Positions 1 to 36,868 of a DNA stretch of 36,868 nt are shown here, piece after piece. Location: assembly GCA_017458225.1 (NCBI GenBank), contig JAFTFX010000010.1, positions 1 through 36,868 on the forward strand, read 5' to 3'. This DNA comes from Prevotella sp. Lineage in GTDB: Bacteria; Bacteroidota; Bacteroidia; Bacteroidales; Bacteroidaceae. Within the stretch, counting starts at the first letter, position 1. Every line of letters starts with the position of its first letter. The notes beneath the pieces were generated by a model. The model was not told the DNA's origin. It made no database searches and saw only the letters and a program-made list of their open reading frames with translations. The position numbers were made by a program, and so were the translations under genes.

Positions 1-98
1 ACAGGAGAATTGCATCCATACAGGCCAAAATCAACCGAAGGCCAAGGGAAAAACTAAACTTTCTCACACCAAATGAAGTCTTTTTCAAACATTATGCC

Positions 99-106
99 TA
101 ACTTTG
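99..106 (+). promoter_or_regulatory. Bacteroidota -7 element (TAACTTTG) for the first secreted protein
   Basis: TAACTTTG matches the Bacteroidota sigma-ABfr -7 consensus TANNTTTG. It lies about 80 bp before the ATG at 185, giving a leader of about 70 nt. No good TTTG is seen at the expected -33 spacing, only a T-rich stretch around 81-85, so the call rests on the -7 box. The first ~98 bases hold no gene that I can support. Confidence 0.55.
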
Positions 107-184
107 CACACAACTTGCACTTGCTGGTTGACTCTATACCTCTTCATAGAAATAGTTGTTTAAAGGATAATATTAACACACATC

Positions 185-1582
185 ATGTTTTTAAGATTAA
201 GTTTAATCATCCTTCCCCTTTTGCTACTTGGGGGGGGGAAGAGCACTATTCTTGCGCAAGCCACCTATCGTATCACCTACTATGTCAATGGGGTGAAGAA
301 CGTGGTTGAGCGTACTGAGGGCGAATCACTGAGCCTGACTTCTCCCAGTGCCTGCGGAACCATGCCGTTCTACAAGTGGTCAATGGCTAATAGTGCGGAG
401 AATCCAGTGTTTGTTTCCAACACGATGACGGTTACAGGCGATATGACGCTGTATGCCGTATATACGAAGACACCTGCGGATAGTTGCTATCAATTGGTTG
501 AAAGTGCATTGAGTGATTGGAGAGGAAAATTCTTAATAGCGAACAGTAATAACTTTGCAGATGGAACAAATGGCGATAAATTTATGTCAAACTCGGTTTC
601 TGGAAGTGCACATGTTTATGGGAAAAAAGTTGAGGTCGCTTGGGGGGATGGTTATTGTGTGACTTTTGAAGCTATTAATGACAATAATTTGTCTAAAGGT
701 TATATAATGAAAACTCTTGATGGAAAATATGCCTATGCTTATTACTATTCTAATTCTGAATTGAGAACTACCCCAGACAGGAGTACTGCATCGGATCATG
801 GAATTGTTTTTAGCTATAACTCTTCAACTGATGTAAAACTAACGATATATGACGGAAAGAAAAACGGCAGTTCACTATATTTTAATACAAGTGGCTATTT
901 TAGGTTTTATACGTCAACAACAAATAAGCCGATAAAACTCTACAAGCGCACGGTGACTCCTGCAGTTTATTCCCTTGGCCTTCCTGAAACGGTGACGATT
1001 ACGGATGCGAAGTATGCCACTTACGCAACCAACCGCGCGTTGGATTTCTCAGGAACGGGCATTACGGCCTATACTGCGAATGCCGATGGCTCTGTGGTAA
1101 GACTTTCGCCTGTGGAGGATGGTATCGTGCCGGCCAACACAGGTATTATTTTATATAAGGAGGAGGCTGGCGATGTGGAAGTACCTTTCGTGGTGACCGA
1201 CAAAGCTGCCTTGACGAATGAGCTGGTGGGAACATCCGAGCGTGTGCTGGTCTCGAAGACAGATGAAGGCCGCTATAACTATATCCTGCAGAAAAGCGGC
1301 GACAACGTGGTGTTCAACATGGCAAAAGAGGGTGGGGCGTATATGCCTGCCAATCGCGCCTATCTGAGCACGACGGTATGCGCTGCAGCGCGAATGACTG
1401 CCGTGTTTGGCGATGACGAGGAAACAAGCGGAATGGAGATGCCGTCGTCCTCGAAGCCGTCAGCGCCGGTCTACTACAATCTGAGCGGTCAGCAAGTGGA
1501 GCGTCCTCATGTGAAGGGCCTCTACATTGTTCGTCCTGCCGATGGCGACCAGCAAAAGAGTAAAACGATTTTTGTCAGATAA
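185..1582 (+). CDS. Secreted protein with InlB-like repeat and YNLSGQ...GLYIV C-terminal tail
   Basis: 465 residues. The N-terminus is a signal peptide with a long hydrophobic stretch (residues 5-15), three Gly and a likely cleavage after LAQA near residue 27. Residues 28-95 look like an InlB B-type repeat (TYYVNG..., then VTGDMTLYAVY). Residues about 100-250 form a module that I do not recognise. Residues about 265-425 resemble the matching part of the protein at 10017-11891 (IPANT, ANRAYL and FGD motifs). The last ~35 residues (YYNLSGQQ...GLYIV) are the tail common on exported Prevotella proteins and similar to a type IX secretion sorting domain, so export to the cell surface is inferred. 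A run of nine G encodes the Gly triplet of the signal peptide, and a one-base slip there would end the frame early. The middle of the gene is clearly more AT-rich than its 3' third. Function unknown; possibly an adhesin or glycan-binding protein. Confidence 0.8.
   Translation: MFLRLSLIILPLLLLGGGKSTILAQATYRITYYVNGVKNVVERTEGESLSLTSPSACGTMPFYKWSMANSAENPVFVSNTMTVTGDMTLYAVYTKTPADSCYQLVESALSDWRGKFLIANSNNFADGTNGDKFMSNSVSGSAHVYGKKVEVAWGDGYCVTFEAINDNNLSKGYIMKTLDGKYAYAYYYSNSELRTTPDRSTASDHGIVFSYNSSTDVKLTIYDGKKNGSSLYFNTSGYFRFYTSTTNKPIKLYKRTVTPAVYSLGLPETVTITDAKYATYATNRALDFSGTGITAYTANADGSVVRLSPVEDGIVPANTGIILYKEEAGDVEVPFVVTDKAALTNELVGTSERVLVSKTDEGRYNYILQKSGDNVVFNMAKEGGAYMPANRAYLSTTVCAAARMTAVFGDDEETSGMEMPSSSKPSAPVYYNLSGQQVERPHVKGLYIVRPADGDQQKSKTIFVR
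230..238 (+). repeat. Homopolymer tract G9 inside a signal-peptide codon run
   Basis: Nine consecutive G lie about 15 codons after the start of the secreted protein gene. The annotated frame needs this exact length modulo three. Loss or gain of one G moves translation into a frame that ends within about 75 bp or otherwise loses the mature protein. Such tracts are known contingency loci in other bacteria; a role in switching here is inference. Confidence 0.75.
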
Positions 1583-1596
1583 CGAACACAAGCAAC

Positions 1597-1779
1597 ATGG
1601 AAAACGATAAAAGAAACTACCTTCAGCCCTGCGTTGAAATGACAGAGATAGAAACCAAAAGCGTTCTGTTGGCAGGTACCAATGTAGGCATGTCAAACAT
1701 TCAAGCCACCACGAAGTCTACTGGCGGTGGCGATGAATACGATACCCTGTCGCGTGGCGGCAGCTGGGACGAAGACTAA
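1597..1779 (+). CDS. Small peptide, LLAG / LSRGG-WDED family
   Basis: 60 residues, starting 14 bp after the secreted protein gene and probably translated from the same mRNA. It has three parts: an N-terminal segment with Y..P (residues 8-11), a short hydrophobic motif LLAG (residues 24-27), and a Gly-rich linker leading to the acidic end LSRGGSWDED. The peptide at 11926-12099 has the same plan and the same end, and also follows a secreted protein with a G tract, so the pair is a repeated module. No signal peptide or membrane helix is seen. Similar short proteins are, from memory, common in Prevotella and have no known function. An accessory to export of the upstream protein, or a ribosomally made peptide, are both possible; neither is shown. 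Confidence 0.7.
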   Translation: MENDKRNYLQPCVEMTEIETKSVLLAGTNVGMSNIQATTKSTGGGDEYDTLSRGGSWDED

Positions 1780-1790
1780 ACATTGTGTGT

Positions 1791-1809
1791 TTGAAGATTA
1801 TCTCTTCAA
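1791..1809. terminator. Hairpin at the convergent ends of the small peptide and AraC genes
   Basis: TTGAAGA / TCTTCAA with a 5-nt loop spans the short gap and the last codons of the AraC gene. No T run follows on either strand, so it is a weak terminator candidate. Confidence 0.3.
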
Positions 1810-2697
1810 CTCCTCCCGATATTGTTTGGGCGACAGCCCTGTTTGCTGCTTGAAGAGTCGCGAGAAATAGTAGCTGTCGTCGAACCCCACCTTGTGGCAT
1901 ATTTGGTTGACGCGCATGCCAGTTGTCTGTAGCAGCTGGCATGCGCGCTCTATTTTCAGGCGGTTCAGGTAAGCCAGCGGACTCTGTCCGGTGTGCTGTC
2001 GGAAGAGCATGGAGAAATGCGAAGGTGAATAGCCGGTGTATCGTGCCATCTGTTCCAGTGTGAGCCGCCGTTCCAGATTCTCCTTCATGTAGTGGCAGGC
2101 AGCACCCATGATGTCGTCCATGGGTGGCGTGTCTTCGTCCTGTTGGCGATAGTGCCGCAGATAGCGCATGGAGGCCAGATAGTAGTGCAGCAGGCTCGAT
2201 GCATAGCGCAACGACTCGCGGTCGGTGCTGCGCTGCAGGGTGGCGAAGATCTCTTCGAACACATGCTGTCGCTCGCTGATGCGCGAGTTCAGTGCCGGTC
2301 GTATGTCTTGTGGCTGTTGCTGACCTTCGCTGTAGATGGCGGCATGCTGCCCCGTAAAGTGCAGCCAGTATATTGTCCAGGGCTGCTGGCTGTCGGCTCC
2401 GTAGGCATGGGGCACGCCTGGCGGTAGAATGAAATACTGGTTGGCACCTACCTCATACCGCGCTTTTCGCCCCTCGTCTTTTGGGGCCTGCACCTCATAC
2501 CATCCGTGCCCCTCCATGCAGTAGATGAGCACATACTGGTCAATAGGCTGCTGTCGCTCACGGAAATGACCGTCGGCACGGGGATAGTAGCCCATGTCGG
2601 TGATGTAGAGACTGCTGACCAGTGGGTCTTGCTGTTCCATCTCGATGGTCAGCCGGGGCAGTACGATGGCGCGTTCGCCAGTGAAGCCTTCTTTCAT
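1798..2697 (-). CDS. AraC-family transcriptional regulator with cupin-like N-terminus
   Basis: 299 residues. Residues about 30-150 look like an AraC-type cupin sensor (QYVLIYCMEGHGWYEV, ILPPGVPHAYGAD, TIYWLHFTG). The last ~100 residues hold two helix-turn-helix motifs: LTLEQMARYTGYSPSHFS...LFRQHTG, and NQICHKVGFDDSYYFSRLFK, which is the classic AraC signature. The gene is divergent from the sugar porter at 2830, with 132 bp between the starts and a clear promoter for each. This suggests that it senses a sugar and controls the porter and itself. The ATG at 2697 fits the promoter, leaving a leader of about 23 nt. The ligand cannot be told from sequence. Confidence 0.92.
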   Translation of the reverse strand: MKEGFTGERAIVLPRLTIEMEQQDPLVSSLYITDMGYYPRADGHFRERQQPIDQYVLIYCMEGHGWYEVQAPKDEGRKARYEVGANQYFILPPGVPHAYGADSQQPWTIYWLHFTGQHAAIYSEGQQQPQDIRPALNSRISERQHVFEEIFATLQRSTDRESLRYASSLLHYYLASMRYLRHYRQQDEDTPPMDDIMGAACHYMKENLERRLTLEQMARYTGYSPSHFSMLFRQHTGQSPLAYLNRLKIERACQLLQTTGMRVNQICHKVGFDDSYYFSRLFKQQTGLSPKQYREELKR

Positions 2698-2726
2698 GTC
2701 AGGATGTTAAAATGTGATTGACGGGG

Positions 2727-2757
2727 CAAAGATAGTAAGAATATCCATGAAATCAAA
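2727..2757 (-). promoter_or_regulatory. Promoter of the AraC regulator
   Basis: On the minus strand, TTTG (2757-2754), 19 bp, TATCTTTG (2734-2727) is a complete Bacteroidota promoter. Transcription should start near 2720, just before the ATG at 2697. Confidence 0.75.
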
Positions 2758-2791
2758 GAAAAAGTACATCTTTTTACTCAGAAGAATATAC

Positions 2792-2799
2792 TAATTTTG
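2792..2799 (+). promoter_or_regulatory. -7 element (TAATTTTG) of the sugar porter gene
   Basis: TAATTTTG lies 30 bp before the ATG at 2830. A T run at 2770-2775 lies near the -33 position. The 57 bp between this box and the divergent AraC -7 box is where a shared operator would be expected; no obvious dyad is seen there. Confidence 0.65.
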
Positions 2800-2829
2800 C
2801 AGCGGAAAACTTAAAAACAAACTATAAAT

Positions 2830-4125
2830 ATGAAACAGAGTAAAGCTTTCGTTTATTTTATCTGTATGGTCTCAGCTATGGGCGGCCTGCTCTTCGGCTA
2901 CGACTGGGTGGTCATTGGCGGTGCCAAGCCGTTCTATGAGCTGTTCTTCAATATCGCCGACGACCCGCTGATGCAGGGCGTGGCCATGACTACCGCCCTT
3001 GTTGGCTGTCTGGTGGGTGCAATGGTGGCTGGTGCACTGGCCGACCGCTACGGCCGCAAGCCGTTGCTCATGACATCGGCTGTGCTGTTCACGGTGAGTG
3101 CCGTTGCCACTGGTCTGTTCAACGACTTCACCTTGTTTAATATAGCTCGCTTCATCGGCGGCGTGGGCATCGGCGTGGCCTCGGCCTTGGCTCCGATGTA
3201 TATTGCCGAGGTGAGCCCTGCCGACATTCGCGGTCGCATGGTGTCGCTGAACCAGATGACCATTGTGCTGGGCATCCTCAGTGCGCAGATTGTCAATATG
3301 CTGCTGGCACGCGACACGTCAGTGGCTGAAAACATGACGTGGAACATGGAGTGGGGCTGGCGCTGGATGTTCTGGGCTGAGACACTGCCTGCAGCCCTGT
3401 TCCTCGTAATGAGTTTCTTCATTCCTGAGAGCCCGGTCTATCTGAAGATGAAGGCTGCGACGGTGTCGCAGCATACAGGACAGGAGGCTGGGTTGAAAGA
3501 GCTGTTCCAGCATAAGTATGGACGAGTGCTTCTTCTTGGCCTTGTTATTGCCGTGTTCCAGCAGTGGTGTGGCACCAATGTCATCTTCAACTATGCACAG
3601 GAGATTTTCGTGGGAGCCGGCTTCGATGTCGACGGCATGTTCATCAACATCGTCATTACGGGCATTGCCAATGTGGTGTTTACATTCGTGGCCCTCTACA
3701 CCATCGAGAAGTGGGGCCGCCGCACGTTGATGCTCATTGGTGCAGGCGGACTGGGACTCATCTACCTCGTGCTGGGCACCTGCTATTTCATGGGTATGAC
3801 GGGCGTGCTGATGGTGGCCCTTGTGGTGGCAGCCATCTCGGTCTATGCCATGACCCTTGGCCCTGTCACTTGGACGCTGTTGGCCGAGATCTTTCCCAAC
3901 CGTGTGCGCGGCATTGCCATGGCCACCTGCACGTTTGCCCTGTGGGTAGGCTGCTGCACGCTCACGTTCTCGTTCCCCTCCATGAATGCAGCCCTTGGCA
4001 GCAGCGGCACCTTCTGGATCTATAGCGCCATCTGCATCTGCGCCTTCCTCTTCCTCTTCAGAAACTGTCCTGAAACGAAGGGCAAGAGCCTGGAAGAACT
4101 GGAGCAGGAGTTGGTGAAACAGTAA
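2830..4125 (+). CDS. MFS sugar porter (XylE/GLUT-like proton symporter)
   Basis: 431 residues with about 12 hydrophobic segments. Sugar-porter marks in order are: GGLLFGYDW in TM1, DRYGRKPLL after TM2, RFIGGVGIG, PMYIAEVSPADIRGR, the cytoplasmic PESPVYL (usual form PESPRWL), QQWCGTN in TM7 in the place of QQxxGxN, EKWGRRTL in the second half, and PETKGKSLEELE at the C-terminus. It should carry a monosaccharide across the inner membrane with protons. The divergent AraC gene is the likely regulator. The substrate is unknown; xylose, arabinose, galactose and glucose are typical of the family. Confidence 0.93.
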   Translation: MKQSKAFVYFICMVSAMGGLLFGYDWVVIGGAKPFYELFFNIADDPLMQGVAMTTALVGCLVGAMVAGALADRYGRKPLLMTSAVLFTVSAVATGLFNDFTLFNIARFIGGVGIGVASALAPMYIAEVSPADIRGRMVSLNQMTIVLGILSAQIVNMLLARDTSVAENMTWNMEWGWRWMFWAETLPAALFLVMSFFIPESPVYLKMKAATVSQHTGQEAGLKELFQHKYGRVLLLGLVIAVFQQWCGTNVIFNYAQEIFVGAGFDVDGMFINIVITGIANVVFTFVALYTIEKWGRRTLMLIGAGGLGLIYLVLGTCYFMGMTGVLMVALVVAAISVYAMTLGPVTWTLLAEIFPNRVRGIAMATCTFALWVGCCTLTFSFPSMNAALGSSGTFWIYSAICICAFLFLFRNCPETKGKSLEELEQELVKQ

Positions 4126-4150
4126 AAAGGGGGGCGTTCCCCCTTTTTTT
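4126..4150. terminator. Bidirectional intrinsic terminator between convergent genes
   Basis: AAAGGGGG / CCCCCTTT with a 5-nt loop begins right after the porter stop codon. T7 follows on the plus strand, and an A run on the other side gives a T tail on the minus strand. It can end both the porter mRNA and the mRNA of the hybrid two-component gene. Confidence 0.88.
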
Positions 4151-4165
4151 ATTTCGCTATTACTA

Positions 4166-7100
4166 TCATATTTTCTTGTACTGCGCTGGGCTGACACCAT
4201 ACTTGGCCTTGAAGCAGCGAATGAAATAGGACGGGTTGTCTATGCCGACGGCATAGGCGACCTGGTTGACGTTCATGCGGCCTTCCTGTAGCAGTTTGGC
4301 AGCTGCTTGCATGCGCTCGTTGCGAATATAGTCGTTGGGCGAGAGGCCCATCACTTCGCGGCATTTCTTGTAGAACTGCGTGCGCCCCATGTTCATGGTC
4401 TGCATCAGCTCGTCCACATTGAAGTTCTTGTCGCTCATTCGTCGGGCTACGGTCTCCTGCAAACGGTCACGGAATTTCTTGTCGCCCATGTCGGTGAGGA
4501 TGGCATCGAAGGTCTCCGGTTCCTGTTTGATGGTCTCGATGATCTGGTGAATGGTGGTGGGGGCGGCAGTCGCCTCTTCGGCTTTATCCTCGGCAACCCG
4601 TTGCTTTTCGCTCTTCTCTATCAGTTTCACAATGAGTGACTGCAACACCCGTGCATTGCAGGGCTTTGTCAGATAGCCGTCGGCACCAGCCTCGATGCCT
4701 TTCACGTGGTGCTGGTTGTCGTTGAAGGCGGTGAGCAGGATGACGGGCACGTGGGCAGTAGTCTTGTTGGCTTTCAGTTGCCGGGTAATCTCGTAGCCGT
4801 CCATGCCAGGCAGCATCACGTCGCTGACCACCAGGTCGGGCACCTGCTGTAGTGCCAGTCTGAGTCCCTGTTCGCCATCGCCGGCCGTCGTCACGTGGAA
4901 GTAGGTGCCCACTTCGCTTTCCAGCTGGTTGGCCATGTCAGCATCGTCCTCTATGATGAGCACTCTCCGGTTGTTCATCGGGTCTTGCAGGGTGGGAAGC
5001 AACCCCTCGTTGGCGCTCGTTGCCTGTTCCTCTTCCTCTGTTTCTATGGCCTGTCCGTTGCCACGCTCACTTTCACTGTAGCTGTCGGCATCAGTGGGCA
5101 GGGTGAAGCGGAAGCGCACGCCGCCGTCTTCTGCATTTTCATAGACCAGACTGCCGTGGTGCAGTGTGGCCAGTTCGTGGGCTACGTATAGGCCGATGCC
5201 CATTCCGCCCTTGCTGACGTAGCCGTGCATGTAGGGTTTAAACAGTTGCTTCTGCTGTTCTGGGGTGAGCTGGCTGCCGCTGTTCTCCACTTCTATTGTC
5301 AACGAATCAACTATTTCTTCTCCACTCTCCTCTTTCTTTTCTCCACTAAAAACCCTGACGTTCACACTGCCTTTCTGCGGTGTGTATTTCACGGCATTCG
5401 ACAGCAGGTTGTAGACGATGGTCTCCACGGCCTGATGGTCGAACAGCATCTGGTAGTTCTTGGCAAAAGGCGTGAAGGTGTAGTTCAACTCTTTCTTGTT
5501 GGCCAGGTTCCAGAAGTCCATGTAGACAGCCCTCAGCATCTTCACAATGTCGCCCTCGGCCACGCTGAGCCTGCCTTCGCCCATGTTCAGTTTGCGGAAC
5601 TCCAGCAACTGGTTCACCAGTTTTAGCAGTCGGTTGGTGCCCCGTCTCACGCTGTGCAGCCATTGCTTCTCGGCAGTAGGCGAAGAACTGCCTTCCAGCT
5701 GTTCCACACCGTTCTCGATGATGCTTAGCGGTGTGCGGAACTCATGACTTATCTGGGTGAAGAAGTTCAGTCGGAATTCAGTCATGTTTCGTTCCAGATG
5801 CAGGTTCTCGCGCAGTCGCAGGGTGCGCAGGAACTGCCGTACGAAGAGCCCTGCAATCAGTGTTGCCAGTGCCAGATAGCACAGCCAGGCCCACCACGTG
5901 TTCCACCACGGCTGCCGTATTTCGAAGGTCAGCGTCTGCTCATCCGTCTCGATGTCCTTGCCTGCCATCATCTTCACGTGGAAGGTATAGTGGCCCGGTT
6001 GCAGTGCGTCGTAGGTGGCCTGTGTGTCGGTTCCTACGTTGCACCACGGCTTTTCGCGGCCTTCCAGATAGTAGGTGTAGACGGAAAGGCCTGCCTGTGA
6101 GTAGTCCATGTTGGAGAAGCCGATGCTGATCTTGTTCTGGTTGTGGGCAAACGACAACTGGCTGTTCAGGTCGAGCAGTGTGGAGTCTTCGATGCTGATG
6201 GCGGTGATTAGCGGAGCCTCGGTCTGCGGCTTTGGACGCTCCATCTGTGGCGACAGTCGCAGCAGTCCGTAGTTGGTGCCCAGCAGCAAGTTGCCGTCAG
6301 CTGCCAGTGCCGACGAGTTCTCAGAGTAGACATTGCTCTGCACGTCCTCGCCAAAGAAGAACCAGCGCACAATGTAGGTCTGTGCATCCCAGAGTGCCAG
6401 TCCGTCGTCGGTGCCTATCCACACGTTCTGTTGCGGATCAATCTCGATGGTGTTCACATTCCGTTTTTGCAGTCCCTGCCGGTCGGTAGGCTGGAAATAG
6501 TCCAGCTGTCCGTCGGCAGTCAGCTGGCAGCGCACGGCTCCGCCGTTGTTGGCTCCCGACCACACGCGGCCCTCGGCATCGGCCTTCAGACAGATAATCT
6601 CCGACTGGCAGAAGTTGCCGCGTTGCTTGCTGAAGTTCAGAAAGTCGTTGTCGGTAATCTGCCGTTTCCGCGTGTCAGCGACGTATAGCCCATCGTCGGT
6701 GCCCACCCATAACAACTGGTTGCAGTCTATGCAGAGCGAGTGCTGTCGCCGCTGATTGCGGTTCTGCGTCAGCAGTTGCGTAAACTCCATCGTTTCGGGC
6801 TGCAGCATCAGCAGACGGTCGCCCAGCGTGGCTATCCAGAGGCGGCCCTGTTGGTCTTCGGCTATGCTGTAGATGTTGTTGGCCGGACAGCCTTCCACTT
6901 TCTTCCCGTTCAAGAGCAGACCGCCGCCGCGTGTGCCTATCCAGGTGCGTCCGTGGCTGTCAACGAAATATTCGTAGGCCGTTGAGTGTATGTTGCCTTG
7001 CAGCGTCATGCGGTCATTGACGGTGTCGTAGTGATAGAGTGAACCGTCGCGATAGCTCACCAGAATGGTGCCGTCGCTGTCTTGGCGATATATCTTCCTG

Positions 7101-8416
7101 ACGAAGTTCGAGCGGTCCTTCAGGCGTTTATTGTCAGGGAAGACCATGTGCGAGGTGATGGCCGGCAGCGTGATCTTCGACAGGCCGATGAAGTCGCACG
7201 ACACCCAGAGCGTCTTGCTGCGCTCGAACGTCAGATCCAGAATATAGTCGGAGTGTATGAGCGGTCGTTCGTCTTCAGCCGTATAGTGACGGGCCACCCC
7301 TGTCGTGTTGTCGTAGATGTAGAGACCTTCGCCATAGACAGCTATGTAGTAGCGTTCGTTGGTTGGGCCCTTCGCGATGCGATAGCGCGGACGAATGCCT
7401 GCGTCTATCGATTTCTGTGAGAGCAGTGCCAGCCGGCGAGGAGTCTGCCTGTCAGCCGTCAGCAAGTACAGGCGGTTATCGTCGGCAGCCAGCCAGAGTG
7501 TCGCGTCGTCCTGAAAAATGGGGTAGGCCTGTCGCAGGCTGATGTCGGCTGGTGTGGTGATGAACTGTTCGTTGCTGAGGTCGAATGCCATGATGCCGTC
7601 GCGATGCATCAGCAGCCACAAGTTGTTCCATTGGGCATGATACCACACGGTGCCGTCTTTGGTCTGCTGGTTGCGAACCTGTTTCAGCACGTGCCCGTTG
7701 GTGTCGTAGACCACAACGCTCTTGTCGGTTCTGAGGGCATACGCCTTTCCCTGCCGGCACGTCACGGCTTCATAGCCCTGTGTGGTGTCCAAGTGTGCCA
7801 GTTGTCCGGCGGCTTTCAGTATAGCCAGTCCGCCCAGGGTGGGAATCCACAACTGGTGGAGCGAGTCTTCCCGCAGGGGTTGCACACGGTTGTGGTGCAG
7901 CTGTCCGTTGGCCACGTTGTAGTCGGTGGCTTTCAGCCGTCCGTCTTCCAGTCGCAGCAGTCGCAGTCCCCGGTCTTCGTCGTAGAGTGCTGTGTGGTGG
8001 CTGGATAGGAAGAAGTGACTGTAGCGGTCGTGAGCCAAGGCTGGCTGTTCGTAGGCAATGAAAGTGTTCCGTTGCAGGTCGTAGCAGGCCGTGCTGTTGT
8101 TGGTGGAGGTGATCCAGAGCAGACTTCGGCAGGTGTCCTCCCTGAGCTCGTTCACGTGCCCGTCTACGAGTGTGCAGCCCGGGTCTTCAGGGGCGAAGTT
8201 CACGAAGTGATAGCCATCGTAGCGGCTCAGTCCGTTCGAGGTGCCGAACCACAGGTAGCCCCGTTGGTCTTGCAGCATGCAGCGCACGGTGTTGCTCGAC
8301 AGCCCGTCGAGGGTTGACACGCGCGTACTATTATATGTATAGTCCTCTTTGGTCTCCGCAGGGGTGGCATGCCACAGCATCGCGGCTATCAGATAAAGTA
8401 GCAGAATTGGTCTCAT
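4166..8416 (-). CDS. Hybrid two-component system regulator (HTCS)
   Basis: 1416 residues, full length for the class. In order: signal peptide (1-20); two periplasmic seven-bladed propellers made of Reg_prop repeats (about 30-740, with units such as GYLWFGTSNGLSRYD); Y_Y_Y domain (about 760-835); one membrane segment (about 838-860); HisKA with FFTQISHEFRTPLS, phospho-acceptor near H891; HATPase with N box NLLSNAVKYTP and GGMGIGLYVAHEL; receiver with VVSDVMLPGMDG (D1199), LLTAF and TKP; and a C-terminal AraC-type DNA-binding domain (about 1315-1416). The ATPase G1 box reads ENSGSQL, weaker than DxGxG. Such proteins sense oligosaccharides in the periplasm and switch on nearby polysaccharide-use genes; the hydrolase genes at 12.5-18.1 kb are the nearest candidates. 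The gene lies 42 bp after the AAA ATPase gene, with no promoter of its own visible. Confidence 0.95.
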   Translation of the reverse strand: MRPILLLYLIAAMLWHATPAETKEDYTYNSTRVSTLDGLSSNTVRCMLQDQRGYLWFGTSNGLSRYDGYHFVNFAPEDPGCTLVDGHVNELREDTCRSLLWITSTNNSTACYDLQRNTFIAYEQPALAHDRYSHFFLSSHHTALYDEDRGLRLLRLEDGRLKATDYNVANGQLHHNRVQPLREDSLHQLWIPTLGGLAILKAAGQLAHLDTTQGYEAVTCRQGKAYALRTDKSVVVYDTNGHVLKQVRNQQTKDGTVWYHAQWNNLWLLMHRDGIMAFDLSNEQFITTPADISLRQAYPIFQDDATLWLAADDNRLYLLTADRQTPRRLALLSQKSIDAGIRPRYRIAKGPTNERYYIAVYGEGLYIYDNTTGVARHYTAEDERPLIHSDYILDLTFERSKTLWVSCDFIGLSKITLPAITSHMVFPDNKRLKDRSNFVRKIYRQDSDGTILVSYRDGSLYHYDTVNDRMTLQGNIHSTAYEYFVDSHGRTWIGTRGGGLLLNGKKVEGCPANNIYSIAEDQQGRLWIATLGDRLLMLQPETMEFTQLLTQNRNQRRQHSLCIDCNQLLWVGTDDGLYVADTRKRQITDNDFLNFSKQRGNFCQSEIICLKADAEGRVWSGANNGGAVRCQLTADGQLDYFQPTDRQGLQKRNVNTIEIDPQQNVWIGTDDGLALWDAQTYIVRWFFFGEDVQSNVYSENSSALAADGNLLLGTNYGLLRLSPQMERPKPQTEAPLITAISIEDSTLLDLNSQLSFAHNQNKISIGFSNMDYSQAGLSVYTYYLEGREKPWCNVGTDTQATYDALQPGHYTFHVKMMAGKDIETDEQTLTFEIRQPWWNTWWAWLCYLALATLIAGLFVRQFLRTLRLRENLHLERNMTEFRLNFFTQISHEFRTPLSIIENGVEQLEGSSSPTAEKQWLHSVRRGTNRLLKLVNQLLEFRKLNMGEGRLSVAEGDIVKMLRAVYMDFWNLANKKELNYTFTPFAKNYQMLFDHQAVETIVYNLLSNAVKYTPQKGSVNVRVFSGEKKEESGEEIVDSLTIEVENSGSQLTPEQQKQLFKPYMHGYVSKGGMGIGLYVAHELATLHHGSLVYENAEDGGVRFRFTLPTDADSYSESERGNGQAIETEEEEQATSANEGLLPTLQDPMNNRRVLIIEDDADMANQLESEVGTYFHVTTAGDGEQGLRLALQQVPDLVVSDVMLPGMDGYEITRQLKANKTTAHVPVILLTAFNDNQHHVKGIEAGADGYLTKPCNARVLQSLIVKLIEKSEKQRVAEDKAEEATAAPTTIHQIIETIKQEPETFDAILTDMGDKKFRDRLQETVARRMSDKNFNVDELMQTMNMGRTQFYKKCREVMGLSPNDYIRNERMQAAAKLLQEGRMNVNQVAYAVGIDNPSYFIRCFKAKYGVSPAQYKKI

Positions 8417-8458
8417 TATTTATGTGTTGTAGGTATGTTTTTAGCTTGAAGCGAAATG

Positions 8459-9595
8459 TCAATAAGTTCTGCTTATCCACATCTCCATGAAGCGGTCGGC
8501 CACACTGTATGTTTTGGTTCGATTCTCGTTTTGGTAAGTGAGTAGTTGTTTCTCGAGGAGGGTGTTGATGGCATGCTGTACGGAACTGGGCGATTTCAGT
8601 GAGTGGTTTTTCACGAAGGCAACCGAGGTGACACCACGGGCTTTTCTGTCTTTGGCAATGGCTATGAGTGTTTCTTTCTGCTGATAGTTCAGTTGGTTCA
8701 TGACCGAGGCAAACGTGTGCCCCTTTTCATCCAGAATGTCAACCACCGTTTTGTGAATATCGGCCTCATCAATGGTTTTCTCTGCGGCTATGTAGGCAAA
8801 AGCGTTGTGCAGCACGTTGTGCACGTAGTAAGTGTGACCTTCAAAGAGGTCGTAAGCTAGTGTCAGGGCTTCCTGGGTAACCTTTCTGCCGGCCCCAGCG
8901 AATTGCTTTTCGGCAAATGCCGTATATACCTCTTTGGCGATGCTGTCCAGATAGAGCTGTTCGGCACTGTTGTAAAAAGGCTTAGCCGAAGAGTTGAACA
9001 TGTTCTCAAGGATATGGCGGTTGCTCCCTGCATAGATAAACAGGCAGTTGTTCATCTTCTGAATGTGTGAGCGGAGCGTGGCCTCCACTTTTTTTTCTTG
9101 ATACTCGGCAATCTGCTGAAACTCGTCGATGGCGAAGATGCATGGCTTGTCGGCCTGCTCCAGATAGTTGAATATCTCTTCTAGTGTCAGTTCTGGCGTG
9201 TGTATGTCGCCCAGTTTTACGTTAAACGTCGGCATTCCCGTCACTGGGTCGTAGCCGAAGCTGCCAGCCAGCGAGTGTATGGCAGCCAGGAACTTGTTAA
9301 TGACTGCAGTACCCTTAGGTACCAGAACCGAGTAGATTTCCTTGCTGAGAAACAATACCAGCTCATACAGGCTGGTAGTAGGGTAGATGTCGGTGTAGAA
9401 CGTGTAGTAACTGCCTTTGATGGAGGGTTGCTCGAACACGTGGCGTATCAGTTGCGTCTTTCCCATTCTTCTTGGCGATGTCAGCAGTATGTGTGCTTTG
9501 TTGGCCAGCGTCTGCACCATCCACGTAGTTTCTCTGACCCGGTCACAGAAATATGGCTCGGGAATAATACCTGTGATATAGAACGGATTCTCCAT
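8459..9595 (-). CDS. AAA-type ATPase (ATPase_2-like, DUF-class P-loop protein)
   Basis: 378 residues from the ATG at 9595. A longer reading from a TTG at 9616 would overlap the promoter -7 box, so the ATG is chosen. The N-terminus FYITGIIPEPYFCDR is typical of prokaryotic stand-alone ATPases of this group. Walker A is SPRRMGKT, Walker B is CIFAIDEFQQI, and a sensor-like YAGSNRHI follows. The C-terminal ~90 residues look like a winged helix (LNYQQKETLIAIAK...SSVQHAINTLLEKQLL). Members are widespread in Bacteroidota and their role is poorly known. It is first in a probable two-gene unit with the HTCS gene. Confidence 0.85.
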   Translation of the reverse strand: MENPFYITGIIPEPYFCDRVRETTWMVQTLANKAHILLTSPRRMGKTQLIRHVFEQPSIKGSYYTFYTDIYPTTSLYELVLFLSKEIYSVLVPKGTAVINKFLAAIHSLAGSFGYDPVTGMPTFNVKLGDIHTPELTLEEIFNYLEQADKPCIFAIDEFQQIAEYQEKKVEATLRSHIQKMNNCLFIYAGSNRHILENMFNSSAKPFYNSAEQLYLDSIAKEVYTAFAEKQFAGAGRKVTQEALTLAYDLFEGHTYYVHNVLHNAFAYIAAEKTIDEADIHKTVVDILDEKGHTFASVMNQLNYQQKETLIAIAKDRKARGVTSVAFVKNHSLKSPSSVQHAINTLLEKQLLTYQNENRTKTYSVADRFMEMWISRTY

Positions 9596-9613
9596 AACTC
9601 TTGCATTTGGGTG

Positions 9614-9645
9614 CAAAAGTAAGTAAAATATTTTAATTATACAAA
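9614..9645 (-). promoter_or_regulatory. Promoter of the AAA ATPase (and probably the HTCS) gene
   Basis: On the minus strand, TTTG (9645-9642), 20 bp, TACTTTTG (9621-9614). The start site should fall near 9607, leaving a leader of about a dozen bases before the ATG at 9595. Confidence 0.75.
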
Positions 9646-9652
9646 TCCTATA

Positions 9653-9665
9653 ATAGAAATTCTAT
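9653..9665. promoter_or_regulatory. Small dyad ATAGAA-A-TTCTAT, operator candidate
   Basis: A perfect 6-bp inverted repeat with a one-base centre lies just upstream of the -33 box of the minus-strand ATPase promoter. The position suits an activator or repressor site, but the sequence is AT-rich and could occur by chance. Confidence 0.3.
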
Positions 9666-9805
9666 AATTGTATTTGCGATATATTTGATTTTGCTGAAAA
9701 CTGATTGTATGCCGTTTTATGCCGAATGTTTGATAAATATGTTTTTTTTGTACGCAGATGTCGTAAACCGTATGATATTTTTATGTACGGAATTGCAATT
9801 TCTTC

Positions 9806-9813
9806 TACTTTTG
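9806..9813 (+). promoter_or_regulatory. -7 element (TACTTTTG) for the second secreted protein
   Basis: TACTTTTG lies about 200 bp before the ATG at 10017. The -33 box is unclear (TTTT at 9779-9782 is slightly too far). If used, it makes a long leader that contains the hairpin and direct repeats listed next. Confidence 0.5.
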
Positions 9814-9862
9814 TCGCCGATGAAAAGTTAGAAGTAAGTTAGTTTATAGAATTTGTAGTTTA

Positions 9863-9922
9863 TTCAGGTCTATATGTTTTGGTTCTGCCGCGCGTGAGCG
9901 TAGCAGTGCCAAAAAGCCTGAA
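9863..9922 (+). promoter_or_regulatory. Long imperfect hairpin in the 5' leader
   Basis: Nested pairings TTCAGG/CCTGAA (9863-9868 with 9917-9922), TTTTGG/CCAAAA (9877-9882 with 9909-9914) and CTGC/GCAG (9885-9888 with 9903-9906) make a ~60-nt stem-loop. No T run follows, so it is not a simple terminator. It may affect leader stability or translation. Confidence 0.45.
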
Positions 9923-9943
9923 AAGCAAGACTGACAATGTGAA

Positions 9944-9983
9944 AACTACTGACAACTACTGACAACTGCTGATAACTGAATGA
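9944..9983 (+). repeat. 10-bp direct repeat (AACTACTGAC), about 3.5 copies
   Basis: Units at 9944, 9954, 9964 and 9974 read AACTACTGAC, AACTACTGAC, AACTGCTGAT and AACTGAATGA. They lie between the leader hairpin and the start codon at 10017. Their role is unknown. Confidence 0.6.
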
Positions 9984-10016
9984 TGATATATTAACAATTC
10001 AAACTAATAATTAAAA

Positions 10017-11891
10017 ATGAAAACAAAACTACTAATTTTAAGCCTCGCCCTGATGGTGATGGGGGGGGTAAGTGCGTGGGCTGATGGCAGAACCGCAGTT
10101 CAAGATGAAACAGACATTTCTTCAGCTTCAGCTGAGAATCCTGTTGAAGTGACCAGTTGGTTTACTGACCTTAACACAATTGCAAATAACACAACACCTT
10201 CTGAGTGGGTGGCTTCTAACAACAGCATTTCTATTCAGGGGAAAACAAGTTATACTTATTTTATTTCAGGCTCTACTTTAAGCTGTTATAGCGTTAGTAG
10301 TGGAACATCAGCAGGTACAGTTTCAGTGACATATTCAAGTGTACCTAAAGGTATGTACAGAATCAAAGTATGCGCTGCCACTCGTTATCCAAATGCAGCA
10401 GACTATGTTTTTGGAAACACTATAAAGACTGTTATTTCTACAGCGATAGGCGGTACTTCGGCAGCAACAGAAACGATTGATAATATTCCAGTATACGATG
10501 GTGTTAATACACTGACCTTTGGTGTTGAACTGGCTGCAGGACAATCTGGAAGTAACAAAGGCGCATGGGCTTGTATAAAAGACATCCAAGTTTATTATCT
10601 TGGTTCGGAAACGGGTGCAGCTGACTATACTGCGTTATTGGGGAGCGAGATTACTGCAGCTCAGAGCGTATTAGATACTTTCACAGGGAAAATAGGTACT
10701 GGAGTATTTCAATTCAATGCGTCCACCCAATATGATGCTCTCAACAGTGCTATCAGTTCTGCCAATACCATCTATGAGGCAGGTAGCGTAACAGAGTCTG
10801 ACTACAACACACAGTCTGCGGCTTTGTCTTCGGCCAAGTCTGCACTCCAGGCTATTGCAATGACGGCTCCAGACGAAAGCAAATATTATATTCTGCGTTC
10901 TAATTGGAACAATACTTATTGTCTGAACTTGAATTGGGTGAATGCAGATAATCCCACAGAGACGGGCAGCAATCCGACTATCTCAACATTTGACTATGGT
11001 GTGAAATTCAAGGCGGTAACCGGACAAAATGACCAGTTCTATCTTGTGGGCATCGATGGCCAGTATTTGGGTAGTAATACCACTGACAACAATGTATTGA
11101 CAGATAAAAAAATATGGAAGTCAACGGATGAAAGGTATACAAAGTGGCGCGTAATACCCATTGCAGGAGGACATTTCCGTTTGTACAACACCTATGCCAG
11201 CCGCTATCTTTGGACTGAAACAGCCTCATCAGTTCCAACCTTGAAATGTAGTGCTCATAATTATGCTACGAATGAAACTAGTTATTGGGATATTACTGAA
11301 CAGACCACCTCTTCCGTCTCTATGAATATCACCTCTGCCGGTTGGGCCACGTTCGTAGCTCCATTCGCTGTTGCGATTCCTGATGGTGTGACCGCTTATA
11401 CCATAGAAACCGATGGCGAGACCATAACAAAGACTCCTGTCTCTACAACTATTCCCGCCAATACTCCGGTTTTGCTACAGGGTGATGCTTTTGGTGAGTC
11501 GAAACAATTTAGTGGCTATTCGCAGGCATTCTGGAATGGACTGCCACAGGTAGGCAACCTCGTCGGTACGCTTGCTGCTACTACACTTACTGGCGACGGC
11601 ACGATTTATCTGTTACAGAAAAATGGCGGTAAGCTCGGATGGTACCAACTGGCAAATAATGCAGAAGTGACAAGCACTGCCAACCGCGCCTATCTGAAGG
11701 TTCCTGCCGCTGCAGGTGGTGAAGCCCGCCAGTTTATGCCGCTCTTTGGCGACAGCGAGACTACAGCCATTATGTCAGTCAATACTGAAGGAATCACGGC
11801 TAACGATTATTACAACCTGCAAGGTCAGCGCATCAGCAATCCTAAGAACGGTCTCTACATCGTAGGTGGCAAGAAGGTCGTCGTGAAGTAA
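10017..11891 (+). CDS. Secreted multidomain protein with FIVAR-like segment and GLYIV tail
   Basis: 624 residues. The signal peptide (1-22) ends in VSAWA. Residues about 45-195 look like a beta-sandwich with PKGMYRIKV and a W-rich end. Residues about 200-285 hold an Ala/Ser-rich helical segment (SAISSANTIYEAGSVTE) like a FIVAR domain. Residues about 287-430 (YYILRSNWNN, FYLVGIDGQYLG, FRLYNTYASRYLW) resemble ricin-type or other carbohydrate-binding beta-trefoil repeats. The last ~190 residues match the end of the protein at 185-1582 and finish with YYNLQGQR...GLYIVGGKK, a tail typical of exported Prevotella proteins. The product is probably surface-exposed and may bind a polymer. As in its relative, a G tract (G8) lies in the signal-peptide codons and a small LSRGG peptide gene follows. 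Confidence 0.82.
   Translation: MKTKLLILSLALMVMGGVSAWADGRTAVQDETDISSASAENPVEVTSWFTDLNTIANNTTPSEWVASNNSISIQGKTSYTYFISGSTLSCYSVSSGTSAGTVSVTYSSVPKGMYRIKVCAATRYPNAADYVFGNTIKTVISTAIGGTSAATETIDNIPVYDGVNTLTFGVELAAGQSGSNKGAWACIKDIQVYYLGSETGAADYTALLGSEITAAQSVLDTFTGKIGTGVFQFNASTQYDALNSAISSANTIYEAGSVTESDYNTQSAALSSAKSALQAIAMTAPDESKYYILRSNWNNTYCLNLNWVNADNPTETGSNPTISTFDYGVKFKAVTGQNDQFYLVGIDGQYLGSNTTDNNVLTDKKIWKSTDERYTKWRVIPIAGGHFRLYNTYASRYLWTETASSVPTLKCSAHNYATNETSYWDITEQTTSSVSMNITSAGWATFVAPFAVAIPDGVTAYTIETDGETITKTPVSTTIPANTPVLLQGDAFGESKQFSGYSQAFWNGLPQVGNLVGTLAATTLTGDGTIYLLQKNGGKLGWYQLANNAEVTSTANRAYLKVPAAAGGEARQFMPLFGDSETTAIMSVNTEGITANDYYNLQGQRISNPKNGLYIVGGKKVVVK
10061..10068 (+). repeat. Homopolymer tract G8 inside a signal-peptide codon run
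   Basis: Eight G encode MGG(V) at residues 15-18 of the second secreted protein. As with the G9 tract at 230-238, a one-base length change would remove the mature protein. Confidence 0.75.
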
Positions 11892-11925
11892 TAAACGATT
11901 ATTCATGTTAAAAAAGAAATTGGAT

Positions 11926-12099
11926 ATGAAATACATATATGTTAAGCCTGAGACAACGATAGTGAAAGTTTCCCCTTGCACATTGCTTGCAGGTTCTCCA
12001 GATATTGTTAATGGTGGCAGTGCCGATACAGAGAATACACAGGAAGGTGGTGGCTACATGCTCAGCCGTGGCGGTGGCTTCTGGGATGACGAAGACTAA
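11926..12099 (+). CDS. Small peptide, LLAG / LSRGG-WDDED family (second copy)
   Basis: 57 residues from the ATG at 11926, giving MKYIYVKPET. An ATG at 11905 would add seven residues, but the shorter start matches the family's usual basic, Tyr/Pro beginning. Motifs: VKP near residue 8, LLAGSP near 20, a Gly/Asn/Glu-rich linker, and the end LSRGGGFWDDED, almost identical to the end of the peptide at 1597-1779. The gene follows the secreted protein by 34 bp and precedes a strong terminator, so the two genes form one unit. Function unknown. Confidence 0.7.
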   Translation: MKYIYVKPETTIVKVSPCTLLAGSPDIVNGGSADTENTQEGGGYMLSRGGGFWDDED

Positions 12100-12123
12100 A
12101 AAACTTTGGTTATAATATTTTCA

Positions 12124-12167
12124 AGCGCGGCCTGCCGTCATCACGACGGTGGGCCGCGCTGATTTTT
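12124..12167 (+). terminator. Strong intrinsic terminator
   Basis: AGCGCGGCC / GGCCGCGCT encloses a second stem CCGTC / GACGG, followed by GATTTTT. It ends the secreted protein / small peptide unit. Confidence 0.88.
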
Positions 12168-12204
12168 GGGGATGATTCTATGTCTCTGTGTCACAGTGTG
12201 TTAC

Positions 12205-12236
12205 TTCTCCCAAAAAATTGTTTGCGTTTGGGAGAA
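12205..12236. repeat. Inverted repeat next to the 22-bp array
   Basis: TTCTCCCAAA (12205-12214) pairs perfectly with TTTGGGAGAA (12227-12236) across 12 bases. It directly abuts the tandem array and may form one structured block with it. Confidence 0.6.
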
Positions 12237-12367
12237 AAACTCCGAGCGTCTCGGAGTAATTCTCCGAGCGTCGCGGAGTAATTCTCCGAGTGTCGCGGAG
12301 TAACACTCCAAACGTCGCGTAGTATTACTCCGAAAGTCTTGTAGTAACACTCCAGAACACTCGGAGT
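12236..12367. repeat. Tandem array of six 22-bp palindromic units
   Basis: Six contiguous 22-bp units start at 12236, 12258, 12280, 12302, 12324 and 12346. The core of the best units is CTCCGAGCGTCGCGGAG, itself a near-palindrome, joined by AATT or AACA. Units 1-3 are the most alike, and units 4-6 decay (for example CTCCAAACGTCGCGTAG). The array has no spacers of distinct sequence. It fills the gap between the terminator of the upstream unit and the promoter of the hydrolase operon. No ORF in it is convincing. The role is unknown; a protein-binding array, a structured RNA or a simple expanding repeat are possible. Confidence 0.85.
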
Positions 12368-12466
12368 GTTACTACAAAAGTCATGGGGCGAAGCCAGACA
12401 GTGTTTTCTGCAGAAAAAATACAATTTTCCGTACGATTATGCTATGTTTTACTTGGGAAAAATCCA

Positions 12467-12474
12467 TAACTTTG
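12467..12474 (+). promoter_or_regulatory. -7 element (TAACTTTG) of the glycoside hydrolase operon
   Basis: TAACTTTG lies 25 bp before the ATG at 12500, so the leader is short. A T-rich stretch at 12446-12450 is near the -33 position. Confidence 0.65.
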
Positions 12475-12499
12475 CAAATGTCAATAACTAGAACAAGCG

Positions 12500-15058
12500 A
12501 TGAAGAGTTTTTTTAGACTATGTGTGATGGCATTGCTGGGTGCAGGTCTGTTTGTAAACGTGGCGCATGCACAGAGCACAGACCGCTATCACAGCATTCG
12601 TCCGGGCCAGTTGTGGCTCGACACGAACGGAAAACCCATCCATGCCCACGGCTTCCAGATCTTCGTGGGCGACGACGGCCTGTTCTATTGGTATGGCGAG
12701 AACAAGGAGCACACACATCTGGGCTCGAACGTGTGGACATGGGGCGTGCGCGCCTATCGCTCACGCGACTTCTATAACTGGGAGGACATGGGGCTCATCA
12801 TCGAGCCCGACACCGTCAATCCCCTGTCGCCGCTGCACTACTCACAGACGCTCGACCGGCCACACATCTTGTATAACAAAGGAACGTGCAAGTGGGTGTG
12901 CTGGATTAAGTCGATGGACACCGACGGCTTCTTCGTGGTGCTGCAGGCCGACCGCTTCGAAGGCCCCTACACGCTGGTGCGCCAGTTCAAGCCCGAGGGC
13001 TTCGGCGTGGGCGATTTCGACATGTATGCCGATCCTGAGACGGGCAAAGGCTATGTGTGGTTCGAACGCCCCCACTGGGAACTGATCTGTGCCGAGCTGA
13101 CCAATGACTACCTTGGCACAAACGGAACATACTCAGAACACTTCGTGGGCATACGGCCGCCCTTCACTCGCGAGGCACCGGCCCACTTCGTCTACCAGGG
13201 TCGCCACTACATGTTCACCAGCGGCACCACGGGTTATGTGCCCAACCCGTCGCAGGTGTGCGTGTTCGACGATTATCACGGGGAGTACACCGACCTGGGC
13301 TGTCCGCACATCAACGACAAGTTCGATGACTCGTTCGGCTCGCAAATCACCAGCGTCATCCAGATAGGTAACACTTACGTCGCCTTGGCCGACCGCTGGC
13401 TACCGCATCTTTACGGGACCGACATTCCTAAACGCACCATCAAGAACAAGGAGAAGGCCTACTTGAACCACAAGCCCTTCGATAGTGACTTCTCTACGCC
13501 GCAGGTGAAGGATAAGACCAGCATTAAGCGCAATAAATGGGACACCACCGACTCGGCACGCTATGTTTTCCTGCCCGTCACATTTGATGTCAATGGAAAA
13601 CCGGTGATAGAGTGGCACGACGAGTGGACACTTCCAACTCCCCTCCCTCGCAGGGAGGGGGTGGGGGTGAGTCTTATGCCCGATACGATAGCGCCCATCG
13701 TGGCTCCGTTTGATATGCCCCAGTTACAACGGCCAGATATAAAAGGTAAGAAGATTGAAGTAAGGATGAACAGCAAGGGTGTTTCGACCAAGTTTATCCA
13801 GCAAGCCATCGACAAGTTGGCCCGACAGGGTGGAGGACAGGTCGTCATACCTGCTGGCCGTTGGCTCACGGGGCGCATCGAACTGAAATCGGGTGTGGAG
13901 TTGCACCTCAGCGAGGGCTGTGAGCTTCATTTCAGCGGCAATATCAAAGACTATCTGCCCGTGGTCTTCACGCGCGATGAGGGCATAGAGATCATGTCGC
14001 TCGGCGCTTTCATCTATGCCAATGGCGCAGAGAACATCGCCATCACAGGCAAGGGCCGCATCGTAGGCCCCTCGACCGATTGCGAAATCTATCAAGTGAA
14101 CAAGGAAAAAGCGCTCAACATCGAGCTGCTGGTAGACCCCACTACACCTGTCTCTGAGCGCGTATTTGACGGCTGTCAGGGCTCAGTTCTATCCACTCCC
14201 CTCCCTCACAGGGAGGGGCAAGGGGGTGGGTCTGCCGTCTTCCTCCCCAAATCCATCGCCCCCATCAACTGCAGGAACGTGCTCATCGAGGGCATCACCA
14301 TCGACCAGGGCCTCTATTGGAATGTCGTGCCCCAGTATTGTGAGAACGTCATCATTCGTGGCGTAACGGTAAATAGCTACGGTCATGGTCGTACTGACGG
14401 CATTGATATTGAGTCGTCGAAGAATGTGCTTGTGGAGTACTGCACGCTGGACTGTCAGGACGACTGCTACACCATGAAGAGCGGTCGCAACGAGGACGGA
14501 CTGCGCGTAGGCCGGCCTACGGAGAATGTGGTGCTTCGCTATAACCTGGCGCTGCGCGGTGCCGGCGGCATCGTCTGTGGAACGGAACTTGCCGGCGGCG
14601 TTCACAATATTTACCTGCACGATTGCGTTTTTAATGGTACCGACCAAGCTTTCCGCTTTAAGACCCTGCGCAAGCGTGGCGGTGGCGTGAGCAATGTGAC
14701 TGTCGAGCGCGTGCGTGCCAACGTCACGGGGCCTGCTTTCTACTGCGACATGCTGGGCAGCGTGAAGTGGGGTGGTGACCTGGCCCGTCGCTATGGCAAG
14801 GAAGGCAAGGAGACAGCCACTGAAGAGGAAATCGCCGCCTTGCTGACACCCTATACGCCCGACTTCCACGACATCACCATCCGCGACGTGGTCGTTGAGC
14901 ATTGCGGCAAGTTCATCTCCGCCATCGGTTTGCCTGAACGACCGCTGCGCCACGTGCTTATACAGAACGCACAGGTGACAGCCAAGGAACTGGGCGTGAT
15001 GCGCGATGTGGAAGACTTCAGACTGGAGAGTGTCCAGATGGAGCAGAAAGGAAAATGA
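12500..15058 (+). CDS. Secreted GH43-like / GH28 fusion glycosidase
   Basis: 852 residues with a signal peptide (1-25, ending VAHAQ). Residues about 30-370 are a five-bladed propeller of GH43 type (PIHAHGFQIFVGDDGLFYWYGE, AYRSRDFYNWEDMG, FDMYADPETGKGYVWF). Residues about 405-850 are a right-handed beta-helix of the GH28 polygalacturonase class: a pectinase-like ISTKFIQQAIDK-type start, TDGIDIE with D633, QDDCYTMKSG with D654-D655, and FRFKTLRKRG in place of RIK. The GHG motif is replaced by CGTELAGG, as in several exo-acting relatives. The product probably trims pectin or arabinogalactan side chains in the periplasm. Two palindromic elements are inserted in frame: one at the domain junction (about residues 377-393) and one inside the GH28 part (about 563-577). 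An operon with the GH2-like gene 43 bp downstream is likely. Confidence 0.85.
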   Translation: MKSFFRLCVMALLGAGLFVNVAHAQSTDRYHSIRPGQLWLDTNGKPIHAHGFQIFVGDDGLFYWYGENKEHTHLGSNVWTWGVRAYRSRDFYNWEDMGLIIEPDTVNPLSPLHYSQTLDRPHILYNKGTCKWVCWIKSMDTDGFFVVLQADRFEGPYTLVRQFKPEGFGVGDFDMYADPETGKGYVWFERPHWELICAELTNDYLGTNGTYSEHFVGIRPPFTREAPAHFVYQGRHYMFTSGTTGYVPNPSQVCVFDDYHGEYTDLGCPHINDKFDDSFGSQITSVIQIGNTYVALADRWLPHLYGTDIPKRTIKNKEKAYLNHKPFDSDFSTPQVKDKTSIKRNKWDTTDSARYVFLPVTFDVNGKPVIEWHDEWTLPTPLPRREGVGVSLMPDTIAPIVAPFDMPQLQRPDIKGKKIEVRMNSKGVSTKFIQQAIDKLARQGGGQVVIPAGRWLTGRIELKSGVELHLSEGCELHFSGNIKDYLPVVFTRDEGIEIMSLGAFIYANGAENIAITGKGRIVGPSTDCEIYQVNKEKALNIELLVDPTTPVSERVFDGCQGSVLSTPLPHREGQGGGSAVFLPKSIAPINCRNVLIEGITIDQGLYWNVVPQYCENVIIRGVTVNSYGHGRTDGIDIESSKNVLVEYCTLDCQDDCYTMKSGRNEDGLRVGRPTENVVLRYNLALRGAGGIVCGTELAGGVHNIYLHDCVFNGTDQAFRFKTLRKRGGGVSNVTVERVRANVTGPAFYCDMLGSVKWGGDLARRYGKEGKETATEEEIAALLTPYTPDFHDITIRDVVVEHCGKFISAIGLPERPLRHVLIQNAQVTAKELGVMRDVEDFRLESVQMEQKGK
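13635..13672 (+). repeat. In-frame palindromic element, copy 1 (single)
   Basis: CCCCTCCCT (13640-13648), CGC, AGGGAGGGG (13652-13660), then a G/T tail. It is read as TPLPRREGVGVS at the junction of the GH43-like and GH28 domains, where an insertion is easily tolerated. Confidence 0.85.
14192..14231 (+). repeat. In-frame palindromic element, copy 2 (single)
   Basis: CCCCTCCCT (14198-14206), CAC, AGGGAGGGG (14210-14218), then the G/T tail. It is read as TPLPHREGQGGGS, in a loop of the GH28 beta-helix before the catalytic strands. Confidence 0.85.
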
Positions 15059-15101
15059 AAAGATTTCTTTCTGTCATTGATAGAACAAGTATTGAAGAAC
15101 T

Positions 15102-18100
15102 ATGAATAAACTAATCCTGACAACCGCCCTTGTAGCACTGACCATGAGCGCAGGGGCCCAGAAAAAAAACAATGTGCTGTCGCAGTCGTTCGAGCTGCGC
15201 TATGTGACCAATGACCAGAAAGCCAACGGCGAGACCGACTACAAGGGCGCCACAGAGTGGATGACCACCGACCAGCGCATTGAGTACCTGAAGCACTGGC
15301 AGCAGTATGCCTCGAAGTATTTCGGCGACCAAAGTCTGGCTGAACAGGTGGTGACGGGTGACGAGGTCAGCGATGCCATGAAGCGGCTGAAGCCACAGCC
15401 GCTGCCCAGCGTGAGGCGGAAGATTGTGCTGGACGAGTGGAAGACCCTCCCCCAACCCCTCCCTATAGGGAGGGGAGTATATAGTTCTGTAGGCGGTTTC
15501 TTCATCAAGAAAGGTAACTACTCCCCTCCCTCACAGGGAGGGGCTAGGGGTGGGTCTTTTTCCTTTGACAAGCAGACCTACAACCTGCGGTTGGAATGCT
15601 GCATCAGCGGTAGTGGTTCGCTGAAGTTGATGGATGGCGAGATCGTGGCCTGCGAGTACCTGGGTGACGGGCAGAAGCATAAGGCCGTCTTCGAGGTAGA
15701 CCTGCAGGAGCGTCGCTATAGCCTGCTGCTCGACGACAAGAAGGTCGTTGACTTCCAGCCCCTGATGACCCAGAAGGGCGGCATTGACGGTCTGGTGCTC
15801 AGTGGCATTGTCGCTGAGTCTATCTGGGGCCTTGGCTACACCAAGACTACCGACACGAAGCGCCTGAACCAGCCCCTCTTCGCAAAGACCTTCCTCGACG
15901 TGAGCTCGCAGAAGCCCGTCGACACCAACGGCTGGCAGCAGCCCGACTACGACGACTCGCGCTGGCAGACCTGCACCATGCCAAAAAACCACGGCACCGA
16001 GCGCCACGAGGGCGAGGCCCTGCTGCTACGCCGGTGGGTAGAGACCGGCAACTATGAAAAGGCTTACTTCGAATTAGAGTCGCTCTTCCCCAGTGGTGAG
16101 CTGTGGGTGAACGGCAAGGTGGTCGAAGTGCTGCACGACGGGCACCGCAAGATTGTCGATGTGACGAAGTACCTGAAGCCCAACGCCAGGAACCTCATTG
16201 CCCTGAAGATAGATCCCTTCCATGCCAACTTCAAGCAGATGATGCACCACTGTCCCACCGATCCCAACATCGGCTGGTTTGCAGGGCGCAGCTGTCTGCA
16301 TCTGACGAAGGCAACGTATATTACGGATTTGTACGCATACATGACCAGCAGACCCACCCCCCGGCCCCTCCCTGTGAGGGAGGGGAGAGGTTACCTTCAA
16401 GAGCGAAGAGGGGTTGCAGAACTATCTACTCCCCTCCCTTACAGGGAGGGGCCGGGGGTGGGTCTGCCGGAGGTGGGTCTTGAGGTTACCGTCTGCAACT
16501 CTTCCTACACGTTCTACCGCGGTCAGTTGCAGGTGTTGCTGAAAGACTGGTTTCCCAGTGAGGGTGAGGAGTTCGTGGCCGACTCGATGATGATCGAACT
16601 GGAACCGCAACAGACCAAGACGTTCAAGATGCAGTTCAAGGTGAAGGACCTGAAGCTGTGGTCGGTCTATCAGCCGCAGCTCTATCAGGTGCGCGCCCTG
16701 CTCATCAACAGCGAAAGCGGACGGAAGACCGAGACGTTCTCGGCCGTCGACGGTGATCTGGCTCGCACGCGAGAACTTGTCATCGACAAACTGACCGACG
16801 ACTATGTGGTGACCACAGGCTTCCGCACCATTGAGCAGGATGGCGGCACCTTCCGCATCAACGGACGGCCCGAGCTGCTCCGTGCTCCCCTTTACTTCGG
16901 ACAGCGCTTCCCCTTGGAGCGTGATGCTCTCGACCTGCTCTGCCCTCGCAGCGAGGATATTATGAAGGAACTGCTTGCCGTGAAGAAGATGAACGGCAAC
17001 GGCATGCGCATGTCGGCCCACTGGAGCGACGACAATCCGCAAGACGGCACCAACGATCCGCGTTTCACAGAGATGGCCGACCAGCTGGGCCTGATGTTCA
17101 TCTGGCAGACATCGTCATGGATTCGCCTGCGCTCGCCACTCGTGGCCGACTTCGAAGGCATGGCCGAGGATGTTAGGCAACTGCGCAATGCGCCGAGCAT
17201 CGTCATCTGGCAACCCTCCAACCACCCCTCGCTCACCGATTGGAAGTCGGCCATGACCTACTGGCACAAGGTGTATGATGCCATCTATCCCAACGACACC
17301 ACGCGACTCATCACCCCCACAGCCGACTTCCGTCACACGCGCGTATATAATGATAATGGTACGCGCGACAACAAACGCCGGCCCGTCAGCTACTGCGACC
17401 CCGTATGGACGGCTAACCGCATCAGCCGCGGCTCCATGGACTATCCCACGGGCTTCGGGCAGGACTGGGAGTATCTGCGTCGCTGGCCCGTGCCCCATAA
17501 GTGGCCCGGCAATGCCGACATCGTGAGCTTCTTGAACTCGCCCGACCGTGCCTACTTCAACTTCGAGCAGGAAGAGACCATCGGACAAATGAACTGGGAG
17601 CTGTTCCGTGGCTCGCCCGTCTATAAATATCACAGCTATGAGTGGGACTACGACACGGGTTCCATAGGCCGACTGCTCACCAGCGACGAGTGGCGTGAGA
17701 GTCAAGCATGGCAGGCTTTCTCGGCCTATGAGTGCATTCGCAAGATGCGCTGGTTAGACTATGACGGCTTGTCGTGGTGCTGCATGTGGGGTGGGGCGAA
17801 CATGGGAACATACCAGAAGCCCCTCGTTGATGCCCTCGGTCATAAGAAGCTCGCATGGTATGCCCATCGCATGGGCTTCCAGCAGGTGCTCGCCGGCTCA
17901 AAAGATGTCGACATGGTCTACGGTCCTGCCGACAAGCCCCAACTTGTTGTGATGAATCTGGGCGATGAACAGCAGGCCGATATCACCGTGACGGTGAAAA
18001 ACACGAACGGCAAAAAGGTCTATATGCAGCGCTTTAAGAGCATCAACCTTCCCAAAGGACGCACCGCCACCGACCTCGGCCAGCTGCAACTGCCCCAGCT

Positions 18101-18149
18101 GCCCGACGGCTACTACTTCTTTGAGTACGAGGTGACGAGAAAGTTATGA
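15102..18149 (+). CDS. GH2-like secreted glycosidase with altered acid/base site
   Basis: 1015 residues with a signal peptide (1-19, ending SAGAQ). Residues about 260-410 form the GH2 jelly-roll (FAKTFLDVSS, WQQPDYDDSRWQTC, LLLRRWVE, GELWVNGKVVEVLHDGHR, NLIALKID). An Ig-like sandwich follows (about 455-590), then a TIM barrel (about 590-900) with GFRTIEQDGGTFRINGRP and the FNFEQEE region. The usual acid/base motif W...NE is WQPSNH (W703-H708), so the Glu is replaced by His. E847 in YHSYEWDYDTG is a candidate nucleophile. Activity may be lost or unusual. Two inverted pairs of palindromic elements add about 38 and 41 residues near positions 115-152 and 416-457. It lies in an operon with the GH43-GH28 gene. 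It is probably periplasmic; the substrate is unknown. Confidence 0.8.
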   Translation: MNKLILTTALVALTMSAGAQKKNNVLSQSFELRYVTNDQKANGETDYKGATEWMTTDQRIEYLKHWQQYASKYFGDQSLAEQVVTGDEVSDAMKRLKPQPLPSVRRKIVLDEWKTLPQPLPIGRGVYSSVGGFFIKKGNYSPPSQGGARGGSFSFDKQTYNLRLECCISGSGSLKLMDGEIVACEYLGDGQKHKAVFEVDLQERRYSLLLDDKKVVDFQPLMTQKGGIDGLVLSGIVAESIWGLGYTKTTDTKRLNQPLFAKTFLDVSSQKPVDTNGWQQPDYDDSRWQTCTMPKNHGTERHEGEALLLRRWVETGNYEKAYFELESLFPSGELWVNGKVVEVLHDGHRKIVDVTKYLKPNARNLIALKIDPFHANFKQMMHHCPTDPNIGWFAGRSCLHLTKATYITDLYAYMTSRPTPRPLPVREGRGYLQERRGVAELSTPLPYREGPGVGLPEVGLEVTVCNSSYTFYRGQLQVLLKDWFPSEGEEFVADSMMIELEPQQTKTFKMQFKVKDLKLWSVYQPQLYQVRALLINSESGRKTETFSAVDGDLARTRELVIDKLTDDYVVTTGFRTIEQDGGTFRINGRPELLRAPLYFGQRFPLERDALDLLCPRSEDIMKELLAVKKMNGNGMRMSAHWSDDNPQDGTNDPRFTEMADQLGLMFIWQTSSWIRLRSPLVADFEGMAEDVRQLRNAPSIVIWQPSNHPSLTDWKSAMTYWHKVYDAIYPNDTTRLITPTADFRHTRVYNDNGTRDNKRRPVSYCDPVWTANRISRGSMDYPTGFGQDWEYLRRWPVPHKWPGNADIVSFLNSPDRAYFNFEQEETIGQMNWELFRGSPVYKYHSYEWDYDTGSIGRLLTSDEWRESQAWQAFSAYECIRKMRWLDYDGLSWCCMWGGANMGTYQKPLVDALGHKKLAWYAHRMGFQQVLAGSKDVDMVYGPADKPQLVVMNLGDEQQADITVTVKNTNGKKVYMQRFKSINLPKGRTATDLGQLQLPQLPDGYYFFEYEVTRKL
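15444..15557 (+). repeat. Inverted pair of palindromic elements, copies 3 and 4
   Basis: Copy 3 has the perfect 20-bp palindrome at 15456-15475, with its C-rich tail on the left. Copy 4 has CCCCTCCCT (15523-15531), CAC, AGGGAGGGG (15535-15543), with its G/T tail on the right. The two face away from each other around ~47 bp of ordinary sequence. Together they keep the GH2-like frame open and add about 38 residues that have no place in the fold. Confidence 0.85.
16350..16473 (+). repeat. Inverted pair of palindromic elements, copies 5 and 6
   Basis: Copy 5 has CCCCTCCCT (16365-16373), GTG, AGGGAGGGG (16377-16385) with its tail on the left. Copy 6 has CCCCTCCCT (16431-16439), TAC, AGGGAGGGG (16443-16451) with its tail on the right. 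They are separated by ~45 bp and repeat the outward-facing arrangement of copies 3 and 4. They are read as PRPLPVREGRG and STPLPYREGPGVG. Confidence 0.85.
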
Positions 18150-18153
18150 AATA

Positions 18154-18185
18154 TTTGTGCAATTCAAAAAAAGGTAGTAATTTTG
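18154..18185 (+). promoter_or_regulatory. Promoter of the five-gene signalling operon
   Basis: TTTG (18154-18157), 20 bp, TAATTTTG (18178-18185) is a full consensus promoter that begins five bases after the GH2-like stop codon. The start site is expected near 18192, with a ~37-nt leader. Confidence 0.82.
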
Positions 18186-18228
18186 TTCCCTGTAAAGAAA
18201 GCAAACTAAAAACAAGACACAGAGAACA

Positions 18229-19389
18229 ATGGCAGTGAAAATTTTGAGCGTCGACGACGAAATGGATCTCGAACTGTTGCTGACGCAGTATTTCCGCAGA
18301 AAGATACGCAAGGGCGAGTATGAGTTTGTCTTTGCCCACAACGGCTTGGAAGCCCTGACCATGATGGTGAAGCACCCCGACATTGAGATCATCCTGTCGG
18401 ACATTAACATGCCTGAGATGGACGGTCTGACGCTGCTGGCCAAGATCAACGAGATGCGCAATCCCGCCCTGAAGGTTATCATGGTGAGTGCCTACGGTGA
18501 CATGGGCAATATTCGGCAGGCCATGAACAACGGAGCCTTCGATTTTGCCACGAAGCCCATCGACCTGGATGACCTGAGCCTTACCATCGAGAAGGCCATT
18601 GAACAGATCAACTATGTACACACGATGCAGGCCGAGCACCGCCAGCTGGAGTCACTGAAGACCGATCTGGCCGTGGCCAGCGAGATTCAGCAGGCCATTC
18701 TGCCGCGCGTGTTTCCGCCTTTCCCCGACCTGACCGACGTGGTTGATATAGCTGCCTCGATGACCCCAGCCAAAGATGTGGGCGGCGACTTCTACGACTT
18801 CTTCCGCATCGATGACGACCACATCGGCTTCACCATTGCTGACGTAAGCGGAAAAGGCATCCCTGCCGCTATCTTCATGGCTGTTAGCCGCACGCTCATT
18901 CGTGCTACTGGTATCCGTGGCGGCAGTCCTTCTGACTGTCTGACCTATGCCAACCGTCTGCTGGCTGCCGAGTCGGTTGACTGCATGTTTGTCACCGTGT
19001 TCTACGGCATCCTGAACGTCAGGAACGGCGAGATTGTCTATTGCAATGCCGGACACAATCCGCCCTACGTGCTGAAGCCTGGCGGACAGGTGGAGGCGCT
19101 GCCCCTGGCTGGCAATCCGATGGTTGGGGCCATTGACGGCATCACCTATCAAGAGAGCACCATGCAGCTGGCCGAGGGCGAGGCACTGGTGATGTTCACT
19201 GACGGCGTGACCGAAGCGATGAATGCAGTCTTCGAGGAGTTCGGCGAACAGCGGCTGGAGAGCACCCTTGAAGAGGTGACACGACTGAGCTGCCGCGAAA
19301 TTATTGATGCCGTGAAAGAAGACGTAGCTGCCTTCACCGACGGAGCCGAACAGAGCGACGACATTACAATGCTGGTGATTAAGAGGTGA
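18229..19389 (+). CDS. Response regulator with PP2C (SpoIIE/RsbU-type) phosphatase output
   Basis: 386 residues. Residues 1-125 are a receiver: acidic pair DDE near 9-11, phospho-acceptor D58 in ILSDINMPEMDG, SAYGD, and K in TKPID. A short helical linker (about 130-160) leads to a PP2C phosphatase (about 165-386) with VGGDFYDFF, FTIADVSGKGIPAAIFM, NAGHNPPYVL, FTDGVTEAMN and SDDITMLVI, which include the metal-binding Asp residues. Proteins of this plan dephosphorylate Ser/Thr on a partner protein when the receiver is phosphorylated. No anti-sigma or anti-anti-sigma partner is encoded nearby, so the target is unknown. It is first in a five-gene unit, and its stop overlaps the next start by four bases (GTGA). 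Confidence 0.93.
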   Translation: MAVKILSVDDEMDLELLLTQYFRRKIRKGEYEFVFAHNGLEALTMMVKHPDIEIILSDINMPEMDGLTLLAKINEMRNPALKVIMVSAYGDMGNIRQAMNNGAFDFATKPIDLDDLSLTIEKAIEQINYVHTMQAEHRQLESLKTDLAVASEIQQAILPRVFPPFPDLTDVVDIAASMTPAKDVGGDFYDFFRIDDDHIGFTIADVSGKGIPAAIFMAVSRTLIRATGIRGGSPSDCLTYANRLLAAESVDCMFVTVFYGILNVRNGEIVYCNAGHNPPYVLKPGGQVEALPLAGNPMVGAIDGITYQESTMQLAEGEALVMFTDGVTEAMNAVFEEFGEQRLESTLEEVTRLSCREIIDAVKEDVAAFTDGAEQSDDITMLVIKR

Positions 19390-20990
19390 GAGAGCGGATA
19401 GCACGATATGGGAGCATGGCCGCACTGGTGCTGCTGAGCATTGCTGGCATGGGCGGATGGTACTGGGAGCACCGGCACGTGGCCCACTTGGAAGCGCGCG
19501 TGGCCGAGCTGCAGCAGAACGAGATGCGCTCCATGATAGACAAGAGCGTGAGCGACCAGCTGGGCGTGATTGCCTCGCAGCAGCGCGATCTGGCCGAAGA
19601 GCAACGCGCGGAAGCACAGAACGAGAAACTGCGTGCCGACGAAGCCTTTCTGCAATCAGAAGCCGAGCGGCGCAAAGCCGAAGAAGCTGAGCGACAGGCG
19701 CGAACTGAGAAGGAGAAGGCAGATAGCGAACGCCTGAAAGCCGACGAGGCCCGACGTAGTGCCGAAGCCTCGGAGCAACGGGCAAAAGACGAGCGCAACA
19801 AGGCCGACACCCTGCGCTATCAGGCCCTCGGACGCTCGCTGGGGTCGGCATCGCGACAGGCGCTCGCTGCGCATCAGGACGATATGGCCCTGCTGCTGGC
19901 CTACTATTCCTACCACTACACCACCCAGAATGGCGGTACGGTCTATCTGCCAGAGGTGTTTCAGTCGTTGCTGAACGCCAGTAACAGCCGTCACTCATGG
20001 CTGCGCCATCGCGGTCAGATCAGGGGCATTGATTTTATGCCCGTGGGCGACGACCGCCTGCTGACGGCCTGCGATTTCGGCAGCATCCTCATCCATCAAA
20101 AGAAAAACGGTCAGCTGAAGACCGACACCCTGTTCAGCAACAGCAACTTCGACTTTCGCTACCTATTTGCCGACCGCAAGGGTACCATCTATGCCGCCAG
20201 CCGCAGCGGACATCTGTTGGTGAACCGTGGGGGCGACCCCAAGCGCAACCGTATCATCCCCGTACTGCAGAAAGATCACCCGATGGCCCTGTGGGTGCTC
20301 GACGAACGCCGCGTCATCGTGGTGGGCGAGCACGCGCTGGCTGAGGTTGACCTGAGCCTGTCTGACGACAAGGCTGTGGCCGACCAGGTGGAGCTGGGCT
20401 TCAGTGTGACGGCGCAGAGTCACGACGGGGAACACCTGCTGCTCTTTGATGACCGCCACCGCGAACATCTGGTGATGGGCCTGCACGACATCAGAACAGC
20501 CGACGTGAAAGTGCCTGGAAGGGTGACCGCCTTTGGAAGTACCAAGAAGACGAGGGCCTACGGCATGGCCGACGGCTCCATCTACGTGCTGACTGAGGGC
20601 AGCAGCGAGTACAAGCAGTTGCTGGGTCACGAATCGCGCATCTCGAAACTGAAAATCAACGAGCAGCAGCTCTTTACCGCCAGCTACGACGGAAAGGTGA
20701 ACTTCTGGTACGTCAACAACGGCAAGATAGAACCGATGGAGCTGCTGTCGCAGAACTGCTGGATTCTGGACTTCACCACGAGCAACGACCGCCAGTGCAT
20801 GTGGATAGCCGACAGGAACGGCTACGTCACCGAGGCACTGCTCGACGCGGCACAGATGAAGGACATCATCGAGGTCGAGTTGAAACGCAAACAGATAGAC
20901 CTGACGCAGGAAGACTGGGAATACTACATCGGCAAGGACACACCCTACCAGCCCCTGATTGTCAAAAAAGGAAAGGAGGACAGCCAATGA
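19386..20990 (+). CDS. Membrane-anchored coiled-coil / WD40-like repeat protein
   Basis: 534 residues from a GTG start that overlaps the previous stop. One membrane segment (about 11-28) is followed by a long Ala/Glu/Arg-rich coiled coil (about 32-150) and then WD40-like repeats (about 185-500), for example GHESRISKLKINEQQLFTAS followed by YDGKVNFWYV. There is no enzyme motif. The architecture matches the C-terminal parts of NACHT/STAND or toll-like WD40 scaffolds without their ATPase. In this operon it may be a scaffold or a sensor joining the phosphatase to the kinases. Whether the propeller is periplasmic or cytoplasmic is not settled; with no cleavable signal peptide and a short, positively charged N-terminus, a periplasmic C-terminal domain is the simpler reading. 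Confidence 0.82.
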   Translation: MRERIARYGSMAALVLLSIAGMGGWYWEHRHVAHLEARVAELQQNEMRSMIDKSVSDQLGVIASQQRDLAEEQRAEAQNEKLRADEAFLQSEAERRKAEEAERQARTEKEKADSERLKADEARRSAEASEQRAKDERNKADTLRYQALGRSLGSASRQALAAHQDDMALLLAYYSYHYTTQNGGTVYLPEVFQSLLNASNSRHSWLRHRGQIRGIDFMPVGDDRLLTACDFGSILIHQKKNGQLKTDTLFSNSNFDFRYLFADRKGTIYAASRSGHLLVNRGGDPKRNRIIPVLQKDHPMALWVLDERRVIVVGEHALAEVDLSLSDDKAVADQVELGFSVTAQSHDGEHLLLFDDRHREHLVMGLHDIRTADVKVPGRVTAFGSTKKTRAYGMADGSIYVLTEGSSEYKQLLGHESRISKLKINEQQLFTASYDGKVNFWYVNNGKIEPMELLSQNCWILDFTTSNDRQCMWIADRNGYVTEALLDAAQMKDIIEVELKRKQIDLTQEDWEYYIGKDTPYQPLIVKKGKEDSQ

Positions 20991-23680
20991 GAAAAACAAT
21001 GCTCTGCCTGCTGCTGGCAACACTGTTGTCGCTTTGTGTCGCAGCACAGGACACCCCCACGGGCGTGCCCTTCTTCCGCAACTATGCCGCAACTGACTAT
21101 CAAGGCAACAACCGCAACTCAGACATTCTGACCGACACGCAGGGACGCATCTACGTAGCCAACTTCGAAGGCGTGCTCTGCTACGATCAGGCAACGTGGC
21201 GCATGGAACACCTGAACAGCCTGACGCGCCCGACGGCACTCACACTCGACGAGCAGGGCACCCTCTGGGTCGACGGCTATCACTACTACGGACGCACGGT
21301 CATTGCACCCAACGGCAGCTTTGCACTGCAACGCCTGCAAAAAGCCGACCGCCAGCAGGAGGCCGACAAGCACGACACCCTCACCATAGAGGGCGGTATG
21401 AAAGCCGTAGCCACGATGGGGCGCGGACTTCTGCTCTACGATGCTGAAGGGCGGCTTGTCTACAACGTCAGCGAGGAGAACGGCCTTTGTTCGAACAACG
21501 TCAACCGCCTGGCTTATAACGGTCACGGTACACTCTGGGGAGCCACCGAGAACGGAATCTTCGCCATGATGGTGCCCTCGCCTTACAGCTGTTTCCGTCC
21601 GTCGGAAGGTCTGCATGGCGAGGTGTACAGCATGCGCCGCTTTGCCGGCAAGATGTACGTGGGTACCACTAGCGGTCTCTATCGGCAGCAGGGACAGCGC
21701 TTCGAGCATGTCTCTGGCGTGAACCATCTGTGCTGGGACATGCAGGAAGTGGGCGGCCGGCTGCTCATTGCCACTGAGGGCGGTCTCTACGCCTTGCAGC
21801 AGGGCGGCAGCGCAAGCCAGCTGAACGGCAATCCTACAAGGACTTTGCTCGTCGATGTCGGCGGCTTCTACACAGGAGAGGATGCAGGCGTGTACCTGAA
21901 CAGACCGTCGGGCACTCGCACGACCGTGAGCACCCAGCACGACGTGATGCGCATTGTGAAAGACTACGAGGGGCGCATCTGGTTGCAGACACTCTATGGC
22001 GAGATCTGGCATCGCCAGCAGAACCAGTCGTCTTTTGAACGATATACGAAGACTATCAACGTGGACGATGACCAGTCGCTCCTGAAAGCTACCCTTGTGG
22101 TGATGGACGGACAGGTGACGGTGGTCGATGCCATCGACACAGAGCCCTTCCCTTATCCGCAGTTCTCGCAGAGCGATGCCACAGGGCTTACCTGGCTGAC
22201 CAATGCCGAGGGCGAACAACTCTACGTGTGGAACGGCGGACAACGCGACCCAAGCTACGACGCGCTGCTCTATCCGCTGCGCGAGAAAGCCATACGCTGC
22301 CTATGGGACGACGGACGCTATCTGTGGATGGGCGGTGAACAGGGTGTCATCATCTTGGACAGACAGGCACAGCAATATGCCAGTCGCCTCACGTCGAACC
22401 TGCGCATCTGCAGCGTCACGCTCAATGGTGACAGCGTGCTGTGGGGCGGATTCGGCCAGCAGCCGGAAACACTCCGCGAGTTGGGCAGCAACGAGAACAA
22501 CCTTTACTTCACCTTCGCACTCGACTTCCCCATTGTGCTGGGCGAGGCACAGTATCAATATCGCATGGACGATAACGAGTGGAGCAAACCGTCGCTGCTG
22601 ACGCATGCCCAGTTCAACAATCAGGGCAGCGGTCGGCATACCTTCCAGGTGAGGGCCATCGATGCCGCCGGCCACATGGGCGAACCCGTCAGCATGCACT
22701 TCACCATTCGCGCACCTTTCTATATGCGCTGGTATATGCAACTGCTGTACTTGCTGGCACTGGCCGTAGTGGTGTTCCTGCTGGTGCGCTGGAGAATTAG
22801 GACGCTGGAGAAAGACAAACAACGATTGGAGTCGGTTGTGGAGGAGCGCACCGCCAATCTGAAGACCGCACTCAACGAACTGGGACAGGCACAGAACGAA
22901 CTGATCCGCCAGGAGAAAATGGCCACCGTGGGTAAGCTGACGCAGGGACTCATCGACCGCATACTGAACCCCCTGAACTACATCAACAACTTCTCGAAAC
23001 TATCGCAGGGACTTGTCAAGGACGTGGAAGCCAACATAGACGACGAGAAAGACAACATGAGCGAGGAGAACTATGAAGACACAATGGACGTGCTGGGCAT
23101 GCTGAAGGGCAATCTGGAGAAAGTATCGGAACACGGCGAGAACACCACACGCACACTGAAGGCAATGGAGGAAATGCTGAAAGACCGCACGGGCGGCATT
23201 GTCGACATGGACCTCTCGGTAGTGCTGCGGCAAGACGAGGAAATGCTGAAGACCTACTACGTCAAAGAGATTGCGGACGAACATATCAACGTGGTGTTCG
23301 ACTTTCCGGCTGACGCTATCAGCATTAAGGGCAATGCTGACCAACTGAGCAAGACGCTCATGAGTCTGCTGGGCAACGCCGTCTATGCGGTGGTGAAGAA
23401 AGCACAGCGCGAACGATACAGCCCTGAGATCACCCTGCGCGCCACTGACGCGGAGGACAAGGTGACGATTTCTATCCGCGACAACGGCATCGGCATCGAA
23501 GACACCATCATCGGCAAGATTTTCGACCCCTTCTTCACTACCAAGACAACGGGCGAAGCCGCAGGCGTGGGCCTCTATCTGAGTCGTGAGATCGTGCAGA
23601 ACCACGGAGGCGACATCAGCGTGGCATCGGTGAAGAATGAATATACTGAGTTTACGATTGTGATACCTAAAAAGAGATAA
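20987..23680 (+). CDS. Periplasmic-propeller sensor histidine kinase lacking the phospho-acceptor His
   Basis: 897 residues. The ATG at 20987 is chosen because a clear Shine-Dalgarno (AAAGGAGGA, 20972-20980) precedes it and it overlaps the previous stop (ATGA). Signal peptide (1-20); propeller repeats of Reg_prop type (about 40-500); Y_Y_Y-like domain (about 510-575, YQYRMDDNEWSK, GRHTFQVRAID); membrane segment (about 580-603); coiled coil; kinase core. The H box reads GLIDRILNPLNYI where the family has GxAHExxNPLN, so the His and the next Glu are Asp657 and Arg658. The ATPase domain looks whole: N box SLLGNAVYAV, G1 RDNGIGIED, F box FDPFFTTK, G2 GVGLYLSREIV. It may bind ATP but should not autophosphorylate on a normal His. 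The gene two bases downstream encodes a soluble kinase with the His. Confidence 0.9.
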   Translation: MRKTMLCLLLATLLSLCVAAQDTPTGVPFFRNYAATDYQGNNRNSDILTDTQGRIYVANFEGVLCYDQATWRMEHLNSLTRPTALTLDEQGTLWVDGYHYYGRTVIAPNGSFALQRLQKADRQQEADKHDTLTIEGGMKAVATMGRGLLLYDAEGRLVYNVSEENGLCSNNVNRLAYNGHGTLWGATENGIFAMMVPSPYSCFRPSEGLHGEVYSMRRFAGKMYVGTTSGLYRQQGQRFEHVSGVNHLCWDMQEVGGRLLIATEGGLYALQQGGSASQLNGNPTRTLLVDVGGFYTGEDAGVYLNRPSGTRTTVSTQHDVMRIVKDYEGRIWLQTLYGEIWHRQQNQSSFERYTKTINVDDDQSLLKATLVVMDGQVTVVDAIDTEPFPYPQFSQSDATGLTWLTNAEGEQLYVWNGGQRDPSYDALLYPLREKAIRCLWDDGRYLWMGGEQGVIILDRQAQQYASRLTSNLRICSVTLNGDSVLWGGFGQQPETLRELGSNENNLYFTFALDFPIVLGEAQYQYRMDDNEWSKPSLLTHAQFNNQGSGRHTFQVRAIDAAGHMGEPVSMHFTIRAPFYMRWYMQLLYLLALAVVVFLLVRWRIRTLEKDKQRLESVVEERTANLKTALNELGQAQNELIRQEKMATVGKLTQGLIDRILNPLNYINNFSKLSQGLVKDVEANIDDEKDNMSEENYEDTMDVLGMLKGNLEKVSEHGENTTRTLKAMEEMLKDRTGGIVDMDLSVVLRQDEEMLKTYYVKEIADEHINVVFDFPADAISIKGNADQLSKTLMSLLGNAVYAVVKKAQRERYSPEITLRATDAEDKVTISIRDNGIGIEDTIIGKIFDPFFTTKTTGEAAGVGLYLSREIVQNHGGDISVASVKNEYTEFTIVIPKKR

Positions 23681-23681
23681 T

Positions 23682-24509
23682 ATGCAGCAGGACTTGGAAA
23701 CCTTGAAAGAGCAATTGCGCAAGCAGGAGAAACTGGCCTCGCTCGGCATGTTGAGTGCCGGCATCGCTCACGAGATACAGAATCCGCTGAACTTCGTCAT
23801 CAACTTCAGCAAGATGTCGGGCAAACTGCTCAGCGACCTTAAGGAGATCGTGGACGACAACGCGGAGCGGCTGTCGGACGATGACCGCGAGGAGGTGCAG
23901 GATATCGTGACCGACCTGGAAGAGAACTTGGGCAAAATTGTTGAGCACGGCGAGAGGGCTATCAGCATCATTCGCGGCATCCTGTTCGTTTCGCGCGGCA
24001 AGGACGATGAGTTCCTGCCCACCGACGTGTGTCGCCTGACGAAGGAATACGTGTGGCTGTCCTACCACGCAATGCGAGCCAACTACAAGGGCTTCAACAT
24101 CAGCATTCATGAGAGCTATCAGAAGGGCATTCCGCCGCAGATGGTTATTCCGCAGGATCTAAGCCGTGCGGTACTCAACGTGATGAACAATGCCTGCTAT
24201 GCCGTGTGGAGCAAGGCACAGACGACTGCCGCCGCCGACTTTGAGCCGACCATCAGCGTGGAGGTGAAGACCGAGGGCGAACAGTTGCTTATCATTATCA
24301 GCGACAACGGCGAAGGTATGAGCGACGAGGTGAAAGAGCGGCTGTACGAGAATTTCTTCACCACCAAGCCTGTAGGACAGGGCACAGGACTCGGCATGTG
24401 CATCACGCGCGACATCATCGAAAAGAAACACAAGGGTACAATGACCTTTGAATCAATCCAGGGCGAGGGAACCACTTTCTGGCTCGCAATACCCGTCAGA
24501 ACAAAATGA
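23682..24509 (+). CDS. Soluble minimal histidine kinase (His present)
   Basis: 275 residues with no signal peptide, membrane segment or sensor domain; the protein is almost only a kinase core. A short coiled coil (1-20) leads to the H box GIAHEIQNPLNFV with phospho-acceptor H30. The ATPase domain has MNNACYAVW (N box), SDNGEGMSDEV (G1), YENFFTTKPVGQGTGLGM (F and G2). It resembles the C-terminal part of the membrane kinase encoded just upstream (NFSKMSGKLLSDLKE and NFSKLSQGLVKDVE), so the two arose by duplication. It probably provides the phosphate donor His for the receiver at 18229-19389, perhaps as a heteromer with the membrane partner. That pairing is inferred from gene order and the missing His. 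Confidence 0.9.
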   Translation: MQQDLETLKEQLRKQEKLASLGMLSAGIAHEIQNPLNFVINFSKMSGKLLSDLKEIVDDNAERLSDDDREEVQDIVTDLEENLGKIVEHGERAISIIRGILFVSRGKDDEFLPTDVCRLTKEYVWLSYHAMRANYKGFNISIHESYQKGIPPQMVIPQDLSRAVLNVMNNACYAVWSKAQTTAAADFEPTISVEVKTEGEQLLIIISDNGEGMSDEVKERLYENFFTTKPVGQGTGLGMCITRDIIEKKHKGTMTFESIQGEGTTFWLAIPVRTK

Positions 24510-26881
24510 ACATGAAACACTTTTTCGCCTTTCTCGCTATGTGCTGCTGGTCGCTGACGGTTGTCGCGCAGAACGATGAAGACATGCGCATATACAACCA
24601 GGCAGAAGCCGACTACAGCATAGGACGGGTGGAACAGGCAGAGCAACAGCTGAAGGCCCATTTGGGCAACTTCTACGGCGACATGCGGCAGAACGTGTAC
24701 CGGCTGCTGAGCCTTTGCGCACTCGAACAGGGCAACGACGAAGAGGCACGGCGCTATGTGCAGTTGATCGTGGGCGAGAATCCCTTCTTCAGAGCCGACG
24801 GTAATGACCCACAACGCTTCAAGCAAATGCTGGCCGACGAGAACCACACAACGGCCACCATCTCTACTGCTTCGAGCAAGGACGAAGCCCTAAGCGAGGT
24901 GCCCGTGCCCGTAACGCTGATTACTGCCGACATGATTCGCGACTGTTGCGCGCGTAATCTAAAAGAGGTGCTCGCAGCTTACGTGCCCAGCATGAATAAC
25001 GTGGATTGCAACGACGATATCAACATCGCGATGAGGGGCATCTTCAGCAACGGTCAGGAGATGATACTTATCCTGCTCAACGGCCACAGACTGAACAGCT
25101 ACTGCTCGAACATTGCCTCGCCCGACTTCAGCATCAGTCTTGAGAAGGTAAAGCAGATAGAGGTTCTGCGCGGACCCGCTTCGTCACTCTATGGCGGAGT
25201 GGCACTCACAGCGGTTGTCAATATCATCACTAAACAGGGAGGCGATGTTGACGGATTGGAGGCGAAAGCCGGTATCGGTAATTTCGGGCAACTGCGCGGC
25301 GACATGCTCTTTGGAAAGCACTATGCCGACATTGATTTTCTGCTGTGGGGAAGTTTGTATAAGAGCGACGGCCAGCACTTCCAGGTGGCTGCCGAGAATA
25401 CAGGCTTGAAGAAGTATGGTGGAGAAATCACTGTGGGTGGAGTGGGAGAGAAGCCGTCCTACGACCTGGGGCTTTCGCTTGCTTGGAAGAACAGACTTAA
25501 ATTTCTCTACGACACACACTTCTCACAGGTCATTTCGCCCTTCACCGCCAGCTATGGTTTTTCGCCCTATGAACGGTCGGCCTATATGACCTTCAACGGC
25601 ATTCGTCCCAGCTATGCCACCCGTTCGCATCATCTGGATCTAAGCTATGCACGTAGTTTGGTCGACGACGTGCTGAACCTGCAAGCGAGCATTACCTATG
25701 ACAATAACGACATGACCCACTATCAGGTAGTGTCCGACAGCTCGCTGACCAACGCCAGCAATCTCTTGGGTATCCCCAGCATGCTCGACACCTTCTTCTC
25801 AATGTACAAGGGCATCTTCCGCTATATTAACGGACAGGAAAGCAACATCGGAGCGCAGGTGAAGGGCGACGTGTCGTACAACAATCGGAATGAAGACTTG
25901 GAGGGCCTGCTCACGTTTGGTGCCCAGTTCAATCATTTCGAACTCGACGATGTGCGCTATGTGTTAGGGCTCGACTACAACAACACAATTCTTGAAACGA
26001 ACGATATCGCGCAGATGGGTAAGGGGTCGGAGAACAACGTCAGCGCTTTTCTGCAACTGAAGCAGCGCTTCTACGATTTCATTTTGAATGCCGGTATACG
26101 CTACGACCACCGCCGGCACTATGACCACCACTCCGTGAACGAGTTGTCGCCGCGTCTGGCCCTTATCTATGTGCGACCAAAATGGAACGTGAAGCTCAGC
26201 TACTCGAAGTCGTTCGTCGATGCACCTTATTTCTATAGAAAGACCAATACCTACCTCGGCCAGTTGTCGGGTGGGGGAATGGTGGCATCGCCGCTCGAAT
26301 CAGAGTATATGCACTCTTTACAACTGACACTGGCTGGAACACGATGGATGGAGGGGCTCGATGTAGAGCTGAACGGCTTCTATAATCGCGCCACCGACCT
26401 GATTTATACCAGTCTTCTGACGCATGAGAACGCCGGCACAATCAAAACCGTGGGAGCCGAACTGACGGGTAGCTATCGGCGAGGCCCACTGATGGCTAAC
26501 CTCAGTTGTGCGTGGCAGCATGTTTTGAAGTCGGAAATCTACAACCGTCACATCAACAAGGCCTACAACATTCCCAATCTGACGCTCAACGCTGTGCTGG
26601 GATGGAACGTTACAAACAGGTTGCGTCTGCACGGTCACGTGCTGGTGGAGAGCAAACAGACGAACTATATGGTCGACCTGCTGAACCAACAACTGTTGGA
26701 AAACACCATCCATCCACGTGCCATCGTTGATATGGGAGCGCGCTATCAGTGGGGTAGGGTTGAGTTCGGCATGAACTGCCGCAACCTGCTTAATAAGCAG
26801 TATATGCGCGGTGGCATCGGTTCAGGTGCAATTCCGCAGCAAGGGCGTTCATGGATGGTCTATGCGGCGGTGAAGATCTGA
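24506..26881 (+). CDS. TonB-dependent outer membrane receptor with N-terminal helical-repeat domain
   Basis: 791 residues; the start overlaps the kinase stop (ATGA). A second ATG at 24512 is possible. Signal peptide (1-22, ending VVAQ), then a TPR-like segment (about 28-110, AEADYSIGRVEQAEQQLKAHL, LSLCALEQGNDEEARRYVQ). The plug follows (about 130-260: VPVPVTLITADMIRDCCARNLKEVL, MRGIFSNGQEMILILLNGHRLNS, VEVLRGPASSLYGG-type motif, NIITK). The barrel fills the rest and ends with an aromatic residue pattern (WMVYAAVKI). No CarboxypepD_reg domain or SusD partner is present, so it is not a SusC. Siderophore, cobalamin or peptide transport are typical of the class. Its place at the end of a signalling operon suggests that the cargo or the receptor itself is part of the pathway. 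Confidence 0.9.
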   Translation: MNMKHFFAFLAMCCWSLTVVAQNDEDMRIYNQAEADYSIGRVEQAEQQLKAHLGNFYGDMRQNVYRLLSLCALEQGNDEEARRYVQLIVGENPFFRADGNDPQRFKQMLADENHTTATISTASSKDEALSEVPVPVTLITADMIRDCCARNLKEVLAAYVPSMNNVDCNDDINIAMRGIFSNGQEMILILLNGHRLNSYCSNIASPDFSISLEKVKQIEVLRGPASSLYGGVALTAVVNIITKQGGDVDGLEAKAGIGNFGQLRGDMLFGKHYADIDFLLWGSLYKSDGQHFQVAAENTGLKKYGGEITVGGVGEKPSYDLGLSLAWKNRLKFLYDTHFSQVISPFTASYGFSPYERSAYMTFNGIRPSYATRSHHLDLSYARSLVDDVLNLQASITYDNNDMTHYQVVSDSSLTNASNLLGIPSMLDTFFSMYKGIFRYINGQESNIGAQVKGDVSYNNRNEDLEGLLTFGAQFNHFELDDVRYVLGLDYNNTILETNDIAQMGKGSENNVSAFLQLKQRFYDFILNAGIRYDHRRHYDHHSVNELSPRLALIYVRPKWNVKLSYSKSFVDAPYFYRKTNTYLGQLSGGGMVASPLESEYMHSLQLTLAGTRWMEGLDVELNGFYNRATDLIYTSLLTHENAGTIKTVGAELTGSYRRGPLMANLSCAWQHVLKSEIYNRHINKAYNIPNLTLNAVLGWNVTNRLRLHGHVLVESKQTNYMVDLLNQQLLENTIHPRAIVDMGARYQWGRVEFGMNCRNLLNKQYMRGGIGSGAIPQQGRSWMVYAAVKI

Positions 26882-26909
26882 AAAGTTGGAGGTATTTTAC
26901 TTGAAAAGG

Positions 26910-26932
26910 TTATTTAGATAAAACCTAAATAA
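26910..26932 (+). terminator. AT-rich hairpin after the TonB receptor gene
   Basis: TTATTTAG / CTAAATAA with a 7-nt loop, followed a few bases later by CTTTT. It is a weak but well-placed end for the five-gene unit. Confidence 0.4.
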
Positions 26933-26962
26933 ACGCTTTTAGCATGATTTTGCAATATAGAC

Positions 26963-26993
26963 TTTGCAATTTCAAGATTTATTTGTACTTTTG
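26963..26993 (+). promoter_or_regulatory. Promoter of the 27.0-29.7 kb unit
   Basis: TTTG (26963-26966), 19 bp, TACTTTTG (26986-26993). The start site is expected near 27000, about 20 nt before the ATG at 27020. Confidence 0.8.
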
Positions 26994-27019
26994 CATCTGT
27001 TTTAAAACGAATCTAAGAA

Positions 27020-28207
27020 ATGGAGGCTTTCTTTCGCACACATCGCTATTTGGTAGAGCATGTAAACGCGCCGGTTCGTCGCACCCTGATGGATGAGATT
27101 GATTGGCGTGACCGCATGATCGGCATTAAGGGAACACGTGGGGTGGGGAAGACTACTTTCTTGTTGCAGTATGCACGTGAGCACTTTGACGTTCAGGATA
27201 AACAGTGTCTCTACGTGAACATGAACAACTTCTATTTTCAGGGCCACGGCATTGCTGACTTTGCTGGCGCATTCTACCACAAGGGTGGTCGTGTGCTGCT
27301 CATCGACCAGGTGTTCAAACAGCCCGACTGGAGCAGCGAGCTGCGCAAGTGCTACGATCTTTATCCAGGCTTGAAAATCGTATTTACAGGTTCAAGCGTG
27401 ATGCGACTGAAAGACGAGAACCCTGAGCTGAATGGCATCGTGAAGTCGTACAACCTGCGTGGATTCTCCTTCCGCGAATTTCTGAACCTGCTGACAGGAA
27501 ATCACTTCCGTCCTTACTCGCTCGAAGAAATTCTTAGCGACCATGAGCGCATCATCAAGCAGATTCTTCCACTTGTATCTCCCCGTCGCTATTTTCAGGA
27601 CTATATTCATCACGGCTTCTACCCCTTCTTCCAAGAAGACCGCAACTATAGCGAGAACCTGCTGAAGACGATGAACATGATGACCGAGGTAGACATTCTG
27701 CTCATCAAGCAGATTGAGCTAAAGTATCTGACAAAGATAAAGAAACTGTTCTACCAGTTGGCTGAACAGGGCGCAAAGGCTCCGAATGTGTCGAAACTTG
27801 CTGCCGACATCGAAACCAGTCGTGCTACGGTCATGAACTACATCAAGTATCTCACCGATGCCCGTCTGCTCAATATGATCTATCCCGTGGGAGAGGACTT
27901 TCCGAAGAAACCTACGAAGGTGATGGCCCACAACTCGAACTTGCTCTACGCCATCTATCCTATCCACGTAGACAAGCAGGAGGCCATGGAGACGTTCTTC
28001 GTCAACTCGCTGTGGAAAGACCATAAGGTCAACCAGTCGGGCCGCGACAACTTCTACTTGGTAGATGAAAAGTTGAAGTTCCGCATCTGCGATGCCGATG
28101 CTCCTAATAAGATAAGGTATGCGCCAGACACCATCTATGCGCGATACAATACTGAAATCGGTAAGGACAACCAGATTCCCCTGTGGCTGCTGGGATTCCT
28201 GTACTAA
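27020..28207 (+). CDS. AAA ATPase with DUF4143-like C-terminus
   Basis: 395 residues. Walker A is GTRGVGKTT (residues 39-47). The Walker B strand is RVLLIDQV, where the family has IDE, so the catalytic Glu is Gln. Arg/sensor features: FTGSSVMRLKDENPEL and LRGFSFREFLNL (GLSFREFL-like). A winged-helix-like region follows (APNVSKLAADIETSRATVMNYIKYLTDARLL), then an end that resembles the PD-(D/E)XK-like DUF4143 fold (METFFVNSLW, VNQSGRDNFYLVDEKLKFRI). The role of these stand-alone ATPases is not known. ATP binding should persist, but hydrolysis may be weak. Confidence 0.85.
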   Translation: MEAFFRTHRYLVEHVNAPVRRTLMDEIDWRDRMIGIKGTRGVGKTTFLLQYAREHFDVQDKQCLYVNMNNFYFQGHGIADFAGAFYHKGGRVLLIDQVFKQPDWSSELRKCYDLYPGLKIVFTGSSVMRLKDENPELNGIVKSYNLRGFSFREFLNLLTGNHFRPYSLEEILSDHERIIKQILPLVSPRRYFQDYIHHGFYPFFQEDRNYSENLLKTMNMMTEVDILLIKQIELKYLTKIKKLFYQLAEQGAKAPNVSKLAADIETSRATVMNYIKYLTDARLLNMIYPVGEDFPKKPTKVMAHNSNLLYAIYPIHVDKQEAMETFFVNSLWKDHKVNQSGRDNFYLVDEKLKFRICDADAPNKIRYAPDTIYARYNTEIGKDNQIPLWLLGFLY

Positions 28208-28219
28208 AAACAAAAGGAT

Positions 28220-28480
28220 ATGACGCAACTATCGAAGGATGAGCATCAGGCAATGATGGCTGACATGCAGGCATTTGATGAGCAGATGCCCTGTGTCGGT
28301 ATATTCTGGTATGACCCTGCCGAGAAGGTTCTCTTCGGTGTGCGCAAGCAGGAACTGACGCCAAAGATGACTACGGAGGCAGCGGAAAAGGGATTGCTCT
28401 TCACAACTACCAAAACTGCATCGGCAGGTATGGGCCAAAGAGCATTTCCAGGCAGAGGCTGGTCGGGGGACATGAAATGA
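28220..28480 (+). pseudogene. Small conserved hypothetical gene, probably frameshifted and truncated
   Basis: The open frame gives 86 residues. Residues 1-60 (CVGIFWYDPAEKVLFGV, LTPKMTTEAAEKGL) look like the start of a Bacteroidota small-protein family that I know as longer, about 130 residues (from memory). From 28407 the +1 frame reads LPKLHRQVWAKEHFQAEAG, which looks like the natural continuation, while the annotated frame turns into low-complexity residues. Near the end, the original frame again gives a plausible RGWSGDMK before the stop. The simplest reading is a frameshift near 28400 plus a loss of the 3' part. A ribosome site AAAGGA precedes the ATG. The stop overlaps the start of the kinase gene (ATGA). 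Confidence 0.5.
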
Positions 28481-29700
28481 AAGCCATAATGGGCACTTCT
28501 TCCTCTGAATCCTTTTTCACCACGGGCGATGCCGATGCCTCTGCCTGCTTCAGTGAACTTACGCCGATAGCTTCGCACGGCTATAGCGAGTTGGTGAAGG
28601 CCAAGCGCTATGGCCGCTGGTGGTTGCTGAAGGGGCTGAAGGAGGCATACCGCGACGACGGCATCTACCAGGCGCTGCTGAAGAAGGAATACGACATACT
28701 CTGCCAGATGCAGCACCCCATGGTGGTGGCCGCCTTCTCCTTCGAGGAGGTGGCGGGACTGGGCCGTTGCATCGTGATGGAATGGATAGAGGGGCAGACG
28801 CTGAAAGAGTGGCTGAAGCTGCCTCACCCACGGAGCGAGCGCAGACGCATGGCCGACATGCTGATGGAAGCCCTCGACTATGTGCACTGCCAGCAGACGG
28901 AACACCGTGACCTGAAACCCTCGAACGTCATGGTGTCGGGCCGTTTCATCAAGCTCATCGACTTCGGCCTCAGCGACACGCACAGCCATGCCATCCTGAA
29001 AGCCGACTGCGGCACTGAGGGATACAGGGCGCCCGACGGCCCCTCTGACATCTATTCACTGGGTGTCATCCTCAGCGAGTTGCGTCTGGGCGTGTTCTCG
29101 CGCTCCGCCATCCGCCGTTGTCTGGCACCGAGAGAACACCGGTGGCGCAACGTATCGGAACTGCAGAAAGCCCTGCACCGCAGCTGGAGGTGGCCCCGCC
29201 TGGCAGCGTTCTTTTTCTTGACAGCCTGTCTGCTGGCAGTCGTCATTGCGGGCTCCCTCCACTACACCACACGCCGCACGCAAAACCAGATGCAAACCAT
29301 GGAGGCCACGCTCACCGATTCGCTGCGCTCCACACGAGTCGCCAGCGAACAGACCGCCGACTCGCTGCAACAGCGCATTGCCGAACTGGAGGCCCTGCAA
29401 AACGCGCAAGAGCTGCAAGAACAACAGCGTCAAGCCATGATTACTCGTATTCAGAAAAGCATTGACAGGGAAGTAAGGAAGTGCGGAATAGTGAATGTGC
29501 TCGAAACGGCTGGCACACGAATGGCAGTCGGTATCCGTCTGGCGCAAGCAGAACAAAGGTTACAACAGCACATAGAGCAGCAAGTAAGTCAACTGGCCCC
29601 TTCAGACCGCTTTTCAGTCATGGTCCAGATGCAGGAATACCTAAAAAGGACCTATACCGACCGTTGGGAGCAGCGTTACAATGCCCTTCCGCTCTATTAA
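28477..29700 (+). CDS. Transmembrane Ser/Thr protein kinase (Hanks type)
   Basis: 407 residues. Kinase domain residues about 28-235: ATP-binding Lys in WWLLKGLKE (K52 or K55), catalytic HRDLKPSN (D145), DFG (162-164), GTEGYRAPD in the place of APE, and DIYSLGVIL. The Gly-rich loop is poor (ASHGYSELV). The domain is shorter than usual, with little between APD and DIYSLG. A single membrane helix (about 241-262) leads to an extracytoplasmic coiled coil (about 265-345), then a helical end. This is a receptor-kinase layout with no PASTA repeats. The gene lies after a broken small gene and the AAA ATPase. The stop codon overlaps the stop of the minus-strand gene at 29697. Substrates are unknown; that gene's product is a candidate, and the PP2C at 18229 is a possible opposing phosphatase. 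Confidence 0.88.
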   Translation: MKAIMGTSSSESFFTTGDADASACFSELTPIASHGYSELVKAKRYGRWWLLKGLKEAYRDDGIYQALLKKEYDILCQMQHPMVVAAFSFEEVAGLGRCIVMEWIEGQTLKEWLKLPHPRSERRRMADMLMEALDYVHCQQTEHRDLKPSNVMVSGRFIKLIDFGLSDTHSHAILKADCGTEGYRAPDGPSDIYSLGVILSELRLGVFSRSAIRRCLAPREHRWRNVSELQKALHRSWRWPRLAAFFFLTACLLAVVIAGSLHYTTRRTQNQMQTMEATLTDSLRSTRVASEQTADSLQQRIAELEALQNAQELQEQQRQAMITRIQKSIDREVRKCGIVNVLETAGTRMAVGIRLAQAEQRLQQHIEQQVSQLAPSDRFSVMVQMQEYLKRTYTDRWEQRYNALPLY

Positions 29701-30251
29701 AGCACTTCTACCACAACCCCATTCCGCTGTCCAGCTATATAGGCCGTTCGGGGCATGCCCTGATGCTGCAAGTCGTCTAAGTAGAGCGGCTCGTGCTGTA
29801 TCATCAGGTGGCAGCGGAACGTGTCGCCCACGCATAACTTCGTGTTCGCAGCCTCAACAACTTCAAACCGGCTGCCACCCAAGTGGCGCACCACCATCTG
29901 ACGGTCTGGCCTCCATGTGATGACCAGCCGCTGCCCCAGCCGCATCTGCTCGGTAGTGATGCGCTGCTCGGTGCTGATGCCGCTCTGCACTTCACCCAAG
30001 CTGCCGACATGGGCGCAAAAGTCCTCATAGCCCCTATAGCCCACAAAGCGCGACAGCACGTCGAGTGTATGTCGCCGCGTGGCCACCTTCTCACGGCTCA
30101 GATAGCCCCACAGCCGTTTCAGCGTGGTGGGTGACAGTCGCTCGCGCGTGTGTAATAATAATAGGTGGGCCAGCCGCTCAAAGTCGCCGGCCTCCGTCAG
30201 CCTACAACCCATGACGCGCTCCACCTCCTGCATCAACAATTCCTGTTCCAT
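29697..30251 (-). CDS. Putative Bacteroidota-specific regulator, convergent with the Ser/Thr kinase
   Basis: 184 residues. Residues about 10-80 carry a helical motif LSPTTLKRLWGYL...TRRHTLDVLSRFVGYRGYEDFC, which I recognise as common in Bacteroidota proteins of unknown role and which resembles a helix-turn-helix. Residues about 100-184 look like a small beta domain (LGQRLVITWRPDRQMVVRHLGGSRFEVV). There is no signal peptide. The gene ends tail-to-tail with the kinase gene, sharing four bases. DNA binding is inferred only from the N-terminal helix pattern. The start codon lies about where transcription should begin, so the mRNA may be leaderless or translation may start at M7 (30233). Confidence 0.65.
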   Translation of the reverse strand: MEQELLMQEVERVMGCRLTEAGDFERLAHLLLLHTRERLSPTTLKRLWGYLSREKVATRRHTLDVLSRFVGYRGYEDFCAHVGSLGEVQSGISTEQRITTEQMRLGQRLVITWRPDRQMVVRHLGGSRFEVVEAANTKLCVGDTFRCHLMIQHEPLYLDDLQHQGMPRTAYIAGQRNGVVVEVL

Positions 30252-30255
30252 GCCG

Positions 30256-30263
30256 CAAAGTTA
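30256..30263 (-). promoter_or_regulatory. -7 element (TAACTTTG on the minus strand), leaderless candidate
   Basis: TAACTTTG on the minus strand is only five bases from the ATG (30251-30249). With the usual spacing, transcription would start at or within the start codon. A weak -33 (CTTG, 30287-30284) sits 20 bp away. Confidence 0.55.
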
Positions 30264-30401
30264 CTGCTTTTTTCGCATTTCAGCAAGTACCAAGGCGAAA
30301 AGGACAAGAAAGGACTTGCCCATAAACTCCTTTCTGCCTATTTTTGCCGACAAAAAGCGAAAAAATCGGCTCACAATGATGCGTCTTTCGAAAAAAATGC
30401 T

Positions 30402-30409
30402 TATCTTTG
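30402..30409 (+). promoter_or_regulatory. -7 element (TATCTTTG) for the structured leader / RiPP operon
   Basis: TATCTTTG should give a start near 30416, about 290 nt before the first ORF at 30709. No other TANNTTTG occurs between this box and 30709, so the leader RNA and the operon probably share it. The -33 box is not clear. Confidence 0.6.
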
Positions 30410-30433
30410 TGCCGCCGTTCTATAAAGAGCGGC

Positions 30434-30645
30434 GACATCGAGGAGAGCGACTAAGCTTTGACCCGTCTGAGAACCTGGAAAATTCGAAGTATAAGGGTGA
30501 GAAGTCTGAAAGCTGCTTCTCCTGCAGTAGCATATATACTGCCTGCTCCCCCTGTGTGGAGTCGGCTCACATATATCCCTGCAGGTGTGAGCTGATTTCA
30601 TTCTTACTTATACGGGTATTCCAGGACCTTCAGACTAAGGATGTC
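30434..30645 (+). ncRNA. Structured RNA (long rod with internal hairpins), 6S-like or leader element
   Basis: Ends pair over long range: GACATC (30434-30439) with GATGTC (30640-30645); GTCTGA (30465-30470) with TCAGAC (30630-30635); CCTGGAA (30474-30480) with TTCCAGG (30619-30625); GTATAA plus GTGAGAA (30489-30503) with TTCTTAC plus TTATAC (30601-30613). Inside are GCAGTA/TACTGC (30524-30542), CTCC/GGAG (30546-30561) and GCTCACA/TGTGAGC (30565-30592). Six consecutive helices in 210 nt, with a promoter in front and no ORF, strongly suggest an RNA gene or leader element. Closing stem, asymmetric internal loops and length (~210-230 nt) recall 6S RNA, but the multi-hairpin centre is not typical. 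No terminator follows before the gene at 30709. Besides this RNA, the 30252-30708 gap holds only the two promoters. Confidence 0.7.
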
Positions 30646-30651
30646 GAGGAG

Positions 30652-30669
30652 GCTCACACTCTTTGTGTG
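30652..30669 (+). promoter_or_regulatory. Alternative-pairing segment downstream of the structured RNA
   Basis: GCTCACAC (30652-30659) is perfectly complementary to GTGTGAGC (30585-30592), which can instead pair with GCTCACA at 30565-30571. CACAC (30655-30659) can also form a local hairpin with GTGTG (30665-30669). These helices exclude one another, as in an RNA switch or attenuator. Confidence 0.5.
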
Positions 30670-30708
30670 CGATTGAAAACCTAGAATACTAATCTTAAAA
30701 AAATAATT

Positions 30709-31878
30709 ATGGGACTATTCAAAAAACTATTTGGAGGTGTTACCGAAGACTTCAAAAAGTCTATGGGTGAAAGTCTGGCTGAAGTGAGTCAGAGCATTAA
30801 GGAAGTCTTCGAAGAATCGGCATCTACAAGTGCAGGAGATGCTGGTGGAGCAGATGATAGCGACGTAAAGATTCCTATCGGAGAATTGAAAGACGGCGTA
30901 TTAACCATACGCGAGGGGATAACGAAACTCGACGAAGAAAGTCTGGAGGGTTATAAGAACCTACGAAAAATCGTATTCCCCGAAAGTCTGGAGGAACTGG
31001 ACGAATATGTGATTAGTAAGCAGAAGCAACTTGAAGAACTTGACTTCTCTCGTGTTACAAAACTGAAGGTGATTCCCGATAATTTTATTGAAGGGGAAAC
31101 TCGGTTGAAAGAAGTTGTATTCCCTCAAGGCGTAGAATCAATCGGCGACGAAATACTTGGCTCATCGAAGACCATCAAGGAAGTGTATATTCCTAGTTCC
31201 GTGTGCAAGATTGGCTATTTAAGCAATGGGGGCAGAAACAGCATTGATGCATATCTGTTTTCGCCATCTATAAGTGATATTGAGGATTTTAGCGAAACCG
31301 TGAATACTCTTTATGTCTTGCCAGAAAGTTTTAATGAATATGCCGATATGCTGAAAGAAGCAGAAAGTGATGCTCACATTCGGGTAATGCCAGATGACAA
31401 AATAAACTTTTATGACACCATCTCGGCAAGACAAGTTCCTTCACCAAGCAAAGCTTCTGCCAAAAACAGCATTACCAGCAAAAACAATACCATCGGAAAG
31501 GAAGAAGAGGAAATTGCCGGGAAATTGTGGTGGGTAAAAGACCTGGTGCTCCTTTATAATGGCAGTAAATATGCGCTGAAATATGGTAGTGGCAAGGACA
31601 CAAAGGTGACAGGATATGTTTATGATGATGTAGAACTCTTAAATGAATATCAAGCCCGCTTAACCCAAAAGCAACCTGACGGCACTTTGAGGTATGGCGT
31701 TGCTTCTACCTGCGGTTGGAAATTCATCGTAGCAAATTGTGAATACACAAAGATTACATTCCTTGACGGAATTGGGGCCATTCTTGCCGTTGATGAAGAT
31801 GGCGATGAATATGCTATAGATAGATGGGGACAAACATATAGTTTAGAAGCATATACTGAAAAGGCACAAGAAAATTGA
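30709..31878 (+). CDS. Leucine-rich-repeat protein with C-terminal WG-like domain
   Basis: 389 residues with no signal peptide. Residues 1-45 form an amphipathic, Lys-rich start (MGLFKKLFGGVTEDFKKSMGESL) suited to membrane-surface contact. Residues about 60-220 are BspA-type LRR_5 repeats (LTIREGITKLDEESLEGYKNL, KIVFPESLEELDEYVI, LKEVVFPQGVESIGDEIL, IKEVYIPSSVCKIGYL). A linker (about 235-265) leads to a ~110-residue C-terminal domain (KYALKYG, TGYVYDDVELLNEY, AIDRWGQTYSLEAY) shared with the next protein. Unlike surface BspA proteins, this one appears cytoplasmic. It is the first ORF of a tightly packed eight-gene unit that contains a RiPP cluster. The sequence is more AT-rich than the kinase and hydrolase regions. 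Function unknown. Confidence 0.78.
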   Translation: MGLFKKLFGGVTEDFKKSMGESLAEVSQSIKEVFEESASTSAGDAGGADDSDVKIPIGELKDGVLTIREGITKLDEESLEGYKNLRKIVFPESLEELDEYVISKQKQLEELDFSRVTKLKVIPDNFIEGETRLKEVVFPQGVESIGDEILGSSKTIKEVYIPSSVCKIGYLSNGGRNSIDAYLFSPSISDIEDFSETVNTLYVLPESFNEYADMLKEAESDAHIRVMPDDKINFYDTISARQVPSPSKASAKNSITSKNNTIGKEEEEIAGKLWWVKDLVLLYNGSKYALKYGSGKDTKVTGYVYDDVELLNEYQARLTQKQPDGTLRYGVASTCGWKFIVANCEYTKITFLDGIGAILAVDEDGDEYAIDRWGQTYSLEAYTEKAQEN

Positions 31879-31913
31879 GAATAAATATAGAGTTTATTAA
31901 AAAATATTATTCT

Positions 31914-32273
31914 ATGGAACTTATTATTGGTATAATCCATGACAGCTTGTCTTTTGAACAGAACGAAGAAGGTAAGTATGATATCATGATTACTCATGAC
32001 AAGAAACAATATAGGACGGGGTTTGTTTATGACTCCATCAAGTTGCTCAATGAATTCCAGCTTCGCGTCAGCCAGACAGATTCTGAGGGGAATAGAAAAT
32101 TTGGCATGATTGCTATCACTGCACACGAAATTGTCCTGCCCTGTTGGTTTGACAAAATCAAGCCTTATGAAGGGACTGTAGCGCAGGCTTTTATAGGTGA
32201 TGAAGAATATCGTATAGACCGTTTCGGGCAAGTGTATAGTCTCAAATTTTGGAAAATTCGTCATCAACAATGA
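31914..32273 (+). CDS. Paralogue of the C-terminal WG-like domain of the preceding protein
   Basis: 119 residues from the ATG at 31914; a TTG at 31875 would add 13 residues. It aligns along its length with the end of the LRR protein (TGFVYDSIKLLNEFQLRVSQ with TGYVYDDVELLNEYQARLTQ; YRIDRFGQVYSL with YAIDRWGQTYSL), which indicates tandem domain duplication. The pattern of a Gly-aromatic turn followed by an acid and the closing DRFGQ resembles WG (KWG) repeats. There is no signal peptide or catalytic motif. The next gene starts on its stop codon (ATGA). Confidence 0.75.
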   Translation: MELIIGIIHDSLSFEQNEEGKYDIMITHDKKQYRTGFVYDSIKLLNEFQLRVSQTDSEGNRKFGMIAITAHEIVLPCWFDKIKPYEGTVAQAFIGDEEYRIDRFGQVYSLKFWKIRHQQ

Positions 32274-32881
32274 ATCTCTATAAATATAAAAGCCTTTCAC
32301 GTTTCGACTATTTTTTAGATTTGCTGATAAAGAAACGTCTTCATGGGGCAACGTTTACTGAGCTAAACGACCCTATGGAGGGCTATTTCGTATCAGAGAA
32401 CTTCACAGAAACAGAATGGGAGCAGATGAAGCAAACCAAAAAGCAAGTGCGGATATGCTCGCTTTCAAGGAACTATAACAATGCGCTGATGTGGGCACAC
32501 TATGCCGACGAGCACAAGGGTTGCTGTATAGAACTGGAAGTTCCTGATTCCACATGGATTCACTTAGATGTCCAGTACAAGCCGCTTATGCCCAAATTGA
32601 TTTCAGGAATAGACAGGGAAGAAGCCGTAAGAACCATTTTTGGCTGTAAATCAGACTTCTGGAGCTACGAAGACGAAGTTCGCTTTATTAAGATAGTTCC
32701 AACGTCTAAGGATGGAAAGCCATATAAAGCCGACTTGCCCATCCGCATCAAGAAGATATACTTAGGCGTTAGAGTTGCGAATGAAGACAAGGAAAGAATA
32801 GAGCGTGTCGTTAATGCGTTAGACTATCAAATTGCAGTAGAAAAATTAAAACGCAATGAGATTATTTTCTGGAGGGGCTGA
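32270..32881 (+). CDS. DUF2971-family protein
   Basis: 203 residues from the ATG at 32270, which overlaps the previous stop; a longer reading from 32249 adds seven residues but is less likely. Family marks: NLYKYKSLS at the start, TELNDPMEGYF, RICSLSRNYNNALMWAHYADEHKGCCIELEV and FWSYEDEVRFIK. DUF2971 proteins are common in defence and mobile regions and have no established function. The conserved His/Tyr/Asp pattern suggests an enzyme. It is translationally coupled inside the RiPP operon. Confidence 0.88.
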   Translation: MNLYKYKSLSRFDYFLDLLIKKRLHGATFTELNDPMEGYFVSENFTETEWEQMKQTKKQVRICSLSRNYNNALMWAHYADEHKGCCIELEVPDSTWIHLDVQYKPLMPKLISGIDREEAVRTIFGCKSDFWSYEDEVRFIKIVPTSKDGKPYKADLPIRIKKIYLGVRVANEDKERIERVVNALDYQIAVEKLKRNEIIFWRG

Positions 32882-32882
32882 T

Positions 32883-33035
32883 ATGGAACTGGACGGTAAG
32901 GTAACCCGAAAATGCAGATATCGTGACTCCTTTGCGTTTCCCGACACTGCCGATTGTGTTGATATAATTAACGGATGCCTGAAGAAATACTTAAATAAGG
33001 AAGAAGCCGAAAATCCTTTAAAGAGTAGGCACTAA
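32883..33035 (+). CDS. Small ORF of 50 residues in the RiPP operon
   Basis: Starts one base after the DUF2971 stop codon and ends 19 bases before the RiPP precursor. Composition is mixed, with Cys at 11, 25 and 32 and a charged C-terminus (KKYLNKEEAENPLKSRH). There is no signal peptide or membrane helix. Codon flow and the tight spacing support it as a real gene; the function is unknown. Confidence 0.5.
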   Translation: MELDGKVTRKCRYRDSFAFPDTADCVDIINGCLKKYLNKEEAENPLKSRH

Positions 33036-33054
33036 TTAAATAACAATTACAATT

Positions 33055-33207
33055 ATGAAAAAGTATGCAAAGCCTCAGATGATGGCAAAGAATGCTCCTA
33101 CTGGTTCGTATGCAGCTGGATGCCCTGCTAAAGGCACTGGTGGCATGTGGGGTTCTGGTGGAACTATTTGGCACTCTGCTTGCAAAAACTGTGAGCGTGC
33201 TAAGTAA
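33055..33207 (+). CDS. RiPP precursor peptide, Gly/Cys-rich
   Basis: 50 residues, too short for most gene finders. Leader-like start MKKYAKPQMMAKNAPTGS is followed by a core rich in Gly and aromatics: AAGCPAKGTGGMWGSGGT, then IWHSACKNCERAK, with Cys at 23, 43 and 46. It lies directly before a radical SAM/SPASM maturase with a recognition domain, which is the standard arrangement for a ribosomally made, post-translationally modified peptide. From memory, it looks like the rSAM-modified Cys-rich precursors described in Bacteroidota annotations, but I cannot confirm the family. Likely modifications are thioether or other radical crosslinks at Cys or at the Trp/Gly stretch. The leader start (MKKYxKP) also resembles that of the small LSRGG peptide at 11926. 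No transporter is seen nearby. Confidence 0.82.
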   Translation: MKKYAKPQMMAKNAPTGSYAAGCPAKGTGGMWGSGGTIWHSACKNCERAK

Positions 33208-33214
33208 TTAACAT

Positions 33215-33246
33215 TGAGGGTGTACCTCACCGTTGGTACGCCCTCA
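33215..33246 (+). terminator. Attenuator-like hairpin between precursor and maturase
   Basis: TGAGGG-T-GTACC / GGTAC-G-CCCTCA with an 8-nt loop fills most of the 54 bp between the precursor stop and the maturase ATG. A loose T-rich stretch (TTCATTTTC) follows. It probably reduces read-through, so more precursor than maturase is made. Confidence 0.7.
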
Positions 33247-33261
33247 TTCATTTTCTTCATT

Positions 33262-34734
33262 ATGTTAGTAAGACAAAGTAAGAATAGCTTTATAAGGCTT
33301 TATGATAATGGTAAACTGGGGTATATCAACAACCAGTTGACTAAATATGACAGGATGTATGATGAAAATGGAGCCATTTTCCTTTCACAGATTTCACGTA
33401 CTCCCAAATCAATTAATGAAATATTGGATGAGCTATCTAAAATCTATCCAGACGTTGATAGACATCTCCTTACAGAAGACTTTTTAGACTTCGTAACTGA
33501 TTTGGCAGAACAGTTGTTTTTAGTCATTGGCCATAGTGTCGAAGAGCTTGATGAAAAAGACTTATCATTTAGTTACTCTTTACAGAACCCCAAAACGCTC
33601 ACAGACTATTTCCCTCAAAAAACAAAGAATAAAGTCAATAGAGATACGGAAGAGTATCTTCTGCACCATGACCAAGATAAACCCAGATTGGGGAACTTGC
33701 AATTTGAACTGACAAGTAGATGTAATGAAAGGTGCATCCATTGCTATATTCCCAATGGAAAGAAAAATACGGGTTTTGACATGTCGTTTGAGAAATTCAA
33801 ATACATCCTTGATCAGTATGTTGACATGGGCGGACTTTGTGTAACGCTATCTGGCGGCGAAGCCTTAATGAATAAAGACATACTTGATATTCTGAGATAT
33901 TGTCGTATAAAAGACTTACAAATCTCTTTGCTAACCAATCTGATTTCTTTGAAAGAAGAACAAATACCAATACTTAAAGAAGTAAATCTTTCGATTATCC
34001 AAGTATCTCTTTATAGTATGAATCCTGAAATACACGATGCAATAACAACAGTGCGCGGGTCGTTTGGAAAAACAAAGGCAGCAATAGAAAAACTGTTCGC
34101 AGCAGACATCCCGGTTCAAATATCATGTCCAGTGATGAAAGCCAACAAAGATGGCTATGGTGAAGTGATGAAATATGCACAGAGTATGCGAATGAAAGCC
34201 CAAACAGATTATATTATGATGGCTCAGGCTGATTTGGATACATCGAACTTGGCCAATCGCATTTCACTTGAAGAAACTGGTAAGGTGATTCGCGATATCA
34301 TGGAGTTAGATGTTGATTACCAAACAGAAACATTGACTCAAGAACCTTTGTCAAGTATTTCAGAAGAAGAATTTGCAGAGATGCCTCTGTGTGGTGCTGG
34401 TTTGAATGATTTATGTGTTACTGTTAATGGAGACATTTATCCATGCTCCGGCTGGCAGGATTTTGTTGTTGGTAATGTCTTTAAGGACTCTCTACAATCC
34501 ATTTGGGAAGATTCTCTCAAACTGAAGCAGATTCGTAACATTAAGCAAAAGGACTTTCCTAAGTGCCTAAATTGTGAAGCCAGGGATTTCTGTAACATGT
34601 GTCTTGTCAGGAATTATAATGAGAGCAATGGGGACATGTTCAAGATTAATGAGCATTTCTGTAAAGTGGCTTTTCTGAATAAGAGCATTGCAGAAGAGTG
34701 GCTACAATCTCATAAAAAAGATAAAGGCTCATGA
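33262..34734 (+). CDS. Radical SAM / SPASM peptide maturase
   Basis: 490 residues from the ATG at 33262. A reading from 33214 would begin inside the attenuator hairpin and add a non-family stretch. Residues about 1-95 (SFIRLYDNGKLGYI, PKSINEILDELSKIYP, LTEDFLDFV) look like a PqqD-type RiPP recognition element. The radical SAM core has CNERCIHC (C154, C158, C161) for the first 4Fe-4S cluster and TLSGGEALMN for SAM binding. The SPASM part (about 375-480) has LCGAGLNDLCV, YPCSGWQ, CLNCEARDFCNMC and a final HFCKVA for auxiliary clusters. It should modify the 50-residue peptide encoded upstream. The stop overlaps the next start (ATGA). Confidence 0.93.
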   Translation: MLVRQSKNSFIRLYDNGKLGYINNQLTKYDRMYDENGAIFLSQISRTPKSINEILDELSKIYPDVDRHLLTEDFLDFVTDLAEQLFLVIGHSVEELDEKDLSFSYSLQNPKTLTDYFPQKTKNKVNRDTEEYLLHHDQDKPRLGNLQFELTSRCNERCIHCYIPNGKKNTGFDMSFEKFKYILDQYVDMGGLCVTLSGGEALMNKDILDILRYCRIKDLQISLLTNLISLKEEQIPILKEVNLSIIQVSLYSMNPEIHDAITTVRGSFGKTKAAIEKLFAADIPVQISCPVMKANKDGYGEVMKYAQSMRMKAQTDYIMMAQADLDTSNLANRISLEETGKVIRDIMELDVDYQTETLTQEPLSSISEEEFAEMPLCGAGLNDLCVTVNGDIYPCSGWQDFVVGNVFKDSLQSIWEDSLKLKQIRNIKQKDFPKCLNCEARDFCNMCLVRNYNESNGDMFKINEHFCKVAFLNKSIAEEWLQSHKKDKGS

Positions 34735-35462
34735 CCGATAACCACGTACATATAGGTTGGTATACAAATGGCTATCATACGCCAGAGGAGGTGTGGCAAG
34801 CAGCAAGAGCGGCAGGAATTGACGAGATTGTTGTTTCCAGTACGTCTACGTGTGCTGAATTATATAAGCTGGTGGTTCGGGAATTTCAAGAACTCATCAG
34901 GATGGGAGGCCCGCGAGTTCATCCCATACTCTGGCTGACCCCACGGATGATGAAGACTTGGGGCATTCGCTATATGCTCCACTCCAAGATACGATGGCAG
35001 GGCGTGAAGATGCACTGGGAAGCGCACCATGAGTGGTACTATAACAGGAAATTGACAGCTAAGGCATTGGATGTTGCGCGAAAGCTCAATGTTCCAGTAC
35101 TGCTACATACAGGGAACTTCAAAAAGTGTCATGCCAATGTGTTCAAACCGTTTTGCTTGGAAAACCCAGACATGACGTTTGTTTTAGCTCATGGGCGTCC
35201 TCTTGACGAAGCAATCGATGTGCTCAAAAATTGTCAAAACGCAATGGTGGATACTGCTTTCATGCCACCTCACGATGTGATGCTGCTTGCAGAAAATGGT
35301 TTTACCGACAGAATCCTGTTTGGCACAGATGCCCCAATAAATCTCCTCTTTTACGAGGATAGGACTACAACGGAATATATTAAGTTCTGTCGGACGGTTT
35401 TACAGAACACTCTACCACAATCGGTATATGAAAGAATCATGTCTAACCAACTATATAAATAA
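34731..35462 (+). CDS. Amidohydrolase-superfamily metal-dependent hydrolase
   Basis: 243 residues, coupled to the maturase by an ATGA overlap. Metal-site marks of the superfamily: DNHVHIG (HxH, residues 4-6) at the N-terminus, VLLHTG, FVLAHGRP and LFGTDAP near the C-terminus, giving the usual His/His/His/Asp set. Closest in feel to the Amidohydro_2 / TatD-type hydrolases. In this place it could cut the leader, deamidate or hydrolyse an imide or amide in the modified peptide, or act on a small co-substrate. This enzyme type is not a standard part of radical SAM RiPP clusters. Confidence 0.87.
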   Translation: MTDNHVHIGWYTNGYHTPEEVWQAARAAGIDEIVVSSTSTCAELYKLVVREFQELIRMGGPRVHPILWLTPRMMKTWGIRYMLHSKIRWQGVKMHWEAHHEWYYNRKLTAKALDVARKLNVPVLLHTGNFKKCHANVFKPFCLENPDMTFVLAHGRPLDEAIDVLKNCQNAMVDTAFMPPHDVMLLAENGFTDRILFGTDAPINLLFYEDRTTTEYIKFCRTVLQNTLPQSVYERIMSNQLYK

Positions 35463-35653
35463 TGGAAATACTCGCAATCATAGGTCTACTTGCCATCATC
35501 GCCATCATCTTCACGGGTGGTGGAATCCTGGGCTGGGGCATCAAGGGACTGGGTACCATCTTCGACTTTTTAGCCGAAGGTTGGAACTCTTGCCTTCGTG
35601 TCGTTTTATGGATTATCGTCATCTTCTTCGTGCTGTTGGCACTGGCACTATGA
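35462..35653 (+). CDS. Small two-helix membrane protein
   Basis: 63 residues; its ATG shares a base with the amidohydrolase stop (TAATG). One helix (about 4-20, ILAIIGLLAIIAIIF) is followed by a Gly-rich turn (TGGGILGWGIKGLG), an amphipathic middle and a second helix (about 44-63, RVVLWIIVIFFVLLALAL). Given its place at the end of the RiPP unit it could be an immunity or export helper. Similar small proteins also occur elsewhere in Prevotella (from memory), so the link is uncertain. Confidence 0.6.
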   Translation: MEILAIIGLLAIIAIIFTGGGILGWGIKGLGTIFDFLAEGWNSCLRVVLWIIVIFFVLLALAL

Positions 35654-35703
35654 TGCTAAGCAGTTAAGTATTCCTTCACTATTATTTAGACACCACAAAA
35701 ACA

Positions 35704-35735
35704 AGCGGAGTTTGCATTATTTTGCAAACTTCGCT
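35704..35735 (+). terminator. Terminator of the RiPP operon
   Basis: AGCG-G-AGTTTGCA / TGCAAACT-T-CGCT makes a 32-nt hairpin. The following TTTG also serves as the -33 box of the next promoter. No long T run follows directly. Confidence 0.6.
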
Positions 35736-35765
35736 TTGCCATTTGCGTTTTTCTTCGTAACTTTG
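35735..35765 (+). promoter_or_regulatory. Promoter of the MNT/HEPN pair
   Basis: TTTG (35735-35738), 19 bp, TAACTTTG (35758-35765) is a complete promoter for the genes at 35823-36544, with a ~50-nt leader. Confidence 0.8.
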
Positions 35766-35822
35766 CACACGTTTTAAAACAAATCATTATTTTTAGGTAT
35801 TTTTTTTCTTTGTCAATATAGT

Positions 35823-36137
35823 ATGGATCGACAACAAGTCATTGAGAATATACGCCAGGTAGGACGTAACACGCTTCCACCGAACAGTTCTTTGCTACTG
35901 TTCGGCTCGCAGGCACGCGGTGATGCTCACAGAGGCTCTGACTGGGATTTGCTCATCCTGCTTGACAAGCCCAGAATTTCACTTGATGACTATGATGTCA
36001 GCTATCCTTTCCGTGAGTTGGGGTGGGATTTAGGCGAGGAGATTAATCCGCAGGTCTATTCGAAGAAAGAATGGGCCAACTACAGTTTTACGCCTTTCTA
36101 CAAAAATGTTGAACAAGACAAAAAAGTATTGCTATGA
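35823..36137 (+). CDS. MNT-type nucleotidyltransferase (antitoxin-like)
   Basis: 104 residues. The minimal nucleotidyltransferase motif is LLLFGSQARGDAHRGSDWDLL (two Asp at 40 and 42 in SDWD). The region that should supply a third acidic residue is not clear. In MNT/HEPN toxin-antitoxin pairs, this partner AMPylates and silences the HEPN toxin. The next gene starts four bases before this stop (ATGA). Confidence 0.87.
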   Translation: MDRQQVIENIRQVGRNTLPPNSSLLLFGSQARGDAHRGSDWDLLILLDKPRISLDDYDVSYPFRELGWDLGEEINPQVYSKKEWANYSFTPFYKNVEQDKKVLL

Positions 36138-36544
36138 GTCTGAATATTGAGGAAAGAAACGTCATAGTCAGGAAGGAACTGGAGCGTGCACATGAAACCT
36201 TCGAGGAAATAGAAGTGATGTGTCAGGCTGGTAAGTGGAATGGTGCTGCCAACCGCATTTACTATGCAGTACTCCATGCTGTCAATGCACTGCTCATCAA
36301 CGATGGTTTTCAGGCTGTCCGTCATCATGGTTCCCATGCCCTGTTTAGCCAGCACTATATAAAGACTGGGAAACTACCTGTAGTGTTTGGACGTTTCTAC
36401 AATAATCTGCAAACATTACGAGAAAAGAGCGATTACAATTGTTTTTATGACGTAGAAGAGGAGGATGTTATCAAAGGAATGGACAAAGCCAAAACATTTA
36501 TTGATACTATAGAGAAATTCATTAACGAAGAAATAACACATTAA
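36134..36544 (+). CDS. HEPN-domain protein (toxin-like partner)
   Basis: 136 residues, all helical, matching the HEPN core (NGAANRIYYAVLHAVNALLI, FQAVRHHGSHALFSQHYI, RFYNNLQTLREKSDYNCF). The R-x4-6-H RNase motif is not present; the fourth helix has LREKSDY instead. Coupled to the nucleotidyltransferase gene. It may be a non-catalytic HEPN of the class that works with MNT proteins rather than a true RNase toxin. Confidence 0.85.
   Translation: MSLNIEERNVIVRKELERAHETFEEIEVMCQAGKWNGAANRIYYAVLHAVNALLINDGFQAVRHHGSHALFSQHYIKTGKLPVVFGRFYNNLQTLREKSDYNCFYDVEEEDVIKGMDKAKTFIDTIEKFINEEITH

Positions 36545-36868
<324 letters not shown>

Follow-up and report, generated by a model that had tools for sequence, protein, structure and literature searches.

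A predicted radical SAM peptide-modification operon of Prevotella with a hypervariable precursor core and a dedicated amidohydrolase

Ranthipeptide maturases of the CteB type and sactipeptide maturases of the SkfB type (5wgg, which we take to be CteB, and 6efn) combine a radical SAM core and SPASM clusters with a Cys-containing precursor, and CteB also has a leader-binding domain. Bottromycin is made via a YcaO pathway, and the prochlorosins, lanthipeptides made by ProcM, follow a pattern of conserved leader and hypervariable core. One tolerant maturase handles the prochlorosins (PMC10783134), and bottromycin, which has a follower peptide, offers in the metal-dependent amidohydrolase PurAH/BotAH a precedent for removal of part of a RiPP by such an enzyme (PMC10885120). 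The Prevotella locus described here resembles the CteB and SkfB systems in its maturase architecture and Cys-containing precursor, but its precursor matches no named family in the libraries searched and it has a dedicated amidohydrolase. It shares a RiPP-cluster amidohydrolase with bottromycin, but with a leader and a radical SAM maturase instead of a follower peptide, and it has the conserved leader and hypervariable core of the prochlorosins but differs from them in its radical SAM maturase and in the one or two precursors seen per locus. Radical SAM RiPPs are a known kind, and this operon is a variant within them, with predicted chemistry. We consider it probable that it is a RiPP operon in which the maturase forms a Cys ring and the hydrolase then trims the peptide.

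The window, that is, the whole stretch analyzed, comprises 36,868 nt of Prevotella sp., a gut bacterium (GCA_017458225.1, contig JAFTFX010000010.1, positions 1 to 36,868, forward strand). An earlier note, made from the sequence, had placed a RiPP cluster at 33055-35653, and a precursor, a radical SAM/SPASM maturase, an amidohydrolase, and a small membrane protein are indeed encoded there. The features are as follows.

30405..30665, + strand: conserved structured non-coding stretch, beginning at the TATCTTTG box
32883..33035, + strand: small Cys-containing ORF, 50 aa, with tblastn matches in L013 and L014
32997..33031, + strand: DUF805b RNA (Rfam RF02914), a 35-nt hairpin element, 49.5 bits
33055..33207, + strand: RiPP precursor, 50 aa, leader up to GSYAAGC(23), then the core containing C43 and C46
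33262..34734, + strand: radical SAM/SPASM peptide maturase, 490 aa, with an N-terminal PqqD-like (RRE) domain (PF04055, PF13186, PF05402)
34731..35462, + strand: amidohydrolase-superfamily hydrolase, 243 aa (PF04909)
35462..35653, + strand: small two-helix membrane protein, 63 aa, with two hydrophobic stretches, an uncertain member of the cluster

The maturase start was taken as the ATG at 33262, the ORF list having an earlier TTG at 33214. No transporter or protease families were found among the genes of 27020-36541 scanned with Pfam.

The precursor, MKKYAKPQMMAKNAPTGSYAAGCPAKGTGGMWGSGGTIWHSACKNCERAK, lies directly before the maturase gene, and its 50 residues with Cys at 23, 43, and 46 are as the earlier note had described them. 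All three Cys are invariant in the precursor alignment (n = 48), in which a fixed leader (AKNxPxGSYAAGCP) is followed by a hypervariable core and a CxxC end, the combination of conserved leader and variable core expected of RiPP clusters. The precursors thus aligned form a broad predicted RiPP family that is unnamed in the libraries searched. The Gly/Trp stretch singled out earlier is present in the window and in one relative (L053), but it is not family-wide, the core being hypervariable. Among 159 pairs with leaders at least 80% identical, the cores averaged 48.4% nucleotide identity versus 47.9% for random core pairs (sd 7.1, n = 400), and in close relatives the core identity can drop to chance level at a sharp edge. 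This hypervariability suggests a product under diversifying selection, e.g., an antagonistic or recognition peptide.

The maturase matched Radical_SAM with 89.9 bits and SPASM with 46.5 bits. Its CNERCIHC sequence is a CX3CX2C motif (C154, C158, and C161), and these residues, together with the auxiliary-cluster Cys C377, C395, C435, C438, C444, C447, and C467, are present at a frequency of 1.00 in 84 sequences, with C385 at 0.94. The motif, the SPASM clusters, and the PqqD-like domain had all been read from the sequence before and hold here, the last of them marginally: the PqqD match (PF05402, residues 34-84) scored 23.4 bits, exactly the cut-off of 23.4, so that a leader recognition domain is present by a borderline match, and leader binding itself is predicted. 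The predicted structure (pLDDT 89.5) shows strands and helices in this N-terminal region. None of the best 25 of the 76 NCBIfam models matched (E up to 1) reached its cut-off, the best scoring 126.7 of 500 bits, so that the reaction cannot be assigned through membership in a named family. Among the same best 25, curated sactipeptide and ranthipeptide maturase models fell far short (AlbA, 104.5 versus 850; StsB, 77.4 versus 625; SkfB, 64.4 versus 300 bits).

This lack of a fitting named family leaves room for a maturase that installs something other than a thioether, such as an epimerization, a carbon-carbon or ether cross-link, or another change. SuiB, which makes a carbon-carbon link, outscores the other peptide maturases high on the fold-match list in TM-score (0.57-0.61 versus 0.53 for 5wgg), and the best 50 fold matches include the epimerase EpeE. 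SuiB ranks lower by E-value, however, where the best matches are 5wgg, 6efn, and 5v1t, with 5wgg first and SkfB third; SkfB is also the best sequence match among solved structures, although CteB and SkfB are only 16-18% identical to the window maturase in the fold alignments. Three invariant Cys in an otherwise hypervariable core also point to Cys chemistry, and we regard a non-thioether product as a possible, though rather doubtful, outcome.

The ATG of the hydrolase gene overlaps the maturase stop by 4 nt. Its product scored 42.4 bits against PF04909 (Amidohydro_2; cut-off, 26.4), and H5, H7, K93, H95, H126, H154, and D200 occur at 0.98-1.00 in 66 hydrolases and are invariant in 40. Both the profile and the HxH, K, H, H, D residues place it in Amidohydro_2, in agreement with the HxH...H...H...D assignment made earlier, and H5, H7, K93, H126, H154, and D200 are likely to be metal ligands by analogy with the superfamily. 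The structure model (pLDDT 97.6) was closest to 3cjp and 4i6k, and its best fold matches were an uncharacterized amidohydrolase, 2-pyrone-4,6-dicarboxylate hydrolases, and ACMSD-type enzymes, not peptidases. No PurAH/BotAH entry was found among the PDB sequence matches of the hydrolase or in its best 50 fold matches. In viral contigs, ten stretches fitted one hydrolase pattern and none was confirmed.

Instead of maturing the peptide, the hydrolase could serve self-protection (immunity) or turnover: it would degrade the finished peptide within the producer cell, its variable center being matched to the core. The hydrolase was less conserved than the maturase in 86 of the 87 pairs (not independent of one another) with maturase identity of at least 75%, and, judged from sequence, it evolves faster. 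In the pair L066/L102, the hydrolase ends are 93% identical while the center (44-150) is 41% identical, and the core was replaced as well, as the immunity or turnover role would have it. However, this pair is the sole clear mosaic among four pairs split into segments, and L109/L110 and L065/L067 changed their cores while keeping the hydrolase at 95% and 90%, respectively. A strict co-change of hydrolase and core was weakly supported: the correlation net of maturase identity was r = 0.14, and 119 of 2,000 permutations were as high. We consider this role rather unlikely.

The earlier note had taken the hydrolase to be coupled to the precursor and maturase and had proposed genome mining as a check. 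Among the 80 maturase loci that lie on named contigs, a precursor is present in 72, the hydrolase in 64, and both in 63; in 39 of those 64, the hydrolase gene overlaps the end of the maturase gene or begins no more than 20 nt after it. Precursor and hydrolase were found in the identical 6 of 299 same-genus genomes (7 loci each), always near a maturase, and the hydrolase model was found in 2 of 393 genomes of the order and 6 of 299 of the genus, only with a maturase. Thus, a short precursor gene is conserved together with a nearby modifying enzyme, precursor homologues do lie near homologous maturases, and the hydrolase is not mostly found away from the maturase in either genome set; the proposed coupling is supported. 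Because the three genes recur together and the three Cys are invariant, the set is beyond chance. Its hydrolase goes with the GSYAAGC precursor type, being present in 63 of 67 evaluable GSYAAGC loci (all but L077, L084, L117, and L132) versus 0 of 6 loci with another precursor type, these six having been assigned by eye (Fisher P = 1.2e-6; P = 1e-3 when the borderline L114 is reassigned and the three plasmids are taken as one).

Sister clusters of a CRPN type are carried by conjugative plasmids of E. coli and Photobacterium and, in the window's genus, by L020. The plasmid maturases are 39-41% identical to that of the window, a short precursor with a Y..PT.LA leader lies upstream, and the core CRPNxxPxGRPCNPPGPxGR is alike in L020 and the plasmids. 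No hydrolase was found by profile in the plasmid stretches read or by tblastn in the plasmid records. Neither "amidohydrolase" nor "TatD" occurs in the main text of a Bacteroidales RiPP survey (PMC10352776), and two long motif strings were not found among the open-licence papers that one library listed as holding one of the motifs.

The hydrolase might also be a passenger of the operon acting on an unrelated substrate, as the neighboring genes differ from locus to locus and one distant relative, at 26% identity, belongs to a group of sugar-uptake genes, but its restricted distribution, with both carriers among the order genomes having the maturase, and its association with one precursor type make this very improbable. 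A further reading makes the peptide the precursor of a cofactor or redox carrier, in the manner of PQQ or mycofactocin, and the hydrolase its trimming enzyme. It hardly deserves belief despite the PqqD-like domain, partial matches to the PqqE (99.3 versus 381 bits) and mycofactocin (97.4 versus 265 bits) maturase models, both below cut-off, and the creatininase-type amidohydrolase MftE of mycofactocin, as the core is hypervariable here while cofactor precursors, to our knowledge, have a fixed core.

The DUF805b RNA ends 23 nt before the precursor ATG and is the sole Rfam match at gathering in the window (49.5 bits versus 35.6; E = 3.5e-13). Its outer stem covaries across 32 related elements, and, of 23 related loci tested, 16 have an element above gathering before the precursor, the RNA accompanying the precursor in relatives. 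A hand-written pattern for the element gave two poor matches with wrong spacing, and a profile checked with the Rfam model was used instead. DUF805b is classed in Rfam as a candidate cis-regulatory RNA; here it adjoins RiPP precursors, a link not found in the open-licence literature of one library, a collection without the motif's presumed source paper. The stretch at 30405..30665 had no Rfam match at gathering and chance-level matches only below it; it is possibly a transcript leader for the transcription unit that includes the cluster.

The small upstream ORF, possibly an accessory protein, overlaps the DUF805b RNA at its 3' end and matched no Pfam or NCBIfam model at its cut-off. Relatives show the Cys pattern C...C..DT..C.D...GC, and in the window copy one of its four Cys is missing. 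A profile built from four such ORFs (window, L053, L054, and L064) found five more at E < 1e-4 (L078, L069, L088, L058, and L057), and all nine sit directly upstream of a precursor gene. Conservation of the tail AENPLKSR as protein was rejected, as it largely reflects the underlying RNA. The Cys-containing front part recurs independently of this tail.

The small membrane protein, counted in the cluster before, is encoded in the window and has two homologues in L019 (tblastn), but its membership is not constant: 11 of 71 loci, including the window, have small two-helix ORFs no more than 1 kb downstream, versus 4 of 72 upstream. A membrane immunity protein between precursor and maturase was unsupported, the ORFs listed there being mostly soluble and locus-variable.

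For the RiPP operon that we favor, the PqqD-like domain would bind the leader, and the radical SAM/SPASM core would install a ring engaging one or more of the three Cys across the variable loop, most likely a thioether of the sactionine or ranthionine type. The modified peptide would then be cut by the amidohydrolase, much like PurAH action in bottromycin assembly; the likeliest sites are the conserved GSYAAG-C(P) junction, or a position close to it, and the short tail that follows C46. The DUF805b RNA before the precursor would most likely set its translation apart from that of the enzymes. Counting against this reading are the lack of a fitting maturase model among the best 25, the better TM-score of SuiB, the four GSYAAGC loci without a hydrolase, the missing transporter and protease families among the scanned genes, the non-peptidase fold matches of the hydrolase, and the borderline PqqD score. 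More tentatively, and with less expectation of being right, we propose an exchangeable-core class of radical SAM RiPPs over several phyla, with a fixed GSYAAGCP leader, a tolerant maturase, and a dedicated amidohydrolase, in which the core is replaced as a block between near-identical loci, the substrate-binding center of the hydrolase can be replaced alongside it, and most Bacteroidota precursor copies carry their own traveling DUF805b.

These loci represent a predicted RiPP family in many gut and rumen genomes, one that no model in the searched protein-family libraries fits. Its hydrolase may represent a new kind of enzyme for RiPP processing, and a leader-directed maturase seemingly tolerant of very different cores would be useful in peptide engineering. 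The sharply bounded replacement of the core is a clear example from nature of targeted peptide diversification. For DUF805b, a regulatory RNA of unknown role, the association provides a concrete gene set for probing its action, and the exchangeable-core class, if true, could give a functional handle on this orphan RNA.

The genes at 33055-35653 lie in the same direction and are tightly spaced, in the following order.

Precursor, first gene of 33055-35653: peptide of 50 aa
Radical SAM maturase, from the ATG at 33262: 490 aa; Pfam Radical_SAM (89.9 bits), SPASM (46.5 bits) and PqqD (23.4 bits)
Amidohydrolase, from an ATG overlapping the maturase stop: 243 aa; Pfam Amidohydro_2 (42.4 bits)
Two-helix protein, last gene of 33055-35653: 63 aa

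The PqqD score of 23.4 bits equals the Pfam cut-off exactly. The source genome has 2.24 Mb in 46 contigs (completeness, 74.7%), of which the window is one contig of 36,868 bases. Among maturases on named contigs, that of locus L053, which belongs to an uncultured Prevotellaceae bacterium, is the nearest (75% identity). Directly after the cluster, at 35823-36541, is a nucleotidyltransferase and HEPN pair (PF01909, PF05168) laid out as in MNT/HEPN toxin-antitoxin modules. A Hanks-type protein kinase gene (PF00069; 28477-29697, + strand), whose BLAST cluster is present in 26/81 RiPP loci, stands beside an opposite-strand ORF without a family (29700-30251, - strand); an ORF cluster of the latter kind was found in 21/81 loci, with the window's own ORF displaced there by an overlapping one.

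The earlier note had proposed that the precursor, the maturase, and the amidohydrolase belong together, and the surveys bore this out. Among 299 genomes of the genus, the maturase was found in 8 (E at most 1e-60), the hydrolase in 6 (profile model A2, E at most 1e-5), and the precursor in 6 (profile model A3, E at most 1e-3), the latter two being the same six genomes with seven loci each. The maturases of the remaining two of the eight genomes are more distant: that of G099 (47%) has another precursor and lacks a hydrolase match, and that of G225 (35%) lies where the contig ends. At the level of the order (393 genomes), the hydrolase was confined to two (E at most 1e-10), the window's genome and G355, both of which have the maturase, and in G355 the maturase directly precedes the hydrolase. 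Scanning named genomes yielded 150 confirmed maturase loci, of which the best 80 were used. These were labeled mostly as Bacteroidota, others as Spirochaetes, Fibrobacter, and Elusimicrobiota, with isolated Lachnospiraceae or Alphaproteobacteria labels that may be binning errors. Searches of the 6-kb flanks matched a precursor in 72/80 loci, at most 4,072 nt away from the maturase (the one in L120 appears cut short), the hydrolase was within 3.5 kb in 64/80, and both were found in 63/80. Maturase and hydrolase distances were correlated over 65 loci (r, 0.64; maximum of 2000 permutations, 0.19), as expected of co-inheritance.

The presence of the hydrolase followed the type of precursor. Five precursor loci without it (L081, L098, L107, L111, and L122) have <1.5 kb of sequence after the maturase; without these, it was found in 63/67 precursor loci (exceptions: L077, L084, L117, and L132), but in 0/6 loci with another precursor type, as judged by eye (L104, L106, L114, and three plasmids). 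The Fisher P value of 1.2e-6, which became 1.7e-5 with the borderline L114 reassigned and 1e-3 with the plasmids additionally counted once, is optimistic because all loci are related. This test omitted L020 and L105 (contig ends), L108 (contig start; hydrolase present), and L094, L095, and L101 (precursor not found). By eye, a second precursor type with MSWSCAPNxSVATAxRFCK lies next to related maturases at L105 5822-5944 and L106 4238-4366; neither locus has a hydrolase match, and the L105 contig stops just past the maturase. Three E. coli and Photobacterium plasmids carry a sister maturase (39-41% identity), also found in four further records, one from Salmonella. Their precursor, immediately following a serine-recombinase-like gene, is identical in all three:

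L178 3746-3862, L179 3702-3818, L180 3704-3820: plasmid precursor of 38 aa, ending CRPNSKPSGRPCNPPGPSGR

A similar precursor is found in the window's genus at L020 10296-10421.

Both enzymes are strongly conserved at putative functional residues. C154, C158, C161, C377, C395, C435, C438, C444, C447, and C467 are at 1.00 of 84 maturases, and C385 is at 0.94. The first match of the maturase by sequence was SkfB; for its predicted structure (pLDDT 89.5), the top folds by E-value among the matches listed were 5wgg (CteB), SkfB, and SuiB, with SuiB (TM 0.57-0.61) ahead of 5wgg (0.53) by TM-score. Among the best 25 of 76 NCBIfam models, the maturase stayed below every cut-off (top score, 126.7 of 500 bits). 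In the hydrolase (pLDDT 97.6), H5, H7, K93, H95, H126, H154, and D200 are conserved at 0.98-1.00 of 66 sequences, and the closest folds among the matches listed were the uncharacterized amidohydrolase 3cjp and 2-pyrone-4,6-dicarboxylate hydrolases (TM 0.66-0.70 by query length).

An alignment of 48 precursors shows no change at A11, G17, S18, C23, C43, or C46 and at least 90% conservation of M1, Y4, N13, Y19, A20, A21, G22, and P24, with the P24-to-C43 segment highly variable in both length and sequence. The window precursor matched no NCBIfam or Pfam model, and the 48 members gave only isolated weak matches, none repeated. Comparison of 76 precursors (L120 and L132 removed beforehand) indicates that the core is replaced, not gradually eroded: 159 overlapping pairs with leader DNA at least 80% identical averaged 85% in the leader and 48.4% in the core, against 47.9% (SD 7.1) for 400 random core pairs. 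L066 and one of two L102 precursors are 100% identical over 60 nt upstream, 99% in the leader, and 51% in the core, with maturase DNA at 95%; the two adjacent L102 precursors themselves have near-identical leaders and differing cores. In L107/L109, the core is 60% identical between matching flanks, with maturase DNA at 99% and four-fold sites at 98%. Exceptions include the window/L053 and L107/L110 cores, with 89% and 74% protein identity, respectively.

Of 87 pairs whose maturases are at least 75% identical, 86 have a hydrolase less conserved than the maturase (exception, L125/L126). Between L066 and L102, the hydrolase is 93% identical over residues 1-43, 41% over the next 107, and 93% over the remainder, a mosaic absent from three other pairs split identically. 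Against a strict pairing of core and hydrolase, the core changed and the hydrolase was kept in L109/L110 (95%) and L065/L067 (90%), and their partial correlation was weak (r, 0.14; 119/2000 permutations as high).

The sole Rfam match at gathering within the window, the candidate cis-regulatory RNA DUF805b, lies at 32997-33031 (49.5 bits; gathering, 35.6). In 23 loci (12 + 11; 280 kb), hand-picked after the first profile result and non-random, all 22 matches above gathering were on the cluster strand; the element ends 20-26 nt upstream of the precursor start in 16 and was not found before the precursor at gathering in 7. A profile from 32 elements, in a partly circular test, matched before 39/55 Bacteroidota-set precursors at E<1e-3 (45 at E<1) and 0/22 others. 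In loci with the precursor gene placed after the maturase (L056, L057, L059, L061, L099, L103, and weakly L089), the element still precedes the precursor. In its outer three-pair stem, 97.8% of 91 cells hold standard pairs and 16 are double-changed (slid partners, 14-42% paired), and the covariation score of 0.56 was matched by 0/500 shuffles; the pairs with a double change and the further pair types were unexceptional (111/500 and 369/500 shuffles as high). DUF805b exceeded the cut-off in 11/40 relatives and 0/14 control genomes, preceding quite different genes, including an ATP-grasp-like gene by eye (L044), and is therefore an element of wider use, not restricted to RiPPs. In L044, a 79-aa ORF begins 56 nt past the first base of the match (at 1501), followed by the gene resembling an ATP-grasp ligase, which by eye is graspetide-like. 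Upstream of the precursor, L076, L078, and L088 share a different conserved 5′ sequence instead of DUF805b, with complementary arms by eye.

An apparently structured non-coding stretch of ~260 nt (30405-30665), beginning at the TATCTTTG box, is also conserved. Of the 57 pairs predicted across 11 sequences, 19 keep pairing despite a two-sided change in at least one sequence. The stretch has no Rfam match at gathering and is possibly a new RNA family. Its model R1 (30517-30664) matched in 36/120 genus genomes before varied genes. Five of seven same-genus DUF805b matches over the cut-off (G000, G007, G018, and two in G008) have an R1 copy upstream on their contig, and those of G003 and G008:C25 do not.

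Searches of one open-licence literature library turned up no description of a hydrolase, an exchangeable core, and this RNA in combination, although papers outside it could contain one. In kind, the cluster is a radical-SAM RiPP, and it fits none of the precursor or maturase families named in NCBIfam or Pfam. Judging from domain content, residue conservation, and the precedent of bottromycin (PMC10885120), the PqqD-like domain most likely binds the leader, a ring would form at one or more of the conserved Cys, and the hydrolase would then most likely trim the peptide.
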